From NCBI RefSeq assembly GCF_033097365.1, contig NZ_AP028461.1, positions 10,815,501-10,879,500 on the forward strand: a stretch of DNA of 64,000 nt, written 5' to 3'. The position numbers were made by a program, and so were the translations under genes. This document shows positions 1 to 64,000 of the stretch, one piece after another (position 1 is the stretch's first letter; every line of letters begins with the position of its first letter). The notes under the pieces were generated by a model. The model saw only the letters and a program-made list of their open reading frames with translations. It did not search any database and had not been told where the DNA came from. This DNA comes from Actinoplanes sichuanensis (GTDB lineage Bacteria; Actinomycetota; Actinomycetes; Mycobacteriales; Micromonosporaceae).

Positions 1-3000
1 GGGCTGGCCGACTCGCCGGACCAGGCCACCCTCGCCGCCGACGCGGCCATGGTGCTCACCGGCGACGCCGAGGACGTTCCGTACGCCGCCGTGGTTCTGA
101 ACGACCCGGACCCGCACCCGGCGATCCGTGCGTCGATCACGAGCGGCCGGCCCGGCCGTGTCCTGCTCGCCGAGCTGACCGGCCCGGCGCCGTCCGCGGC
201 GGCCGAGGCACTGGTGCTGCCGATCGGCGTGGGCGCGGACACGATCGGGGCGCTGGTCGTCGGGGTCAGCCGCTACCTGGCGCTGGACGGCGACTACCGC
301 GACTTCCTCGACCTGGCGGCAGCCCAGATCTCCCGGGCGGTGGCCAACGTCCGGGCCTACGAGCAGGAGCGCCGCCGGGCCGCCGAGCTGGCCGCGCTCG
401 ATCAGGCGAAGACCGACTTCTTCTCGAATGTGAGCCATGAGTTCCGTACCCCGCTGACGTTGATCCTCGGGCCGTTGGAGGATCTGATCGAGGACCCGGC
501 CCTGGACGGGCCGGTGCGGGACCGCCTCCGACCGATGCACCGCAACGCGCTCCGGCTGCTCAAACTGGTCAACACCGTGCTCGACTTCTCCCGGATGGAG
601 TCCGGTCGGATGGCCGCCGTCTTCCGGCCCACCGACCTGGCCCAGCACACCGCCCGGCTGGCCGGGACCTTCCGGCCGGCCATCGAGCGGGCCGGGCTGA
701 CGCTGACCGTGGACACGCCGGCGCTGGGCGAACCGGTCCACATCGACCACGAGCTCTGGGAGAAGATCGTCTTCAACCTGCTCTCCAACGCCGTCAAATT
801 CACCCGCGACGGTGGCGTCGAGGTCCGGATCCGGGCCGCGGACGGCCACGCCGTGCTGTCCGTCCGCGACACCGGTGTCGGCATCCCGGAGGCCGAGCAG
901 GCGCTGCTCTTCGACCGGTTCCACCGGGTCACCGGGGCCTGGTCGCGCAGTCACGAGGGCACCGGGATCGGCCTGGCGCTGGTCCGCGAGCTGGCCGGGC
1001 TGCACGGCGGTTCGGTGGGGGTGCGCAGTCGCCCCGGTCAGGGCAGCGAGTTCACCGTCCGGCTCCCGTTCGGCTCGGCTCACCTGCCCGCCGACCGGAT
1101 CAGCGACGACCCGGCGCCGCCGGGCGACCCGATCGAGCCGCGGCTCTGGGTCGACGAGGCGACCTGGTGGGCCGGGGACGGGCCGCCCGCCCCACAGCCC
1201 GTGCACCGGAGGGCCGGCGGCCGGATCCTGCTCGTCGACGACAACGCCGACCTGCGTGAGCACGTGTCCAGGCTGCTCGGGCCGTACTGGGACGTGGTCA
1301 CCGCGGTGGACGGGATGGGCGCCCTGGACCTGGCCCGGGAGCAGCAGTTCGACCTGGTGCTCACCGACGTGATGATGCCCCGGCTGGACGGGTTCGGTCT
1401 GATCGCCGGGCTGCGCGCGGATCCGCGTACCCGGGATGTGCCGATCGTCGTGCTCTCCGCCCGCGCCGGTGAGGAGGCCGCGGTCGAGGGACTGTCCGCG
1501 GGCGCCGACGACTACCTGGTCAAACCGTTCTCCACCCGGGAGCTGACCGCCCGGGTCCGGGCCAACCTGGAGCTCGGGCAGCAGCGCCGGGAGACCGTGA
1601 ACCGGCTCCGCGGGCTGGTCGACGCGGCCGCCGCGCTCAACGCCGTCCCCACCACCGCCGAGGTGTTGGAGGTCGCCGCCCGGCACGTGCTGGCCATGAC
1701 GTCGGCCGGCCGGGTGCTGCTGACCACCCCGGAGGGTCGAGCCGAACGCGACGGTGGTGCCGCCGGATCGGCCCCACCCGACCTGATCCTGCCGCTGCCC
1801 GCCACCAGTGGGCCGCCGCTCGGTGAGCTACGGGTGTGGGCCGGTCCCTGCGTCCCGGTCGAGCCGGTGGTACTCACCCAGTTGGCCCGCCTGGTCGGGT
1901 TGCGGCTGGCCAACGCCCGCCTCTACGAGACCGAGCACCGGATCGCCTCGACCCTCCAGCACAGCCTGCTGCCGCACACGCTGCCCCGGGTGCCGGGAGC
2001 CATCGTGGCCGGGCGGTATGTGCCCGGCAGCAGCGAGGCCCGGGTCGGTGGCGACTGGTACGACGTGATCGCCGGCCCAGACGGCGTGCTGTACCTGGTC
2101 ATCGGCGACGTGGTGGGCAAGGGGGTGCAGGCCGCCGCCGTGATGGGGCAGTTGCGTAACGCGCTCCGGGCGTACCTGCTGGAGGGTTTCGACTGCGGCG
2201 CCGCGCTGACCCGGCTGAACCGACTGGTCGACACGCTCGGCCGGCGGCAGTTCGCGACAGTGCTCTGTGTCGGGTTCGACCCGCGGACCCGGCGGATGAG
2301 CTTCTCCTCGGCCGGGCACCCGTCACCCGTGCTGATCCCGCCCGGTGGGCCCGGCACGTTCCTGTACGGCCCGGCGCTCGGACCGCCGATCGGGGCGCTC
2401 GGCGTCGTCACCTACCCGACCCGGGAGACCGAGCTGACCGCCGGCGCCCGGCTGCTGCTCTACACCGACGGCCTGATCGAGGACCGGCGGCAGGGCATCG
2501 ACAGCGGTCTCGCCGACTTGACCGCCGACGTCGCCAAACCCACCGAGCACGTCGACGACCTGCTGGACGCGCTGCTGGCCAAGGCGGCCCGGCAGACCCG
2601 CCGCGACGACATCGCCCTGGTCGCGCTGGAGGTGACCGAGCCCAGCGAGTTCGTGCTGCGGCTGCCCGCCGAACCGGGCCTGCTCACCGTGCTGCGCCGC
2701 CGGCTGGAGGACTTCCTGGCCGCCCACGAGGTGCCCGAGGAGGACGCGTTCGACCTGGTGGTGGCGGTCTCCGAGGCGGCCGCCAACGCCATCGAGCACC
2801 CGGTCGACCCGGCCGAGCCGGTGATCACCGTGACCGCGTCGCTGCCGGAGGACGCGGTGGTGGTGTCGGTCCGCGACACGGGCGGCTGGCGGCCGGCCGG
2901 TGACGCCGGATTCCGCGGTCGGGGGCTGGCCCTGATCGGCGCGCTCACCGAACTGTCGGTACACCGCTCGGCCGAGGGCACCGAGGTGACCCTGCGCCGG

Positions 3001-3018
3001 CCGCTCAGCTCTGCTTGA
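1..3018 (+). CDS. SpoIIE-type hybrid sensor kinase/PP2C phosphatase (5' end missing)
   Basis: The reading frame is open from the first base, so the gene starts upstream of the window. Domains in order: a GAF-like sensor end (to about nt 360), HisKA with the H-box NVSHEFRTP (phosphoacceptor His at nt 436-438), HATPase (about 750-1070), a receiver domain (LLVDDNAD, acceptor Asp at 1366-1368, Lys in YLVKPFS), a second GAF-like stretch, a SpoIIE/PP2C phosphatase (starting near SLLPHTLPR and GGDWYD, about 1950-2640), and a C-terminal anti-sigma HATPase (SEAAANAIEHP, about 2760). Such proteins dephosphorylate STAS antagonists and rephosphorylate them through the C-terminal kinase, controlling an alternative sigma factor. 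The last 14 bases overlap tail-to-tail with a STAS gene, a plausible partner. The signal sensed cannot be told from sequence. Confidence 0.88.
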   Translation, partial: GLADSPDQATLAADAAMVLTGDAEDVPYAAVVLNDPDPHPAIRASITSGRPGRVLLAELTGPAPSAAAEALVLPIGVGADTIGALVVGVSRYLALDGDYRDFLDLAAAQISRAVANVRAYEQERRRAAELAALDQAKTDFFSNVSHEFRTPLTLILGPLEDLIEDPALDGPVRDRLRPMHRNALRLLKLVNTVLDFSRMESGRMAAVFRPTDLAQHTARLAGTFRPAIERAGLTLTVDTPALGEPVHIDHELWEKIVFNLLSNAVKFTRDGGVEVRIRAADGHAVLSVRDTGVGIPEAEQALLFDRFHRVTGAWSRSHEGTGIGLALVRELAGLHGGSVGVRSRPGQGSEFTVRLPFGSAHLPADRISDDPAPPGDPIEPRLWVDEATWWAGDGPPAPQPVHRRAGGRILLVDDNADLREHVSRLLGPYWDVVTAVDGMGALDLAREQQFDLVLTDVMMPRLDGFGLIAGLRADPRTRDVPIVVLSARAGEEAAVEGLSAGADDYLVKPFSTRELTARVRANLELGQQRRETVNRLRGLVDAAAALNAVPTTAEVLEVAARHVLAMTSAGRVLLTTPEGRAERDGGAAGSAPPDLILPLPATSGPPLGELRVWAGPCVPVEPVVLTQLARLVGLRLANARLYETEHRIASTLQHSLLPHTLPRVPGAIVAGRYVPGSSEARVGGDWYDVIAGPDGVLYLVIGDVVGKGVQAAAVMGQLRNALRAYLLEGFDCGAALTRLNRLVDTLGRRQFATVLCVGFDPRTRRMSFSSAGHPSPVLIPPGGPGTFLYGPALGPPIGALGVVTYPTRETELTAGARLLLYTDGLIEDRRQGIDSGLADLTADVAKPTEHVDDLLDALLAKAARQTRRDDIALVALEVTEPSEFVLRLPAEPGLLTVLRRRLEDFLAAHEVPEEDAFDLVVAVSEAAANAIEHPVDPAEPVITVTASLPEDAVVVSVRDTGGWRPAGDAGFRGRGLALIGALTELSVHRSAEGTEVTLRRPLSSA

Positions 3019-3319
3019 GCCAGGGCTGGGTGCTCAGGCCGGCTATGTCGAGGACCCGGCGCACCCGATCGGAGGGGAACACCTCCAGCGCGCCCGCGTA
3101 GTGGTCGACCAGTCGGACCAGGGTGTGGATGGCGGCCGAGTCGAAGAAGGTGACTGCCCGTAGGTCGACTGTCGCCGCCGTCACCCGGCCCGGCGTGGCC
3201 GCCTCGAACAGCGCCCCGGCGGTCGCCATGTCGACCTCGCCGGTCACCGTGACCGTGACCCGATCACCGACCACCTCGCCGACCGCGGAGAAACTCGGGT
3301 CCGCACCCACTTGATCCAC
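3005..3319 (-). CDS. STAS-domain anti-sigma factor antagonist
   Basis: A 104-residue STAS protein. The core is [15 protein letters not shown] followed by [20 protein letters not shown], where Ser61 in the FFDSAA motif is the position phosphorylated in SpoIIAA/RsbV proteins. A GTG start at 3319 gives the normal family length; the open frame continues upstream without STAS-like sequence, so longer starts were rejected. Unphosphorylated antagonists of this family bind the anti-sigma kinase and free the sigma factor. The gene converges with the SpoIIE-type protein, which carries both a phosphatase and an anti-sigma kinase domain, so functional pairing is likely but inferred. Confidence 0.8.
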
Positions 3320-3388
3320 GCCGAATACGATTCCACAGCGGTCCGCACACCGGCAAGGACGGGCCCGGTCGGTGCCGTGGCCGCCGGT

Positions 3389-3394
3389 TAGGCT
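3389..3394 (+). promoter_or_regulatory. -10 hexamer TAGGCT of map
   Basis: TAGGCT ends 7 bases before the map ATG at 3402, so the transcript would begin at or next to the start codon. No Shine-Dalgarno sequence lies between them. Confidence 0.45.
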
Positions 3395-3401
3395 GTTCCT
3401 C

Positions 3402-4259
3402 ATGACCGTACGTGCCCCACTCGTACCGGGAAAGCAGTCGCGCGCGCGATCGGTCCCGGCACAGATCGTCCGCCCCGAGTACGTCGGGAAGAAACGTCCC
3501 CAGCAGTGGCGCGGCTCGCACGTGCAGTCCACCGAGACGATCGAGAAGATGCGGATCGCGGGCCGGATCGCCGCGCAGGCCACCCAACTCGCCGGCGAGC
3601 ACTGCAAGCCCGGTGTGACCACCGACGAGATCGACCGGGTGGTGCACGAGTTCCTGCTCGACCACAACGCCTATCCGTCGACGCTGGGCTACAAGGGCTT
3701 CCCCAAGTCGTGCTGCACCTCGCTCAACGAGGTGATCTGCCACGGCATCCCGGACTCCACCGTGCTGGAGGACGGCGACATCATCAACGTCGACGTCACC
3801 GCGTACCTGAACGGGGTGCACGGCGACACCGACGCGACCTTCCTGGTCGGTGACGTGAGCGACGAGGCCCGGCTGCTCGTCGAGCGCACCCGTGAGGCGA
3901 TGATGCGGGGCATCCGCGCGGTCGCGCCGGGCCGACCGATCAACGCGATCGGCCGGGTCATCGAGGCGTATGCGCGACGGTTCGGGTACGGCGTGGTCCG
4001 TGACTTCACCGGGCACGGGATCGGCGAGACGTTCCACTCCGGGCTGTACATCCCGCACTACGACAACCCGCAGCTCACCACGGTGATGGAACCGGGTATG
4101 ACGTTCACCATCGAGCCGATGATCACGCTCGGCACCCATGAGTACGAGATGTGGCGTGACGGGTGGACGGTCGTCACCAAGGACCGTCGGTGGACCGCCC
4201 AGTTCGAGCACACCCTCGTGGTGACCGACGACGGCTACGAGATCCTGACCCTGCCCTGA
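3402..4259 (+). CDS. map: Methionine aminopeptidase type I
   Basis: Removes the initiator methionine from new proteins. The 285-residue product carries all five metal ligands of the family: Asp131, Asp142, His205, Glu238 and Glu269, each exactly 34 positions beyond the E. coli ligands (97, 108, 171, 204, 235). Typical contexts are visible: [25 protein letters not shown] and TIEPM. An N-terminal extension of about 40 residues (rich in Arg, with [10 protein letters not shown]) resembles the longer actinobacterial MetAPs. ATG 3402 was preferred to the GTG at 3372 because a -10 hexamer lies 7 bases before it. It converges on the next gene with one base between stop codons. Confidence 0.96.
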
Positions 4260-4260
4260 G

Positions 4261-4986
4261 CTAGTCGAAGAGGGCGCCGAGCCGGCCGTCCACCGGGCGG
4301 CCGCGCGCGGTCAGCTCCTCGGCCTGATATCGCAGGATCGCTCCGAGCTCCTGCATGTCGGCCGCGGCCACGCCGGTGTGCTTGACCGCGTCGGCCGTGT
4401 TACGGAAATAGGTGCGGGTCAGGAAACCGGCGACCAGGGCGGCGTGCAGCCGGGCCTCGGCCATCAGGATCAGGGCGGCGTCGGTCTCATACCACTGGGT
4501 GAGTCGTACCGCCCGGGCGTGCGCGCTGTTGGCTATCGCCCAGTTCTGCCGGGCCAGGCCGGTGAACTCCATCGGCCGGGCCTCGGCGAGCAGACTGAGG
4601 TGGGCCTCCCGCCGCACCTTGAACCACTCCTGTGGATCGTGCAGCGCAAACGTGGTGATGTAGGTGTCGGCCTGCATCGGCCAGTAGGTGGTCAGCTGCC
4701 GGGCCTGGCCCAGCCCCTCCTCGGCGGTCGTCACCCGCAGGTCGACCGGGATGCCGTCGACGTTGCGGCGGGCCGGTTTCGGCCCGGTCCGCGGACGGTA
4801 CGTGATGACGACCAGATTGACGTCGCTGCTCTCGGTGTCGTCGCCGTGTGCCATCGAACCGCACAGCCCGATCGACTGGACCTCGGCCGACCAGCGCTCC
4901 TGAACGGCGTCGCGCAGCCGGATAGCGAGCGACCCGCGAGGCATGGTGGTGTCGAGCTCGGCGATCACAGGCCCATTCTCGGGCAT
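4261..4986 (-). CDS. Nucleotidyltransferase-fold protein with incomplete metal site
   Basis: A 241-residue protein of the Pol-beta-type minimal nucleotidyltransferase superfamily. The glycine-serine motif is at residues 43-44 (LCGSMAHGDD), followed after ten residues by Asp55-Val-Asn57 where the family normally has D-x-D, and a third strand acidic residue Asp82 (IPVDLRVT). The helical C-terminal half (WAIANSAHARAVRLTQWYE and beyond) looks like an HEPN-type helical domain. Asn in place of the second metal ligand suggests weakened or lost catalysis. A gene for an aminoglycoside or nucleotide transferase remains possible; substrate is unknown. ATG 4986 is preceded by purine-rich GGCGGGTGG. Confidence 0.6.
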   Translation of the reverse strand: MPENGPVIAELDTTMPRGSLAIRLRDAVQERWSAEVQSIGLCGSMAHGDDTESSDVNLVVITYRPRTGPKPARRNVDGIPVDLRVTTAEEGLGQARQLTTYWPMQADTYITTFALHDPQEWFKVRREAHLSLLAEARPMEFTGLARQNWAIANSAHARAVRLTQWYETDAALILMAEARLHAALVAGFLTRTYFRNTADAVKHTGVAAADMQELGAILRYQAEELTARGRPVDGRLGALFD

Positions 4987-5011
4987 CCACCCGCCCCGGG
5001 TGGCGCGATCA

Positions 5012-5437
5012 TCAGGCCGGGCGGCCCGGAAAGGCCATTGTCAGCGGTGTGACCTCGGCGATGCGCCGCCAGCGGGTCGCACGAACTGCGGAGTCGGTCA
5101 AATGCGACAGCGCGTCGACCCGTTCGTCGCCCTCGGTGACCGGCAGCAGCGCCCGCCACGCCTGGGCCACCCCGTCCTCGACATGGACGGCCAGTTTCAG
5201 CGCGCCCTCCCGGTCGGTCACCTCGAACGGCAGCTCATACGCCGCCGGAGCGGGCGCGGCACTGGCCTGCAGCTCGTCGATGCGGTCGATCAGGTCGTCA
5301 CGCCGGGCCCGGTGCTCCAGGTCGGCGGCGCGGGCGCGGGCCACCTCGTCGGAGTCGGTCAGGTGCACGCCGATCACGCCGTAGGCATAGATGGCCGCCT
5401 CCTCGGCGGCGAGGGCGGCGGCGAGTTGTTCCGTCAC
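5012..5437 (-). CDS. Ferritin-like DUF4439 protein
   Basis: A 141-residue, all-helical protein starting LAAALAAEEAAIYAYGVIGV with HRARRDDLIDRI in the next helix. This is the glutamate-rich helix pattern of DUF4439, a ferritin-like fold family found in actinobacteria near rimP. The function is not established. The GTG start at 5437 has TACTCT six bases upstream on the same strand, so it is probably a leaderless gene. It lies directly downstream of, and in the same direction as, a lipoprotein gene of related composition; 17 bases separate them. Confidence 0.72.
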   Translation of the reverse strand: MTEQLAAALAAEEAAIYAYGVIGVHLTDSDEVARARAADLEHRARRDDLIDRIDELQASAAPAPAAYELPFEVTDREGALKLAVHVEDGVAQAWRALLPVTEGDERVDALSHLTDSAVRATRWRRIAEVTPLTMAFPGRPA

Positions 5438-5443
5438 GCGCGA

Positions 5444-5449
5444 AGAGTA
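5444..5449 (-). promoter_or_regulatory. -10 hexamer TACTCT of the DUF4439 gene
   Basis: Read on the minus strand, TACTCT ends six bases before the GTG at 5437. It lies in the short gap after the upstream lipoprotein gene, so the DUF4439 gene could be transcribed on its own. Confidence 0.35.
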
Positions 5450-5454
5450 TCGGG

Positions 5455-5922
5455 TCAGCGCAGCGCCTCAGCGTGTGTGGCGCGGCAGGCGGCGATCGAG
5501 CCGGCCAGCATCGCCCGATCGGCCGGGGCGGCCTTGCAGGCGGCCGCCGCGGTCTTCTGCCCGGCCAGCTCGGCCTTACGCAGCGTGGCGACACTGTCAG
5601 CGGGGGCCGCCGGTGCCGATGCCGACGGTGCGGCCGACACCAGCGCGGCGCCGATCAGCCGGGAGAGGTCGGCGGCGTGCGCCCGGTGGTCCTCGGCCAG
5701 CGGGGTGAGCCGGGTGGCCAGTGCCGGCTGCGAGACGATCACCCGGTCGTACGCCGCGGCCAGCGCGAGTGTCTCGTCGAGCAGGGGCTGGAAGGCATCC
5801 GGCGGGGGAGCGGGCTCGGGCTCGGAGTCGAAGACGCCGCAGCCCGCGAGCGCCGCGGAACCCAGCAGGACACCGAGGAAGTTCCGCCGTGAGTTCGTCA
5901 GCACGGTGCCAGTGAACACCAT
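5455..5922 (-). CDS. Predicted lipoprotein with helical ferritin-like region
   Basis: A 155-residue exported protein. The N-terminus reads NSRRNFLGVLLGSAALAGCG: a twin-arginine-like SRRNFLG, a hydrophobic stretch and the lipobox LAGC with Cys28 as the lipidated residue. The mature part is Pro/Ala rich and then helical (PLLDETLALAAAYD, LAEDHRAHAADLSRLIGA), resembling the DUF4439 product encoded next. ATG 5922 was taken as start; GTG 5904 would shorten the leader by six residues and is equally possible because neither has a clear ribosome site. Role unknown; the pairing suggests a surface-anchored and a cytoplasmic helical protein made together. Confidence 0.7.
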   Translation of the reverse strand: MVFTGTVLTNSRRNFLGVLLGSAALAGCGVFDSEPEPAPPPDAFQPLLDETLALAAAYDRVIVSQPALATRLTPLAEDHRAHAADLSRLIGAALVSAAPSASAPAAPADSVATLRKAELAGQKTAAAACKAAPADRAMLAGSIAACRATHAEALR

Positions 5923-6002
5923 TCGGTGCGGCGCTGCTTCGCCCCGCCCGTCGGCACGTTACGCTTCGCGTCAGCCGCGGGGCCGTGAACTGCCCGGCGG
6001 CA

Positions 6003-6034
6003 TATAGTCGTTCCTGCGAGAAGCTAGCGAGAGG
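6003..6034 (+). promoter_or_regulatory. Promoter -10 (TATAGT) and ribosome site of the rimP-nusA-infB operon
   Basis: TATAGT at 6003-6008 is the best -10 hexamer upstream of rimP. GAGAGG at 6029-6034 lies nine bases before the ATG at 6044. Unlike many genes here, this operon would have a leader of about 30 bases. Confidence 0.45.
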
Positions 6035-6043
6035 TCGAGCCCG

Positions 6044-6664
6044 ATGACGCAGCGTGGTCGCGCCGGGGCCCGGCCCGGTGGTCGCCCCGGCGCCCGCCGC
6101 ACCCGGCCGGAGCCGGAGACCCGTAACCCCACCCTTCCCCGTGTCGACCTGACCGCCGCGCGTGCCCGGGTCCGCGAGGTGGTCGAGCCGGTGATCACCG
6201 CGGCCGGTTACGACCTGGAGGACCTCTCCCTGTCCCGGGCCGGCCGCCGGCACGTGGTCCGGGTCCTGATCGACACCGACGGCGGCATCAGCCTGGACGA
6301 CGTGGCGGTGGTCTCCCGAGAGATCTCCGCGGCGCTCGACGCGGCCGAAGAGGCCGGCGGCGAGGTGCTCGCCGGGGAGTATCAGCTGGAGGTCGGCTCA
6401 CCGGGGGTGGACCGACCGCTCACCCAGCCGCGGCACTGGCGGCGCAACACCGGCCGGCTGGTCGCGGTGAACGGGTTGACCGGCCGAGTGATCTCGGCCG
6501 ACGAGACCGGCGTGACGCTCGACGTGGACGGGACGATCCGGGAGCTGGGCTTCGCCGAGTTGGGGGCGGGCAAGGTCCAGATCGAGTTCAAGCGCATGGA
6601 CGAAGCCGAGTTCGACGAGTCGGACGACGAAGAAGACGACGACGAAGGGGAGGGCGAGGAATGA
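6044..6664 (+). CDS. rimP: Ribosome maturation factor RimP
   Basis: Needed for maturation of the 30S subunit. The 206-residue product has the family core: [48 protein letters not shown] and the signature [12 protein letters not shown], followed by the C-terminal SH3-like domain ([17 protein letters not shown]). About 30 Arg/Gly/Pro-rich residues precede the core and a very acidic tail ([16 protein letters not shown]) follows it, both common in actinobacterial RimP. The stop overlaps the nusA start as ATGA, indicating translational coupling. First gene of the rimP-nusA-ylxR-infB set. Confidence 0.95.
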
Positions 6665-7677
6665 ACATCGACCTCGCGGCGCTGCGCGCCCTGGAGCGCG
6701 AGCGGGAGATCCCGTTCGAGACCATCCTGGCGGCCATCGAGACCGCTCTGCTCACCGCCTACCGGCACACCGAGGGCGCGGAGAGCCACGCCCGGGTGGA
6801 GATCGACCGCAAGAGCGGTGTGGCCTCCGTGCTGGCGCAGGAGTTCGACCAGGACGGCGCCCTGGTGCGTGAGTGGGACGACACGCCACACGACTTCGGC
6901 CGGATCGCCGCGATGACCGCCAAGCAGGTCATCCTGCAGCGGCTCCGGGAGGCCACCGACGAGCAGCACTTCGGTGAGTACGCGGGGCGCGACGGCGACC
7001 TGGTCACCGGTGTGGTGCAGGCCGACGCCGCCCGTGCCGAGAAGCACATCGTGACGGTCGACCTGGGCAAGCTGGAGGCGGTCCTGCCGCAGTCCGAGCA
7101 GGTGCCCGGGGAGACGTACCCGCACGGCACCCGGATCCGCTGCATCGTGGTGCACGTGGCCAAGGGCTTCCGCGGCCCGCAGATCACCCTGTCCCGCTCG
7201 CACCCGGCCCTGGTGAAGAAGCTGTTCGCCCTCGAGGTGCCGGAGATCGCCGACGGGACCGTGGAGATCGCCGCGATCGCACGTGAGGCAGGTCACCGTA
7301 CGAAGATCGCGGTGCGCTCGACCGTGCAGGGTGTGAACGCGAAGGGCGCGTGTATCGGCCCGATGGGCCAGCGGGTCCGGGCGGTCATGAGCGAGCTGCA
7401 CGGCGAGAAGATCGACATCATCGACTGGTCGGACGACCCGGCCCAGTTCGTCGGCAACGCGCTCTCCCCGGCCAAGGCCCTGCGGGTCGAGGTGGTGGAC
7501 GCGGCCAGCCGTACAGCCAGGGTGACCGTGCCGGACTTCCAGCTGTCGCTGGCGATCGGCCGGGAGGGACAGAACGCCCGGTTGGCCGCTCGGCTCACCG
7601 GTTGGCGCATCGACATCCGTCCGGACAGCGAGCCGACCGGAGTCTCGGACCGTGATGCGGCCGAGGCGGGGAACTGA
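6661..7677 (+). CDS. nusA: Transcription termination/antitermination factor NusA
   Basis: Binds RNA polymerase and nascent RNA to modulate pausing, termination and antitermination. The 338-residue protein shows the N-terminal domain (1-105), S1 domain (about 108-180, [20 protein letters not shown]), KH1 with GPMG at 233-236 and KH2 with GREGQN at 300-305. As usual for actinobacteria it lacks the C-terminal acidic repeats of E. coli NusA. ATG overlaps the rimP stop by four bases. Confidence 0.97.
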
Positions 7678-7711
7678 CCGGATACGCGTGCGGCGCGAAC
7701 GAGAGGTAGAC

Positions 7712-8040
7712 TTGCTCTCGGTCGGCCCGACGCGAACCTGCGTCGGCTGCCGCAAACGCGCGCCGGCCGATCGTTTGCTGCGGTTCGTCGCGGCAGATTC
7801 GGGGGAAACCTCCGGCTTCTGCCCGATCCGGCCCGCCGACTGCCGGGGCGGGGAGCACATCTGCATCCCGATCCGGCCTGCTTCGCGCAGGCGGAGCGAC
7901 GTCGCGCCTTCGGGCGTGCGTTGCGTCTCACTGGACTTGCTAACCCAGAACTGCTTGCGGAGCACATCCGTATGGTCTCCGTGCCGTGCGGATCCACCGA
8001 TGACGAGGCGTCGCCGCCCCGTCACGACCCAGCAAGGTAG
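7712..8040 (+). pseudogene. ylxR: YlxR (DUF448) RNA-binding protein gene with an apparent frameshift
   Basis: The N-terminal half (LSVGPTRTCVGCRKRAPADRLLRFVAADS) has the YlxR signature CVGCR. After the GGGGG run at 7801-7805 the conserved remainder continues in another frame: PDPARRLPGRGAHLHPDPAC, then AERRRAFGRALRLTG, ending in a stop at 8038-8040. One extra G in the run would rejoin the two halves into a normal protein of about 110 residues. As given, the upstream frame runs on with unrelated sequence to 8065. Start: TTG 7712, five bases after GAGAGG (7701-7706). Causes could be a sequencing error in the G run, a real mutation, or ribosomal slippage. Position between nusA and infB is the classical ylxR site. 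Confidence 0.75.
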
Positions 8041-8147
8041 GACGACCCAGATGAGCACACGATGAAGTCCCTGAAATGACCAGGCTTCTAGTGCACGAGT
8101 GAGGTCTGTGCGGGCGCTGCTCGTACGACCTCGAAGTGAGGAGTGCA

Positions 8148-11100
8148 GTGCCAGGCAAGGCCCGCGTACACGAGCTCGCCAAAGAGCTCGGGGTCGACAG
8201 CAAGACCGTTCTCGCCACCCTGAAGGAGATGGGCGAGTTCGTTAAGTCCGCGTCCAGCACCGTCGAGGCCCCCGTGGCCCGCCGGCTGCGTGGCGCCCTG
8301 GAGCAGGGTGGCGCCATTCCGGCGTCCTCCTCGGCTCCGGCGCCGAGTGCGCCCACCTCAGGTGGCCCCGGCCCGTCCGGCTCGCCGCGTCCGGGTCCCC
8401 CGATGGGGCGGCCGCAGCCGCCGCGTCGTCCGGGTCCCGCTCCGAGCGCGCCCACCAACAGCCCTACTTCCCCCGCGCCCACCCCCGGTCCGTTCCGTCC
8501 GGGTCCCAAGCCGGCCGTTCCCGGCCGTCCGGGCCCGACTCCCGGTCCGGTCGCGAAACCGGCCAGCGCCCACGACATCGAGGTGGCGGCCGCCGAGGCG
8601 CGCGCCTCGGCGTTGAAGGCCGAGCAGGAGGCCGCGGTCAAGGCCGCACAGGCCGCTCGCACGCGGGACGCCGAGCGCCGTCAGGGCACGACCGAGGGTG
8701 GCGCTCCGCGCGGCCCGCGGCCCGGCCCCGGCAGTGTTCCGCCTCGTCCGGGTTCGCCCGCCGCCGGTCGTACCGGTGGCCAGGGTGGTCCGGGTGCCCC
8801 GGGTGGTCCCCGTCCCGGTCCGGCCGGCGGCGCTCCGCGTCCGCCCGCGCGTGGCCCGGGTAACAACCCGTTCGGTGTCTCCGGCGGCGGCGCTCCGCGT
8901 CCCACGCCGGGCTCGATGCCGCGTCCGAACCAGGCGGGCATGCCGCCGCGGCCGAGCCCCGCCTCGATGCCGCCGCGGCCCAGCCCCGCCTCGATGCCCT
9001 CGCAGCGTCCCGCCGGTCCCGGCGGCGGCCGTGGCGGTCCCGGTGGCGGCGCAGGTCGTCCCGGCGGTCCCGGTGGCGGTGCAGGCCGTCCCGGTGGCGG
9101 CGGTGGCGGCTACCGCGGTGGTGGCGGCGGCGCCGGTGGCGGTTTCCGTCCCGGTGGCGGCGGCGGTGCCGGTGGTGGCTTCCGTCCGGGCGGTCCCGGT
9201 GGCGGCGGCGGTGGCTTCCGTCCCGGTGGTCCCGGTGGCGGCGGCGGTGGCCCGGTCGGTGCCGGTGCTCCGGGTCGTCCCGGTGGCGGCGGTCCCGGTG
9301 GCCGTGGTCGTGGCGGCGGCGCGGCGGGTGCCTTCGGGCGTCCCGGCGGCCGGCCGACCCGTGGCCGGAAGTCGAAGAAGCAGCGGCGTCAAGAGTTCGA
9401 CAACCTGTCCGCCCCGCAGATGAGCTCTGGTGCTCCTCGCGGTAGTGGCCAGGACGTCCGGCTCTCGCGTGGCTCGTCGCTCTCCGACTTCGCCGACAAG
9501 ATCAACGCCAACCCGGGCTCGCTCGTCCAGGAGATGTTCAACCTGGGCGAGATGGTCACCGCGACGCAGTCGGTGTCCGATGACACCCTGCTGCTGCTCG
9601 GTGAGCACCTGGGCTTCAACGTCGTGATCGTCAGCCCCGAGGACGAGGACCGTGAGCTGCTCGCGCAGTTCGACATCGACCTCGACGCCGAGGTGGCGGA
9701 GGACCGTCTGGTCACCCGTCCGCCGGTGGTGACCGTCATGGGTCACGTCGACCACGGTAAGACGAAGCTGCTCGACGCGATCCGCAAGACCAACGTGGTC
9801 GCCGGCGAGGCGGGTGGCATCACCCAGCACATCGGTGCCTACCAGGTCGTCGTCCCCCACCAGGGGGAGGACCGGGCGATCACCTTCATCGACACCCCGG
9901 GTCACGAGGCGTTCACCGCCATGCGTGCCCGTGGTGCCAAGGTGACCGACATCGTGATCCTGGTGGTCGCGGCCGACGACGGCGTCATGCCGCAGACGGT
10001 CGAGGCGCTCAACCACGCGAAGGCGGCCGACGTGCCGATCGTCGTCGCGGTGAACAAGGTCGACAAGCCGGACGCCAACCCGGACAAGGTCCGGCAGCAG
10101 CTGACCGACTACGGCCTGCTCGCTGAGGAGTACGGCGGCGACACGATGTTCGTCAACGTCGCGGCCAAGCCCGGCATCGGCATCGACGACCTCCTCGAGG
10201 CCGTCCTGCTGACCGCCGACGCGGCGCTCGAGCTGACCGCCCCGATCGACGGCCCCGCCCAGGGTGTCGCGGTCGAGGCCCACCTGGACAAGGGTCGCGG
10301 TGCCGTGGCCACCGTCCTGGTGCAGAAGGGCACGCTGCGGGCCGGTGACTCGATCGTCGCCGGTGGTGCGCACGGTCGTGTCCGGGCCATGCTCGACGAG
10401 AACGGCAACGCGATCGCCGAGGCCGGTCCGGCCCGTCCGGTCCTGGTGCTCGGTCTCACCTCGGTTCCGAGTGCGGGTGACACCTTCCTCGCGGCTGAGG
10501 ACGACCGCACCGTGCGGCAGATCGCCGAGCAGCGGCAGGCTCGCCGTCGTGCGGCGACCTTCGCCAACTCGGGTCGCCGGAAGTCGATGGAAGACATCAT
10601 GCGCGAGATCGAGAAGGGCGAGACGACTGCTCTCACCCTGATCATCAAGGGTGATGGTTCGGGTTCGGTCGAGGCCCTCGAAGAGGCGCTGTTCAAGATC
10701 GAGATCCCGAGCGAGGTCGAGCTCAAGGTCATCCACCGCGGCGTCGGTGCGATCACCGAGAGCGACGTCAACCTGGCGTCGGCCTCGTCCGACCAGATCG
10801 CCACGATCATCGGCTTCAATGTCCGGGCCTCGAACAAGGTCAAGGAGATGGCCGACCGCGCCGGCGTGGAGATCCGCTACTACAGCGTGATCTACCAGGC
10901 CATCGAGGAGATCGAGGCGGCTCTGAAGGGCCTGCTCAAGCCGGAGTACGAAGAGGTCGAGCTGGGCACCGCGGAGATCCGCGAGGTCTTCCGCTCGTCC
11001 AAGATCGGTCTCATCGCGGGTTGTATCGTCCGCTCGGGCCTGATCAAGCGGAACGCCAAGGCCCGGATCATCCGGGACGGCACGGTCGTGGCCGACAACG

Positions 11101-11249
11101 TCACGATCAGCTCGCTGAAGCGGTTCAAGGACGACGCCACCGAGGTCCGCGAGGGCTTCGAGTGTGGTCTGACCCTGAGCGGCTACGGCTCTCCGCAGAT
11201 CGGCGACACCATCGAGACGTGGGAGATGCGCGAGAAGCCGCGCGCGTAA
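8148..11249 (+). CDS. infB: Translation initiation factor IF-2
   Basis: GTPase that brings initiator tRNA to the ribosome. The 1033-residue protein starts with an IF2_N domain ([20 protein letters not shown]), followed by a linker of nearly 400 residues rich in Pro, Gly and Arg, including three [12 protein letters not shown] repeats near 8940-9000 and long Gly runs at 9010-9340. A second IF2_N region follows. The G domain has G1 GHVDHGKT (532-539), G3 DTPGH (582-586) and G4 NKVD (636-639), then domains II-IV. GTG 8148 was chosen because GAGGAG (8138-8143) precedes it and the product begins like other IF-2 proteins. The long low-complexity linker is typical of high-GC actinomycetes. Confidence 0.97.
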
Positions 11250-11266
11250 CCCGTATCGGATCGACG

Positions 11267-11298
11267 ACGGCCCCCGGTGCTCAGGCACCGGGGGCCGT
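11267..11298 (+). terminator. Hairpin terminator after infB
   Basis: A perfect 14-bp inverted repeat (ACGGCCCCCGGTGC / GCACCGGGGGCCGT) with a four-base loop, 17 bases after the infB stop. There is no T tract, as is usual for actinobacterial stem-only terminators. It separates the operon from the methyltransferase gene. Confidence 0.75.
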
Positions 11299-11315
11299 CT
11301 CGGCAGAATGGCCGC

Positions 11316-12341
11316 ATGTCCCGGTATGCCTTGCTGCTCGCTCCGTCCGCCAACCGCGTCTACGCCGATCAGGCGTCGCGCATGTCCCAGGCGGAGCTGG
11401 CCGCGTTCGCGCCGGTCCTCTCGTCGGAGCTCGCCGACATCGAGGTGTCGCTGATCGGCGGGGTGGAGTATCTGACCTTCAGCGCCGAGCTCGGCGACAC
11501 CGACATCGGATACCTGTCGAACCTCTCGTCGGCCTACGCGCTCTTCGAGCGGGTCGAGGATCTGCTGCGGCCGCTGACGCTGACCCCGCTGGCCCGGTAC
11601 GACAGCGACCTCATCACGATCCCGAAGTACGCGGGCAAGACCAACGAGCAGTTCACCAAGCTGGTCCTCAACCTCACCCTGCTGGCCTCGGCCTCCGCGG
11701 GGCGGATGCTCGACGGCGGCCTCACCGTCCTCGATCCCCTGTGCGGCCGGGGGACGACCCTCAACCAGGCTTTGATGTACGGCTACGACGGCATCGGCGT
11801 GGAGATCGACGGCAAGGACGTCGAGGCGTACAAGCTGTTCCTCCAGACGTGGCTGAAGCGTAAGCGCCTGAAGCACACCGCCGAGCTGGTGCCGATGCGC
11901 CGCCAGGGCCGCCGGGCCGCCCGCCGGCTGGAGGTGACGATGGCCGCCAGTAAGGACGATCACAAGGCGGGCGCCGTGCAGAAGGTGACGGTGCTGCACG
12001 CCGACACCACCGGGCTGGACGGTCTGATCCGGGGCAACGTCGCCGACGTGTTGGTGGCCGACCTGCCGTACGGGGTGGCGCACGGCAGTTACGACGACGG
12101 TGGCGGCATCTCCCGGCGCCCGCTGGACCTGCTGGAGCGGGCCGTGCCGGAGTGGCTGCCGCTGCTGCGTCCGGGTGGTGCGATCGGCCTGTCCTGGAAC
12201 ACCAAGGTGGCCAAACGGGAGCTGGCTGAGGACATCCTGCTGGCAAACGATCTGGAGATCGTCGAGCACCTGCCGCTGGAGCACCGGGTGGACCAGGGCA
12301 TCGAGCGCGACGTGATCGTGGCCCGCAAAATCCCGCGCTGA
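11316..12341 (+). CDS. TRM11-like SAM-dependent methyltransferase
   Basis: A 341-residue protein whose C-terminal half is a Rossmann methyltransferase: motif I DPLCGRGTT (140-148), an acidic strand end GIGVEID, and the target-base pocket motif DLPYG (249-253), a variant of the N/DPPY motif of amino-methylating enzymes. The N-terminal part (ALLLAPSANRVYADQASRM onwards) is not a clear THUMP domain. Family members modify guanosine in tRNA or adenine in DNA; the short DLPYG and UPF0020-like DPLCGRG pattern favour an RNA substrate, by inference. ATG 11316 was chosen over upstream alternatives that would run into the infB terminator. It is isolated from infB by that hairpin. Confidence 0.7.
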   Translation: MSRYALLLAPSANRVYADQASRMSQAELAAFAPVLSSELADIEVSLIGGVEYLTFSAELGDTDIGYLSNLSSAYALFERVEDLLRPLTLTPLARYDSDLITIPKYAGKTNEQFTKLVLNLTLLASASAGRMLDGGLTVLDPLCGRGTTLNQALMYGYDGIGVEIDGKDVEAYKLFLQTWLKRKRLKHTAELVPMRRQGRRAARRLEVTMAASKDDHKAGAVQKVTVLHADTTGLDGLIRGNVADVLVADLPYGVAHGSYDDGGGISRRPLDLLERAVPEWLPLLRPGGAIGLSWNTKVAKRELAEDILLANDLEIVEHLPLEHRVDQGIERDVIVARKIPR

Positions 12342-12358
12342 CCGACGGGTCCGCCGAG

Positions 12359-12364
12359 TAGCGT
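12359..12364 (+). promoter_or_regulatory. -10 hexamer TAGCGT of the DUF503 gene
   Basis: TAGCGT ends eight bases before the ATG at 12373, with no ribosome site between, suggesting a leaderless start. Confidence 0.35.
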
Positions 12365-12372
12365 GCTCGCTG

Positions 12373-12666
12373 ATGTATACCGAGACCGCGATCTTCGACC
12401 TGCTCCTGCCCGGTGACTCGCATTCGCTGAAGCAGAAGCGTTCCTATGTCCGGCCGATCATCGCGATGCTGAAGAAGTTCGACGTCAGCGTCGCCGAGGT
12501 GGGCCTGCACGACCTGCATGGCCGTGCGCAGATCGGGGTAGCCGTGGTGGCGGCGGAGGCGTCCCAGGCGCGTGCCGTCGTCGACACCTGTGAGAACCAG
12601 GTGGCCGGGCGCCCCGAGATCGAGCTGCTCTCCGTCAAGCGAAGGCTGTACGGCGACGACGATTGA
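12373..12666 (+). CDS. DUF503 (YlxP-like) protein
   Basis: A 97-residue protein with the DUF503 features HSLKQKRSYVRPIIAMLKKFDVSVAEVG near the N-terminus and a C-terminal VKRRLYGDD. The family is found next to rbfA in many Gram-positive bacteria (ylxP in Bacillus), exactly as here, and is linked to ribosome maturation only by that position. A ferredoxin-like fold is known for the family; the molecular role is not. Confidence 0.85.
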   Translation: MYTETAIFDLLLPGDSHSLKQKRSYVRPIIAMLKKFDVSVAEVGLHDLHGRAQIGVAVVAAEASQARAVVDTCENQVAGRPEIELLSVKRRLYGDDD

Positions 12667-12738
12667 GCGCCTGGGTACGCTTCAGCAGTTGGGCGGGGGC
12701 GGTACGACCCGCGGGATACACAGTCGGAGGTGGGCGAG

Positions 12739-13212
12739 ATGTCCAACCCAGCCAAGACGCGCCGGCATGCGGAGCGGATCAAGGAGCTGGTGGCCAGGCT
12801 GGTGCGGGAGATCAAGGATCCCCGCCTCGGCATGGTGACGATCACGGACGCCCGGATCACCGGCGACCTGCGCGAGGCGACGGTCTTCTACACGGTTCTG
12901 GGTGACGTGACCGAGCAGGCGTCCACGGCGGCGGCGCTGGAGAGCGCGAAGGGCATGCTGCGCACCCGGGTCGGGCACGCGCTCGCTCTGCGGCACTCGC
13001 CGAGCCTGACGTTCGTGCTGGACGACGTTCAGAACCATGTCAAGGAGATCGACGACCTGCTGGCCGAGGCCCGGCATCGGGACCAGGAGGTCCAGCAGAT
13101 CGCGGCCGGTGCGACGTATGCCGGGGACCCGGACCCGTACAAGAGCGAGGACGACGACGAGATCGAGGACGACGAGCCGGAGCCGGTCGGCGCCCGCGAG
13201 GACAAGGGGTGA
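12739..13212 (+). CDS. rbfA: 30S ribosome-binding factor RbfA
   Basis: Cold-shock and 30S maturation factor acting on the 5' region of 16S rRNA. The KH-like core is visible in RHAERIKELVARLVREIKDP, LGMVTITDARITGDLREATVFYTVLG and LRTRVGHALALRHSPSLTFVLDD. An acidic tail of about 40 residues (SEDDDEIEDDEPEP) extends the 157-residue protein. ATG 12739 sits eight bases after CGGAGG; the GTG at 12730 lies within that ribosome site and was rejected. It overlaps the DHH gene by GTGA. Confidence 0.95.
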   Translation: MSNPAKTRRHAERIKELVARLVREIKDPRLGMVTITDARITGDLREATVFYTVLGDVTEQASTAAALESAKGMLRTRVGHALALRHSPSLTFVLDDVQNHVKEIDDLLAEARHRDQEVQQIAAGATYAGDPDPYKSEDDDEIEDDEPEPVGAREDKG

Positions 13213-14219
13213 CCGAGGGTCCGTCCGCCGATCTGTGGGCCGCCGCGGTCGCGGCGGTCCGCGCGGCCGGCCCCGATGACGAGGTCCAGCTGATCTGTCA
13301 CGTCAGTCCCGACGGGGACGCGCTCGGCAGCATGCTGGGTTTCGGGCTCGGGCTGCGGCGCCTCGGATTCACCCGGGTTCGCGCGACGTTCCCGGGTGAC
13401 TTCGTGGTGCCTACGCCGTACCAAAAGCTCCCCGGTGTGGATCTGCTCGTGCCGGAAGCGGACGCCTTCGCCGACCCGCGCCTGGTGCTGGTCTTCGATG
13501 TGGCGAGCGAGTCGCGCCTCGGCGCGCTCGCCGACCGGGTCACGGCCGCGCCGGCCAGTGTGATCCTCGACCACCACGCGTCGAACACCGGATTCGGTGG
13601 GGTACGGCTGGTCGACCCGCACGCGGCGGCGACCTCGGTGGTGGCCGACGGGCTTCTGAGTCGTCTCGGTGTGCCGCTGGACCCGGAGATCGCCGAGTGT
13701 TTCTATGTCGCGCTGGCGACCGACACCGGTTCGTTCAAGTTCGACATGACCACGGTATCGGTTCACGAGCTGGCGGCGCGGCTGATCGCCACCGGGCTCC
13801 GGCCGGGGGAGATATCCCGGCGGATCTTCGACAGCAAGCCCTTCGGGGCGATGAAGCTCACCGGCGAGGTGATCGGGCGGGCGATCCTGGAGCCGGCCGC
13901 GGCCGGTGGGCGGGGCATGGTCTGGACGTACGCGACGCTGGCCGACCTGGAGCGGCACGCGCAGCCGCCGTACGTGCTGGACACCCTGATCGACCCGGTG
14001 CGCTCGGTCGCCGAGGCGGACGTGTCGGTGGTGGTGAAGCAGGTGGCGGCGGGCGAGTGGTCGGTGTCCCTGCGCAGCAAGGGCGCGGTCGACGTGAGCG
14101 CGGTGGCGGTCTCGCAGGGCGGTGGCGGTCACCGTCTGGCCGCCGGTTTCACCGGGTACGGGGAGCCGTCCGACGTGATGGACACGGTTCGTCGGCTAGT
14201 TGACGAATACCTGAATTAG
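13209..14219 (+). CDS. DHH/DHHA1 phosphoesterase, NrnA-like
   Basis: A 336-residue protein of the bifunctional oligoribonuclease and phosphoadenosine phosphatase family. Metal-binding motifs are His31-x3-Asp35-x-Asp37 (HVSPDGDALGS), Asp97, and Asp121-His-His123 (ILDHHASNTG). The C-terminal DHHA1 domain ends with a glycine-rich GGGGHRLAAGF motif. NrnA enzymes degrade two- to five-residue RNA and some cyclic-dinucleotide products. The GTG start overlaps the rbfA stop, so the two are coupled, as in many actinobacteria where rbfA is followed by this gene and then truB. Confidence 0.92.
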   Translation: MTEGPSADLWAAAVAAVRAAGPDDEVQLICHVSPDGDALGSMLGFGLGLRRLGFTRVRATFPGDFVVPTPYQKLPGVDLLVPEADAFADPRLVLVFDVASESRLGALADRVTAAPASVILDHHASNTGFGGVRLVDPHAAATSVVADGLLSRLGVPLDPEIAECFYVALATDTGSFKFDMTTVSVHELAARLIATGLRPGEISRRIFDSKPFGAMKLTGEVIGRAILEPAAAGGRGMVWTYATLADLERHAQPPYVLDTLIDPVRSVAEADVSVVVKQVAAGEWSVSLRSKGAVDVSAVAVSQGGGGHRLAAGFTGYGEPSDVMDTVRRLVDEYLN

Positions 14220-14237
14220 CAGCCGTTTCCGCTGCGT

Positions 14238-14273
14238 GGCGGGGGTCACTCGGGAGGGTGGCGCCCGCCTTTT
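14238..14273 (+). terminator. Rho-independent terminator after the rbfA-DHH pair
   Basis: GGCGGG (14238-14243) pairs with CCCGCC (14264-14269), with additional pairing inside the loop, followed by TTTT. It lies 19 bases after the DHH stop. The rest of the stretch to 14498 shows no gene that I recognise. Confidence 0.5.
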
Positions 14274-14498
14274 CCATCCCGGATCGCGGGATCCAGGCCT
14301 GCAACGGCGGGACTGAACGTTAGTTTGGGACCTGAACGGTGATTTGGTTCGCCGCGGCTGCCACCGATGCCGCCCGCGAGCCCTCGAGCCACCCGGGTCC
14401 ACCGCCCTGGGTCGCGTCACCTGGGCCAGTGGCCGCGGCGATCCCGGGGCCGGCTGGTGACGCTCCGCTCGACCCATCCGTGCTGGAAGGAAACTCTG

Positions 14499-14588
14499 AT
14501 GGCTGCCAAGCCGAAGCCGAAGCCCGCTGACGACGCCGCCGAGCAGGCCCGCCGCGCTCTCCAGACCTCGATGGACACGCGTCAGTAG
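14499..14588 (+). CDS. Small Lys/Pro-rich hypothetical protein (29 residues)
   Basis: The short frame encodes a protein beginning MAAKPKPKPADDAAEQARRA and ending in SMDTRQ. It has a good ribosome site, GGAAGG at 14485-14490, eight bases before the ATG, and an alternating Lys-Pro start followed by a short amphipathic helix. I know no family. The strong ribosome site and lone position between two terminated units are the only support; it could be a chance frame. Confidence 0.45.
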   Translation: MAAKPKPKPADDAAEQARRALQTSMDTRQ

Positions 14589-14645
14589 GTGTAAGTGACG
14601 GGTCGTCTTGCGACCCTTACCAGTGGGCGGGCATCATGGGTATCC

Positions 14646-15977
14646 ATGAGCCCGCCTGCCGATGCGCACCTCCAGCCACAGCGCACCGCGACGGCCCGCC
14701 GGATCGCCGGCCTGGCCCTGCCCGCGCTCGTGGTCCTGGCCGCCGAGCCGCTCTACGTCCTCGTCGACACCGCGGTGGTCGGCCACCTCGGGTCCCTCCC
14801 GCTGGCCGCCGTCGCGATCGGCGGGACGATCATGTCGTTCGCCGTGTGGTTCGGGACGCTCATGGCGTACGGGACCACCGGTCGTGCCGCCCGTCGCTTC
14901 GGTGCCGGTGACCGGGCCGCCGCGGTCGCCGAGGGTGTTCAGGCCTCCTGGCTGGCGCTCGGCGCCGGTCTGCTCCTCGCCGTGGGCGGTGTCTTCGCCG
15001 CCGGGCCGCTCGCCGGGCTCCTCGCCGGTGACCCGGCGACCGCCGAGGCCGCCGCCGGTTGGCTGCGGATCGCCGTCCTGGGCGCGCCGGGCCTGCTCCT
15101 CGCCGCGGCCGGCAACGGCTGGATGCGCGGCGTCCAGGACACCCGCCGACCGCTCTGGATCGTGCTCGGCGCCAACGTGCTCTCCGCGATCCTCTGCCCG
15201 GTCCTGGTCTATGGCGCCGGGCTCGGGCTGACCGGCTCGGCCATCGCGAACGTCACCGCGCAGACCCTCGGCGGCCTGCTCTTCCTGATCGCGTTGATCC
15301 GCGAGACCCGCGCGCTGCGGCCGGTGCCGTCGATCATCGTGCGGCAGGTGGTGCTCGGTCGCGACCTGCTCATCCGGGGCGCCGCCTTCCAGGCCTGCTT
15401 CCTGTCCGCTACCGCGGTCGCCTCCCGGTTCGGGGTCGCCGCGGTGGGCGCTCACCAGATCGGGCTGCAACTCTGGTTCTTCGCGGCGCTCGCCCTCGAC
15501 GCCGTCGCCATCGCCGCACAGTCACTGGTCGGGGCGGCTCTCGGTGCCGGGGCCGCGGCCGAGGCCCGGGATGTGGCCCGCCGGGTCACCCTCGCCGGTG
15601 GTGTCGCGGCGGTGGGGTTCGCCGTGCTGGCCGCCGCCGGGGCCTCGGTGGTGCCCGGCTGGTTCACCCCGGATCCGGCGGTGCACGACCAGGCGGCGAT
15701 CATCTGGCCCTGGTTCGTGGCGTTGCTGCCGTTCGCCGGTGTCGTCTACGCACTGGACGGGGTGTTCATCGGCGCCGGCGATGTGGCGTTCCTACGCACG
15801 CTGACGATCCTGTCGGCGCTCCTCGGGTTCCTTCCGGCGATCTGGACGGCCTACGCGCTCGATCTCGGGCTGGGCGGGGTCTGGGCCGGGCTGGGGCTGT
15901 TCACGCTGGCCCGGTTCGCCGGTCTGGTCTGGCGCTGGCGCTCCCCGCACTGGCTGGTCACCGGTGCCACCCGCTGA
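14646..15977 (+). CDS. MATE family efflux transporter, DinF-like
   Basis: A 443-residue integral membrane protein with about twelve hydrophobic segments in two halves. The start of the first half, LALPALVVLAAEPLYVLVDTAVVGHLG, is the DinF-subgroup signature. MATE proteins export cationic drugs and metabolites in exchange for sodium or protons. Helix ends carry the usual pattern (GNGWMRGVQDTRRP between halves). ATG 14646 places the first helix about 20 residues in; the earlier GTG at 14595 would add a non-conserved stretch. A MATE gene at this position upstream of truB is common in actinobacteria, with no known link to translation. Confidence 0.88.
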   Translation: MSPPADAHLQPQRTATARRIAGLALPALVVLAAEPLYVLVDTAVVGHLGSLPLAAVAIGGTIMSFAVWFGTLMAYGTTGRAARRFGAGDRAAAVAEGVQASWLALGAGLLLAVGGVFAAGPLAGLLAGDPATAEAAAGWLRIAVLGAPGLLLAAAGNGWMRGVQDTRRPLWIVLGANVLSAILCPVLVYGAGLGLTGSAIANVTAQTLGGLLFLIALIRETRALRPVPSIIVRQVVLGRDLLIRGAAFQACFLSATAVASRFGVAAVGAHQIGLQLWFFAALALDAVAIAAQSLVGAALGAGAAAEARDVARRVTLAGGVAAVGFAVLAAAGASVVPGWFTPDPAVHDQAAIIWPWFVALLPFAGVVYALDGVFIGAGDVAFLRTLTILSALLGFLPAIWTAYALDLGLGGVWAGLGLFTLARFAGLVWRWRSPHWLVTGATR

Positions 15978-16013
15978 AGGCTGATCGTCAGCGTCGTCTC
16001 GAAGGCCACCGAA

Positions 16014-16019
16014 TAGGGT
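16014..16019 (+). promoter_or_regulatory. -10 hexamer TAGGGT of truB
   Basis: TAGGGT ends six bases before the GTG at 16026; GGGCGGGTG follows directly, leaving no room for a leader. Confidence 0.4.
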
Positions 16020-16025
16020 GGGCGG

Positions 16026-16913
16026 GTGAACACGGACGGACTGATCGTGGTGGACAAACCGGCCGGGATGACGTCGCACGACGTCGTCGCCCGGATCCGG
16101 CGGCTGGCGAAGACCCGACGGGTGGGGCACGGCGGGACGCTGGACCCGATGGCCACCGGTGTCCTGATCATCGGGGTCAATCGGGCCACCCGCCTGCTGA
16201 CCTACGTGATCGGTGCGGAGAAGAGCTACGCCGCGACGATCCGGCTCGGTGAGTCGACGATCACCGACGACGCCGAGGGCGACGTCACCGCGACGGTCCC
16301 GGCCGGGCACGTCACCGACGAGGCGATCCGGGCCGGGCTGGCCGTCCAGGTCGGTGAGATCGACCAGGTGCCCAGCGCGGTCAGCGCTATCAAGATCAAC
16401 GGTGAGCGGGCGTACAAGCGGGTCCGGGACGGGGAGACCGTGGAGATCCCGGCTCGCCGGATCACCGTCTACCGGCTCGACGTCCTCGACATCAGGCGGC
16501 CCGCCGGCCGCGAGGTGGTCGACGTGGACATCGAGGTGACCTGCTCCTCCGGCACGTACATCCGGGCCGTCGCCCGCGACCTGGGCACCACCCTCGGTGT
16601 CGGCGGTCACCTGACCGCGCTGCGGCGGACCGCGGTCGGCGGGATGACCCTGGACGCCGCGTCCACCCTGGCCGAGTTGGAGGAGCGGGCACCCGACGTG
16701 ATCGGGCTGCCGCTCGCGGAGGCCGCCCGGCGCGCGTTCCCGCAGCGGGTCGCGAACGAGGAGGAGACCCGGGTGCTGCGGCACGGCGGGCCGCTGCCGG
16801 CGGTCGGTATCGAGGGGCCGTATGCGGTCTTCGACCCGGCCGGCGAGGTGCTCGCGGTGGTCAGCGAACGCGACGGCCGGGCCCGAGCCGAGATCGTCCT
16901 GGCCCCCGCCTGA
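16026..16913 (+). CDS. truB: tRNA pseudouridine-55 synthase TruB
   Basis: Makes pseudouridine 55 in the T loop of tRNA. The 295-residue protein has GLIVVDKPAGMTSHDVV at its start, the catalytic motif GHGGTLDPMATGVL with nucleophile Asp40, and conserved KSYAATIRLG, SAIKINGERAYKRVRDG and TYIRAVARDLG segments. The C-terminal part forms the usual actinobacterial PUA-like tail. It ends one base before the convergent response regulator stop. Confidence 0.96.
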   Translation: MNTDGLIVVDKPAGMTSHDVVARIRRLAKTRRVGHGGTLDPMATGVLIIGVNRATRLLTYVIGAEKSYAATIRLGESTITDDAEGDVTATVPAGHVTDEAIRAGLAVQVGEIDQVPSAVSAIKINGERAYKRVRDGETVEIPARRITVYRLDVLDIRRPAGREVVDVDIEVTCSSGTYIRAVARDLGTTLGVGGHLTALRRTAVGGMTLDAASTLAELEERAPDVIGLPLAEAARRAFPQRVANEEETRVLRHGGPLPAVGIEGPYAVFDPAGEVLAVVSERDGRARAEIVLAPA

Positions 16914-16914
16914 G

Positions 16915-17307
16915 TCAGGGGTCGCTCAGGTGGCGGGCGATCGTGGCGACCAGGTCGGCGGCGGCGTACGGCTTGTCCAGGAAGTCGTCGCAGCCCGCCT
17001 CCAGCGCCGCCTTCTGATCCTGTGGCAGCACACTGGCGGTGACCGCGACGACGGGTGGCCGTGGTTCGCCGGTGGCGGCCAGTTCGCGGGCCAGGTTGAG
17101 ACCGTTGCCGTCGGGCAGGTTGATGTCGAGCAGGATCAGGTCGAAGTCGGTGTCGGCCAGTCGTTCTCGGGCGGCGGCCAGCGTGGCGGCGTCGACCAGT
17201 TCGGCGTCCCGGACCGCGGCGACGGCGGCTCGGGCCAGCACCGCCTTGACCAGCATGCGGTTCAGTTCCTCGTCCTCGACCAGGAGGATGCGGTGCGGTT
17301 CGCTCAC
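16915..17307 (-). CDS. Single-domain response regulator (CheY-like)
   Basis: A 130-residue stand-alone receiver domain: acidic pocket Glu11-Asp12 (LLVEDEELN), phosphoacceptor Asp61 (LILLDINLPDGNG), Thr90 and Lys112 (FLDKPY). No output domain follows. It is co-transcribed with the membrane hybrid kinase: the kinase stop and this GTG start overlap as GTGA, so it is a likely phosphoacceptor of that kinase. Such receivers usually act by protein contact or as phosphate sinks. Confidence 0.92.
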   Translation of the reverse strand: MSEPHRILLVEDEELNRMLVKAVLARAAVAAVRDAELVDAATLAAARERLADTDFDLILLDINLPDGNGLNLARELAATGEPRPPVVAVTASVLPQDQKAALEAGCDDFLDKPYAAADLVATIARHLSDP

Positions 17308-19949
17308 GGTTCGGACCTCCGGGCGTCGGTGGGCGGGACTGCGCTGCGGAGCGTGACGGCGATCTCGGGAACCCGGGTGATCCCGCGACGCGCGGCCGGA
17401 TGAGGGCTGAGTCGGGGGGCGCCACCCCGGGTGAGGGCTTCGGCGACCGCTCCACCGGCCATCGCGGTGGCGATCAGCGGCGAGGTCCCGGAGGCGAGGG
17501 CCGTCGCGCTCAGCCCGAGCACCGGGGTGTGCCGGCCGGCCGGGTCCTGTTCGATCGCCGCGAGCAGGCTGAAGCCGTCCTCCTCGGGCGACTGCAGGTC
17601 GCAGACGATCAGGTCGAACTCGCCGGTGCGGCTGCGGGCCAGGCCGTCCCGGGCGTCGGCGCAGGCCACCACGTCGGCGCCGCCGGCCCGCAGTCCTTCG
17701 GCGATGGCCCGGCGGGCCTCGTCGTCGTGGTCGACCAGCAGCACACGCGGGGCGGGGCGGGCGGCGATCGCGTTGGTCAGGGCGCTGAGCAGGGCGGACT
17801 GCTCGACGGGTTTGACGAACCAGTCCTGTGCGCCGAGAGCGATCCCGGTCGGTGCCTCGTCCAGGATGCTGGCGAAGAAGACCGGGATGCCGGCCAGCCG
17901 ATGATCACCCTTGAACCGCCGCAATACCTCCCAGCCGTCGATCCCGGGCAGGGTGACGTCGAGGACGACGGCGTCCGGGCGGCGTTCCCGGGCCAGTGCC
18001 AGACCGCTCTCCCCGGTGCCGGCCACCTCCACCCGGTAGCCCGCGTTGCCCAGCTGGGTGCTCATCAGCTCGGCCGACTGCGGGTCGTCCTCGATGAGCA
18101 GCACGTACGGCCCGGTGCCGGGATGGGCCGCGGAGGCGGCGATGGACGCGGCCGGCAGCTCGACGGTGAACTCGCTGCCCCGGCCGGGTTCCGACGCCAG
18201 GCTGATCACACCGTCGTGGGCGACGACCAGCCGCCGGGTCAGCGCCAGGCCGAGGCCGGTGCCGGAATGCCGCCGGTCCGGGTCGCCGGCCTGCTGGAAC
18301 TCCTCGAAGACGCGTTCCAGATCGGCGGTGGCGATGCCGACGCCGGTGTCGGCGACCACGATCCGGACCCGGTCGCCGGCGGCGCGGGCGGTGACCGTGA
18401 CATTGCCGTCGTCCGGGGTGAACTTGATCGCGTTGGAGACCAGGTTCTCGACGATCTGACGGAACCGCAGCCGGTCGGCGAGCACGGTCACCGGGGCCAG
18501 GTCGGCGCGGATCGCGAGCCGTTTGCCGGTGAACAGCGGGGCCAACCCGGTGAGCAGGTCCTCGATGGTGGTGTCGACCCGTACCGGGGCCAGCCGCAGC
18601 TCCAGCCGTCCGGACTCGACCTTGGTCAGGTCGAGGATGTCGTTGATCAGCCCGAGCAGGTGCCGGCCGCTGCTGTGCACATGATCGACCCATTCGGCGG
18701 GCACCCGGCGGCGGTCACCTTCCGGCTCTTCGAGCCGCATCAGGTCACTGAATCCGATGATGGCGTTCAAGGGGGTACGCAACTCGTGGCTCATATTCGC
18801 CAGGAAGTCGCTCTTCGCCTGACTGGCCCGGGTCAGAGCGGCCACCGAGGCGCTCAGTTCGGCCGTGATCGCCTGCCGTTCGGCCAGTAGCCCGGCCTGG
18901 CCGCCGAGGTCGGCGAGCAGCCGCAGATCGTCCTCGCTGAACAGGTTGCGGTGCCGGTTGAACAGCAGCACGGCACCCTCGACGTCGGGCGGCACCCGCA
19001 TCCGCAGCACCCGGAGGAAGTCGTCGGCCAGCCCGTCACCGAAGTGGGCGACCAGACCCGGCCCGCCGTCCCGCATCCGTACCGGGGCGCGGTGCCGGGC
19101 CAGCCGGTCCAGGTCGGCCTCGATCGGGCCGTCACCCGGCCGGCCCGGACCGGAGTACGCGATCCGTCCGTACCCCTCATCGGTCTTGTGCAGCAGGACG
19201 GCGACCGCGTCGGCACCGGTCTGGTCCCGCATGATCTCCGCATAGGTCTGCCAGACCTGTTCCGGCGAGTCGGCCGGAGCGCGCAGCAGCCGTTCGGTGA
19301 CCAGCTGGGCGGCCGCGGCCGCGAAGGCGCGCCGCAGCCATCGCGGCGGCTGAAAGGCGATCAGGTAGCCGAGAGCGCTGATCAGGGCCAGCGCGACGCT
19401 CGCCGCCCGCAGCGCGGTGTCGCCGCTGCGGCCGCGGAGCAGGATCACGCATCCGAAGGCGACCGTCGCGCCGGCCGCGGTCATCAGCCGGGCCCGGTTC
19501 GCGCCGGTCCGGGTCCGTGCCTCGCCGAACAGCAGCGCCGCGGCGATCAGTTCGACGGCCAGGAAGTAGAGCACCGCGGGCGTCCGGACCGGGGGCGGCA
19601 ACGGCAGCGGCAGCACGACGATCGGGACGAGCAGGGTGAGGTATCCCACCAGTACGGCGGCGGTCAGCGCCCGGGGCACCGATCGCAGACGCCCGGCCAG
19701 GCGGAGGGTCAGGTACGGCTGGGCGAGGATGGCGGCCGCGCCTATCGCGTTCTGCCAACGCGGCAGCGTGCCCTGCGCCATGCGGGCCATGTCGATGCAG
19801 ACGACCAGCACGAACGGGGCGAACACCAGGGCGACGTCGCGGCGCAGCGGGTCTCGGCGGCGGAGGAAACCGAGTAGAGCACGGAGGAAGAGCACCACGA
19901 AGGTGACCTCCGCAGCGAGCAGCACGAGGCGACTCCACTCGACGCTCAT
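17304..19949 (-). CDS. Membrane-bound hybrid histidine kinase with two receiver domains
   Basis: An 881-residue sensor. The N-terminal third has about seven hydrophobic segments (LVLLAAEVTFVVLFLRALL to LISALGYLIAF), followed by a GAF-like cytoplasmic region and a coiled linker. HisKA carries NMSHELRTPLNA with His388; the HATPase has its N, G1 and G2 boxes (about 500-610). Receiver 1 is complete (acceptor Asp664, Lys in DWFVKP). Receiver 2 has Asp784 in VCDLQSPEEDG but I see no conserved C-terminal Lys, so it may not signal normally. ATG 19949 avoids a 27-residue non-hydrophobic extension. The CheY-like gene follows with a four-base overlap. The stimulus is unknown. Confidence 0.88.
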   Translation of the reverse strand: MSVEWSRLVLLAAEVTFVVLFLRALLGFLRRRDPLRRDVALVFAPFVLVVCIDMARMAQGTLPRWQNAIGAAAILAQPYLTLRLAGRLRSVPRALTAAVLVGYLTLLVPIVVLPLPLPPPVRTPAVLYFLAVELIAAALLFGEARTRTGANRARLMTAAGATVAFGCVILLRGRSGDTALRAASVALALISALGYLIAFQPPRWLRRAFAAAAAQLVTERLLRAPADSPEQVWQTYAEIMRDQTGADAVAVLLHKTDEGYGRIAYSGPGRPGDGPIEADLDRLARHRAPVRMRDGGPGLVAHFGDGLADDFLRVLRMRVPPDVEGAVLLFNRHRNLFSEDDLRLLADLGGQAGLLAERQAITAELSASVAALTRASQAKSDFLANMSHELRTPLNAIIGFSDLMRLEEPEGDRRRVPAEWVDHVHSSGRHLLGLINDILDLTKVESGRLELRLAPVRVDTTIEDLLTGLAPLFTGKRLAIRADLAPVTVLADRLRFRQIVENLVSNAIKFTPDDGNVTVTARAAGDRVRIVVADTGVGIATADLERVFEEFQQAGDPDRRHSGTGLGLALTRRLVVAHDGVISLASEPGRGSEFTVELPAASIAASAAHPGTGPYVLLIEDDPQSAELMSTQLGNAGYRVEVAGTGESGLALARERRPDAVVLDVTLPGIDGWEVLRRFKGDHRLAGIPVFFASILDEAPTGIALGAQDWFVKPVEQSALLSALTNAIAARPAPRVLLVDHDDEARRAIAEGLRAGGADVVACADARDGLARSRTGEFDLIVCDLQSPEEDGFSLLAAIEQDPAGRHTPVLGLSATALASGTSPLIATAMAGGAVAEALTRGGAPRLSPHPAARRGITRVPEIAVTLRSAVPPTDARRSEP

Positions 19950-20050
19950 TTCGCCATTTATCGTACTCAGGTGGGTGAGGTGGAGGGCTGATACCGGCAG
20001 GCTGGCCGATCGATACGCTAGGGCGGGCACAGTCGGCGGAGGAGCGTTCG

Positions 20051-20983
20051 ATGCAGCGATGGCGGGGATTCGAGACGATCCCGTCCGGGTGGGGCCGGTC
20101 GGTCGTGACGATCGGTGTCTTCGACGGGGTGCACCGGGGCCACCAGGCGATCATCGGGCATGCCGTGAAACGGGCCCGTGATTCCGGTCTGCAGTCGGTG
20201 GTGATGACCTTCGACCCGCACCCGGCCGAGGTGGTGCGCCCCGGCTCGCACCCGGCGGTGCTGACCGAGCCGGTCCGCAAGGCGGGGCTGATCGAGGCGC
20301 TCGGCGTGGACGCGCTGTGCGTGGTGCCGTTCACTCCGGCCTTCTCCCAGCTGACGCCGAACGAGTTCGTGCACGACGTGCTGGTCGAGTCACTGCACAC
20401 CGCGGCCGTGGTGGTCGGCGACAACTTCCGGTTCGGGCACCGGGCGGCGGGTGACGTGGGTCTGCTCGAGTCGCTCGGCCGCACGTTCGGCTTCACCGTC
20501 GAGGACGCCCCGCTGGTGGCCGAGGACGGGCTGGTGTTCTCCTCCACGTACATCCGCAGCTGTGTCGACGCCGGGGATGTGCGGGCCGCCGCCGCCGCGC
20601 TCGGCCGTCCGCACCGCCTCGCGGGCGTGGTGGTCCGCGGCGATCAGCGCGGCCGTGAGCTCGGATATCCGACGGCGAATCTGATGACCCACCGATATGC
20701 GGCGGTTCCGGCCGACGGCATCTACGCCGCGTGGCTCACCCGGGGCGGGGAGAACGGCGTCCGATTGCCGGCCAGCGTTTCGATCGGCACCAATCCCACA
20801 TTCTCCGGGCGGGAGCGTCGCGTCGAGGCGTATGTGCTTGATTTCTCCGGTGACCTGTACGGCGAGCGGGTGAGCCTCGATTTCGTCGCCCACCTGCGCG
20901 AGCAGCGTAAATACGACGCCATCGAGCCCCTGGTGGCCCAGATCGAGGCCGACGTCGCCGAGACCCGGGTGTTACTCAGTTGA
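20051..20983 (+). CDS. ribF: Bifunctional riboflavin kinase/FAD synthetase
   Basis: Converts riboflavin to FMN and then FAD. The N-terminal FAD-synthetase half has the nucleotidyl-transfer motif GVFDGVHRGHQ near residues 22-32 and FDPHPAEVV; the C-terminal riboflavin-kinase half has VVVRGDQRGRELGYPTANL and LDFSGDLYGERVSLDFVAHLR. Length 310 is normal. ATG 20051 follows GGCGGAGGAG with typical spacing. Position between truB and rpsO is the standard order. It diverges from the hybrid kinase across about 100 bases. Confidence 0.96.
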   Translation: MQRWRGFETIPSGWGRSVVTIGVFDGVHRGHQAIIGHAVKRARDSGLQSVVMTFDPHPAEVVRPGSHPAVLTEPVRKAGLIEALGVDALCVVPFTPAFSQLTPNEFVHDVLVESLHTAAVVVGDNFRFGHRAAGDVGLLESLGRTFGFTVEDAPLVAEDGLVFSSTYIRSCVDAGDVRAAAAALGRPHRLAGVVVRGDQRGRELGYPTANLMTHRYAAVPADGIYAAWLTRGGENGVRLPASVSIGTNPTFSGRERRVEAYVLDFSGDLYGERVSLDFVAHLREQRKYDAIEPLVAQIEADVAETRVLLS

Positions 20984-21097
20984 CCCCCTGGTAGGGTTGA
21001 ACGGTCGTTGGAATATCCGACACCGGTCCCGCCTGCCTGCCCGACGCCGCGGGTCGCGGGGTAACCGTGCAATCGGCAACACAGAATCTCGGAGAAC

Positions 21098-21367
21098 ATG
21101 GCGCTCGATCAAGAGACCAAGAACAAGATCATGGGTGAGTACGCGACCAAGGAGGGCGACACCGGTTCGCCCGAGGTTCAGGTCGCCATGCTGACCAAGC
21201 GGATCGCCGACCTGACCGAGCACCTCAAGGCTCACAAGCACGACCACCACAGCCGTCGTGGCCTGCTCCTGCTCGTCGGCCAGCGCCGCCGCCTGCTGAA
21301 CTACGTTCAGAAGAAGGACATCCAGCGCTACCGTTCGCTCATCGAGCGTCTCGGCCTGCGCCGATAG
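21098..21367 (+). CDS. rpsO: 30S ribosomal protein S15
   Basis: An 89-residue primary 16S rRNA binding protein. The family pattern is plain: [36 protein letters not shown] and [16 protein letters not shown] lies shortly before ATG 21098. The intergenic hairpin and pnp follow directly, the arrangement used in many bacteria for PNPase autocontrol. Confidence 0.98.
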
Positions 21368-21373
21368 TTTCAC

Positions 21374-21401
21374 CAGGGGAGCGGCTCCGGTCGCTCCCCT
21401 G
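21374..21401 (+). terminator. Hairpin between rpsO and pnp
   Basis: CAGGGGAGCG and CGCTCCCCTG form a 10-bp perfect stem around an eight-base loop seven bases after the rpsO stop. It may end part of the rpsO transcripts or serve as a processing site for pnp mRNA. Confidence 0.65.
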
Positions 21402-21554
21402 ATTTCCACCCCACGGACCCGCGCGGGTCGCAACCGTCAGCACCGGTCCTCGGTAGTGGTTCCCAGGTGTCAACCCTGGGCACTTCGATCGAAGACCGGC
21501 TCACTGCACCGCGCTGTTGACCGCCGGGTCCACGACGAAGGAGTACCGCACTTC

Positions 21555-23876
21555 ATGACAGAGCAGAACAACGCTCTCGGCAACGAATCCCGTACGGCCG
21601 TCATCGACAACGGATCGTTCGGCACCCGGGAGATCGTGTTCTCCACCGGCCGCCTCGCGCAGCAGGCCGCCGGATCGGTGATCGTCCAGCTGGGCGACAC
21701 CACCGTCCTCTCCGCGACGACCGCCAGCAAGCAGCCGAAGGACCACTTCGACTTCTTCCCGCTGACCGTCGACGTCGAGGAGCGGATGTACGCCGCCGGG
21801 CGGATCCCCGGCTCGTTCTTCCGGCGTGAGGGCCGTCCGTCCGAGGACGCCATCCTCACCTGCCGCCTGATCGACCGGCCGCTGCGCCCGTCGTTCACCA
21901 AGGGCCTGCGCAACGAGGTCCAGGTCGTCGAGACCGTCCTCGCGCTCGACCCGGCCCACCCCTACGACGTCGTCGCGATGAACGCCGCCTCGATGTCGAC
22001 CAAGCTCTCCGGCCTGCCGTTCAGCGGACCGGTCGGCTCGACCCGCGTCGCGCACGTCGAGGGTCAGTGGATCGCCTTCCCGACCCTCGAGGAGCTCGAG
22101 CGGGCCACCTTCGACATGGTCGTGGCCGGTCGCGTCACCGCCGAGGGCGATGTCGCGATCATGATGGTCGAGGCCGAGGCCACCCCGCACGCGATCAAGC
22201 TGATCTCGGCCGGCGCCACCGCGCCGACCGAGGAGGTCGTCGCGAGCGGCCTGGAGGCCGCCAAGCCGGCCATCCGTGAGCTCTGCCGCGCGCAGAGCGA
22301 GCTCGCCGCGGTCGCCGCGAAGCCGGTCGCCGAGTTCCCGGTCTTCCTGGACTACCAGGACGACGTCTACTCCGCCGTCTCCGACGCGGTTCGCGCCGAG
22401 GTCGCCGAGGCGCTGAAGATCGCCGGCAAGCAGGAGCGCGAGGAGTCCCTCGACCTGGTCAAGGCGAAGGCGCACGAGCTGCTCGACGGGCAGTTCGAGG
22501 GCCGGGAGAAGGAGATCAGCGCGGCGTTCCGCTCGGTCACCAAGTCCGAGGTGCGCCAGCGTGTGCTGCGCGAGCAGGTCCGCATCGACGGCCGCGGCCC
22601 GCGTGACATCCGCCCGCTGACCGCCATCACGGGCGTGCTGCCCCGCGTGCACGGCTCGGCCCTGTTCGAGCGCGGCGAGACCCAGATCCTGGGCGTCACC
22701 ACGCTGAACATGCTGCGCCTGGAGCAGTCGCTGGACACTCTCGCTCCCGAGAAGACCAAGCGCTACATGCACAACTACAACTTCCCGCCCTACTCGACCG
22801 GTGAGACCGGCCGGGTCGGCTCGCCGAAGCGGCGTGAGATCGGCCACGGTGCTCTGGCCGAGCGTGCGCTGGTGCCGGTGCTGCCGTCGCGCGAGGAGTT
22901 CCCGTACGCGATCCGTCAGGTCTCCGAGGCCCTCGGCTCGAACGGCTCCACCTCGATGGGTTCGGTCTGCGCCTCGACGCTGGCCCTGCTCAGCGCCGGT
23001 GTGCCGCTGAAGGCGCCGGTCGCCGGTATCGCCATGGGCCTGATCTCGGACGAGGTCGACGGCAAGACCGAGTACGTCGCGCTGACCGACATCCTGGGCG
23101 CCGAGGACGCGTTCGGTGACATGGACTTCAAGGTCGCCGGTACCGCCGAGTTCGTCACCGCCCTGCAGCTGGACACCAAGCTCGACGGCATCCCGTCGGA
23201 CGTGCTGGCCGGCGCGCTGCAGCAGGCGCACGAGGCCCGCGCCACGATCCTCGCGGTGATGACCGCGGCGATCGAGGGCCCGGCCGCGATGAGCGAGCAC
23301 GCCCCGCGGGTCACCACCGTGAAGATCCCGGTCGACAAGATCGGCATGGTGATCGGCCCGAAGGGTCAGACCATCAACGCGATCCAGGACGAGACCGGCG
23401 CCGACATCTCCATCGAGGACGACGGCACCATCTACGTCGGCGCGACCAACGGCCCGGCCGCCGAGGCCGCGGTCGAGCGGATCAACGCGATCGCCAACCC
23501 GACCCTGCCGAAGGTGGGCGACAAGTTCCTCGGCACCGTGGTGAAGACCGCCGCGTTCGGCGCCTTCATCTCGCTGCTTCCCGGCCGCGACGGCCTGTTG
23601 CACATCTCCAAGGTGGGCGACGGCAAGCGGGTCGAGAAGGTCGAGGACTTCCTGAACGTCGGCGACAAGGTCGAGGTGTCCATCGCGGACATCGACCAGC
23701 GCGGCAAGATCTACCTGGACAAGGTGCGCCCGGAGGGCGAGGAGGCCCCGGCCGCGGCCGCCGCTCCCGCCGAGAACCGGCCGCCCCGCGAGGAGCGTGC
23801 TCCCCGCGAGGGTGGTGGCGAGCCCCGCCGTCGCCGGTCGCGTCCGTCCGGTGACCGTGGCGAGCGTCGCGAGTAA
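21555..23876 (+). CDS. pnp: Polyribonucleotide nucleotidyltransferase (PNPase)
   Basis: A 3'-5' phosphorolytic exoribonuclease and polymerase (773 residues). Two RNase PH domains are visible (the first with [21 protein letters not shown], the second with [18 protein letters not shown] and the SSMGSV-like core [14 protein letters not shown]), joined by an all-helical linker, followed by KH ([25 protein letters not shown]) and S1 ([28 protein letters not shown]) domains. A basic tail rich in Arg, Pro and Glu ends the protein. ATG 21555 lies 11 bases after AAGGAG; the upstream extension to 21456 has no homology pattern. The M16 peptidase follows six bases after its stop. Confidence 0.97.
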
Positions 23877-23882
23877 TCACCT

Positions 23883-25211
23883 GTGACAGATCAGAACCGC
23901 GGGCCGGCCACTAGGTCGGCCCGCGTCTCTACCCGGACCCTCCAGGACGGCGTCAAGAAGACCGTTCTGCCCAGCGGCCTGCGCATCATCACCGAGGCGA
24001 TTCCGACCACCCGCAGCGCCGCTCTCGGCATCTGGGTCGGCATCGGCTCCCGTGACGAGACCCCGTCGTTGCACGGTGCCTCGCACTTCCTGGAGCACCT
24101 GCTCTTCAAGGGCACCCATCGGCGTACCGCCCTGGACATCTCCGCGGAGATCGAGGCGGTCGGCGGCGAGACGAACGCCTTCACCACGAAGGAGTACACC
24201 TGCTACTACGCGCGGGTGCTCGACGCCGACCTGCCGCTCGCGGTGGACGTGCTGGTGGACGCGGTGGCCGACTCGATCCTCGACCCGGCCGATGTGGAGA
24301 CCGAGCGTGGCGTGATCCTGGAGGAGATCGCCATGCACGAGGACGAGCCGGGTGACGAGGTGCACGACGTCTTCGCCGAGGCGATCTACGGCGATCACCC
24401 ACTCGGTCGGCTGATCTCCGGTACTCCCGAGTCGATCGCGCCGATGACCCGGGACCAGATCAACCGCTTCTACCGCCGCCGTTACACGGCGCCGGAGATC
24501 GTCGTCGCGGCGGCCGGGAACCTCGACCACCAGGCGGTGGTCCGGCTGGTGCGCAAGGCCCTGGCGGGCACCCCGCTGGACACCGGGCCGGCCGATCCGG
24601 CGGCGCCGCGTCCGGGCGACAAGAGGGTACGGGTACGCAAGGCCCACGACCTCGTCCTGCATCGCGACACCGAGCAGGCGCACATCGTGCTGGGCGGTCC
24701 CGGCCTGGGCCGGCACGACCACCGCCGGTTCGCGATGGGTGTGCTCAACAACGTGCTGGGCGGTGGCATGTCGAGCCGTCTGTTCCAGGAGATCCGGGAG
24801 AAGCGTGGCCTGGCCTACTCGGTGTATTCGTACGCCGGGCAGTACGCCGACAGCGGCCTGTTCGGGGTCTATGCCGGATGCGCCCCGGCCAAGGCGCGAG
24901 AGGTGCTCGACCTGATCCGGGTCGAACTGGACCGGGTCGCGACCGACGGCATCACCGCCGAGGAACTGACCCGCGGCCGGGGCATGACCAAGGGGTCGTT
25001 CGTGCTGGGCCTGGAGGACACCGGTTCGCGGATGAGCCGGCTGGCCAAGTCGGAGCTGCTGCACGGTGACCTGATGGGTGTCGACGAGATGCTGGCCCGG
25101 GTGGACGCGGTCACCGCCGCGGAGGTCCACGCGGTCGCGGCGGATCTGCTGGCCCAGCCGTTGTCGCTGGCGGTGGTCGGCCCGTTCGACTCCGGCGAAC
25201 TGCCCGCGTAG
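23883..25211 (+). CDS. M16 family zinc metallopeptidase (PepR/YmxG type)
   Basis: A 442-residue pitrilysin-family protease. The inverted zinc motif HxxEH is at His68-Phe-Leu-Glu71-His72, and the third ligand Glu148 (GVILEEIA) follows 76 residues later, as in active mitochondrial-processing-peptidase-like enzymes. The C-terminal non-catalytic half contains the R/Y pair region (REKRGLAYSVYSY). It starts with GTG six bases after pnp; this order (rpsO-pnp-M16) is conserved in actinobacteria and Firmicutes. Natural substrates are not known. Confidence 0.93.
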   Translation: MTDQNRGPATRSARVSTRTLQDGVKKTVLPSGLRIITEAIPTTRSAALGIWVGIGSRDETPSLHGASHFLEHLLFKGTHRRTALDISAEIEAVGGETNAFTTKEYTCYYARVLDADLPLAVDVLVDAVADSILDPADVETERGVILEEIAMHEDEPGDEVHDVFAEAIYGDHPLGRLISGTPESIAPMTRDQINRFYRRRYTAPEIVVAAAGNLDHQAVVRLVRKALAGTPLDTGPADPAAPRPGDKRVRVRKAHDLVLHRDTEQAHIVLGGPGLGRHDHRRFAMGVLNNVLGGGMSSRLFQEIREKRGLAYSVYSYAGQYADSGLFGVYAGCAPAKAREVLDLIRVELDRVATDGITAEELTRGRGMTKGSFVLGLEDTGSRMSRLAKSELLHGDLMGVDEMLARVDAVTAAEVHAVAADLLAQPLSLAVVGPFDSGELPA

Positions 25212-25251
25212 TGTGCGCCACCGCCCGGCCGTCCGGGCGGTGGCCGTACGT

Positions 25252-26591
<1,340 letters not shown>

Positions 26592-26618
26592 GGCGGCAAC
26601 TTTGTCATACCCGTCACC

Positions 26619-26624
26619 TAGTCT
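26619..26624 (+). promoter_or_regulatory. -10 hexamer TAGTCT of the YcaQ-type gene
   Basis: TAGTCT ends six bases before the GTG at 26631, in the 39-base gap between two divergent genes. Confidence 0.4.
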
Positions 26625-26630
26625 TCCCCG

Positions 26631-27860
26631 GTGGCCGTGTCCGAACAGCTCTCCGTCGCCCAGGCCCGCCGGATCACCCTGGCGGCGCAGGGCTTCCTCG
26701 ATCCCCGGCCGGGTGGCGCCACCGACATGCGCCACCTGCGCCGGGTGCTGCGCCGCCTGCACCTGATCCAGATGGATTCGGTGAATGTGTTGCAGCGTGC
26801 CCACTTCATGCCGCTCTACAGCCGGCTGGGGCCGTATGACCCGGGCCTGCTGGAGCGGGCCGCCTATCGCCGGCCCCGTGAGCTCTTCGAGTTCTGGGGC
26901 CACGAGGCGTCGCTCATCCGCACCGATCTGCAGCCGCTGTTCCGCTGGCGGATGGCCCGGGCGAAGGAGTTCGCCTGGGGCAACATGCGCCGCATCGCCG
27001 AGGAGCAGCCCGATCTGGTGGCCTGGGTGCTCGACGAGGTCCGGTCCCGCGGTCCGATCACCGCCGCCGAGATCGAGCACGACGCCCCGCGGACCAAGGA
27101 CCACTGGGGGTGGAACTGGTCGGTCGTCAAGCAGGCGCTGGAGTGGCTCTTCTACACCGGTCAGGTGACCGCCGCCGAGCGCACCACCTCGTTCGCCAGG
27201 CGCTACGACCTGCCCGAGCGGGTGCTGCCGCCGGCGGTGCTGGCCACCCCCGACCCGTCTCCCGAGGAGGCGTTCCGCGCCCTGGTCGAGCTCTCCGCCC
27301 GGGCCCTCGGGGTGGCCGGCGAGGCCGAGCTGCGTGACTATTTCCGGCTTCCGGTGCAACCCTGCCGGACGGCGATCGCCGAGCTGGCCGAGGCCGGCGT
27401 GCTACGGCCGGTGACCGTCCCCGGGTGGAAGGCGGCCTGGCTGCACCACGAGGCACGGCTGCCCCGGCGGGTGACGTCGGCCACTCTGGTCAGCCCGTTC
27501 GACCCGCTGATCTGGGAGCGGGCCCGCACCGAGCGGCTGTTCGGCATGACCTATCGGATCGAGATCTACGTGCCCAAACCCCAGCGGCTGTACGGCTACT
27601 ACGTGCTCCCGTTCCTGCTGGGCGAGCGGTTCGCGGCCCGCGTCGATCTGAAGGCCGACCGCCGGGCCGGAGAGCTGCAGATCCCGGCCGCGTGGCTGGA
27701 GCCGGGCGCCGACCCGGAGGAGACCGCCGTGGCGCTGGCGATCGAGCTGCGTCGTCTGGCCGGCTGGCTGGGCCTGCACACGGTGTCCCCACCGGAGCGC
27801 GGTGACCTGCTGGCCCCGCTGGCGAGCGCTCTGCGTGCGGGCGTCCCGGGTGTAGCGTGA
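26631..27860 (+). CDS. YcaQ/AlkX-type DNA glycosylase (HTH_42 winged-helix protein)
   Basis: A 409-residue member of the winged-helix DNA glycosylase family that unhooks alkylated bases and interstrand crosslinks. The start has the helix pattern LSVAQARRITLAAQGF. The catalytic motif reads Gln47-Met48-Asp49 (HLIQMDSVNVLQRAH), the Q-hydrophobic-D form of YcaQ-like enzymes rather than the QxQ of AlkZ. Also typical are YRRPRELFEFWGHEASL, PLYSRLGPY, and the C-terminal LVSPFDPLIWERARTERLFG with YGYYVLPFLLGERFAARVDLKADR. Its stop overlaps the DUF2752 GTG. Confidence 0.9.
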   Translation: MAVSEQLSVAQARRITLAAQGFLDPRPGGATDMRHLRRVLRRLHLIQMDSVNVLQRAHFMPLYSRLGPYDPGLLERAAYRRPRELFEFWGHEASLIRTDLQPLFRWRMARAKEFAWGNMRRIAEEQPDLVAWVLDEVRSRGPITAAEIEHDAPRTKDHWGWNWSVVKQALEWLFYTGQVTAAERTTSFARRYDLPERVLPPAVLATPDPSPEEAFRALVELSARALGVAGEAELRDYFRLPVQPCRTAIAELAEAGVLRPVTVPGWKAAWLHHEARLPRRVTSATLVSPFDPLIWERARTERLFGMTYRIEIYVPKPQRLYGYYVLPFLLGERFAARVDLKADRRAGELQIPAAWLEPGADPEETAVALAIELRRLAGWLGLHTVSPPERGDLLAPLASALRAGVPGVA

Positions 27861-28405
27861 CGGCCATGACCGTTGCCGAGCTGCCGTCCTGGCTCGCCGA
27901 CCAGCCGGTCCAGGGCCCGCCGGTCCCGCCCGAGTGGTTCCTCTACCCGGCCCCCGAGCCGGACCGGATCACCAGGTTCGTCAACCGGGTCGCGGCCCGG
28001 TCCCCGATCTGGCTGGCGCCGTTCGCGGTGCTGGCCTGCACCGGTGCCGCGGTGGGTTACACGCTGATCTCCGACCCGGCCGCCGCCCGGGCCGGGGAGG
28101 CGCCGTCCTGCCTGCTCAAATACCTGACCGGCTTCGTCTGTCCGGGCTGCGGCGGCACCCGTGCCGCGTGGTTCCTGCTGCACGGCGACCTGCCCGCGGC
28201 GGCCCGGCATCACCTGCTGTTCGTCTTCGTGGTGCCGTTCCTGATCTATCTCTACGTGGCGTGGGCCGGCCGCCGGCTGTTCCGGTGGAGGCTGCCGGAG
28301 CTCTCGATCAGTCCGGCCGTCATGATCACATTCATGGCGGTCTGGGGCGTCTGGAGCATCCTGCGTAACCTCCCATGGGCGCCGTTCACCGCTTTCTACG
28401 TGTGA
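27857..28405 (+). CDS. DUF2752 membrane protein
   Basis: A 182-residue membrane protein with three or four helices (PFAVLACTGAAVGYTLI, HHLLFVFVVPFLIYLYVAW, AVMITFMAVWGVWSIL) and the DUF2752 signature CPGCGGTRA after the first helix, which holds two cysteines on the cytoplasmic or membrane face. Function is not known. GTG 27857 overlaps the previous stop (GTGA); ATG 27866 is an alternative start three codons later. Confidence 0.82.
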   Translation: MTAMTVAELPSWLADQPVQGPPVPPEWFLYPAPEPDRITRFVNRVAARSPIWLAPFAVLACTGAAVGYTLISDPAAARAGEAPSCLLKYLTGFVCPGCGGTRAAWFLLHGDLPAAARHHLLFVFVVPFLIYLYVAWAGRRLFRWRLPELSISPAVMITFMAVWGVWSILRNLPWAPFTAFYV

Positions 28406-28418
28406 CCGGAGCGTCCGA

Positions 28419-28424
28419 TAGGTT
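28419..28424 (+). promoter_or_regulatory. -10 hexamer TAGGTT of dapA
   Basis: TAGGTT ends seven bases before the dapA ATG at 28432. Confidence 0.4.
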
Positions 28425-28431
28425 GTCAGGT

Positions 28432-29325
28432 ATGACGCACGACCCGCGGCCCTTCGGACGGCTGCTGACCGCCATGGTGACTCCGTTCACCCCGGACGGT
28501 TCCCTGGACCTGGAGGGTGCCGCCCGGCTCGCCGCCCACCTCGTCGACGAGCAGCGCAACGACGCTCTCGTGATCAGCGGCACCACCGGAGAGTCCCCCA
28601 CCACCTCCGACGCGGAAAAGGAGCGACTGCTCCGCGTCGTGATCGAGACCGTCGGGGACAGGGCACAGGTTCTGGCGGGGGTGGGCACCAACAACACCGC
28701 CCACACCATCGAGCTGGCGCACGCCGCGGAGAAAGCGGGGGCGCACGGTCTGCTGGTCGTGACGCCGTATTACAGCAAGCCGCCGCAGGCGGGCGTCGAG
28801 CGGCATTTCCGCACGGTCGCCGACGCCACCGGCCTGCCGATCATGGTCTACGACATCCCGCACCGGGCCGGCACGGCGATCACCACCGAGACGATGGTCC
28901 GGATCGCCGAGCACGAGCGCATCGTCGCGGTCAAGGACGCCAAGGGTGACCTGGTCGCCAGCTCGCACGTGCTGGCCCGGACCGATCTGGCCTACTACTC
29001 CGGCGACGACGCGGCCACCCTGCCGTTGCTCGCGATCGGCGGGGTCGGCCTGGTGGGCACGTCGACGCACTTCACCGGCAAGATCGCCAAGGAGATGATC
29101 GAGGTGTGGGAGCGGGGCGACGCGGCAGCCGCGCTGGCCCTGCACCGCACGGCTCTGCCCCTGTTCACCGGCATCTTCCGGACACAGGGGGTCATGCTGG
29201 TCAAGGCCGGTCTGGGGGCGCTCGGGCTGCCCGCCGGGCCGGTCCGCTCGCCGCTGGTCGACGCGACCGGTGAGGAATTGAACCAACTGCGCCAGGACGC
29301 CGCCGCGGCCGGCATCGTGCTCTGA
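28432..29325 (+). CDS. dapA: 4-hydroxy-tetrahydrodipicolinate synthase
   Basis: First committed step to diaminopimelate/lysine: condensation of pyruvate with aspartate semialdehyde. The 297-residue TIM-barrel enzyme shows GTTGESPTT (50-58), Tyr140 (MVYDIPHRAG) and Schiff-base Lys168 (IVAVKDAKGD). ATG 28432 gives the family length. It lies close to dapB (2.4 kb upstream) but is separated by unrelated genes, and is followed after 13 bases by RNase J, a pairing common in actinobacteria. Confidence 0.97.
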   Translation: MTHDPRPFGRLLTAMVTPFTPDGSLDLEGAARLAAHLVDEQRNDALVISGTTGESPTTSDAEKERLLRVVIETVGDRAQVLAGVGTNNTAHTIELAHAAEKAGAHGLLVVTPYYSKPPQAGVERHFRTVADATGLPIMVYDIPHRAGTAITTETMVRIAEHERIVAVKDAKGDLVASSHVLARTDLAYYSGDDAATLPLLAIGGVGLVGTSTHFTGKIAKEMIEVWERGDAAAALALHRTALPLFTGIFRTQGVMLVKAGLGALGLPAGPVRSPLVDATGEELNQLRQDAAAAGIVL

Positions 29326-29338
29326 CAGGAAGATGCGT

Positions 29339-31027
29339 ATGACTAACGCTCACATCGAGCTGGGTCCGCCGCCGCCGCTGCCGGAGGGCGCCCTGCGCGT
29401 CATCCCGCTCGGTGGGCTGGGCGCCATCGGCCGCAACATGACGGTCTTCGAATACGACGGGAAGCTGCTGGTAGTCGACTGCGGGGTGCTCTTCCCCGAC
29501 GTCGAGCAACCGGGCGTCGACCTGATCCTGCCCGACTTCGCGCCGATCCTGGACCGGCTGGAGGACGTGCAGGCGATCGTGCTGACCCACGGGCACGAGG
29601 ACCACATCGGCGCGGTGCCCTACCTGCTGGCCCACAAGCCGGACATTCCGTTGGTCGGCTCGGAGTTCACGCTCGCGCTGGTCGAGGCGAAACTGGCCGA
29701 GCGGCGGCTCGACCCGTATACGTTGACCGTCCGCGAGGGCGGCGTGGAGCGGCTCGGCCCGTTCGAGTGCGAGTTCTTCGCGGTCAACCACTCGATCCCG
29801 GACGCCCTGGCCGTCGCCGTGCGTACTCCGGCGGGTCTGGTCCTGCACACCGGTGACTTCAAGATGGACCAGGTGCCGCTGGACGGGCGGATCACCGACC
29901 TGGCCGGCTTCGCCCGGCTCGGGGCCGAGGGCGTCGACCTGCTGCTGTCCGACTCGACGAACGCCGAGGTGCCCGGGTTCGTGACCCCGGAGCGCGACAT
30001 CGGCCCGGTGCTCAGCTCGATCTTCGGCAAGGCGAGCGGCCGGATCATCGTGGCCAGCTTCGCCTCGCATGTGCACCGGGTGCAGCAGGTGATGGACTCG
30101 GCCTGGGAGTTCGACCGCAAGGTCGCGCTGATCGGCCGGTCCATGGTCCGCAACATGGGCATCGCCCGTGACCTGGGCCTGCTGCGCATCCCGGAGGGCC
30201 TGCTGGTCGGCCTGGACGAGGCCACCCACCTGCCGCCCGACGAGATCGTCTTCATGTCCACCGGTTCGCAGGGCGAGCCGATGAGCGCGCTGGGCCGGAT
30301 GTCCACGGGCGACCACCGACACATCACCATCGCTCCCGGCGACACGGTCGTGCTGGCCAGTTCGCTGGTGCCGGGTAACGAGACATCGGTCTACCGGGTG
30401 ATCAACCAGCTGTCCCGGGCCGGCGCCACGGTCGTCCACAAGGAGACGGCGAAGGTGCACGTCTCCGGCCACGCGCCCGCCGGTGAGCTGCGCTACCTGC
30501 TCAACGTGACCCGCCCGAGCAACCTGATGCCGGTGCACGGCGAGTGGCGGCACCTGCGCGCGCACGCCCAGCTCGGCATCGAGACCGGGGTCGCCCCGGA
30601 CCGGGTGGTGCTCTGCGAGGACGGTGACGTGGTCGACCTGGTCGAGGGCCACGCCCGCGTGGTCGGCCGGGTGAAGAGCCGGTATGTCTACGTGGACGGT
30701 CTCGCGGTCGGTGACGTCAGCGAGTCGCTGCTCACCGAGCGCCGGATCCTCGGTGACGGTGGGTTCATCGCGGCCACCGTGGTCATCGACTCGGTGACCG
30801 GAAAGGTGGTCGGCGAGCCGGTCATCTCGGCGAAGGGTTTCTCCGAGGACCCGGAGGCGTTCAACCCGGTCGTCCCGCTGCTGACCGCGGCCCTGCACCG
30901 CTCGGCCGAGGACGGCATCACCGACACCCACCAGCTACAACAGGTGGTCAGGCGCACGGTGGGCCGCTGGGTGAACGACGCCTATCGGCGGCGGCCGATG
31001 ATCGTGCCGACGGTCGTCGAGGTCTGA
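29339..31027 (+). CDS. rnj: Ribonuclease J
   Basis: A 562-residue metallo-beta-lactamase/beta-CASP ribonuclease that matures rRNA and degrades mRNA. The metal motif HGHEDHIGA gives His84, His86, Asp88 and His89; LHTGDFKMDQVPLDG, SDSTNAEVPGF and the beta-CASP segment VHRVQQVMD follow, with SGHAPAGELRYLLN and PVHGEWRHL nearer the end. Two ATGs are possible: the one at 29333 abuts AGGAAG (29327-29332) with no spacer, whereas 29339 lies six bases after it, so 29339 was chosen. Confidence 0.95.
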   Translation: MTNAHIELGPPPPLPEGALRVIPLGGLGAIGRNMTVFEYDGKLLVVDCGVLFPDVEQPGVDLILPDFAPILDRLEDVQAIVLTHGHEDHIGAVPYLLAHKPDIPLVGSEFTLALVEAKLAERRLDPYTLTVREGGVERLGPFECEFFAVNHSIPDALAVAVRTPAGLVLHTGDFKMDQVPLDGRITDLAGFARLGAEGVDLLLSDSTNAEVPGFVTPERDIGPVLSSIFGKASGRIIVASFASHVHRVQQVMDSAWEFDRKVALIGRSMVRNMGIARDLGLLRIPEGLLVGLDEATHLPPDEIVFMSTGSQGEPMSALGRMSTGDHRHITIAPGDTVVLASSLVPGNETSVYRVINQLSRAGATVVHKETAKVHVSGHAPAGELRYLLNVTRPSNLMPVHGEWRHLRAHAQLGIETGVAPDRVVLCEDGDVVDLVEGHARVVGRVKSRYVYVDGLAVGDVSESLLTERRILGDGGFIAATVVIDSVTGKVVGEPVISAKGFSEDPEAFNPVVPLLTAALHRSAEDGITDTHQLQQVVRRTVGRWVNDAYRRRPMIVPTVVEV

Positions 31028-31095
31028 GAAAACCTGTGTAATCCATAAGAGTCAGCGTCCGTTTCAACCATCTTGGGTCGAGCTGCGTACTCCCA

Positions 31096-31107
31096 GGCAC
31101 CGGTGCC
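31096..31107. promoter_or_regulatory. 12-bp palindrome upstream of the secreted protease
   Basis: GGCACCGGTGCC is a perfect palindrome 36 bases before the protease ATG. It may be an operator or a small leader hairpin; composition alone could produce it. The rest of the gap from 31028 shows no clear promoter. Confidence 0.25.
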
Positions 31108-31143
31108 GCCCCCACGGCACCCGTGGCGGAGGGAGTTCTCCAG

Positions 31144-32691
31144 ATGCAGCGCAGTGCGATCGCCGTAGGGGCGGTTGTTGCGGTGGCGGGTGCGGCGGCG
31201 GTCGCCTTCACCCTGCCGTCGCTCGCCGGCACCGAAGAGACCGGCGGGTCGAAGGCTTCGAGCACTCCGGGCGGATTGTCCCCGGAGTTGCTCGCGGCCA
31301 TGAAACGTGACCTCGGTCTCGACAGTGAACAGGCGGCCACCCGGCTGGCCCGCTCGGAGTGGGCGGGCGGAGTCTCGGCGACGCTCGCCGCGCAGACCGG
31401 TGAGGATTTCGCGGGTGCCTGGCTCGCGTCCGACGGCACCACGCTCAAGGTCGCGGTGACCGACTCCGACGCGGCGTCGGCGGTGAAGGCCGCCGGTGCC
31501 GTACCGGTGCTGGTCAAGCGGAGCGAAGCCGAGCTCGACGCGTTGAAGACCAAGCTCGACTCGGCCGCGGCCGAGGTCGACGGTCTCACCGGCTGGTACG
31601 TCGACGTGCCGACCAACAAGGTGGTCGTGGTCGCGCAGCCCGGTGAGAAGTCCGAGGCGCTCGCCGTGGCCCGCCGGGCCGGTGTCGCCACCGAGGCGCT
31701 GACCGTGAAGATCAGCGACGCGCAGCCGAAGCCGCTGTTCGACGTCCGTGGCGCGGACCCGTACTTCATCAACATCGGTGGTGGCCAGGCCCGCTGCTCG
31801 ATCGGCTTCTCGGTGACGACAGGTTTCGTCACGGCCGGTCACTGCGGCGAGGAGGGCACCGCCACCACCGGCTTCAACAACGAGGCGCAGGGCACCGTCG
31901 AGTTCTCGGTCTTCCCGGGCAACGCCGACATGGGCTTCGTCGCGGTGAACGACGACTGGACCCCGCGTCCGGTGGTCAACGACTTCGAGGGCAACGAGCT
32001 GCCGGTGGCCGGCAACACCGAGGCCCCGGTCGGCGCGGCGATCTGCCGTTCCGGTTCCACCACCGGCACGTTCTGCGGCACGATCCTGGCCAAGAACCAG
32101 ACGGTCCAGTACCCGGAGGGCACGGTCACCGGCCTGACCCGTACCGACGTCTGCGCCGAGGGTGGCGACTCCGGTGGGCCGTGGCTCTCCGGCGACCAGG
32201 CCCAGGGTGTGACCTCGGGTGGTTCCGGCGACTGCACCGCCGGTGGTGAGACGTTCTTCCAGCCGCTCAACGAGATCCTGGCGGCGCAGAACCTGACCCT
32301 GGTCACCACCGAGGGTGAGGGTGGCGCCGAGGCGCCGCCGGCCTCCGCGCCGCCGGCCGAGGAGGGCGAGGAGGCGTCCGCGTGTGACGCTCTGCCGGTC
32401 CAGCGCGACGGCACCATCAACCGGGCCGGTCAGGCGCAGGCGCAGCCGAACGGCGGGGCCTACCGGGCCCGGGCCGGCACGCACACCGCCTGCCTGGACG
32501 CCCCGGACGGTGCCGACTTCGACCTGGTGCTGCAGAAGGCGAACAACCGGGGCCAGTTCAAGACGGTGGCCCAGTCCACCGGTACCGGTGACAAGACGCT
32601 GTCCTTCACCGGCCGTTCCGGCACCTACCGGTACGTCGTGGTGGCCACCGCCGGCACCGGCGCGTACAGCCTGGGCTTCAACGTCCAGTAA
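31144..32691 (+). CDS. Secreted alpha-lytic-type serine protease (S1E) with C-terminal PPC-like domain
   Basis: A 515-residue exported pre-pro-protease. A signal peptide (QRSAIAVGAVVAVAGAAAVA) is followed by a prodomain of about 170 residues (LARSEWAGGVSATLA, AGAWLASDG), the folding assistant of the streptogrisin family. The mature domain has catalytic His233 (VTAGHCG), Asp262 (NADMGF) and Ser343 (GGDSGGPW), with cysteines in the usual disulfide positions. After a Pro/Ala/Glu linker comes a beta-rich tail (TLSFTGRSGTYRYVV, GAYSLGFN) resembling PPC domains, likely for substrate binding or secretion. ATG 31144 follows GGAGGGAG with nine-base spacing. Confidence 0.92.
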   Translation: MQRSAIAVGAVVAVAGAAAVAFTLPSLAGTEETGGSKASSTPGGLSPELLAAMKRDLGLDSEQAATRLARSEWAGGVSATLAAQTGEDFAGAWLASDGTTLKVAVTDSDAASAVKAAGAVPVLVKRSEAELDALKTKLDSAAAEVDGLTGWYVDVPTNKVVVVAQPGEKSEALAVARRAGVATEALTVKISDAQPKPLFDVRGADPYFINIGGGQARCSIGFSVTTGFVTAGHCGEEGTATTGFNNEAQGTVEFSVFPGNADMGFVAVNDDWTPRPVVNDFEGNELPVAGNTEAPVGAAICRSGSTTGTFCGTILAKNQTVQYPEGTVTGLTRTDVCAEGGDSGGPWLSGDQAQGVTSGGSGDCTAGGETFFQPLNEILAAQNLTLVTTEGEGGAEAPPASAPPAEEGEEASACDALPVQRDGTINRAGQAQAQPNGGAYRARAGTHTACLDAPDGADFDLVLQKANNRGQFKTVAQSTGTGDKTLSFTGRSGTYRYVVVATAGTGAYSLGFNVQ

Positions 32692-32701
32692 CGGCTGATC
32701 C

Positions 32702-32740
32702 GGGACGGGTCCGGGCGTGGAAGCCGCCCGGACCGGTCCC
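32702..32740 (+). terminator. Long hairpin after the protease gene
   Basis: Arms of 16 bases (32702-32717 and 32725-32740) pair with one mismatch around a seven-base loop, ten bases after the stop codon. No T tract follows. Confidence 0.65.
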
Positions 32741-32796
32741 ACCGCCGGGCCCGGAGACCTTAAGCCCGGCCGGGGCTCCGTGATCCGGCGACCAGG

Positions 32797-32831
32797 ATCG
32801 GGGTCCTCACGCTCAGCGTGAGGACCCCGAT
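32797..32831. terminator. Bidirectional hairpin overlapping the end of ybjN
   Basis: A perfect inverted repeat with 17-base arms around a single central base, between two convergent genes. The minus-strand stop codon of the YbjN gene (32813-32815) sits at its centre, so the last part of the stem is outside and the first part inside the coding region. A short TTT follows on the plus strand. Confidence 0.7.
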
Positions 32832-33232
32832 TTCATCTCCCCGAGCGCCTCGCCGAGCCGGCAGCCGGTCGCCACCCCACAGAGAATGACCTGATCGAGT
32901 TGTTCGAGGGTGGCGCCGTGCTCCCAGTCGGTGGTGACCTCGCCCACCACGATGGCCTGTCCCTCGTCGGTCACCTGCACGTACGCCTTGGGCCACAGCT
33001 GATCCCGGTTCCACGTGTTGCAGAACTCGTAGAGCTTCGGCACGTCCTCGACCGAGAACACGTGCTGCATCATCGCCCGCACCTGGAGGATCTCCTGCCG
33101 CTGGCCGAGGCGGAAGAAGTAGATGAGATTGCCCTGGAAGTTGCCGGCGATGTCACCGTCGGCATCGACGAAGTACGCGAAGCCGCGCTTGTCCAGGGCG
33201 GCCTTGATCAAGTCGTTGCTGAGAGGCTGCAC
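32813..33232 (-). CDS. YbjN domain protein
   Basis: A 139-residue protein of the YbjN family, whose fold resembles type III secretion chaperones. Characteristic stretches are [40 protein letters not shown] and [13 protein letters not shown]. Members act as general modulators of signalling or as helper proteins; the precise role is unknown. The GTG at 33232 (followed by QPLSNDLIK) gives the normal length, with only a weak TAAG upstream. Divergent from ftsK. Confidence 0.8.
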
Positions 33233-33305
33233 CTTACGATGGTAAATGCCGGGAAAGTGAAAAGCAGTCGCGGTGCGCCTTCTCGGCAGACCGGCCGCAC
33301 CCGGC

Positions 33306-33311
33306 TACGGT
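33306..33311 (+). promoter_or_regulatory. -10 hexamer TACGGT of ftsK
   Basis: TACGGT ends seven bases before the ATG at 33319. It overlaps the alternative GTG start at 33310, which argues for the downstream ATG. Confidence 0.35.
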
Positions 33312-33318
33312 GACACCC

Positions 33319-35859
33319 ATGGCGGGCCGAACTCCTCCGGCGGGCCGGAGCCGCGCCGCGTCCACGACTCGGGGCGCGGCGGTCAACCGTGCCCAGCAAC
33401 CGGCACGTAAATCGACGGGTAAGGCTACCGGTAAGGCGCCTGCGCGCAAACCGGCCGCCCGACGTCCCGCGGTCCGTAAGGCGCCGCCGCCCGCGGTCGG
33501 TCCGGGCATCGCCCGCGGCCTCGGCAGCCTCTGGCTCGGCGTGGCAGGCGGGGTCGGCTGGCTGGCCCGCGGGGCCGGTCGGCAGGCGGCCAGCGCCCGG
33601 GCGATCGGCCCCGAGCACCGCCGGGACGGCGCCGGGCTGTTCATGCTCGGTGTCGCCATCCTGATCGCGGTCGCGGTCTGGGCGGGCAGCGCCGGTCCGG
33701 TCGGCCTCTGGGTGGCCGACATGGTGCGGCTGTTCCTCGGCAGCCTCGCGGTGCTCCTGCCGCTACTGCTGTTCTACGGTTCGATCCGGCTGATGCGCCA
33801 GCCGGTCGACCCGGAGCACCGTGGGCGCACCCTGGTCGGCTGGACCGCGATCATCGTGGCCACCGCGGCGCTGCTGCACATCTCCGGCCCGCGATCGGAC
33901 AATCCGACCGTCGACCAGGCCGGGGGACTGCTCGGCTTCGGGGTCGGTGGGCTGCTCGAGCGTGCGGTGACCGACTGGGTGGCCGTACCGCTGCTGCTGT
34001 TGCTCTTCGCCTTCGGTCTCCTGGTGATCACCGCGACGCCGATCGCCAAGATCCCGGAGCGCGTCGCGCTCCTGCTCGACCTGGTCTCCGGCCGTTCCGG
34101 CCGGCACACCGAGCGCCCGATCGCAGAGCCGGACGCGGACCTGGACGTGGATCTGGACGAGATCCTGGAGGAGCCGGCGAAGCCGCGGCGCCCGGCCCGA
34201 CGGCGGCAGGCCTCGCAGGCCCCGGTCACGCCACTGGCCGATGAGGAACCGCCGGACGACTTCGACGAAGAGATCATCCTGCACGACACGGTGGCCCTGC
34301 CGAAGCTGCCGAAGACCCGCAAGAAGGCGGCGCCCGAGCACTCGCCGATGCCGCCGACCCGGGCCGAGCAGCTGGAGATCTCGGCGGTCAAGGGCGACTA
34401 CCGCCTGCCGCCGGCGAACATCCTCGCCACCGGTGCCCCGCCCAAGGCCCGCAGCCGTGCCAACGACGAGATCATGGCCGCGCTCACCGGTGTGTTCGAG
34501 CAGTTCAACGTGGACGCGGTGGTGACCGGCTTCACCCGTGGACCGACGGTCACCCGGTACGAGGTGGAGATCGGCCCCGGTACCAAGGTGGAGCGGATCA
34601 CCCAGCTCTCCCGCAACATCGCCTACGCGGTGAAGTCGCCGGACGTGCGGATCCTGAGCCCGATCCCGGGCAAGAGCGCGGTGGGCGTGGAGATCCCCAA
34701 CACCGATCCGGAGAACGTGTCGCTCGGTGACGTGCTGCGCTCCCGGGCGGCCGCCTCCGACCACCACCCGATGGTGGTGGCCCTCGGCAAGGACATCGAG
34801 GGCGGCTTCGTCGTGGCGAACCTGGCCAAGATGCCGCACATCCTCATCGCGGGCGCCACCGGCGCGGGCAAGAGCTCCTGCCTCAACTCGCTGCTGGTGT
34901 CGCTTCTCACCAGATCGACACCGGACGAGGTACGGCTGCTCCTGGTCGACCCCAAGCGGGTGGAGATGACGGCGTACGAGGGGATCCCGCACCTCGTCAC
35001 GCCGATCATCACGAACCCGAAGAAGGCCGCCGACGCCCTGGAGTGGGTCGTCCGCGAGATGGACATGCGTTACGACGACCTCGCCGCCAACGGGGTACGC
35101 CACATCGACGACTTCAACCGCAAGGTCCGCAGCGGCGAGATCACGGCGCCGCCGGGCAGCGAGCGGGAGATGAAGCCGTACCCGTACCTCCTGGTGATCA
35201 TCGACGAGCTGGCCGACCTGATGATGGTCGCCCCGCGTGACGTGGAGGACTCGGTCGTCCGGATCACCCAGCTGGCCCGGGCCGCCGGCATCCACCTGGT
35301 GCTCGCCACCCAGCGGCCGTCGGTGGACGTGGTCACCGGTCTGATCAAGGCGAACGTGCCGTCCCGGCTCGCCTTCGCCACGTCCTCGCTGGCCGACTCC
35401 CGGGTCATCCTGGACCAGCCGGGCGCGGAGAAGCTGCTCGGCCGCGGCGACGGTCTCTTCCTGCCGATGGGTGCCTCCAAGCCGACCCGTATCCAGGGCG
35501 CCTGGGTCGACGAGACGGAGATCGCGGCGGTCGTCAAGTTCTGCAAGGACCAGCGTGAGCCGGAGTTCCGCGAGGACGTCACCGAGGTTCCGCAGAGCAA
35601 GAAGAAGGAGATCGACGAGGAGATCGGCGACGACCTGGCGTTGCTGATCCAGGCCATCGAGCTGGTGGTGTCCAGCCAGTTCGGCTCGACCTCGATGCTT
35701 CAGCGCAAGCTGCGGGTGGGTTTCGCGAAGGCGGGCCGCCTGATGGACCTGATGGAGACCCGGGGCATCGTCGGGCCGTCCGAGGGTTCGAAGGCCCGCG
35801 ACGTGCTGGTCAAACCGGACGAGCTGGAAGAGTCACTGGCCGCGCTCAAGGTCGACTGA
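33319..35859 (+). CDS. ftsK: DNA translocase FtsK/SpoIIIE
   Basis: Hexameric ATP-driven DNA pump that clears chromosomes from closing septa. The 846-residue protein has a basic Pro/Lys-rich N-terminus, four membrane helices (about 110-250), an acidic/Pro linker, and the motor: Walker A GATGAGKS (512-519), Walker [10 protein letters not shown] (Asp629-Glu630), [26 protein letters not shown]. The C-terminal gamma winged helix ([20 protein letters not shown]) reads KOPS-type DNA signals. Gene and its convergent neighbour overlap by 14 bases at their 3' ends. Confidence 0.96.
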
Positions 35860-36307
35860 GCTCCGGCGCGGGGAACGGCTGCCGGAACGTGAACGCCCGC
35901 GGTCCGGGGCCCTCCGCGCCGAGCAGAGCCAGCCGCTGCAGGCCGTCCCGGAGTGTCGGGATGCGGCCGGCCTCGACCCACCACAGCACCATCGCCGACT
36001 CGCCGGGAACGAACCACTCCCGGCGGCGGCGCAGGTAGTCGAGGTGGGTGGAGTGGTAGACGTAGCCGCGAAGTGCCTCCAGGGACTCCCAGACCGACAT
36101 CGTGGCGATCATCTCGGGCGGCGCCGGCTGGATCCCGAGCGCCGCCAGATCGACGTCCTCCTCCTTGAGTCGCCAGACGAAGCCGGGGGAGCGGTCGGCC
36201 AGTTCGTTCATCAGGTCGACGCCCGCGGTGAATTCGGCGACCAGGGGATCCCCCTCCGGGGCACGGAGCTTGGCGACGTTCATCTGAGCCACATGGAAGT
36301 CCGTCAT
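35846..36307 (-). CDS. DUF3291 protein
   Basis: A 153-residue protein matching DUF3291: [49 protein letters not shown] and [12 protein letters not shown]. The family belongs to the dimeric alpha/beta barrel fold and is sometimes annotated as a monooxygenase-like protein; activity is unproven. It is the third gene of a co-directional run after a glycosyltransferase and a regulator, 31 bases downstream of the regulator stop, in an unusually AT-rich gap. Confidence 0.78.
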
Positions 36308-36338
36308 GCGGTCACTTCATCAGGCCGTACAACTAAAG

Positions 36339-36998
36339 TCAATTGGTTTTGTTTTTAGAGACGGTGACGCAGCAGCGGCCCGGCGCCGGATCCATCCGGG
36401 CGCACCATTCGTCGGCCAGCCCGGCGCCCTCCAGCAGGCCGTTGAGCATGGCCAGGTTCATCCCGCAGATCAGCGGCGGGAACTGCTCGGCCACCCGGTG
36501 ATAGGGGCAGTTGCGCAGTTCGATCCGACCGTCCTCGCGGGTCGCCGGCTGGTAGCCGTTGCCGGTGAGCAGGGTCGTGACGTCCGGCTCCGGCCCGGCC
36601 TTGCGGCCGTGCTCCTCGGCCACGCGATACAGGGTCTCCTCGGCGCCGGACCGCTCCAGGGCCTCGGCCAGCAACTCGGCGGCGCTGCGATAGGCCCGCG
36701 GCGGCACGCTCACCGCGTGCTCCGCCGCGGACAGCCGGTACAGCTTGGCGGGGCGTCCGGCGCCCGGCCCGCTCCGGCCCGATCGGCGGGCGTACGAGAC
36801 CTCGAGCAACCCGGCATCGACGAGTTTGTCCAGATGGAACGCGGCCAGGGTGCGACCCACGCCGAGCGCCTCGGCCACCTCGTCCCGCCCGGCCGGATCC
36901 GGCGCCGCGTCGGCCACCGCCCGGTACGCCGCCCGCCGCACCCGGTCGGCGAGCGCGGTCACGGCGTCGAGGTCGTCCAGATGGTCGGGAGTCGTCAC
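36339..36998 (-). CDS. Winged-helix regulator with C-terminal cysteine cluster
   Basis: A 219-residue regulator. The N-terminal ArsR/SufR-like winged helix is RDEVAEALGVGRTLAAFHLDKLVDAGLLEVSYARRSG followed by GRPAKLYRLS. The C-terminal half has cysteines spaced C-x13-C-x20-C-x9-CC (NCPYHRVAEQFPPLICGMN, DEWCARMD, GRCCVTV), close to but not the same as the C-x12-C-x13-C-x14-C iron-sulfur site of SufR. It may bind a metal or Fe-S cluster. The GTG start overlaps the stop of the glycosyltransferase gene (GTGA). Targets are not known. Iron or redox control is an inference. Confidence 0.8.
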   Translation of the reverse strand: MTTPDHLDDLDAVTALADRVRRAAYRAVADAAPDPAGRDEVAEALGVGRTLAAFHLDKLVDAGLLEVSYARRSGRSGPGAGRPAKLYRLSAAEHAVSVPPRAYRSAAELLAEALERSGAEETLYRVAEEHGRKAGPEPDVTTLLTGNGYQPATREDGRIELRNCPYHRVAEQFPPLICGMNLAMLNGLLEGAGLADEWCARMDPAPGRCCVTVSKNKTN

Positions 36999-38188
36999 TC
37001 CGCCATCGTATTGCCAACCACCTTTGGCGGTAGAGGCGTGCTCACGCGCTCCCGCAGCACGTCCCGGACCAGGGTGTGCCCGACCGCGATCAGCGCGGCC
37101 AACATCAGCGCCGCGAGCATCCGCAGATCCAGCTGCAGCAGGGTCTGGCCGAACAGGAAATAGGTGTAGGAGCCCAACGAGGCCGCCTGGACCAGCAGCG
37201 GCACGAACCACAATCGGGGCACGTAGAAGACCAGTACCACGGTCAGCACGTCGGCCAGGTAGAAGTACCGCTCGTGCATGCCGGGCAGCCCGAACGGGAT
37301 CAGCATCGCGAAGAGCGCCGCCAGCGTCACGATCCGGGTCTCGTCCAGCCGCGCCCGCCGAGCGATCACCAGCAGGAAGACGCCCAGCACCAGCGCCGCG
37401 GTGAGCAGATAACCCAGGTGCCGGGCGGTGTCCAACCGGCGGGTGCCCTCCAGGAAGGCGAAGATCGTCGGGGCCTTGGTGGTCAGCTCGTCGATGATCC
37501 CGGCCTGCCGGTCCAGGCTGTAGATGGTGAACAGCTCACCCGGCGACCGACCCAGCAGCAGCGCCGGCAGGCTCAGCGCCAGCCAGACGGCGGGCACCGC
37601 GAGCAGTGTCCGCGCCCGCAGCCGGCCGGCCAGCACGAGCAGCGCCACCAGCGCGAAGATGAAGATGCCGTGCGGCTTGAAGGCCAGCGACACGGTGCAC
37701 AGCGCAACACCCCACCAGCCCCGGCCGCGGGCCAGCATCCACACCCCACCGACCGCGAACGACGCCCACATCGAGTCGATCTGCCCCCAGACCGACGCGT
37801 TGATCACCACGGTCGGCAGCAGGATCACCACGAGCGCCGCGGCGATCCCGGCCCGGCGGCCCCGGTGCATCTCCACCAGCCGGAACACGAAGAACGCCAG
37901 CAACAGGTCGAAGGCCGCGTGGACCAGCTTGATCCCGATCAGCAGCGGAACCGGCAGCACCGAGGCGAACCAGAGCAGGTACATGAACGGCGCGTTGTAG
38001 TTGCCGATCGCCTCGCCCAGCCCGCGCCAGCCTCCGGCCCGCTCCAACTGGTCGTGCCAGTCGAAGAAGATCTGCATGTCACGGGTCGTCTCCGAGCGGC
38101 CCGCGTAGCGCGCCGCGAAGGCCACCACCAACAGACAGACGACCAGGAACAGCTCCGCGCGCCGCTGTGGATCACGAAGGGTGGACAT
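36995..38188 (-). CDS. GT87-like membrane glycosyltransferase
   Basis: A 397-residue multispanning protein of the GT-C fold, similar to polyprenyl-phosphomannose-dependent mannosyltransferases. The first loop has RDMQIFFDWHDQLERAGGW with an acidic site, followed by NYNAPFMYLLWF; later QIDSMWASFAVGGV, LAFKPHGIFIFALVAL and LPGMHERYFYLADV. About ten hydrophobic helices. It likely adds a sugar to a cell-envelope glycan or lipid outside the membrane; donor and acceptor are not evident. ATG 38188 lacks a ribosome site but has TATCGT eight bases upstream, consistent with a leaderless message. Confidence 0.78.
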   Translation of the reverse strand: MSTLRDPQRRAELFLVVCLLVVAFAARYAGRSETTRDMQIFFDWHDQLERAGGWRGLGEAIGNYNAPFMYLLWFASVLPVPLLIGIKLVHAAFDLLLAFFVFRLVEMHRGRRAGIAAALVVILLPTVVINASVWGQIDSMWASFAVGGVWMLARGRGWWGVALCTVSLAFKPHGIFIFALVALLVLAGRLRARTLLAVPAVWLALSLPALLLGRSPGELFTIYSLDRQAGIIDELTTKAPTIFAFLEGTRRLDTARHLGYLLTAALVLGVFLLVIARRARLDETRIVTLAALFAMLIPFGLPGMHERYFYLADVLTVVLVFYVPRLWFVPLLVQAASLGSYTYFLFGQTLLQLDLRMLAALMLAALIAVGHTLVRDVLRERVSTPLPPKVVGNTMAE

Positions 38189-38196
38189 GAGGAGGG

Positions 38197-38202
38197 ACGA
38201 TA
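38197..38202 (-). promoter_or_regulatory. -10 hexamer TATCGT of the glycosyltransferase gene
   Basis: On the minus strand TATCGT ends eight bases before the ATG at 38188; the intervening bases are pyrimidine-rich, so no ribosome site exists. Confidence 0.4.
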
Positions 38203-38293
38203 TCGACCCGGCGCCACACTTTCGTGCCCACCGGGCGAATCGGATGTTTCCGGGACCGGCCGAGCGGAGGAAGGCCGTCTCCGGGCGGCCCGG

Positions 38294-38299
38294 TAACCT
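38294..38299 (+). promoter_or_regulatory. -10 hexamer TAACCT of rimO
   Basis: TAACCT ends six bases before the GTG at 38306, predicting a leaderless rimO-pgsA transcript. Confidence 0.45.
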
Positions 38300-38305
38300 T
38301 GTCGG

Positions 38306-39763
38306 GTGTCTGGAACTCCTCCCACCCGCCGTGTCGCCCTGCTGACCCTGGGCTGTGCCCGTAACGAGGTCGACTCGGAAGAGCTGGCCGCCCGCCTCGA
38401 CGCCGGCGGTTGGGAGGTCGGCACCGACGCCGAGGGCGCCGACGTGGTCGTCGTCAACACCTGCGGCTTCGTCGAGAAGGCCAAGCAGGACTCGATCGAC
38501 ACGCTGCTCGCCGCGGCCGACACCGGCGCCAAGGTGGTCGCCGCCGGGTGCATGGCCGAGCGGTATGGCAAGGAGCTCGCCGAGAACCTCCCCGAGGCGA
38601 ACGCGGTGCTCGGCTTCGACGACTACACCGACATCACCGACCGCCTGGAGAGCGTGCTGCGCGGCGAGAGCCACGTCTCGCACGTCCCGCGTGACCGCCG
38701 TGAGCTGCTCCCGATCACGCCCGTCGAGCGGCACGCGAGCAAGGTGGTCGTGCCCGGTCACGCCACCGTCGACGAGCACACCCCGGCCCACCTGCGAAAG
38801 GTGCTGCGCCGTCGGCTCGACAACGGCCCGGTGGCCTCGCTCAAGCTGGCCAGCGGCTGCGACCGGCGCTGCGCGTTCTGCGCGATCCCGGCCTTCCGTG
38901 GCGCCTTCGTCTCCCGCGACCCGCAGGAGCTGCTGGCCGAGGCCGAGTGGCTGGCCAAATCCGGTGTCCGCGAGCTGGTCCTGGTGAGTGAGAACAGCAC
39001 GTCCTACGGCAAGGACCTGGGCGACCCGCGCCTGCTGGAGAAACTGCTGCCACAGCTGGCCGCGGTCGACGGCATCGTCCGGGTCCGGGCCAGCTACCTC
39101 CAGCCCGCCGAGACCCGCCCCGGCCTGGTCGAGGCGATCGCCACCACCCCCGGCGTGGCCGCCTACTTCGACCTCTCCTTCCAGCACTCCAGCGAGCCGG
39201 TGCTGCGCCGGATGCGGCGGTTCGGCTCCACCGACCGCTTCCTGGAGCTGCTCGACTCGGCCCGCAAGCTGTCCCCGGCGGCCGGCGCCCGGAGCAACTT
39301 CATCGTCGGCTTCCCCGGCGAGACGAAGCAGGACGTGGACGAGCTGATCCGCTTCCTCACCGAGGCGCGCCTCGACGCCATCGGCGTCTTCGACTACAGC
39401 GACGAGGACGGGACCGAGGCCGCGGGCCTGTCCGGCAAGCTGAGCGACGCGACGATCAAGCGGCGGTACGCGAAGGTGGTCGCCCTCGCCGAGGAGCTCT
39501 GCGCTCAGCGTGCCGAGGACCGGATCGGCGACACGGTCGAGGTCCTGGTCGACACGATCGACGACGGCGAGATCGAGGGCCGCGCCGAGCACCAGGCTCC
39601 CGAGGTCGACGGCTCCACCACCCTGGTCGCCGGTGGTGACGGGGTCGACCTGACCATGCTGCGCCCCGGTGATCTGGTCCGCGCCCGCGTCACCGGCACC
39701 GAGGGCGTGGACCTGATCGCGGTGCCGACGGAGATGATCTCGGCCGCCCCGGTGACCCGGTGA
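38306..39763 (+). CDS. rimO: Ribosomal protein S12 methylthiotransferase RimO
   Basis: Radical-SAM enzyme that methylthiolates an aspartate of ribosomal protein S12. The 485-residue protein has the N-terminal UPF0004 cysteines Cys17 (LTLGCARNE), Cys53 (NTCGF) and Cys82 (AGCMAER), the radical-SAM triad Cys185-x3-Cys189-x2-Cys192 ([12 protein letters not shown]), and a C-terminal TRAM domain ending [17 protein letters not shown]. The [12 protein letters not shown] start is the RimO rather than MiaB type. It is coupled to pgsA by a GTGA overlap. Confidence 0.95.
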
Positions 39764-40344
39764 CCGACGAGCCGGTGCCCGCGCCGCGCGTGGTGTCGCT
39801 CTACAACGCGGCGAACGCGTTGACCGTGGTCCGGATCGTGCTGGTGCCGGTCTTCCTCGTCCTGGTCGTCGTCTCCCAGATGAACGACCCGGATTGGCGG
39901 ATCGCCGCGTGCCTGGCGTTCTGCATCGCCTCGGCGACCGATTTCGCGGACGGCTGGATCGCCCGGAGGTGGCATCTGGTCACCTCGTTCGGCAAGGTCG
40001 CCGACCCGATCGCGGACAAGGCGCTCACCGGCACCGCCCTGGTCCTGCTCTCCCTCTACGGCCCGCTGTCGTGGTGGGTGACCGTGATCATCCTGATCCG
40101 TGAGTGGGGCGTCACCGCTCTCCGCTTCTGGGTCATCAGGTATGGCATCATCCCCGCCTCCCGGGGTGGCAAGCTCAAGACCGGGCTGCAGACCGCCGCC
40201 ATCACGTGGTACCTGTGGCCCGTACCGGAGCCGTTCCATCTGGTCGGTGTGGCGCTGATGGGCGCCGCCCTGGTGGTCACCGTGGTCACCGGTGCCGACT
40301 ACGTCCTTCAGGCGCTCAGGCTGCGGCGCGGCGCCCGACCGTAG
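39760..40344 (+). CDS. pgsA: CDP-diacylglycerol-glycerol-3-phosphate 3-phosphatidyltransferase
   Basis: Makes phosphatidylglycerol phosphate in the membrane. The 194-residue enzyme has the complete CDP-alcohol phosphotransferase motif Asp61-x2-Asp64-Gly65-x2-Ala68-Arg69-x8-Gly78-x3-Asp82-x3-Asp86 and about four to six helices. [17 protein letters not shown] and [16 protein letters not shown] are characteristic of PgsA. GTG start overlaps the rimO stop. The rimO-pgsA-cinA order is conserved in actinobacteria. Confidence 0.93.
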
Positions 40345-40369
40345 GGTCCCCGACAGCCGAGGAGATTCG

Positions 40370-40861
40370 ATGGAGATGTCCGTGGCCGCCGCCGCGGCGG
40401 TGCACACGCTCGTCGAACGGGGCGAGACCATGGCGACCGCCGAGTCGCTCACCGGCGGCCTGGTGGCCGCGACCATCGTCGAGATTCCCGGGGTGAGCGC
40501 CGTCTTCCGGGGCGGCCTGGTGGTGTATGCCACCGACCTCAAGGCCCGCCTCGCCGACGTGCCGGAGGGGTTACTGGCGGAGCGCGGGCCGGTCGACGCC
40601 GACGTGGCCGCCGCTCTGGCCGAGGGCGTCCGGGACCGCTGTGGAGCCGACTGGGGTCTGGCGACCACAGGTGTGGCCGGTCCGGAACCGCAGGACGGCA
40701 AGCCGGTCGGGCTGGTATACGTCGCGGTCGCCGGGCATGCCGGGGCGACCGTGCGCGAGCTGAAACTGGCCGGAAACCGGGCGGCCATCCGTACCGAAAG
40801 TGTGACGGCCGTCCTGCAATTGCTGACCGACTCTCTCCGAGAGTCACCGGCGCATCTCTGA
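40370..40861 (+). CDS. CinA C-terminal family protein (nicotinamide-nucleotide amidase, PncC-like)
   Basis: A 163-residue single-domain protein: MATAESLTGGLVAATIVEIPG, GGLVVYATDLKARLADVP and TTGVAGPEPQDGKPVGLVYVAVA are hallmarks of the CinA C-terminal domain that deamidates NMN. The N-terminal MoCF-type domain of full CinA is absent, as usual in this gene order. ATG 40370 lies five bases after GAGGAG; the nearby ATG 40376 is less well spaced. Confidence 0.92.
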   Translation: MEMSVAAAAAVHTLVERGETMATAESLTGGLVAATIVEIPGVSAVFRGGLVVYATDLKARLADVPEGLLAERGPVDADVAAALAEGVRDRCGADWGLATTGVAGPEPQDGKPVGLVYVAVAGHAGATVRELKLAGNRAAIRTESVTAVLQLLTDSLRESPAHL

Positions 40862-41020
40862 GCTGGGAATACTTCCATTGATGGGTCTGTTGTCCGGTTC
40901 GGTCCCGGGCCGCCCGGTCCGGGAATTCGGCGGGGCGGGATGTCGGCGCGGCTAACGCCAGGTACGGTTGCGGGAAGCCTCCGGCGTCAGCCGGCGGCCC
41001 CGCCCGCAGGAGGAGGTGCC

Positions 41021-41389
41021 ATGGTCCTGCTACGCCGCGTTATCGGCGACGCACTTCGTGCGCGCCGGCAGGGGCAGCACCGCACGCTGCGCGAGGTGTC
41101 GACCGCCGCAAACGTCAGCCTGGGATATCTGTCCGAGATCGAGCGTGGGCAGAAAGAGGCGTCCAGCGAGCTTCTCGCCGCCATCTGTGACGCTCTCGGC
41201 GCCCGCCTCTCCGAGTTGCTCAGTGAGGTCAGCAACACGCTGTCCCTCGCGGAGAACATGGAGGGTGTGCTTGTCCCGATCGACGAGAAGGATGGGGACG
41301 TCTCCGTCTCGGTGCGCCAGGATTCGCCGTTGAAGGCGACGCTGCACGCGACCCGGAAACCGAAGCGGGACATCGTCTACGCCGCCTGA
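41021..41389 (+). CDS. clgR: ClgR-type XRE family regulator
   Basis: A 122-residue regulator with a Cro/CI helix-turn-helix: [40 protein letters not shown]. This sequence and the location between cinA and pspA match ClgR, the activator of Clp protease genes and of the pspA region in mycobacteria and corynebacteria. The C-terminal part ([20 protein letters not shown]) ends in YAA, a C-terminus of the kind recognised by Clp proteases, which fits conditional degradation of ClgR. A strong ribosome site, AGGAGGAGG, lies just before the ATG. Confidence 0.88.
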
Positions 41390-41406
41390 TCATGCAGACG
41401 TCTGTG

Positions 41407-41433
41407 CCGGGCCGCTCCAAGGGAGCGGTCCGG
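41407..41433 (+). terminator. Hairpin terminator between clgR and pspA
   Basis: Twelve-base arms (41407-41418 and 41422-41433) pair with one wobble around a three-base loop, followed by CCTGTTT. pspA therefore probably has its own promoter. Confidence 0.65.
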
Positions 41434-41592
41434 CCTGTTTCGTCTGCGGCCGCTTCGTCTCGCGGCGCGATGGCAGGCCTTTCGTGCCTCGCCGGGAGAG
41501 GTCAGGGGAGCGTAGCCTCGATGCCAGGGGAGACCCTGAGATCCCCCCGAGGACCCGTGACGCGGCTGGCGTCCGGCTGTCACGATGGTTTG

Positions 41593-41621
41593 GCGTCACC
41601 GATTCGATACCGCGGTGACGC
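41593..41621. promoter_or_regulatory. Inverted repeat upstream of pspA
   Basis: GCGTCACCG and CGGTGACGC are perfect 9-base arms with an 11-base spacer, 36 bases before the pspA ATG. It could be an operator for a stress regulator or a leader hairpin. Confidence 0.4.
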
Positions 41622-41656
41622 GTCCGACGGAGCGACATTTGAGGGGACACCACGAG

Positions 41657-42517
41657 ATGGCGAATCCGTTCGTCAAGGGCTGGCATTACGTGATGGCGCT
41701 CTTCGGCGCGAAGATCGACGAATACGCCGACCCGAAGGTCCAGATCCAGCAGGCCATCGAGGACGCCCAGCGTCAGCACCAGGCGCTCGTGCAGCAGGCC
41801 GCGGCTGTCATCGGCAACCAGCGGCAGCTCGAGATGAAGCTGTCCCGGCAGATGTCCGAGGTCGAGAAGCTGCAGGGCATGGCGCGCCAGGCTCTGGTGC
41901 TCGCCGACCGGGCCCGCGCCGCCGGTGACGAGTCCGAGGCCCAGAAATACGAGCAGACCGCGCAGACCCTGGCCACCCAGCTGGTCGCCGGTGAGCAGTC
42001 GATGGAGGATCTGAAGACCCTCCACGACCAGGCTCTCGGCGCCGCCGGTCAGGCCCGCAAGGCGGTCGAGAACAACGCGATGCTCCTCCAACAGCGGATC
42101 GCCGAGCGGTCTCGCCTGCTGAGCCAGCTGGAGCAGGCCAAGATGCAGGAGACCGTGGCCAAGTCGCTCGAGTCGATGTCGCAGCTTGCCGCGCCGGGCA
42201 ACACCCCGTCGCTGGACCAGGTGCGCGACAAGATCGAGCAGCGGTATGCGAATGCGATGGGCCGGGCCGAGCTGGCCTCCAACTCGGTCGAGGGCCGCAT
42301 GCTGGAGGTGCAGAAGTCCAGCCTGGACCTGGCCGGCGCGTCCCGGCTGGAGCAGATCCGCTCCAGCATGGCGGGCGAGAAACTGGGCGGCGCCGCCGCT
42401 CAGCCGGCGGTCGAGCAGCCCGCCACCCCGGCCGCCGACGCGGCCAGCGTGGCCCGTCTCGACGAGATCCGCGCCAGCCTGAATCAGAAGCGCGGCGACA
42501 CCACCGCGGCCGGCTGA
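41657..42517 (+). CDS. pspA: Phage shock protein A (PspA/IM30)
   Basis: An ESCRT-III-like membrane repair protein. The 286-residue product begins [23 protein letters not shown], an amphipathic membrane-binding helix, followed by long coiled coils ([55 protein letters not shown]). A C-terminal Ala/Pro-rich linker ends in a conserved helix ([15 protein letters not shown]). It is followed after 30 bases by pspM. In mycobacteria ClgR, PspA and PspM/PspN form the envelope-stress response; the same gene order holds here. Confidence 0.94.
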
Positions 42518-42547
42518 CCGGTCCCGGCAGAGACGAGGGGAGCGACG

Positions 42548-43486
42548 GTGGACGAGCGGGCCAGGTACTTCCGGCGGCTCAAGCGGCTGCGGGGTTCGGC
42601 GCGGCGGTGGAGCGTGCTGGGTGGTGGCCTGACCGCTGCGGCGGCCGTCCTCACGCCCTATGCGGGGATCGGCGCCGGCGACGCGGCCTGGGCGGCCGCG
42701 GCCGGTGCGTCGGCGGTTCTCGCGGTGTGGCGGTGGAAGGATCATCGTGAGCTCGCCGCCACCCCCGCACCGCCGCCCTCGATTCCCGAGGACAAGCTCA
42801 GCAAGGCGCTGCAGCGGTTCCCGGCCGGGCAGACGGTGCTGCGGGAGGTCCGGCGCCAGCGCAACCGGTATGCGTTGCGCGGCTCGGCGATCGCCGACGC
42901 GTGGGACCGGCTGGACCGGGCCTCCCAGGCCATGGTCGGGTTGGCCGGCCGCCTCACCGGGGCCGGCGAGACCGCGATGCTGGAGGCGGCCACCGCCGAG
43001 CAGTGGCTGCGTGACCTGGGGCAGCGGGTCGCCAGCGTGGAGCGGGCCATCCCGCTGGCGCAGCCCGGTCAGCGTGACGCGCTGGTCGAGTCGCACGCCG
43101 GGCTGGCCGAGCAGTTCACCGAGGGCGTCGAGGCGTATGAGCAGTTGGTCGCCGCGGCCGCCGGTTACGTCGCGGAGGACGGTCACCCGGTCGCCGAGAG
43201 CCGCCATCCGGCGTATTTCAGCCTTGTCGACGCGGCCGATCGGCTCCGTGGCATCGCCGAGGGGCTGGCCGAGTTGCGGACCACCGAGTTCCGCACCATG
43301 CCGGGCTTCTCGGCCCCGTCCACTTCCGTCCCGCCGGCCCCGGCCCCGTCTGCCTCCTCCTCGGCGGCTGCTTCGTCAGCCGCATCCGCCGCGGTGCCGA
43401 AGCAGCCGGAGGATGATCTCGGCGAGCTGTCCGAGGTGCGGACCACCAAGTTCCGGACGCCCGGTTCGCGTTCCGCGGCGGGCTGA
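42548..43486 (+). CDS. Phage-shock envelope stress protein PspM-like
   Basis: A 312-residue protein corresponding in place and design to mycobacterial Rv2743c (PspM). A basic N-terminus (DERARYFRRLKRLRGSARRW) leads into two hydrophobic helices (SVLGGGLTAAAAVLTPYAGI and AAWAAAAGASAVLAVW), followed by a helical cytoplasmic region and a low-complexity Ser/Pro/Ala tail. The motif RTTxFRT occurs twice, in ELRTTEFRTMPG and EVRTTKFRTPG, flanking the low-complexity stretch. Start GTG 42548 follows GAGGGGA. Likely a membrane partner of PspA, by homology of arrangement. Confidence 0.8.
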   Translation: MDERARYFRRLKRLRGSARRWSVLGGGLTAAAAVLTPYAGIGAGDAAWAAAAGASAVLAVWRWKDHRELAATPAPPPSIPEDKLSKALQRFPAGQTVLREVRRQRNRYALRGSAIADAWDRLDRASQAMVGLAGRLTGAGETAMLEAATAEQWLRDLGQRVASVERAIPLAQPGQRDALVESHAGLAEQFTEGVEAYEQLVAAAAGYVAEDGHPVAESRHPAYFSLVDAADRLRGIAEGLAELRTTEFRTMPGFSAPSTSVPPAPAPSASSSAAASSAASAAVPKQPEDDLGELSEVRTTKFRTPGSRSAAG

Positions 43487-43489
43487 TCG

Positions 43490-44278
43490 TCAGGGCTCCG
43501 GCTGGCAGCGCGGACACCAGTAGGTGACTCGCTCGTCCTGTTCGGCTTTGCGGATCGCCGTGCCGCACCGGCGGCACGGCTGGGCGCGTCGGCCGTACAC
43601 ATAGCTGGTCTCGCCCTTGCGAAGCGAACCCGTGGTGGTCTGCGTCCAGCGGCCCCGGTTGGAGGCCACCAGTTTCTGGGCCATCGTGACGGCTCCCGTC
43701 AGGTCGGTCACGGCGGCGACCGGGGTCCACGGCCACAGGCCGCGGAGGAACAGCGTCTCCGCCTTGTAGAGATTGCCGACTCCGGCCAGATTCCGCTGAT
43801 CCAGCAGTGCCTCGGCGATCGTGGCGGACGGTTTCGCGGAGATCCGCCGGACCGCCTCGGCCGGATCCCAGTCGGCGCCCAGCAGATCCGGCCCCAGATG
43901 GCCGACGAGGGTGTCCTCGCCGGCCGTCGGGATCAGGGCGATCTCGTGCAGGTGATACCCGACGGCGACCGATCGGGCCGTGCGCAGCACCACCCGGATC
44001 AGGTGTGCGGGGCGGCCGGTCCAGCGTTCACCCGGGGCGTAGGACCGCCAGGCGCCGTCCATCCGCAGGTGCGAGTGGAGGGTGTGCGGCGGGCGGCCCT
44101 CCCGGGTCAGGCGCAGCAGCAGATGCTTGCCGCGGCTCGCCGACTCGGCGACCGTCCAGCCGGTCAGGTCGGTGGTGGCCAGCCGTGGCACCCGGAAGTC
44201 GGAACCGGTCAGAGTCTCCCCGGTCAGGGCCTTCTCCAGCACGCGGGCGGTGTTCCAGACGGTGTCCCCTTCCGGCAT
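43490..44278 (-). CDS. nei: Endonuclease VIII-like DNA glycosylase (Fpg/Nei family)
   Basis: A 262-residue base-excision repair enzyme. The processed N-terminus is Pro2-Glu3 (MPEGDTVWNTARVL), typical of Nei; LHSHLRMDGAWRSY and DQRNLAGVGNLYKAETLFL (H2TH motif) follow. The C-terminal zinc finger is Cys4: PCRRCGTAIRKAEQ ... WCPRCQ. The sequence resembles actinobacterial Nei2, which removes oxidised pyrimidines. ATG 44278 fixes the catalytic Pro2; the longer frame upstream is rejected. It converges with pspM three bases apart. Confidence 0.93.
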   Translation of the reverse strand: MPEGDTVWNTARVLEKALTGETLTGSDFRVPRLATTDLTGWTVAESASRGKHLLLRLTREGRPPHTLHSHLRMDGAWRSYAPGERWTGRPAHLIRVVLRTARSVAVGYHLHEIALIPTAGEDTLVGHLGPDLLGADWDPAEAVRRISAKPSATIAEALLDQRNLAGVGNLYKAETLFLRGLWPWTPVAAVTDLTGAVTMAQKLVASNRGRWTQTTTGSLRKGETSYVYGRRAQPCRRCGTAIRKAEQDERVTYWCPRCQPEP

Positions 44279-44371
44279 GTGACCATTCTTGCCCCTCCGG
44301 CGTGTGGTCATTCCGCCCGGACTCGGAGAAAACCGGATGCCCCGGAGCCCGGCGGCTGAGATTCTGCCCGC

Positions 44372-45109
44372 ATGGATCTGGATATCGCCCCCATCGGGGA
44401 CCGGGCCGAGCTCTACCAGGAACTCGATGGCGGCTGGCCGGAATTCATGAGTAAAGATCCCACGAGTGGCTTCTTCTACCGTTATTCGGATCGGTTCTGG
44501 CCGGAGTTCTCGCTGCTGGCGGTTGATCGGGAGACCGGACGGGCGGTGGCCAAGGCGCATTCCGTGCCGCTGGCCTACGACGGCGACATCGCGGCCGGGC
44601 TACCCGAAGGCGGCTGGGACTGGGCGATCCGCACCGCGATGCACGACCATCTCAACGACGTCAAACCGACGATGGTCTCCGCCCTGGAAATCAACATCAG
44701 GTCCGATCTGCGCGGCTCCGGCCTTTCCGGCCTGCTGCTCGAGGCGATGCGCGACAACGCCGCCCGGCACGGCTTCACCGACCTCGTCGCACCGGTCCGA
44801 CCCAGCGGAAAACCCGCGGACATTCAACGGCCCATCGATGAGTACGCCCACGCGACCCGCCCCGACGGCCTGCCGATCGACCCGTGGCTGCGGGTGCACG
44901 TGCGTGCCGGGGCCTCGATCGTCAATGTCGCGCACTACAGCATGACGTACGCGGGAACCCTCGCCCAGTGGCGCGAATGGACCGGCCTGCCGTTCGACCG
45001 GACCGGTCCGGTCGAGGTGCCGGGCGCCCTGTCCCCGATCCATTGCGACACCGCCCAGGACCATGCCGTCTACGTGGAACCCAACGTCTGGGTCCACCAC
45101 CGCATCTAA
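44372..45109 (+). CDS. GNAT-type acetyltransferase
   Basis: A 245-residue protein. The acetyl-CoA site is NIRSDLRGSGLSGLLLEAMRDNAARHGF; the preceding strand LEINIRSDLRG and the C-terminal PWLRVHVRAGASIVNVAHYSMTYAG fit a GNAT fold with an added C-terminal section (VPGALSPIHCDTAQDHAVYVEPNVWVHH). This longer architecture occurs in actinobacterial proteins of unknown substrate. The gene is followed by a strong bidirectional terminator. Confidence 0.75.
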   Translation: MDLDIAPIGDRAELYQELDGGWPEFMSKDPTSGFFYRYSDRFWPEFSLLAVDRETGRAVAKAHSVPLAYDGDIAAGLPEGGWDWAIRTAMHDHLNDVKPTMVSALEINIRSDLRGSGLSGLLLEAMRDNAARHGFTDLVAPVRPSGKPADIQRPIDEYAHATRPDGLPIDPWLRVHVRAGASIVNVAHYSMTYAGTLAQWREWTGLPFDRTGPVEVPGALSPIHCDTAQDHAVYVEPNVWVHHRI

Positions 45110-45110
45110 A

Positions 45111-45158
45111 CCCGCTCGGCGCGCCCGACGGTCGAATTCGGCGGGTGCGCCGAGCGGG
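45111..45158. terminator. Bidirectional terminator between convergent genes
   Basis: Seventeen-base arms (45111-45127 and 45142-45158) pair with a single wobble around a 14-base loop. The right arm is also the first unit of the tandem repeat that follows. Confidence 0.75.
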
Positions 45159-45218
45159 CAGGGTCAGCGGGCGCGCCGAGCGGGGAAAGTCAGCGGGCGC
45201 GCCGAGCAGGGAGGGTCA
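45141..45218. repeat. Three tandem 26-bp units built on a terminator arm
   Basis: Units at 45141-45166, 45167-45192 and 45193-45218 share the core GCGGGCGCGCCGAGCGGG and end GTCA. The last unit contains the stop codon of the minus-strand SAM hydroxide adenosyltransferase gene. Each copy can pair with the left arm at 45111-45127. Confidence 0.85.
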
Positions 45219-46004
45219 GCGGGCGGTGATGCGGACGATGTCGCCCGGAACGACCGAGAGCAGCACGACGGCCCGCCCGTTGTTGACCGCGATCGCGACC
45301 CGATCCGCGGAGTCGGCGAAGACGAGCAGCTCGCCCACGTTCACATCGGCGAACGTGGTGCCGCGCCGGGCCCGGACGCCGCCGTTGACGAGCAGCTCGG
45401 AGCCGAGCCCGGACAGCGCCGAACCCTCGGCCGCGAGCTGCACGTTGCCGAACCGGTCGACGGTGAGCACCTCGGCCTCGATCCACCCGTCGCCGATGGT
45501 CGCGATCGGGTCGGGCAGACGGGTCAGCTCGGTCGGATCCACGGCTGGACCGGCCTCCGCGGGAGCAGCGCCGAGTGATAGCCGGGCCGCGGCCGGTGCG
45601 AACACGTCCCGGCCGTGGAACGTCCGGGACACGTCGCCGAACGTCCAGTCCTTGTTGTCCAGCTCGTAGGCCGCGGTGATCCCGCCGAGCGCCTCGGCCG
45701 CCCAGATCAACAGCCCGTTGTCGGGGCCGACGAGCAACCCGTTCGGCGTGACGAGCACGATGCCCCGCCGGCCCGTGCCGACACCCGGATCGACGACCGC
45801 CAGGTGCACCGAGGCCGGCAGGTGGGGCGCGGTCTGCGCCAGGACGGCGGCCCCGCGCGCGACGTCGGCCGGCGGCACATGATGAGTGACGTCGATCACT
45901 CGAGTCTCGGGTGCGACGCGGGCGATCGACCCATGGCAGGCGGCGACAAAGCCGTCAAAAGTGCCGTAATCGGTCGTGAAGCTGATCCATCCATAACCGG
46001 CCAT
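45216..46004 (-). CDS. SAM hydroxide adenosyltransferase (DUF62)
   Basis: A 262-residue enzyme of the family that includes fluorinase and chlorinase; housekeeping members hydrolyse S-adenosylmethionine to adenosine and methionine. Visible are WISFTTDYGTFDGFVAACHG with Asp12, RVIDVTHHVPPADVARGAAVL, VHLAVVDPGVGTGRRGIVL, GPDNGLL and the C-terminal VLTVDRFGNVQL. No 21-residue fluorinase-type loop is apparent, which favours a hydrolase. ATG 46004 has TAACGT eight bases upstream. It ends within the tandem repeat. Confidence 0.9.
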   Translation of the reverse strand: MAGYGWISFTTDYGTFDGFVAACHGSIARVAPETRVIDVTHHVPPADVARGAAVLAQTAPHLPASVHLAVVDPGVGTGRRGIVLVTPNGLLVGPDNGLLIWAAEALGGITAAYELDNKDWTFGDVSRTFHGRDVFAPAAARLSLGAAPAEAGPAVDPTELTRLPDPIATIGDGWIEAEVLTVDRFGNVQLAAEGSALSGLGSELLVNGGVRARRGTTFADVNVGELLVFADSADRVAIAVNNGRAVVLLSVVPGDIVRITAR

Positions 46005-46012
46005 GGTGGGCA

Positions 46013-46018
46013 ACGTTA
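46013..46018 (-). promoter_or_regulatory. -10 hexamer TAACGT of the SAM hydrolase gene
   Basis: Read on the minus strand, TAACGT ends eight bases before the ATG at 46004; no ribosome site intervenes. Confidence 0.35.
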
Positions 46019-46077
46019 CTGCCTGTCGATGATCGATGCGTGGCGGGCGCGCCGTGGTGTCGTGGCAGTGTTGAGCC

Positions 46078-47004
46078 ATGCGTCTCGTGATCTTCACCGA
46101 ACCCCAGCAGGGCGCCAGCCACGACGATCTCCTGCGGGTCGCCAAGGCCGCCGAGGACGGCGGATACGACGGGTTCTTCCGCTCCGACCACTACCTGAGG
46201 ATGGGCGACGGGTCCCCGCTGCCCGGCCCGACCGACGCCTGGATCACGCTCGCCGCGCTGGCCGTGCAGACGTCCCGCATCCGGCTCGGCACCCTCGTCA
46301 GTTCGGCCACGTTCCGGCTGCCCGGCCCGCTGGCGATCGCCGTGGCCCAGGTCGACGCGATGAGTGGCGGCCGCATCGAGTTCGGCCTCGGCGGCGGCTG
46401 GTTCGAGAGCGAGCACACCGCGTACGGCATCCCGTTCCCGCCGGTCAGCGAGCGCTTCGACCGCCTCGAGGAACAGCTGGAGATCATCACCGGTCTGTGG
46501 TCCACCCCGGCCGGCTCCACCTACGACTTCGACGGCAAGCACTACCGGGTCGCCGACTCGCCGGCGCTGCCCAAGCCGGTCCAGGCCCCGCTGCCGGTCA
46601 TCGTCGGCGGTCACGGTAAGAAGCGGACCCCGTACCTGGCGGCCCGCTACGCCACCGAGTTCAACGTCCCGTTCTCCAAGATCGAGGACATTCCGGCCCA
46701 GTACGCGCGGGTCAGCGCCGCGGCCGAGGCTCTGGGCCGCACCGAGCCGCTGACCTACTCCGCCGCCGCCGTCCTCTGCGTGGGCCGCGACGACGCCGAG
46801 GTCAACCGCCGGGCGGCCGCGATCGGCCGCGAAGCCGACGAGATGCGCGAGAACGGCGGCATCGTCGGCACCCCGGCGGAGGCCGTCGAAACCATCAAGC
46901 GCTACGCCGAAGCCGGCGCCTCCCGTCTGTTCCTGCAGGTCCTCGATCTGGCCGACCTCGACCACATCGACCTGGTGGCCGCCGAGGTGGCCCCGAAGCT
47001 CTGA
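46078..47004 (+). CDS. LLM-class F420-dependent oxidoreductase
   Basis: A 308-residue luciferase-like TIM-barrel oxidoreductase: AAEDGGYDGFFRSDHYLRM, RIRLGTLVSSATFRLPGPLAIAVAQVDAMSGGRIEFGLGGGW and PVIVGGHGKKRTPYLAARYATEFN. The pattern fits the TIGR03560-type subfamily that uses deazaflavin F420, though FMN cannot be excluded. Substrate unknown. No ribosome site precedes ATG 46078. The last codons and stop form the first copy of a 15-bp repeat array. Confidence 0.88.
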   Translation: MRLVIFTEPQQGASHDDLLRVAKAAEDGGYDGFFRSDHYLRMGDGSPLPGPTDAWITLAALAVQTSRIRLGTLVSSATFRLPGPLAIAVAQVDAMSGGRIEFGLGGGWFESEHTAYGIPFPPVSERFDRLEEQLEIITGLWSTPAGSTYDFDGKHYRVADSPALPKPVQAPLPVIVGGHGKKRTPYLAARYATEFNVPFSKIEDIPAQYARVSAAAEALGRTEPLTYSAAAVLCVGRDDAEVNRRAAAIGREADEMRENGGIVGTPAEAVETIKRYAEAGASRLFLQVLDLADLDHIDLVAAEVAPKL

Positions 47005-47082
47005 ACCACGAAGCTCTGAACAACGGAGCTTTGGACCACGGAGCTCTGAACCACGGAGCTTGGACCACGGAGCTCTGAATTA
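46994..47082. repeat. Six tandem 15-bp repeats with an AGCT core
   Basis: Consensus CGGAGCTCTGAACCA. Copies begin at 46994, 47009, 47024, 47039, 47054 and 47068; the fifth has lost one base. The first copy includes the stop codon (TGA) of the LLM oxidoreductase gene. The unit contains the palindrome GAGCTC in two copies and near variants in the others. Confidence 0.85.
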
Positions 47083-47114
47083 CAGGCGGCCGGCCCGGCA
47101 GCGTCGGCCGCCTG
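47083..47114 (+). terminator. Hairpin following the 15-bp repeat array
   Basis: Perfect 10-base arms (47083-47092 and 47105-47114) with a 12-base loop. It lies between the convergent LLM and lhr genes. Nothing else is recognisable from 47115 to 47262. Confidence 0.55.
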
Positions 47115-47262
47115 CGGTCCCGCCGCTGTCGAGCGCCCGTCTACCTTCCCGCTCCGCGGCCCTCGACGTCGGTCGCGTCCGGTGGTTCCCTGCCTTGCTT
47201 CGCAGGCTTCTTCCGGCCCTGCTTCGCGGGCCTCCTCTCGTCGTAGCGGCGTCGGCTTTCGG

Positions 47263-50200
47263 TCAGGCGCGTAGCCGGAGACCGCGCGGGGTGGTCCGGA
47301 AGCCGGCCGCGGTCAGCGCGTCCCGCAACGGGGACGCGTGGACCGACTCGCCGTCGGCCCGCTCGACCGACATCGCGCCGAGCGCCCCCGACCGCACCGC
47401 CCCGGCCAGGCCGTGTGCCCCGTGGGTGAGCAGCTCCGTGTCGTCGGTGAAGGACAGCAGGGTCCGCCCGCCGCGTTCGACATAGAGCACCAGGTCACCG
47501 CCGGCCAGCACGACCAGGGCACCGGCTTTCCGGCCGGCCCGATGACCGGCCTTGGCGACCGGCTCGCCGTCACCGCTGTCCACGATGCGATCCGGCCATG
47601 GCAGGGCCGCGCCGTAGGGGTTGGCCGGATCGGTCGCGGCCAGCACGACCGCCGGTGGGCCGCCACCACGTCGTTCCTCATCCGGCTCGTTCAGCGCCCG
47701 CAACCTGTCGACGGCCCCCGGCACCGCGAACTGCGCCGCGCCGAGCCCTTCGACGAAGTAGCCGCGCCGGGCCGCCCCACGCTCCTCCAATGCCGCCAGC
47801 ACCGGATAGACCGCCGCGAACCCGCCGGTCACCCCCTCGGCCACGGCGGCGCCCCGGGTCACCACCCCATGCCGTTCGAGCAGCAGGTCGGCGACCGCGG
47901 CCGCCCGCCGGGTCGGGTCCGGATCACGATCGGGAAGCCGTGACCAGCGGCCCGCCATGTTCGGCGGCCCACCGCGCGCGGGCATGTTCGGTCGCCCCGG
48001 CCGTCGGTACCGCGATCGGGCCGGTGCCGCCTTCGCCCGGTGTGCGCCGCTGCCACCGAGCAGAGCCCGCAGCGGCGCGAACGTGTCGTTGGTCAGGTGC
48101 CCGGCCCAGACGAGATCCCACACCGCGGCGGCCAGCTCGGTGTCGTCGGTCGAACCGACCCGATCGGACAGTGACCGGAAGAACAGCGCCTGCCCACCGT
48201 CGAGCGCGTCGAGCACCGACTGATGCAGCGGCCCGGCCGCGAACTCGTCGTCCGGTGGGGGAAGCAGTAGCGGCGCGCTCTCCGCGTACGCCAGCGTCAC
48301 CCAGCCGTCCCCACCGGAGATCGACCCGGACCCGGCCCACAGCACCTCACCTGACGCGCACAACTCGTCGAGCTGGGGCGCCGCGTAGTCGGCCACCCGG
48401 GCCGGGAGCACCAGCCGCTCCCAAGCCGACGCGGGCACCGCCACCCCTTGGACCTGCTCGATCGTGGCGGCCAGTGCGTCCACCCCGCGGGCGTTCCCGC
48501 CGACCTGCTGCCAACGGGGCAGGAAGGTGGCCAGCACCCGGGGCGGGACCGGCTCGATCTCCCGCCGGAGCGCGGCCAGCGAACGCCGCCGCAGCATCCG
48601 CAGCACCTCGGCGTCGCACCACTCGCTTCCGGCGCCGCCCGGCGAGAACTCACCCGAGGTGACCCGGCCGGTCGCGCTGAGCCGCTTGAGTGCCTGCTCG
48701 ACCACGAACACCCCGAGCCCGAACCGTGCCGCGCACGACGCCGCCGCGAACGGCCCGTGCGTGCGCGCATAGCGGGCGACAAGGTCACCGAGCGGATCGG
48801 CGACCGGCTCCAGATAGGCCTCCGGGATGCCGACAGGCAATGCCACTCCGAGCGCGTCCCGGTAGCGCCCGGCGTCGTCGATACCGATCCATCGGTCCTC
48901 CCCGGCGACCCGGACCCACACCGCCCGCCGAGTCGTCACCAGATGATCCACCCACTCCGCGGGCACGCCCCGCACGGCCATCTCGTCCGCGGACAGGTCG
49001 CCCAGCAGCCGGAGCAGCTCGGCCGCGTCCTCCGCGTCGCGTGGAGTGCGCTGGGTGGTCAGCCACTGCAACTGCGCCTCGGTCTCGGCCACCACCGCCG
49101 GATCGAGGAGCTCACGCAGATCGACCCGGCCGAGCAGCTCACCGAGCAGCGTCGAGTCGAGCGCCAGCGCCGCGGCCCGGCGCTCGGCCAGCGGAGCATC
49201 TCCCTCGTAGAGGAAGGCCCCCACGTAGCCGAACAGCAGCGACCTGGCGAACGGCGACGGCCGAGCGGTCTCCGCCTCCACGAGCCGGACCTTGCGGCCG
49301 GAGATCTCCCGCATCAACCCGGTCAGGCCGGGCACGTCGAAGACGTCCTGCAGGCACTCACGGGCCGCCTCCAGGGTGACCGGGAAGTCGGCGAACTCGC
49401 GAGCCACGTCGAGCAGCTGTGCCGACCGCTGCCGCTGCTGCCACAGCGGCTGGCGGCGGCGCGGGTCACGGCGGGGGAGCAGCAGCGAACGGGCGGCGCA
49501 CTCCCGGAAGCGGGACGCGAACAGCGCCGACGTGCCGACCGACTCCTCGACCAGTTGCACGATCTCCTCCGGATCGAAGGCGATCAGGTCGGCGCCCGGT
49601 GGCTCGTCGGCGGTGTCCGGCAGGCGCACCACGATGCCGTCGTCGGAGGGCATCACCTGGCCGTCCACCCCATACCGCTCGGCGAGCCGGCGGCCGATCG
49701 CCAGCGCCCACGGCGCGTTGACCCGGGCACCGAGCACACAGTGCACGGTCATCCGCCAGTCGCCCAGCTCGTCACGGAACCGCTCGACCACGATCGTCCG
49801 GTCGTCGGGCAGATGCCGTGTCGACTCGCGCTGCTCCCGCAGGTAGGCCACCAGGTTGCCGGCCGCCCACTCGTCCAGCCCCGACTCGCGCAGCGTGGCC
49901 GTCGCCGCCTCGTCACCGGCCTTGACCAGCGATCGAAGCCGGGCGCCGATCGCCCGGCCCAGCTCGATCGGGCGGCCCGGGGAATCACCTTTCCAGAACG
50001 GCATCCGAGCCGGCGCGCCCGGAGCGGGCGACACCAGCACCCGGTCGGGAGTGATGTCCTCGATCCGCCAGGAGGTCGACCCGAGCAGGAACACGTCGCC
50101 GACCCGGGACTCGTAGACCATCTCCTCGTCCAGCTCACCCACCCGCGAGGCACGCTCCGAACCGGCCAGGAAGACACCGAACGTGCCGCGGTCGGGGATG

Positions 50201-51813
50201 GTGCCGCCGCTGGTCACCGCGAGCCGCTGCGCGCCCGGGCGGCCGGTGAGCACGTCTGTCGCCCGATCCCAGACCAGGCGTGGCCGGAGCTCGGCGAACG
50301 CGGTCGACGGGTAGCGGCCGGACAGCATGTCGAGCACCGCGTGCAGCGCCGACGCGGGCAACTCGGCGAACGGCGCGGCCCGCCGCACCAGCGCCGCCAG
50401 GTCGTCGACCTGCCACTCGTCCAGCGCGGTCATCGCGACGATCTGCTGGGCCAGCACATCCAGCGGGTTGCGGGGACAGCGCAGCTCCTCGATCGCGCCG
50501 TCACCCATCCGCTCCGCCACGACGGCGCAGGACAGCAGGTCACCGCGATGTTTCGGGAACACCACCCCGCGCGACACGGCACCCACCTGGTGTCCGGCCC
50601 GGCCGATGCGCTGCAGGCCGGCCGCCACCGACGGCGGCGCCTCGATCTGCACCACCAGGTCGACCGCGCCCATGTCGATGCCCAGCTCCAGGCTCGACGT
50701 GGCCACCACGGCCGGCAGCTGCCCGGATTTCAGCGCCTCCTCGATCTGTTTGCGCTCCTCCCGGGAGACGCTGCCGTGGTGGGCACGGGCGACGACGGGG
50801 GGCGCGCCACGGGTGCCGCCGGCCTGCGCCATGATCTCCGCGGGCGTCCGCATCCCGAGCGGGACCTGCGCGAACTCCGGATCGGCGCGCTCGGCGGCCA
50901 ACTCGTTGAGACGGGCGCAGAGCCGCTCCGACCCACGACGTGAATTCGTGAACACGATCGTCGACCGATGTGCCTCGATCAGATCGAGAACCCGCTCCTC
51001 GACGGCCGGCCAGATCGACGGCGTGTGCCGCCCGGCGCCCGGATCATCCTGATCGGAATCGGGCACCTCATCGAGCCTGGTCATGTCCTCCACGGGGACC
51101 TCGACCGTCACCTCGATCGTCTTGGCGCTGCGTGGCTGCACTATCTCGACATCCTGACCACCGCCGAGGAACCTCGCGGTCTCGTCGATCGGGCGAACCG
51201 TCGCGGACAGGCCGACCCGCTGCGCCGGGCGCTCCAACAACGCGTCCAGCCGCTCCAGGGAGAGCGCCAGATGTGCGCCACGTTTCGTCGCCGCGACCGC
51301 GTGCACCTCGTCGAGGATCACCGTCTGGACGCCGCGCAGCGAATCCCGCGCGGCCGATGTGAGCAGCAGGAACAGCGACTCCGGCGTGGTGATCAGGATG
51401 TCCGGCGGGGTGCGCGCGAAACCTCGCCGCTCCTCGGCCGGGGTGTCGCCGGTGCGCATGCCGACGGTGATCTCCGGCGGTGGCAGGCCCAACCGTCCGG
51501 ACGCCTGCCGGATCCCGGTCAGCGGCGCCCGCAGATTGCGCTCCACGTCGACGGCGAGCGCCTTCAGCGGACTGATATACAGCACCCGACACCGCTGTCG
51601 GGCCTGCTCCGGGACCGGCTCACGGGACAACCTGTCCAACGACCAGAGGAAGGCCGCCAGGGTCTTGCCGGACCCGGTCGGCGCCACCACCAGCGCGTTG
51701 CGCCCCGCGCCGATCGCCTGCCACGCCCCGGCCTGAGCGGCGGTGGGCGCGGCGAAGGCGGCCGTGAACCACTCCCTGGTGGCCGGCCCGAACCTCTCCA
51801 GCACGTCTTGCAC
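47263..51813 (-). CDS. lhr: Lhr-type superfamily 2 helicase
   Basis: A 1516-residue 3'-5' DNA-translocating helicase, the long form known from mycobacteria (about 1500 residues) with the Lhr-core and a C-terminal extension. The motor has Walker A PTGSGKT (45-51), DEVH in VILDEVHAVAATKRG, motif IV-like VFTNSRRGSERL and motif VI LQRIGRAGHQ. A winged-helix and Lhr beta-barrel follow, then a long region ending WDLVWAGHLTNDTFAPLRAL. It is linked to repair of crosslinks and unwinds RNA:DNA hybrids. The GTG at 51813 puts the first motif at the usual distance. No accessory nuclease gene is adjacent. Confidence 0.94.
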   Translation of the reverse strand: MQDVLERFGPATREWFTAAFAAPTAAQAGAWQAIGAGRNALVVAPTGSGKTLAAFLWSLDRLSREPVPEQARQRCRVLYISPLKALAVDVERNLRAPLTGIRQASGRLGLPPPEITVGMRTGDTPAEERRGFARTPPDILITTPESLFLLLTSAARDSLRGVQTVILDEVHAVAATKRGAHLALSLERLDALLERPAQRVGLSATVRPIDETARFLGGGQDVEIVQPRSAKTIEVTVEVPVEDMTRLDEVPDSDQDDPGAGRHTPSIWPAVEERVLDLIEAHRSTIVFTNSRRGSERLCARLNELAAERADPEFAQVPLGMRTPAEIMAQAGGTRGAPPVVARAHHGSVSREERKQIEEALKSGQLPAVVATSSLELGIDMGAVDLVVQIEAPPSVAAGLQRIGRAGHQVGAVSRGVVFPKHRGDLLSCAVVAERMGDGAIEELRCPRNPLDVLAQQIVAMTALDEWQVDDLAALVRRAAPFAELPASALHAVLDMLSGRYPSTAFAELRPRLVWDRATDVLTGRPGAQRLAVTSGGTIPDRGTFGVFLAGSERASRVGELDEEMVYESRVGDVFLLGSTSWRIEDITPDRVLVSPAPGAPARMPFWKGDSPGRPIELGRAIGARLRSLVKAGDEAATATLRESGLDEWAAGNLVAYLREQRESTRHLPDDRTIVVERFRDELGDWRMTVHCVLGARVNAPWALAIGRRLAERYGVDGQVMPSDDGIVVRLPDTADEPPGADLIAFDPEEIVQLVEESVGTSALFASRFRECAARSLLLPRRDPRRRQPLWQQRQRSAQLLDVAREFADFPVTLEAARECLQDVFDVPGLTGLMREISGRKVRLVEAETARPSPFARSLLFGYVGAFLYEGDAPLAERRAAALALDSTLLGELLGRVDLRELLDPAVVAETEAQLQWLTTQRTPRDAEDAAELLRLLGDLSADEMAVRGVPAEWVDHLVTTRRAVWVRVAGEDRWIGIDDAGRYRDALGVALPVGIPEAYLEPVADPLGDLVARYARTHGPFAAASCAARFGLGVFVVEQALKRLSATGRVTSGEFSPGGAGSEWCDAEVLRMLRRRSLAALRREIEPVPPRVLATFLPRWQQVGGNARGVDALAATIEQVQGVAVPASAWERLVLPARVADYAAPQLDELCASGEVLWAGSGSISGGDGWVTLAYAESAPLLLPPPDDEFAAGPLHQSVLDALDGGQALFFRSLSDRVGSTDDTELAAAVWDLVWAGHLTNDTFAPLRALLGGSGAHRAKAAPARSRYRRPGRPNMPARGGPPNMAGRWSRLPDRDPDPTRRAAAVADLLLERHGVVTRGAAVAEGVTGGFAAVYPVLAALEERGAARRGYFVEGLGAAQFAVPGAVDRLRALNEPDEERRGGGPPAVVLAATDPANPYGAALPWPDRIVDSGDGEPVAKAGHRAGRKAGALVVLAGGDLVLYVERGGRTLLSFTDDTELLTHGAHGLAGAVRSGALGAMSVERADGESVHASPLRDALTAAGFRTTPRGLRLRA

Positions 51814-52114
51814 GCCTCACATCCTGCCTCGGGGGTATGACAGAAACCGGAGCGCTGACGCGCCTCCGGCGAGAGATTTCCCGGTTCGGCCGGTTCGATC
51901 ACCTTTCGCTTCTTCAGATGTACGCCGGACCGCACCGACTGGTGACGTTGCGCTTCACGGGCGCCCCGTGGCTGCCTTTTGGCTGACTCCGGAGCGCGAT
52001 ACCCGTACCGCATCCTGATTTTTCTGATCTTTGATGTTCTGAGCGGTGACCGGGTGATCGGCGTTCCTTGGGCGGTCTGTGGCTGATTATCCTGATACTC
52101 GACGTGATGGGTGG
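51814..52114. other. Divergent intergenic region between lhr and the Ser/Thr kinase gene
   Basis: About 300 bases without a recognisable gene. It includes a relatively AT-rich patch (52013-52045, runs of T in CTGATTTTTCTGATCTTTG) and a candidate kinase promoter. Short open frames here have no ribosome site or family resemblance. Confidence 0.5.
52068..52094 (+). promoter_or_regulatory. Candidate promoter of the Ser/Thr kinase gene
   Basis: TTGGGC (52068-52073) and TATCCT (52089-52094), 15 bases apart, resemble -35 and -10 elements. Transcription from here would start near 52100, which excludes the frame's first GTG at 52079 as the start codon. Confidence 0.35.
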
Positions 52115-52120
52115 GTGCCG

Positions 52121-55100
52121 ATGGCGGTCAGGCAGATGCTCGTCGCAGGTCGGTACCGTCTCGTGGAACCGGTCGGCGCGGGTGGGATGGGCCGGGTCTG
52201 GCTGGCCCGCGACGAGATGCTGCACCGCGACGTGGCCGTCAAGGAGATCGTGCCACCCGAGTGGATGTCCGATGTTGAACAGCACAGGCTGCATGAGCGG
52301 ACCCTTCGGGAAGCACGCAGCGCCGCTCGTCTCAACCATCCCCATGTGGTTCGCATCTACGACGTGGTGCACACCGGGGGCCTGTCCTGGATCGTCATGG
52401 AGTACGTCCAGTCACGCTCTCTTTACCAGGTATTGAATGAGGAAGGACCGTACGAGCCGGCGGTCGCCGCGCGGATCGGCCTAGCCGTGCTGGACGCGCT
52501 CGGCGCCGCCCACCGGGCTGGCGTCCTGCACCGTGACGTGAAGCCGCACAACGTGCTCATCGGTACCGACGGCCGCGTCGTCCTGACCGATTTTGGTCTT
52601 GCCACGTTTGTCGACGACGGCGGGGTGACCGCGCCCGGGCTGATAGTCGGCTCGCCGCAGTATGTCTCCCCGGAGCGCGCCCGCAACGGCGCCTCGACCG
52701 TCGAGTCCGATCTGTGGTCGTTGGGCGCCACCCTGTACGCGGCGGTCGAAGGCCATTCGCCATACGCTCGGGAGACCGCGATGGCGACGCTGGCCGCCCT
52801 GGCCACCGAACCGCCCGACCCGCCTCTCCGGGCCGGCCCGCTGGCCGCCGTCCTGGACGGTCTGCTGCGCTTCGACCCGGCGGCACGTCTCACCCTTCCG
52901 GAGATCGAACGCCGGCTCCGCATGATCGTCTTCAGCGATCCACAGGAGATCCCCTTCCTGCCCACCCGGCGTGGTTCCCGGCGGCCTGCTTCCTCTCCGC
53001 CCGCTTCCTTTTCGGGCCGCTCGGCGGACGTTTTCGGGGCCTCGTCGGCGCCGGGTGCCAGGCGATCCGGGTCGCCGGGCGCGGTCCCGCAGCGACCCGC
53101 CGCTTCTGCTGGTGGGCGACCGATTCCTCCGGCTTCGGGCGATGCGCGATCTGCTTCTTCACGGAACGCTTCTTCTCGCCCTTCCGAGCCGCGCCCTTCC
53201 GAGCCGCGACGTGCCGAGCCGCGACGTGCCGAGCCGCGCCCTTCCGAGCCGCGACGTGCCGAGCTGCGCCCTTCCGAGCCGCGACGTGCCGAGCCGGGTC
53301 CTTCTGAGCCGCGTCCTTCTGAACCGCGCCGTGCCGAGTCGGGTCCTTCTGAGCCGCGTCCCTCCGAGCCGCGTCCTTCCGGGCCGCGACGTGCCCAGTC
53401 GCGATCTTCCGAGCTACGGAATGCCGAATTCTGGCTCGCTGATCCACAGTCCGTTGGCCCGCAGTCCGTTGGCCCGCAGTCCGTTGGCCCGCAGTCCGTG
53501 GGCCCGCAGTCCGTCGGTCCGCAGCCTGTGGGCGCGGAGTCGGTTGTTCCGGACCCGGTCGGTGTGTGGCCTGTCAGTCCGCGGCCCGTCGAGTCACCGA
53601 CAGACGAGTCGCGGAATCCGGCTTCTTCCCCTTCCTCCGGTCGGGCCTCCACGGTCGGCGACCATGATCCGGCTGTAGTGGCGCCACGGTCCGCGGCAAC
53701 CGGACCTACCGGGCCGGGCGAGCCGACCAAGCCCGCCGGACCGCATCGGGGCCGGGCAGCGGTGACCGACCCCTCAGCCCCGCAGGCCCAGCCCGTTCCA
53801 CATCCGCGGATGCCCTCACCCGCGGACCGCTCCACGCCACCCCAAAGCCGTCCCGTACCCGCCGCGGACCAGCTCACGCCGTCTGCGAATCGCCCACCGC
53901 AACCCATGACCCGGCCCGCCTCGTCTGCGGACCTTTCCGCCTCGTCTGCGGAGTGCTCTTCGCCGTCCGATGATCGCTATACGCCGTCGGGTGTTCCCGA
54001 GGCGTCAATGCCGGCTCCGTCCGGGCGGCCTTACTCGGCTCCGCGGCCTTTCCCGGCTGTGCCCAGGCAGCCACCTCCACCGCCGCGATCGTCCCCAGCT
54101 GAATCGCTGCCCCAAACTGAATCGTCGCCTCCGCCGTCGTTGCCTCCGCCTCCGCGGCCGCCGTCGTCTCTGTCGTCGCCGTCGCCGTCGTCTCCGTCTC
54201 CGTCTCGGCCGTCTCCGTCGGAGGCGATCGCGGCTCAGACGCCGGATGCGAAGTCTGATTCGATTGTGGATGCCACCGGTTCTGTCCCGCCTCCGCCGAC
54301 TGTGCGACGACCAGCGCCCACATCCGGGCCGATCCGTGGCCTGCCACCCCGGCAGCGCCGCTCCGAATCCACATCCAAGTCCGAAAAGGATCTCCCCAAA
54401 CCGCGCCCATCCCATCCCTCCGAGCCACTCCCACCGCAGGCGAGGGCGGCAGCCGCGACGCCTGACTCGAGCGCGGTCGGGGCCGCGGGAGGTACGCGCC
54501 ACCCGGACACCGGGCAGGTCGTCGGATCGGCGGCCCGCACCACGGAAGTGCCTGGCGGAGTCGCCGCTGTATCCGGCCCCACGGCCGCGACTGCCGACGC
54601 CATTTCCTCGGCGGCGGATGGAACGACCTCGGCGGGCGCCCCTGCGGGGAAGCCGAGATCTGCGGTAACCCGTCCTCCTGACGCATCAGGAGTCCATTCG
54701 GGCAATGCCGCCGCAGGCAAGGAACGTGCGGCGACGGGGCACGACCCCGACACCGAGAACAGTCGGGCGGGCGAGGCGCCCAAGAAGCCCGGCCCGGGTA
54801 CCGCACTCGTCCTCTTCACCGGCGGCGATACAGCGGATTCCGCGGGATTCCGAGCCGGTGGTCGGCGCAGCCGGGAAGCGACAGCTGAAACCAGAACGGA
54901 GAAAGTCCGAACCTCGGACACCGGCCAACCCCAGCAGCCGGACAGCCTGGCGGTCGCCGATCGAACGAGCCGGGGGGTGACCGCTACCGATCAGATTTCC
55001 GGCGTCCGTCGTGACACCACGTCCGACCGCGCGGATGAGCCGGGCCCGAAACCCGCCGAACAGGCCGTCGCCGAACAGGCCGTCATCGGACAGGCCGTCG

Positions 55101-56485
55101 CCGGGCAGGCCGTCATCGGACAGGCCGTCGCCGGGCAGGCCGAAGCGTCGATCGATCCACCAGCGAGATCACCGGAGGATCCCGATCTTGTACGGTCGTC
55201 CCAGCCGCCTGGCCAGGCCCTAGCCCGAGTCGATGCCCACTCTGAATCAGCTCGCTCGGCCGCTTCAGTCGCATCCGTCGGTTCAGTCGCACCCCGCGGC
55301 TCAGCCGCGTCCGCCGGCCCGGCCGCCTCGCCCCATTCAAGTGGTCCGGTCCCTTCATCCACTCCAACGCGTTCGGCCACTTCAACGCGTTCAGCTGGTT
55401 CGGCTGGTTCGCCTGGTTCGGCCCGTTCGGCTGGTTCGGCCGGTTCGGCCCGATCGGTCCCCTCCGGCCGATCGCCTGGTTCGCCTCGTTCCGCTCCTTC
55501 GGACGGTTCTGTCGGGTCGGCTCTCTCCCGGAAACGGCGCTGGGCGGGCCGGGCTGCCGTGCGGGTCACTCCGACCCGACTGGCGCTCACCGGACTCGTC
55601 GTCCTCCTGCTCGGCGGCAGTCTTCTGGCCGGTTACGTGGTCGATCTGACCGCGGCCCGCCCCCGGGTCGTCCTCCCGTCACCGTTGTCGACCGATGCGG
55701 TCTCGGGTCGCTCCGCGACCGCCATGTCCGACCCCGGCCCGAACTCCCCGAACTCTCCGCCCGGCCCGCCTGACTCGGCCGGTGCCGAGCCCTTGCCAGG
55801 AGCCGCCAACCCTTCGGCAACGTCGGCAGGCTCGGCCGGTCCGGCCCCGAACTCCGTAGATCCTCAGGGCGCCGCCCAGAACTCTCCGGGCGGAACACCT
55901 CCCTCCGAAGCCGCAGGAGCGACCGCCTTCTCACCGTCCCTCTGTGACGGACCGCCGCCCGACGACCTGCCCGTCACCCCGCTGGACGGTTCGGCCCGAG
56001 GAGTGAACGGCTGGAAGCTCCAGGCCGGGTGGTCGTACTTCACCGACGGCTCCGGGTTCCACGTCGCCGTGCCGGACGGGTGGACCCACCAGCTCATCGG
56101 CACCACCCACTGCTTCCGTGGCCCGCGCAACGCCAGGACGATCACCCTGGACGCGGCCCGTGATCCCACCACCGATCCGCTGACGGTGGCTCGTGCCGAG
56201 GAGACCCGGCTCGCCGCCTCGCGCATGCTTCCCGGCTATGCCCTCGTCGGCGTCGACCAGGTGCCGCTACTGAACAAGGCCGCCGACTGGGAGTACCGCT
56301 ACAACTCAGCGAACGGTACGGCCCGGCACTCCGTCTTCCGCTGGTTCGTCATGGGCGGCCGGGCATACGCGTTGGGCTGGAGCACCACCGAGAAGACCTG
56401 GACCGCTGACCTGACCAAAATCCGGATGATCCGTAGCACGTTCTACTCGAGCCGACCGACGCCTTCACCGAGCACCGGCCCATGA
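52121..56485 (+). CDS. Very long transmembrane Ser/Thr protein kinase with repeat-built linker
   Basis: A 1454-residue PknB-type kinase. The catalytic domain (10-285) is complete: GAGGMG (19-24), Lys41, HRDVKPHN with Asp139 and Asn144, DFG at 157-159 and the SPQYVSPERA activation segment. A linker of about 870 residues follows, rich in Pro, Ser, Ala, and containing SEPR/AEPR repeats (53170-53405), six QSVGP units (53447-53536), QAVAG/QAVIG units (55061-55150) and AGS/ARS units (55386-55512). One membrane helix (LALTGLVVLLLGGSLLAGYVV, about 1155-1175) precedes a 200-residue extracellular domain with two cysteines (SLCDG and THCFRG). Start: ATG 52121 (GTG 52115 is possible). Signal unknown. Confidence 0.87.
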   Translation: MAVRQMLVAGRYRLVEPVGAGGMGRVWLARDEMLHRDVAVKEIVPPEWMSDVEQHRLHERTLREARSAARLNHPHVVRIYDVVHTGGLSWIVMEYVQSRSLYQVLNEEGPYEPAVAARIGLAVLDALGAAHRAGVLHRDVKPHNVLIGTDGRVVLTDFGLATFVDDGGVTAPGLIVGSPQYVSPERARNGASTVESDLWSLGATLYAAVEGHSPYARETAMATLAALATEPPDPPLRAGPLAAVLDGLLRFDPAARLTLPEIERRLRMIVFSDPQEIPFLPTRRGSRRPASSPPASFSGRSADVFGASSAPGARRSGSPGAVPQRPAASAGGRPIPPASGDARSASSRNASSRPSEPRPSEPRRAEPRRAEPRPSEPRRAELRPSEPRRAEPGPSEPRPSEPRRAESGPSEPRPSEPRPSGPRRAQSRSSELRNAEFWLADPQSVGPQSVGPQSVGPQSVGPQSVGPQPVGAESVVPDPVGVWPVSPRPVESPTDESRNPASSPSSGRASTVGDHDPAVVAPRSAATGPTGPGEPTKPAGPHRGRAAVTDPSAPQAQPVPHPRMPSPADRSTPPQSRPVPAADQLTPSANRPPQPMTRPASSADLSASSAECSSPSDDRYTPSGVPEASMPAPSGRPYSAPRPFPAVPRQPPPPPRSSPAESLPQTESSPPPSLPPPPRPPSSLSSPSPSSPSPSRPSPSEAIAAQTPDAKSDSIVDATGSVPPPPTVRRPAPTSGPIRGLPPRQRRSESTSKSEKDLPKPRPSHPSEPLPPQARAAAATPDSSAVGAAGGTRHPDTGQVVGSAARTTEVPGGVAAVSGPTAATADAISSAADGTTSAGAPAGKPRSAVTRPPDASGVHSGNAAAGKERAATGHDPDTENSRAGEAPKKPGPGTALVLFTGGDTADSAGFRAGGRRSREATAETRTEKVRTSDTGQPQQPDSLAVADRTSRGVTATDQISGVRRDTTSDRADEPGPKPAEQAVAEQAVIGQAVAGQAVIGQAVAGQAEASIDPPARSPEDPDLVRSSQPPGQALARVDAHSESARSAASVASVGSVAPRGSAASAGPAASPHSSGPVPSSTPTRSATSTRSAGSAGSPGSARSAGSAGSARSVPSGRSPGSPRSAPSDGSVGSALSRKRRWAGRAAVRVTPTRLALTGLVVLLLGGSLLAGYVVDLTAARPRVVLPSPLSTDAVSGRSATAMSDPGPNSPNSPPGPPDSAGAEPLPGAANPSATSAGSAGPAPNSVDPQGAAQNSPGGTPPSEAAGATAFSPSLCDGPPPDDLPVTPLDGSARGVNGWKLQAGWSYFTDGSGFHVAVPDGWTHQLIGTTHCFRGPRNARTITLDAARDPTTDPLTVARAEETRLAASRMLPGYALVGVDQVPLLNKAADWEYRYNSANGTARHSVFRWFVMGGRAYALGWSTTEKTWTADLTKIRMIRSTFYSSRPTPSPSTGP
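53447..53536 (+). repeat. Six in-frame 15-bp repeats (QSVGP) inside the kinase gene
   Basis: CAGTCCGTTGGCCCG is repeated exactly three times, then three copies with third-base or single-residue changes. The first three copies are identical at the DNA level, pointing to recent expansion. Confidence 0.9.
55061..55150 (+). repeat. In-frame 15-bp repeats (QAVAG/QAVIG) inside the kinase gene
   Basis: CAGGCCGTC plus GCCGGG or ATCGGA alternates over five units, with a degenerate sixth. Two pairs of adjacent units form an identical 30-bp duplication. Confidence 0.85.
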
Positions 56486-56524
56486 CCACCGCGCGTTGAG
56501 CGACCTGGTAGGGCCCGGGCCGGC

Positions 56525-57178
56525 TCACCCGACGCTGGCGGTCGCCAACTTGATACCGAAGCCCACGAACAGGGCGCCCACGGCGGTCGCCGCCCCGGTA
56601 GCGAGACGCCGGCGCCGCTCGAACTGCCCGGCGAGGTATCGGCCTCCGAAGATCAGCGCGGACAGATAGAGCGCACTGAAGAATTGCACCACTGCCCCCA
56701 GGATCAGGAACGACACCGCGGGATGGGCGTAACCGGGCTCGACGAACTGGATGAAGAACGAGACGAAGAACAGGATCGCCTTGGGGTTGAGCAGGCTGAT
56801 CACGGCCGCCCGACGGAATGGGCGCTGAAGCTCGGCGGGTGGCTCCTCGGTGGCGGTCGGGGCGAGCTCCGCGCGATTGCGCCACTTGCTCCAGGCGCCC
56901 CGGATGATGTTGAGACCGACCCAGCCCAGATAGGCGGCACCCGCGTATTTCAGGACGAGGAACAGCGGCGGATAGGTACTCAGTAGCGAGGCCACCCCGG
57001 TAGCGGACAGGATCATCAGGACCGCGTCGCCGAGAAAGACCCCGGCCGCCGCCTGATAGCCCGCGCGGACGCCCCGCTGAGCGCCCACCGACAGCACGAA
57101 GATCGAGTTGGGGCCTGGCAGAAGGATGATCGCGACCACGCCGAGCACGTAGGTCCAGAAATCGGTGATGCCCAGCAT
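56525..57178 (-). CDS. LysE/RhtB family exporter
   Basis: A 217-residue six-helix transporter. The start has the family signature LPGPNSIFVLSVGAQRGVRAGYQAAAGVFLGD, and the middle has AAVISLLNPKAILFFVSFFIQFV. LysE/RhtB proteins export amino acids or their derivatives. The gene begins three bases after the stop of the PNPOx-GNAT fusion gene, so the two form an operon that faces the MocR regulator. The substrate may be the regulator's effector or the product of the fusion protein; this is inference. Confidence 0.9.
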   Translation of the reverse strand: MLGITDFWTYVLGVVAIILLPGPNSIFVLSVGAQRGVRAGYQAAAGVFLGDAVLMILSATGVASLLSTYPPLFLVLKYAGAAYLGWVGLNIIRGAWSKWRNRAELAPTATEEPPAELQRPFRRAAVISLLNPKAILFFVSFFIQFVEPGYAHPAVSFLILGAVVQFFSALYLSALIFGGRYLAGQFERRRRLATGAATAVGALFVGFGIKLATASVG

Positions 57179-57181
57179 CGG

Positions 57182-58438
57182 TCAGCCTCTCTCGGTCGTG
57201 GAGCGGCTCAACCGGTCCCGGAGACGCTGGGCGGCGGCGGGCCACTCGTCCGCGGTCATCGCGAACAGTACGGTGTCGCGCCAGCTGCCGTCGGGCCGCC
57301 TGCGCTGCCGGCGGATCACCCCGTCACGGCTGGCTCCCAGCCGTGCGATGGCCTGCTGGGAGCGCTCGTTGCGCACGTCCGTATACCAGAACACCCGCTC
57401 GGCGCCGAGCACGTCGAAGGCCCGCTCCAGCAGCATCAGCTTCGCCTCCGTGTTGACACCCGTCCGCCACCACTTGCGGCCGACCATGGTGTGCCCGATG
57501 CCGAGGGATCGCAGGTTGGTGTCGATGTCGTGGTAGGTGGTCATCCCGATCACCGCGCCGGTCGCCGGGTCGATCTGGGCCCACCCGGAGCGCTGGCCGA
57601 GCCATTGACCGCGCAGCACGCCCAGGATGTCCCCGGTGAGCAGCTCCTCCGGGGTCCGCGGACGGGGGAACGGGATGTGTCGCCAGACCTCTTCGTCGTC
57701 GAGCGCCTCGAACAGACCCACCGCATGGCCCGGGGTGAGTGGCTCGAGTCGCACGTGCCGCCCCTCCAGCACGACAGGCGTCTGCCACTCCGAAGGGTGG
57801 CCGGGCAGGTAGGTGGGTGGCGCGGCGGCGACGCCCTGATCGGTTTCCGGCGGCCCGGCGACCGTCCGCAACGGGAGCACACCGGCCCAGTGTGGAAGCG
57901 CCAGATCCTCCGGGTCGTCGCCGACGCCACCGGACCGGACGCGGACCGAGACCTCGGCCAGCGGCAGTGCGAGAACCGAGGTCTGGGCCAGCTCCTGCCG
58001 GGTGGGTGGCCGGCTGTCCGCGGAGCGGCCCTGGCCCACCTTGTCGGCCAGGGCGAGCAGCACACGCAGCTTCTCGGCGTCGTCGGTGACCGGTCGGGCC
58101 CTGCCGAGGGCGACCACCGACCGGTAGTTGGCGCTGTGGTTGAACTGAGACCGGGCGTAGACCAGCCCATCCAGGATGGTGACCGTCACACATACCGGGA
58201 CGCCGTCTCCACGGGCTGCCAGGCCGAGTCGGGCGCCGGTGGATCCGTGCAGATAGAGAGTCTCGCCGATACGGACGTGCAGGTTGGGCAGAACACGTGG
58301 CTCGCCGTCGACGACGAAGCCGACCGCGCAGTCGAACGCCTCGTCGAGGACGGCGTGTGCCGTCTCGCGCTCGTAGTGCATTCGCTTACGAGTGCGGGTG
58401 GCCGTCGTGCGGGGCGTGGGAGCGTAGAGGTCGGTCAT
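57182..58438 (-). CDS. PNPOx-like flavin/pyridoxal-binding domain fused to a GNAT acetyltransferase
   Basis: A 418-residue two-domain protein. Residues 15-225 form a split beta-barrel of the pyridoxamine 5'-phosphate oxidase-like type (RMHYERETAHAVLDEAFDCAVGFVVDGEPRVLPN, YLHGSTGARLG, YARSQFNHSANYRSVVALG). Residues 230-418 form a RimJ-like GNAT domain (LEGRHVRLEPLTPGHAVGLFEAL, GMTTYHDIDTNLRSLGIGHTMVGRKWWRTGVNTEAKLMLLE). ATG 58438 follows GGGGAGG with six-base spacing. It starts 36 bases from the 16-bp palindrome shared with the MocR gene and is first of two genes with lysE. Catalytic activity of either domain is not proven. Confidence 0.82.
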   Translation of the reverse strand: MTDLYAPTPRTTATRTRKRMHYERETAHAVLDEAFDCAVGFVVDGEPRVLPNLHVRIGETLYLHGSTGARLGLAARGDGVPVCVTVTILDGLVYARSQFNHSANYRSVVALGRARPVTDDAEKLRVLLALADKVGQGRSADSRPPTRQELAQTSVLALPLAEVSVRVRSGGVGDDPEDLALPHWAGVLPLRTVAGPPETDQGVAAAPPTYLPGHPSEWQTPVVLEGRHVRLEPLTPGHAVGLFEALDDEEVWRHIPFPRPRTPEELLTGDILGVLRGQWLGQRSGWAQIDPATGAVIGMTTYHDIDTNLRSLGIGHTMVGRKWWRTGVNTEAKLMLLERAFDVLGAERVFWYTDVRNERSQQAIARLGASRDGVIRRQRRRPDGSWRDTVLFAMTADEWPAAAQRLRDRLSRSTTERG

Positions 58439-58473
58439 CGGGGCCTCCCCGGCGTGTTCTGCTTGCGTCTTGA

Positions 58474-58489
58474 TCTGTACTAGTACAGA
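58474..58489. promoter_or_regulatory. Perfect 16-bp palindrome, probable MocR operator
   Basis: TCTGTACTAGTACAGA lies between the divergent operons. It ends nine bases before the MocR GTG and begins 35 bases from the fusion gene ATG. CAGAAT overlapping its right edge could be the regulator's -10, so binding would repress the regulator's own promoter. Confidence 0.65.
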
Positions 58490-58498
58490 ATCGAATCT

Positions 58499-59845
58499 GT
58501 GGCAGAACAGTATCAGGTCAGTGGTGACAGCGCCGCAGAGATTTCGGCCAGCATCGAGACAGGCGTCCTCCAGGGGTTCTGGGTGGCCGGCGCCGCGCTT
58601 CCCTCGGTGCGGGTTCTGGCCGGATCCCTGCACGTCAGCCCGGCGACGGTCGCCAAGGCCTACCAGGAGCTGCGGCAGCGCGGTGTGATCGAGACCGAGG
58701 GGCGCCGCGGCACCCGGGTCCGGTCCCGGCCCGCGGTGGCCGTCCGGCGCGCCGGCCTGTACACACCGATCCCGTCCGGCCTGCGGGATCTCTCGTCGGG
58801 TGAGCCCGACCTGCGGTTGCTGCCATCGCTCGCGCCGGCCCTCGCCGCCGCGGCGGCGATTCAAAACCCACCACAGGGGTACGCGTCCGCGGTCACCATG
58901 CCCGAGCTGGTCGACGCCGCGCGGCCCCGGCTCCTCGCCGAAGGCGTCCCGGTCTCCGGGGCTGAGATCGTCGTCACGTCCGGCGCACTCGACTCGATCG
59001 AGCGCGCCTTCAACGCCCATCTCCGACCAGGCGACACCGTGGCGATCGAGGACCCGGGGTGGGCCGCCCTCATCGACCTGCTGGCGGCGCTCGGCCTGCG
59101 GGCCGCCCCGGTCGCCGTCGACGATCACGGTCCCGACCCTGATTCGCTGGCCACCGCCCTGCGTTCCGGTGCCCGCGCTGTCGTCGTCACCGTCCGCGCA
59201 CAGAATCCGACCGGCGCCGCGGTGAGTGCCGAGCGGGCCCGCCGGCTGCGTGAGCTGCTGAGCGGCCATCCAGGGGTGCTGGTCGTGGAGGACGATCACG
59301 CCGCCGAGTTGGCCGAGGGGGCGCCACACTGCATCGGCCCGGTGACCGGCTCCTGGGCGTTCGTCCGGTCCGCCTCGAAGCCGTTCGGTCCCGATCTGCG
59401 CATCGCCGTCCTGGCCGGCGATGAGACCACCGTCGCCCGGGTGGCCGGCCGGATGCGGATCGGCATGGGCTGGGTCTCCACCGTGCTCCAGCGGATGCTG
59501 CTGTGGCTGTGGCGTGATCCGGAGGTGACCGCGCTGGTGGGCCGGGCCGCCGAGACCTACGGCAAGCGCCGCCGGGCGCTGCGCGAGGCGCTCCGGGCCG
59601 AGGGCGTCGAGGTGGGCGGTGACACCGGGATCAACGTCTGGGTGCCGGTGCCCGACGAGACCCATGCGGTCGCGGCGCTCCGTGACCGGGGCTACGCGGT
59701 CGCTCCGGGGGCACTCTTCCGGGTGAGCTCTCCACCCGGGATCCGCATCACGATCAGCACTCTGGACCCGGTGGAGGCGCCGGAGTTGGCCCAGGCGGTG
59801 GCGTCTGTCCTCCACCCGGCCGGCAGCCTCCCCCCGATGCGGTGA
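58499..59845 (+). CDS. MocR-type GntR/aminotransferase-like transcription regulator
   Basis: A 448-residue fusion of a GntR winged helix (residues 10-75: LPSVRVLAGSLHVSPATVAKAYQELRQRGVIETEGRRGTRV) and a class I aminotransferase-like domain with the pyridoxal phosphate lysine Lys294 in RSASKPFGPDLR. MocR proteins sense PLP or amino-acid aldimines and usually control a divergent gene. Here the divergent operon encodes a PNPOx-like/GNAT fusion and a LysE exporter, with a perfect palindrome in the gap. GTG start; no ribosome site visible, consistent with a leaderless message. Confidence 0.88.
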   Translation: MAEQYQVSGDSAAEISASIETGVLQGFWVAGAALPSVRVLAGSLHVSPATVAKAYQELRQRGVIETEGRRGTRVRSRPAVAVRRAGLYTPIPSGLRDLSSGEPDLRLLPSLAPALAAAAAIQNPPQGYASAVTMPELVDAARPRLLAEGVPVSGAEIVVTSGALDSIERAFNAHLRPGDTVAIEDPGWAALIDLLAALGLRAAPVAVDDHGPDPDSLATALRSGARAVVVTVRAQNPTGAAVSAERARRLRELLSGHPGVLVVEDDHAAELAEGAPHCIGPVTGSWAFVRSASKPFGPDLRIAVLAGDETTVARVAGRMRIGMGWVSTVLQRMLLWLWRDPEVTALVGRAAETYGKRRRALREALRAEGVEVGGDTGINVWVPVPDETHAVAALRDRGYAVAPGALFRVSSPPGIRITISTLDPVEAPELAQAVASVLHPAGSLPPMR

Positions 59846-59919
59846 GCGACAGGCGGACCGGCCCTCCGGAGGAGGTGTCCGAGCGGCATGTTGTCGGGGG
59901 GTACGGGTAGAACGGTGCA

Positions 59920-60228
59920 ATGCCATGGACCCAGACCCCCGTCGGGGCGCAGCAGTGGGTGCCGCCGCACCCCCGGAGCATCGACGAGCTGAAGTCGGCG
60001 GCGGCGGACTGTCAGGGTTGCGAGCTCTTCGAGAACGCGACGCAGACCGTGTTCGGCCGCGGCGCACCACACGCGAAGATCGTGTTCGTCGGTGAGCAGC
60101 CCGGCGACGTCGAAGACCGGCACGGATTGCCGTTCGTCGGTCCGGCGGGCCGTCTGCTCCGTGAGGCGGTGGACGACGCGGGTATCGATCCGGCCGATCT
60201 GTACATCACCAACTCGGTGTTCTATTGA
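59920..60228 (+). pseudogene. UdgX-like uracil-DNA glycosylase gene truncated by a mobile element
   Basis: Only the first 102 codons remain. Visible are the Fe-S cysteines Cys31-x2-Cys34 (DCQGCEL), TQTVFGRG, the catalytic-loop motif GEQPGDVED (58-66), PFVGPAGRLL and YITNSV. Family members then continue with KHFK and, in UdgX, the covalent uracil-binding KRRIH loop; here the frame reads Phe-Tyr and stops. Full proteins are about twice this length, with the second uracil-binding motif in the lost part. DNA from about 60218-60221 onward does not continue the gene and leads into recombinase genes. The other half should lie beyond the window if the insertion was simple. Confidence 0.8.
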
Positions 60229-60233
60229 GAGTT
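60211..60233. promoter_or_regulatory. Candidate left attachment site of the integrated element
   Basis: AACTC (60211-60215) and GAGTT (60229-60233) are inverted arms 13 bases apart, spanning the point where the glycosylase sequence ends. GTGTT occurs here (60217), and again at 60240 and 60256, as possible recombinase arm sites. The pairing is short, so this is tentative. Confidence 0.3.
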
Positions 60234-60431
60234 CAGATCGTGTTGCAGTACCACCGTGTTACCCCGGCCAGATCACCAGGAACCCGACTCACCCGCAGGC
60301 ACTGACCGCAGCCTTACGAGGATCTTCTGGCCTCCCCTGCAAGCGCCCTGGTGGCAACTCGGGAATCGATCTGGTCCTCCCAGCAACCAGCCTGCACCGT
60401 CCGGGCACCAAGATGTGTCGGGGTCGGTTGC

Positions 60432-60437
60432 TACCTT
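60432..60437 (+). promoter_or_regulatory. -10 hexamer TACCTT of the first recombinase gene
   Basis: TACCTT ends six bases before the GTG at 60444, the same spacing as in host genes with predicted leaderless transcripts. It selects this GTG among several in-frame starts. Confidence 0.4.
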
Positions 60438-60443
60438 CGCGCC

Positions 60444-61985
60444 GTGGTTGATCAACTCCGAGACTTCTTCTGGGCCATGAAGTGGGCAAATCCCCGCTCC
60501 GGCTCGGGCACAGTCGCAGAACTGTGGACACAGGGAGAGTTCGACCAAGCCCGAAGCGCCGCCCGGATGGGGCGCACCACCTATCCCATCTTCATCAGCC
60601 CGCAGGGTTGGCCGGACCCCGACCTGGTGGAGTTCGCTGTCAGCGGTGACCTCGCGGCGAAAGCCCGCTCAACGCAGACGACGTACGCTCACGAGATCTG
60701 GGCCTGGCTCGACTTCCTCTACGAGAAGAAGCACGGTCTGGACTGGCGCGATGCCACGGTCGAAGACCTGCGCGACTACGAATACTGGCGCTGCCGCGAC
60801 ACGAAGAGTGAGGACCGGCGGAAACGGCTCGTTGGTGGCGACACCTGGCAGAAGATCTTGGCTGCCATCGCCTGTCTCTACGACTGGGCCGTCCACCGGA
60901 AGATCGTCGCCACGAGCCCCGCCGTCTATCGAGCGTTGACCGGACGCGGCGGATCTGGTCGAGGCAGGCTTGAGCAGCGGCCGACCGACGTCCAGCGCTC
61001 CGACGTCCGCTGGTTGACCCGACGCGCCTATGAACGGTGGCGACGAATCGGATTCGAGGACTACAACGCCGCCGGCCTGCGTCGCGGCATCGAACGGATC
61101 AGGACGACAAGCCGCAACGTCGCGTTCGCGGACTTCGCCTACGGCACCGGACTGCGGCGACGCGAGATCGGCGGGCTACTCACCATCGACCTGCCACGGC
61201 TGGACGAGGACGCCTCGATGCTGTCCGGCTGGCTCGCCGCTGCGCTCGGCAAGGGCCGGCGAGGCCGTGTCTTCTACATCGACCGGCGGCACCTGACCCG
61301 CGTCTACGCCTACATCCGTGACCAGCGCCGCCTGTCCATCAAGCGCGCTGAGCACCACGGCCGCTATGACGAGATCCCCGACAAGATGATCGTCACGAAC
61401 GTACGCCGGCTCGGGGGCCGAAATGCGACTGTCACCTACACCGATGAGTTCGGCGGTGCACCGCAGCGCAACGTCCTCAACGCCGTGCCCCTCGATCAGC
61501 GCATGCGCATGTTCCAGCAGACCGAGGACGGCTTGGAGCCGCTCTGGCTGTGGCTGCGTGAGAACGGGCTGCCGCAGCCGATCGAACGCTGGAACAGCGT
61601 CTTCGCCGAGGCGAACAAGCGCATGGTCCGGGAAGGGCTGAAGCAACACGTCACACCCCACATGCTCCGTCACTCCTACGCGCTACACATGCTCTGCCAA
61701 GCCCAGAACGCCTACCTGCTGCGGTCCGGTATGGCTCCGGACGAGCGGCGGCAGTATCAGGCGCTGTTCGGCAACGTCTGGGAACTGGTCCGCGACCTGC
61801 TCGGACACGCCAGCGTCGAGACAACGAAGGACTGGTACCTCGAACCGGTCCGAGGTTTGCATTGGCAGACGCTGCTGATGGCGCAGGATGACAGCCCGGT
61901 TGCCGACACCGACACCATCCTTTCCCTGGTCAGCAAGCACTCCGGCCTGGTTTACGACGTTCCGAAGGACCTGCGTGGCAACTGA
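60444..61985 (+). CDS. Tyrosine recombinase 1 of the element (canonical active site)
   Basis: A 513-residue site-specific recombinase. The N-terminal SAM-like arm/core-binding domain contains STQTTYAHEIWAWLDFLYEKK. The catalytic domain has all residues expected: Arg238 (GTGLRRREIGGLL), His406-x2-Arg409 (PHMLRHSYALHM), His455 (LLGHASVETT) and nucleophile Tyr465 (KDWYLEPV). It likely performs strand exchange for the element. GTG 60444 is supported by a -10 hexamer; ATG 60477 would shorten it by 11 residues. The next gene starts 11 bases before its stop. About 215 bases separate it from the truncated glycosylase gene, with no further gene in them. Confidence 0.88.
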   Translation: MVDQLRDFFWAMKWANPRSGSGTVAELWTQGEFDQARSAARMGRTTYPIFISPQGWPDPDLVEFAVSGDLAAKARSTQTTYAHEIWAWLDFLYEKKHGLDWRDATVEDLRDYEYWRCRDTKSEDRRKRLVGGDTWQKILAAIACLYDWAVHRKIVATSPAVYRALTGRGGSGRGRLEQRPTDVQRSDVRWLTRRAYERWRRIGFEDYNAAGLRRGIERIRTTSRNVAFADFAYGTGLRRREIGGLLTIDLPRLDEDASMLSGWLAAALGKGRRGRVFYIDRRHLTRVYAYIRDQRRLSIKRAEHHGRYDEIPDKMIVTNVRRLGGRNATVTYTDEFGGAPQRNVLNAVPLDQRMRMFQQTEDGLEPLWLWLRENGLPQPIERWNSVFAEANKRMVREGLKQHVTPHMLRHSYALHMLCQAQNAYLLRSGMAPDERRQYQALFGNVWELVRDLLGHASVETTKDWYLEPVRGLHWQTLLMAQDDSPVADTDTILSLVSKHSGLVYDVPKDLRGN

Positions 61986-63771
61986 CACCCCCACAGCGAC
62001 GACAACGCCCAGGGGCTACACCCGCCCGTCGCCGCTACGGCCCGACCTAAAGGTGATGCCGGTCAGCGAACGTGGCGAGAGTCTCGGCGTCTGGGATTTC
62101 GGCGACGAGATGCCCGGCGCGCTGGTGATCCGCACGGCTCTCGCGGCTGCCTTCGCTGACGCCCTCGATGTCGGCGGCCCCTGGCGTTCCAAGTCCACCG
62201 CGCTCGCGGCGTTCAACGGCTGCAAGCACTTTCTGCGCTGGTTCAGCGAGTCAGGCCGAGAACTGAGCCACCTGCGGGATCTGACGCCCGCGGCCTGGAA
62301 TGCATATTTGATCGCCACCCCCGCTTCGGTCGTTACCGCGCGGCTGTCCCTCGTCAAAACGCTGCTTCGCCGAACCGGTCAGTTGACGCCGGCGACATTG
62401 CGCGCGGTCGACGTCCGCAGCAAACGGCACGAGGCTGCCGTTCAGCAGAGCCTGACGAAAGAACAGGCCAAGGCCGTCAAGCGGACCCTGCATCGCATCG
62501 TCGCCGATGCCCATCGCCGCATCCTGAACTCCTGGCAGCACCTGGAGGACTACCGGGCGGGGGTCTTCGCGGAAGGCACCCTCGACGAGCGGCTGGGCCG
62601 CATCCTGGCCCACGTCGCAGACCACCTCGATGCCCCTCGTTCCGCAGCGACGGCTCACGTCACCGGCGAGGTCCAGCGAGTCATCGGCTCACGCGACTCG
62701 ATGCGGGCGATGGAGCGGCTGTTCCTGCGCGGCGAGGAAGCCGCTGCCGTCATGTCGCTGTTCGCCCTGCACGAGGGCTGGAATCCTGGCGTCATCATGG
62801 GTTTGACCATCCGGGACGTCACCCGGGCGGACGACGGCGAGATCGACTTGCCGACTTACACCGTTGCCCTGGACAAACCGCGACGCGGCCGGCAGCGGCA
62901 CATGACGAACAACCTCGTCGAGACCTCTAGCCGGACCGGTGCAGCGGTCTTGAGGATGACGATAGAGATGACCGCGTCCACGCGTGACCTCCTCGCCGCC
63001 CGCGGCGCACCGTCGGAGCGGCTCCTGATCCACCTGCCGATGAGTCTCAACGGTCGTGGCCGCCGGGGTGACGACACGCTACTAATCAGCCCGAATCCCC
63101 TCCGGGGCAGCGTGACGACGAAGCAGATGCGCGCCCTCTCTGCCCAGGTCGGGCTGCGTGACGAGAATGGAGAACTCGTCGCGTTCAACTTGCAGATGCT
63201 GCGCCGGACCACCGTCACCCAGACCGGCCCGCAGGGACACACCGAAGCGACTAACGCCAATGTTTACCGTCTGAAAGACAAGCAGGTACGGGCGGAGAGC
63301 CAGCCGGTGTTCGAGCAAGGACTCCGGGAAGCCCTCGCCCATGCCGAGGCCACCGTGCTCAAGACCGCAGCGCGGGCCGCGACAAGCGACCTGGACCCCG
63401 AGACCGCACAGAAGATCGACGACGGCGTCCTGGACACCCCCGTCGGCTCGTGCAAGGACGTCGAGCACAGCCCACTTAACAAGGGTCAACGCTGCAACGC
63501 CTCCTTCCTGATGTGTTTTTCCTGCTCAAACGCTGTTGTTGTCCCGCGACAACTACCTCGGATCGTCTACCTGCATCACCGCCTCGACACGCTGCGCCGG
63601 AGCCTGGGCGACAGCCCGGCCTGGGAGCGATGGATGCCCCACTGGCTCCGCATCACCGACCTGCTCGACCGGCACTTCACCGATGCCGAACGCGCCGCGG
63701 CCTTCGGAAAAGCGACTCCCGTGGACACAACCCTGATCGACGCCATGCTGAACAAGAGGTACGACATATGA
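61975..63771 (+). CDS. Tyrosine recombinase-like protein 2 with degraded active site and Cys motif
   Basis: A 598-residue protein with the layout of a tyrosine recombinase. The SAM-like domain includes SKSTALAAFNGCKHFLRWFSESGREL. In the catalytic domain the first Arg region reads HEGWNPGVIMGLTIRD without the Arg, the HxxR box reads Gln-Met-Leu-Arg (NLQMLRRTTVT), and the GH and Tyr positions remain (GHTEATNANVYRLKD). The C-terminus has a four-cysteine motif, C-x13-C-x6-C-x2-C (GSCKDVEHSP, GQRCNASFLMCFSCSNAVV), resembling a zinc ribbon. GTG 61975 follows GAAGGA by five bases and overlaps gene 1. Probably a structural or directional partner of recombinase 1. Its stop overlaps the third gene (ATGA). 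Confidence 0.78.
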   Translation: MATDTPTATTTPRGYTRPSPLRPDLKVMPVSERGESLGVWDFGDEMPGALVIRTALAAAFADALDVGGPWRSKSTALAAFNGCKHFLRWFSESGRELSHLRDLTPAAWNAYLIATPASVVTARLSLVKTLLRRTGQLTPATLRAVDVRSKRHEAAVQQSLTKEQAKAVKRTLHRIVADAHRRILNSWQHLEDYRAGVFAEGTLDERLGRILAHVADHLDAPRSAATAHVTGEVQRVIGSRDSMRAMERLFLRGEEAAAVMSLFALHEGWNPGVIMGLTIRDVTRADDGEIDLPTYTVALDKPRRGRQRHMTNNLVETSSRTGAAVLRMTIEMTASTRDLLAARGAPSERLLIHLPMSLNGRGRRGDDTLLISPNPLRGSVTTKQMRALSAQVGLRDENGELVAFNLQMLRRTTVTQTGPQGHTEATNANVYRLKDKQVRAESQPVFEQGLREALAHAEATVLKTAARAATSDLDPETAQKIDDGVLDTPVGSCKDVEHSPLNKGQRCNASFLMCFSCSNAVVVPRQLPRIVYLHHRLDTLRRSLGDSPAWERWMPHWLRITDLLDRHFTDAERAAAFGKATPVDTTLIDAMLNKRYDI

Positions 63772-64000
63772 CCAGCGCCGCTGTCATTCCCCTGCACTCC
63801 GACGAGGCGCGCATCTCCTGGGCAGCCGACATGCCGGCGTTCCCGCGAGACCAAGTTCGGCCCGATGTCCTCGCCTCCGGGGCGCGGTTGCCGCGCTACG
63901 GCGACGACGAATGGGCCCTATCGCTGCTCGACCACGGGGATAGTCCGAACTCCCTGCGCGTCACCTGGTCGACCTTTCCCGCCCGGTTCCGCGAGACCTT
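63768..64000 (+). CDS. Third gene of the recombinase operon (3' end outside window)
   Basis: Begins at ATG 63768, overlapping the previous stop by four bases, and runs out of the window after 77 codons with no stop. The visible part (SWAADMPAFPRDQVRPD, GDDEWALSLLDHGDSPNSLR, VTWSTFPARFRET) contains no catalytic motif but resembles, in my recollection, the N-terminal part of the third protein of actinobacterial recombinase trios. If confirmed, the element is a three-recombinase type like RIT or a Tn554 relative. No domain can be named from this fragment alone. Confidence 0.6.
   Translation, partial: MTSAAVIPLHSDEARISWAADMPAFPRDQVRPDVLASGARLPRYGDDEWALSLLDHGDSPNSLRVTWSTFPARFRET

What the first reader, a model, noticed from the sequence alone, without database searches (positions are those of the whole stretch)
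59920..64000. Recombinase-trio element inserted in a UdgX-like glycosylase gene
The glycosylase frame matches its family through YITNSV, then stops two codons later. Three tandem, overlapping genes follow, the first a complete tyrosine recombinase (R238, H406, R409, H455, Y465). Known trios are RIT elements and the Tn554 family (TnpA/B/C); sizes here (513, 598, unknown) fit neither RIT proteins (about 320-400) nor Tn554 in order. Insertion in a DNA-repair gene would disable it, or restore it on excision. Nothing in the visible 4 kb says what the element carries.
Basis: partly seen in the sequence, partly recalled or inferred. Interest (0 to 1): 0.75.

Follow-up and report, generated by a model that had tools for sequence, protein, structure and literature searches.

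The report
Four-gene jumping element splitting udgX
A 5.9-kb mobile DNA element that carries almost nothing but its own four movement genes has jumped into a DNA-repair gene of an actinomycete bacterium, and a distant cousin in another genus has hit exactly the same six bases, facing the other way and carrying a spare version of the gene.

Summary
Confirmed and completed with the whole genome. The udgX frame stops where a 5,907-bp element begins; the missing 3' half (KHFRF...SRRIH...HPS) lies directly beyond it. Ends are 15-bp perfect inverted repeats (TTCTATTGAGAGTTC) with 74-nt subterminal repeats (89%). The element holds four genes: a complete tyrosine recombinase (513 aa), a second lacking the first catalytic Arg (598 aa), a large third (606 aa) and a 163-aa protein. 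[quoted passage not shown] SEs are reported only from Gammaproteobacteria. Relatives give the empty site TCGGTG|AAGCA: the insertion is element plus a foreign hexamer, GTGTTC, on the intA-distal side, the SE/Tn554 'footprint' with the expected polarity. Planosporangium flavigriseum has a related element (second protein 43% identical) in the same udgX hexamer in opposite orientation; it carries a udgX-like gene whose cross-linking His is Gly. A second, 17.4-kb element of this class sits elsewhere in the window's genome, again at a 6-bp core. Likely movement: copy-out/copy-in by one-strand recombination (inferred). No other UdgX was found in the host.

The parts
59920..60219 (+). 5' half of udgX (codons M1-V100; the frame then runs into the element: F, Y, stop 60226-60228)
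   Evidence: PF03167 5.3e-16, TIGR03914 1.8e-34, profile 39-124
60214..60219 (+). left hexamer TCGGTG = the host's own core bases; identical in closest relative G029
60220..60234 (+). left element terminus (motif C) TTCTATTGAGAGTTC, perfect inverted copy at the right end (outside window, L003 11613-11627)
60238..60311 (+). subterminal inverted repeat, 74 nt, 89% complementary to L003 11539-11612
60444..61985 (+). intA-like: complete tyrosine recombinase, 513 aa (R238, H406, R409, H455, Y465)
   Evidence: PF00589 3.6e-9; residues; its family profile matches the SE IntA profile, P=94.3
61975..63771 (+). tfp-like: 598-aa diverged tyrosine recombinase, first Arg replaced (N271 in P0003 numbering), Lys302, Arg411, Tyr432 and C494/C508/C515/C518 kept; start GTG 61975 inferred
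63768..64000 (+). intB-like: 606-aa large tyrosine recombinase, begins here and ends at L003 11089 (outside window); the 163-aa srap-like gene (L003 11086-11577), right terminus, footprint GTGTTC (L003 11628-11633) and udgX 3' half (L003 11634-11996) follow outside the window

Best explanation
A minimal, cargo-free integrative element of the SE/GInt type (gene order intA-tfp-intB-srap) sits in the UdgX gene of a Micromonosporaceae genome. Shown by sequence: its ends, its four genes and their in-order relation to SE and related trios, the empty site in relatives, and six foreign bases ('footprint') on the intA-distal side. Inferred: IntA and IntB, with the degenerate recombinase and the small accessory protein, join the two ends by exchange of one strand; the circle carries six bases of the donor's left flank; integration at a 6-bp core in udgX leaves the host's own hexamer on the left and the imported one on the right. 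Copy-out/copy-in movement is the likely mode, so the donor site would stay occupied and UdgX stay off in this lineage.
For: Both halves of udgX and both ends found. Empty site TCGGTG|AAGCA in G029, and no extra codon in 28 of 29 relative loci fetched (L042-L070; one, L063, not parsed). Inserted string = 5,907 bp + GTGTTC. Element G+C 65.4% against 71.0% for the window's first 60 kb, below the lowest 5.9-kb stretch sampled there (69.5%). Profile matches lie on the diagonal: actinobacterial A-D against SE A-D P=94.3/3.3/97.7/83.0; against Klebsiella/Agrobacterium trios 100/99.9/100/68.9; against Pseudomonas/Cupriavidus trios 99.1/96.1/98.3/93.1; the latter against SE 99.4/98.2/99.5/95.8. Second insertion at the same udgX hexamer, opposite orientation, in Planosporangium; the junction pattern is in 2 of 354 family genomes, these two. 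A second element of the class in the same genome with TTC...GAA ends and a 6-bp core, with a paralogous empty site.
Against: The middle protein does not match SE Tfp directly (P=3.3). Against SE-6945 alone, without its relatives, only the third gene matched: P=14.6/0.2/94.9/3.5. Two other diagonal cells fail: fourth gene of Klebsiella against SE (0.2) and against Pseudomonas (6.7). The middle protein keeps Arg411 and Tyr432, whereas Tfp is described as lacking RHRY; loss of the first Arg is what is described for GinC, but GinC is the third gene. GInt proteins under that name were not available. GTGTTC also equals the last 3 host bases plus the first 3 element bases at the left junction, a coincidence of roughly 6 in 4096 under my parse (own estimate). 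No movement was observed; the polarity rule is informative in only one of three elements. The structure model of the middle protein was too poor to use (pLDDT 42.1).
Confidence: 0.78

Rival explanations
1. Conservative cut-out/paste-in element with a 6-bp target duplication GTGTTC/GTGTTC, the ancestral udgX of this strain having carried an extra in-frame TTC.
For: GTGTTC can be read at both junctions; the two other elements show identical hexamers on both sides.
Against: None of 28 parsed genus loci has the extra TTC, and the closest relative reads TCGGTG|AAG. In the two other elements the terminal TTC belongs to the element, so this parse is out of register with them by 3 bp.
Confidence: 0.15
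2. A RIT or Tn554-family transposon.
For: Three tandem recombinase-like genes (as RIT); a 6-bp footprint and a small last protein with a DUF6262 match below its cut-off, in the place of TnpC (as Tn554).
Against: Archetype RIT proteins are 315-410 aa and all keep the catalytic Tyr (PMC10214605, note to Table 1); here 513/598/606 plus a fourth gene. Tn554 lacks a tfp counterpart (PMC10214605).
Confidence: 0.04
3. An immobile remnant, or a co-opted genetic switch of UdgX kept by the host rather than an active parasite.
For: udgX halves show no decay: against G029, 34 synonymous and 3 non-synonymous codon differences in the 3' half, 20 and 4 in codons from about 21 on of the 5' half. Reversible elements in mutS are known (PMC5296598, abstract).
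Against: All four frames are open and the ends are perfect repeats, which suits a recent active insertion equally well; one copy in one genome gives no sign of selection.
Confidence: 0.1

Closest known systems
Strand-biased circularizing integrative elements (SE-6945, SE-6283; PMC10214605, PMC9345347)
   Same: Four genes in the same order with the degenerate recombinase second; inverted terminal motifs; 6-bp footprint on the intA-distal side; few target sites; SE-6283 and its relatives insert in bcp and carry a bcp copy, as the Planosporangium element does with a udgX-like gene.
   Different: Host phylum Actinomycetota instead of Gammaproteobacteria; middle protein not directly alignable with SE Tfp, and it keeps Arg II and Tyr; the window's element has no cargo; strand bias and lack of an empty site untested.
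GInts (PMC5385486)
   Same: Three recombinases plus a small protein, distantly related members hitting one site (ssb), loss of the first Arg in one recombinase, exchange explained by 6-nt staggered cuts.
   Different: In GInts the third gene is the degenerate one; they have 2.5-70 kb of cargo and a short AT-rich 3' end; this element has no cargo, and an AT-rich end was not tested for.
Tn554 and actinobacterial Tn554-related pairs (PMC3414803, passages)
   Same: 6-bp footprint; one large recombinase; small last protein; DNA-repair gene target (radC, recalled).
   Different: Two recombinases, no tfp counterpart.
RIT elements
   Same: Three overlapping recombinase genes between inverted repeats.
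   Different: Proteins of 315-410 aa in the archetype, all with catalytic Tyr, no fourth gene.

Membership tests
SE | operon intA-tfp-intB-srap in this order | tested here: met
   Order met; A, C, D match the SE set directly, B only through the Klebsiella/Agrobacterium and Pseudomonas/Cupriavidus trios; with SE-6945 alone only C matches
SE | second protein homologous to Tfp and lacking RHRY | tested here: inconclusive
   Direct match P=3.3; linked by P=96.1 and P=98.2 through the Pseudomonas/Cupriavidus set. First Arg absent in 12 of 12 aligned B proteins, itself included, but Arg411 and Tyr432 invariant
SE | imperfect inverted repeats C/C' at the ends | tested here: met
   15 bp perfect in this element; imperfect in the two others
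SE | 6-bp footprint: host hexamer on the intA side, foreign hexamer on the distal side | tested here: met
   TCGGTG left, GTGTTC right, G029 TCGGTG; one informative case, two others have the same hexamer on both sides
SE | no empty site on circularization; strand bias | not testable with these tools
   needs PCR and sequencing of living cells
GInt | third recombinase lacks the first Arg | tested here: not met
   third protein has GMR; the second lacks the Arg
GInt | cargo of 2.5 kb or more after ginD | tested here: not met
   srap-like stop L003 11577, element end 11627
GInt | short AT-rich 3' end | not tested
   only the whole element's G+C was computed
RIT | three recombinases of about 315-410 aa | tested here: not met
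   513, 598, 606 aa
Tn554 | TnpA, TnpB, TnpC only | tested here: not met
   an additional 598-aa recombinase-like gene lies between the two others
UdgX | motif GEQPG and R-loop RRIH (KRRIH in M. smegmatis, PMC10359453) | tested here: met
   GEQPG in the 5' half, SRRIH in the 3' half

The most novel reading that the evidence does not exclude
An actinobacterial branch of SE-type elements is specialised on udgX: it reads the 6 bp before the conserved KHF codons as its attachment site in either orientation, and at least one member replaces the host's self-cross-linking UdgX by its own variant with Gly in place of the cross-linking His, i.e. swaps a suicide DNA-binding protein for a turnover uracil glycosylase, while the window's cargo-free member simply switches UdgX off.
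Probability: 0.3. Interest if true: 0.75.

Novelty: new variant of a known kind. Interest (0 to 1): 0.6.

Why it matters
It would extend the four-gene SE/GInt machinery, with its unusual footprint chemistry, to Actinomycetota, in a stripped 5.9-kb form with everything needed presumably inside: a good minimal system for asking why a degenerate recombinase is needed. Two hits on one hexamer of a repair gene in opposite orientations suggest that the crossover needs no matching core. The udgX-like gene carried by the cousin repeats the bcp strategy of SE-6283, so carrying a substitute for the broken gene may be a habit of these elements; the second element in the window's genome, which carries no such copy, shows it is not universal.

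Tried and rejected
RIT and Tn554 were considered and dropped on gene number, size and the tfp-like gene. A simple target duplication was weighed and ranked below the footprint (see rivals). Protein searches with the middle protein and with a 12-row alignment both returned only itself and the Planosporangium protein; about 8000 candidates were scored each time, so this is not a census. The third protein gave 257 relatives under the same cap. A genome-contig scan with the two-sequence alignment gave one locus, Planosporangium. A phylum-wide sample with that alignment gave 2 of 396 genomes at E <= 1e-10, the window's own and G690 (G690 not followed up). A promoter/terminator scan found no promoter-like site and no more terminators than shuffles. 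PHROGs matched only the first protein, as integrase; PADLOC matched none of the six proteins given. Fold searches, RNA-family searches, searches of solved structures and viral contigs were not used. An attempt to find the empty site of the G287 trio by its left flank gave many repetitive matches and was not pursued.

Profile building: 12 of 17 actinobacterial loci in hand were used (L003, L027, L029, L030, L031, L033, L034, L035, L037, L038, L075, L077); L028, L032, L036, L039 and L040 were not. Rows then dropped: B of G182, C of G182 and C of G210 (stops inside the spans I chose); G196 has no B row because that gene is split over two frames. This left 12, 10, 10 and 12 rows for A, B, C and D. 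The SE relatives were picked because they hit SE-6945 Tfp by tblastn; they are not proven SEs. In one search the Planosporangium D protein was translated in a wrong frame; searches use the right one. GInt proteins under that name were not obtained, so the GInt comparison rests on the papers.

Full report
What is there. The window lies at 10,815,501-10,879,500 of a 12.14-Mb single-contig genome. G053, whose contig C23 has the length of Planosporangium flavigriseum contig NZ_JAATVW010000003.1, is scored as same family, and Planosporangium is in Micromonosporaceae; so the host is taken as a Micromonosporaceae actinomycete. No call named its genus. In L003 (window position minus 54,499) the udgX frame begins at window 59920, reads GEQPGDVED...LYITNSV, then F, Y and stop. 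The right-hand part of the gene, KHFRFELRGSRRIH...HPSAVLR, begins 5.9 kb downstream and runs to its stop, with recA after it (recA named by eye). The two halves take up TIGR03914 positions 39-124 and 125-230. So the gene is interrupted, not degraded.

Ends and empty site. The element begins TTCTATTGAGAGTTC at window 60220 and ends with the exact inverted copy at L003 11627: 5,907 bp, 65.4% G+C against 71.0% in the window's first 60 kb. Just inside lie 74-nt inverted repeats, 89% complementary. DNA like the part of the element in the window was found nowhere else in the genome except its own right-hand repeat. The closest relative, G029 (98% protein identity in the 3' half), reads ATCACCAACTCGGTG|AAGCATTTC. 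Of 29 relative loci fetched (L042-L070), 28 could be parsed; 27 read V-K and one A-K, none with an extra codon; L063 was not parsed. In 66 of 66 other genomes of the genus the best match lies in an open frame of at least 221 aa. The inserted string is therefore the element plus six bases, GTGTTC, on the right; the host's TCGGTG is kept on the left. This is the rule reported for SEs, and a like 6-bp footprint is reported for Tn554: the target's hexamer stays beside the intA end and the hexamer carried in from the donor ends up at the other end (PMC10214605; I read its abstract, section 3 part 1, sections 12 and 13, and passages). GTGTTC also equals the last three host bases plus the first three element bases at the left junction. 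I cannot explain that; my estimate of chance is about 6 in 4096, and an out-of-register copying event or an ancestral TTC insertion are alternatives.

Genes. Coding sequence covers 5,633 of 5,907 bp. The first protein, 513 aa, has all of R238, H406, R409, H455, Y465. The second, 598 aa, matches no Pfam or NCBIfam model up to E = 0.1 and no PHROGs model up to E = 0.001. In 12 aligned sequences, itself included, none has the first catalytic Arg (N in 11, E in one), while K302, R411, Y432 and four Cys are invariant. Its profile homologues in a Pseudomonas and a Cupriavidus plasmid trio match PF00589 above the cut-off, so I take it for a diverged tyrosine recombinase; the five other B proteins scanned, SE Tfp among them, match nothing. 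The third, 606 aa, has GMR, RRFR in the place of HxxR, GH and Y and matches PF00589 at 1.1e-4, below the cut-off. The fourth, 163 aa, matches several coiled-coil families and DUF6262, all below their cut-offs.

Relation to known systems. I built profiles of 10-12 actinobacterial sequences per gene and compared them with SE-6945 of pSEA1 plus three or four plasmid relatives per gene, and with two further sets of trios. Against the SE set: P=94.3, 3.3, 97.7, 83.0 for first with first, second with second, and so on. The second gene fails directly but is linked through the Klebsiella/Agrobacterium set (99.9, then 93.6 to SE Tfp) and the Pseudomonas/Cupriavidus set (96.1, then 98.2). The largest off-diagonal value is 65.4 (Klebsiella/Agrobacterium first against Pseudomonas third protein); the others are at most 17.3. 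Two diagonal cells also fail between the other sets: the fourth gene of Klebsiella against SE (0.2) and against Pseudomonas (6.7). An earlier run against SE-6945 alone gave 14.6, 0.2, 94.9 and 3.5, so the link to SEs needs their relatives. The gene order with the degenerate recombinase second is that of SEs; GInts are described with it third (PMC10214605; PMC5385486, abstract, section 3 part 1, sections 10 and 11 read). Tblastn over 72,556 plasmid records finds the second protein's relatives in 92, all below 60% identity, 42 in Streptomyces and 13 in Rhodococcus. Of 15 trio loci examined in this family (L003, L027-L040), 10 show all four genes in order, one of these with the second gene in two frames; the other five are cut by contig ends, rearranged, incomplete or without a detected fourth gene. 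In the family, 20 of 300 genomes sampled, the window's included, have a relative of the second protein. In print, SEs are given only for Gammaproteobacteria (PMC10214605), and GInts for Proteobacteria, Verrucomicrobia, Bacteroidetes and Firmicutes (PMC5385486, section 11). The listings of my searches show no SE or GInt described from Actinomycetota, and none in udgX; the library holds open-access papers only. PMC3414803 (passages) describes actinobacterial Tn554-related pairs, which may be relatives.

The same hexamer again. Planosporangium flavigriseum has a 7,382-bp element whose four proteins are related to those of the window's element (E from 2e-22 to 9e-140; second protein 43% identical). 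It splits udgX at the same six bases before AAGCACTTC, but points the other way. Three of three congeners fetched have the open gene. Its flanking hexamers are identical, GACCGC on both sides. A search for the udgX/element junction (exact pattern, so only for ends beginning TTCT) found 2 of 354 family genomes, these two, and 1 of 394 class genomes, the window's own. The Planosporangium element has room for two further genes: a 204-aa frame and a full-length UdgX-like protein of 227 aa, 57% identical to the host's. Its R-loop reads RRIG, not RRIH. In M. smegmatis UdgX, H109G gains ordinary uracil-glycosylase activity (PMC10359453, passages). [quoted passage not shown] The parallel is close. No udgX-like stretch was found in the window's element (best E 0.19). 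In its host the udgX 3' half has one match, its own, and the UDG superfamily model finds three other loci besides the two halves.

A second element in the same genome. A trio 29% identical in the second protein lies at 12.12 Mb. Its flanks match a paralogous stretch of the same chromosome (93-97%) and stretches of G252 and G224; the two flank alignments overlap by six bases on the paralog and in G252, by three in G224, where the core differs. The element is 17,391 bp, with ends TTCCCTATTGGATCTACGTGTTGA and (inverted) TTCCCTGTCAAGTCTTCGTGTTGA, and CCGCAG at both junctions. It lies inside a methyltransferase-like gene (named by eye), of which it carries no copy (best E 0.34). So three elements share TTC...GAA ends and a 6-bp core.

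How it probably works. Shown: boundaries, hexamers, target, gene set. Inferred from SE work: attL x attR exchange of one strand gives a circle that keeps the left-flank hexamer; integration of that circle at a new 6-bp core puts the imported hexamer at the right end. The use of one core in both orientations, and unlike hexamers in the window's element, fit an exchange that does not need core identity. If the element left this site precisely, either hexamer would leave an in-frame udgX (TCG GTG or GTG TTC); whether it ever does is untested. The halves show no decay: against G029, 34 synonymous and 3 other codon differences in the 3' half, and 20 and 4 in codons from about 21 on of the 5' half. 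So the insertion is young, or occasionally lost.

Noticed in passing
G000:C1:12105378-12122768 (L113/L034): Second, 17.4-kb four-gene element in the same genome, inserted in a methyltransferase-like gene of a region duplicated on the chromosome (paralogous empty site at L112:8731-8736).
   Followed up: partly
L027:11974-12657 (Planosporangium): UdgX-like cargo gene whose cross-linking His of the R-loop is Gly (RRIG); 57% identical to the interrupted host gene.
   Followed up: partly
window 60214-60225 and L003 11628-11633: The right-hand hexamer GTGTTC equals the last three host bases plus the first three element bases at the left junction; no explanation.
   Followed up: partly
L098:3580-5250 and L099:3568-5226: The middle recombinase of a Pseudomonas plasmid trio keeps the first catalytic Arg (ATGRNPQ) while the Cupriavidus one has lost it (ATGINQQ): the loss may be caught half-way in this family (read by eye).
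   Followed up: no
L074 (Klebsiella pneumoniae pVA172-90): A four-gene trio annotated as integrases and hypothetical proteins sits between an ABC transporter gene and mobF on an IncN/IncR plasmid; by profile it is closer to the actinobacterial trios than SE-6945 is.
   Followed up: partly
P0009 (Blastococcus sp. TF02A-35): The named protein closest to the third recombinase (49% identical), in another actinobacterial genus; whether its element also sits in udgX was not checked.
   Followed up: no
G228:C10:4474-5655 and G056:C3:710594-711373: Two neighbouring matches to the UdgX 3' half in two relatives: both in 223-aa frames in G228 (tandem copies?), one in a 127-aa frame in G056 (partial copy?).
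   Followed up: no
window 52079-56485: 1468-aa frame beginning with a serine/threonine kinase domain (by eye) followed by a very long Pro/Ser/Ala-rich low-complexity linker with short repeats (such as RRAEPRPSEP, SVGPQ).
   Followed up: no
window 58499-59845 and L027:13174-14493: A MocR-type regulator (by eye) stands beside udgX in both genera, which supports that the two interrupted udgX genes are the same locus.
   Followed up: no
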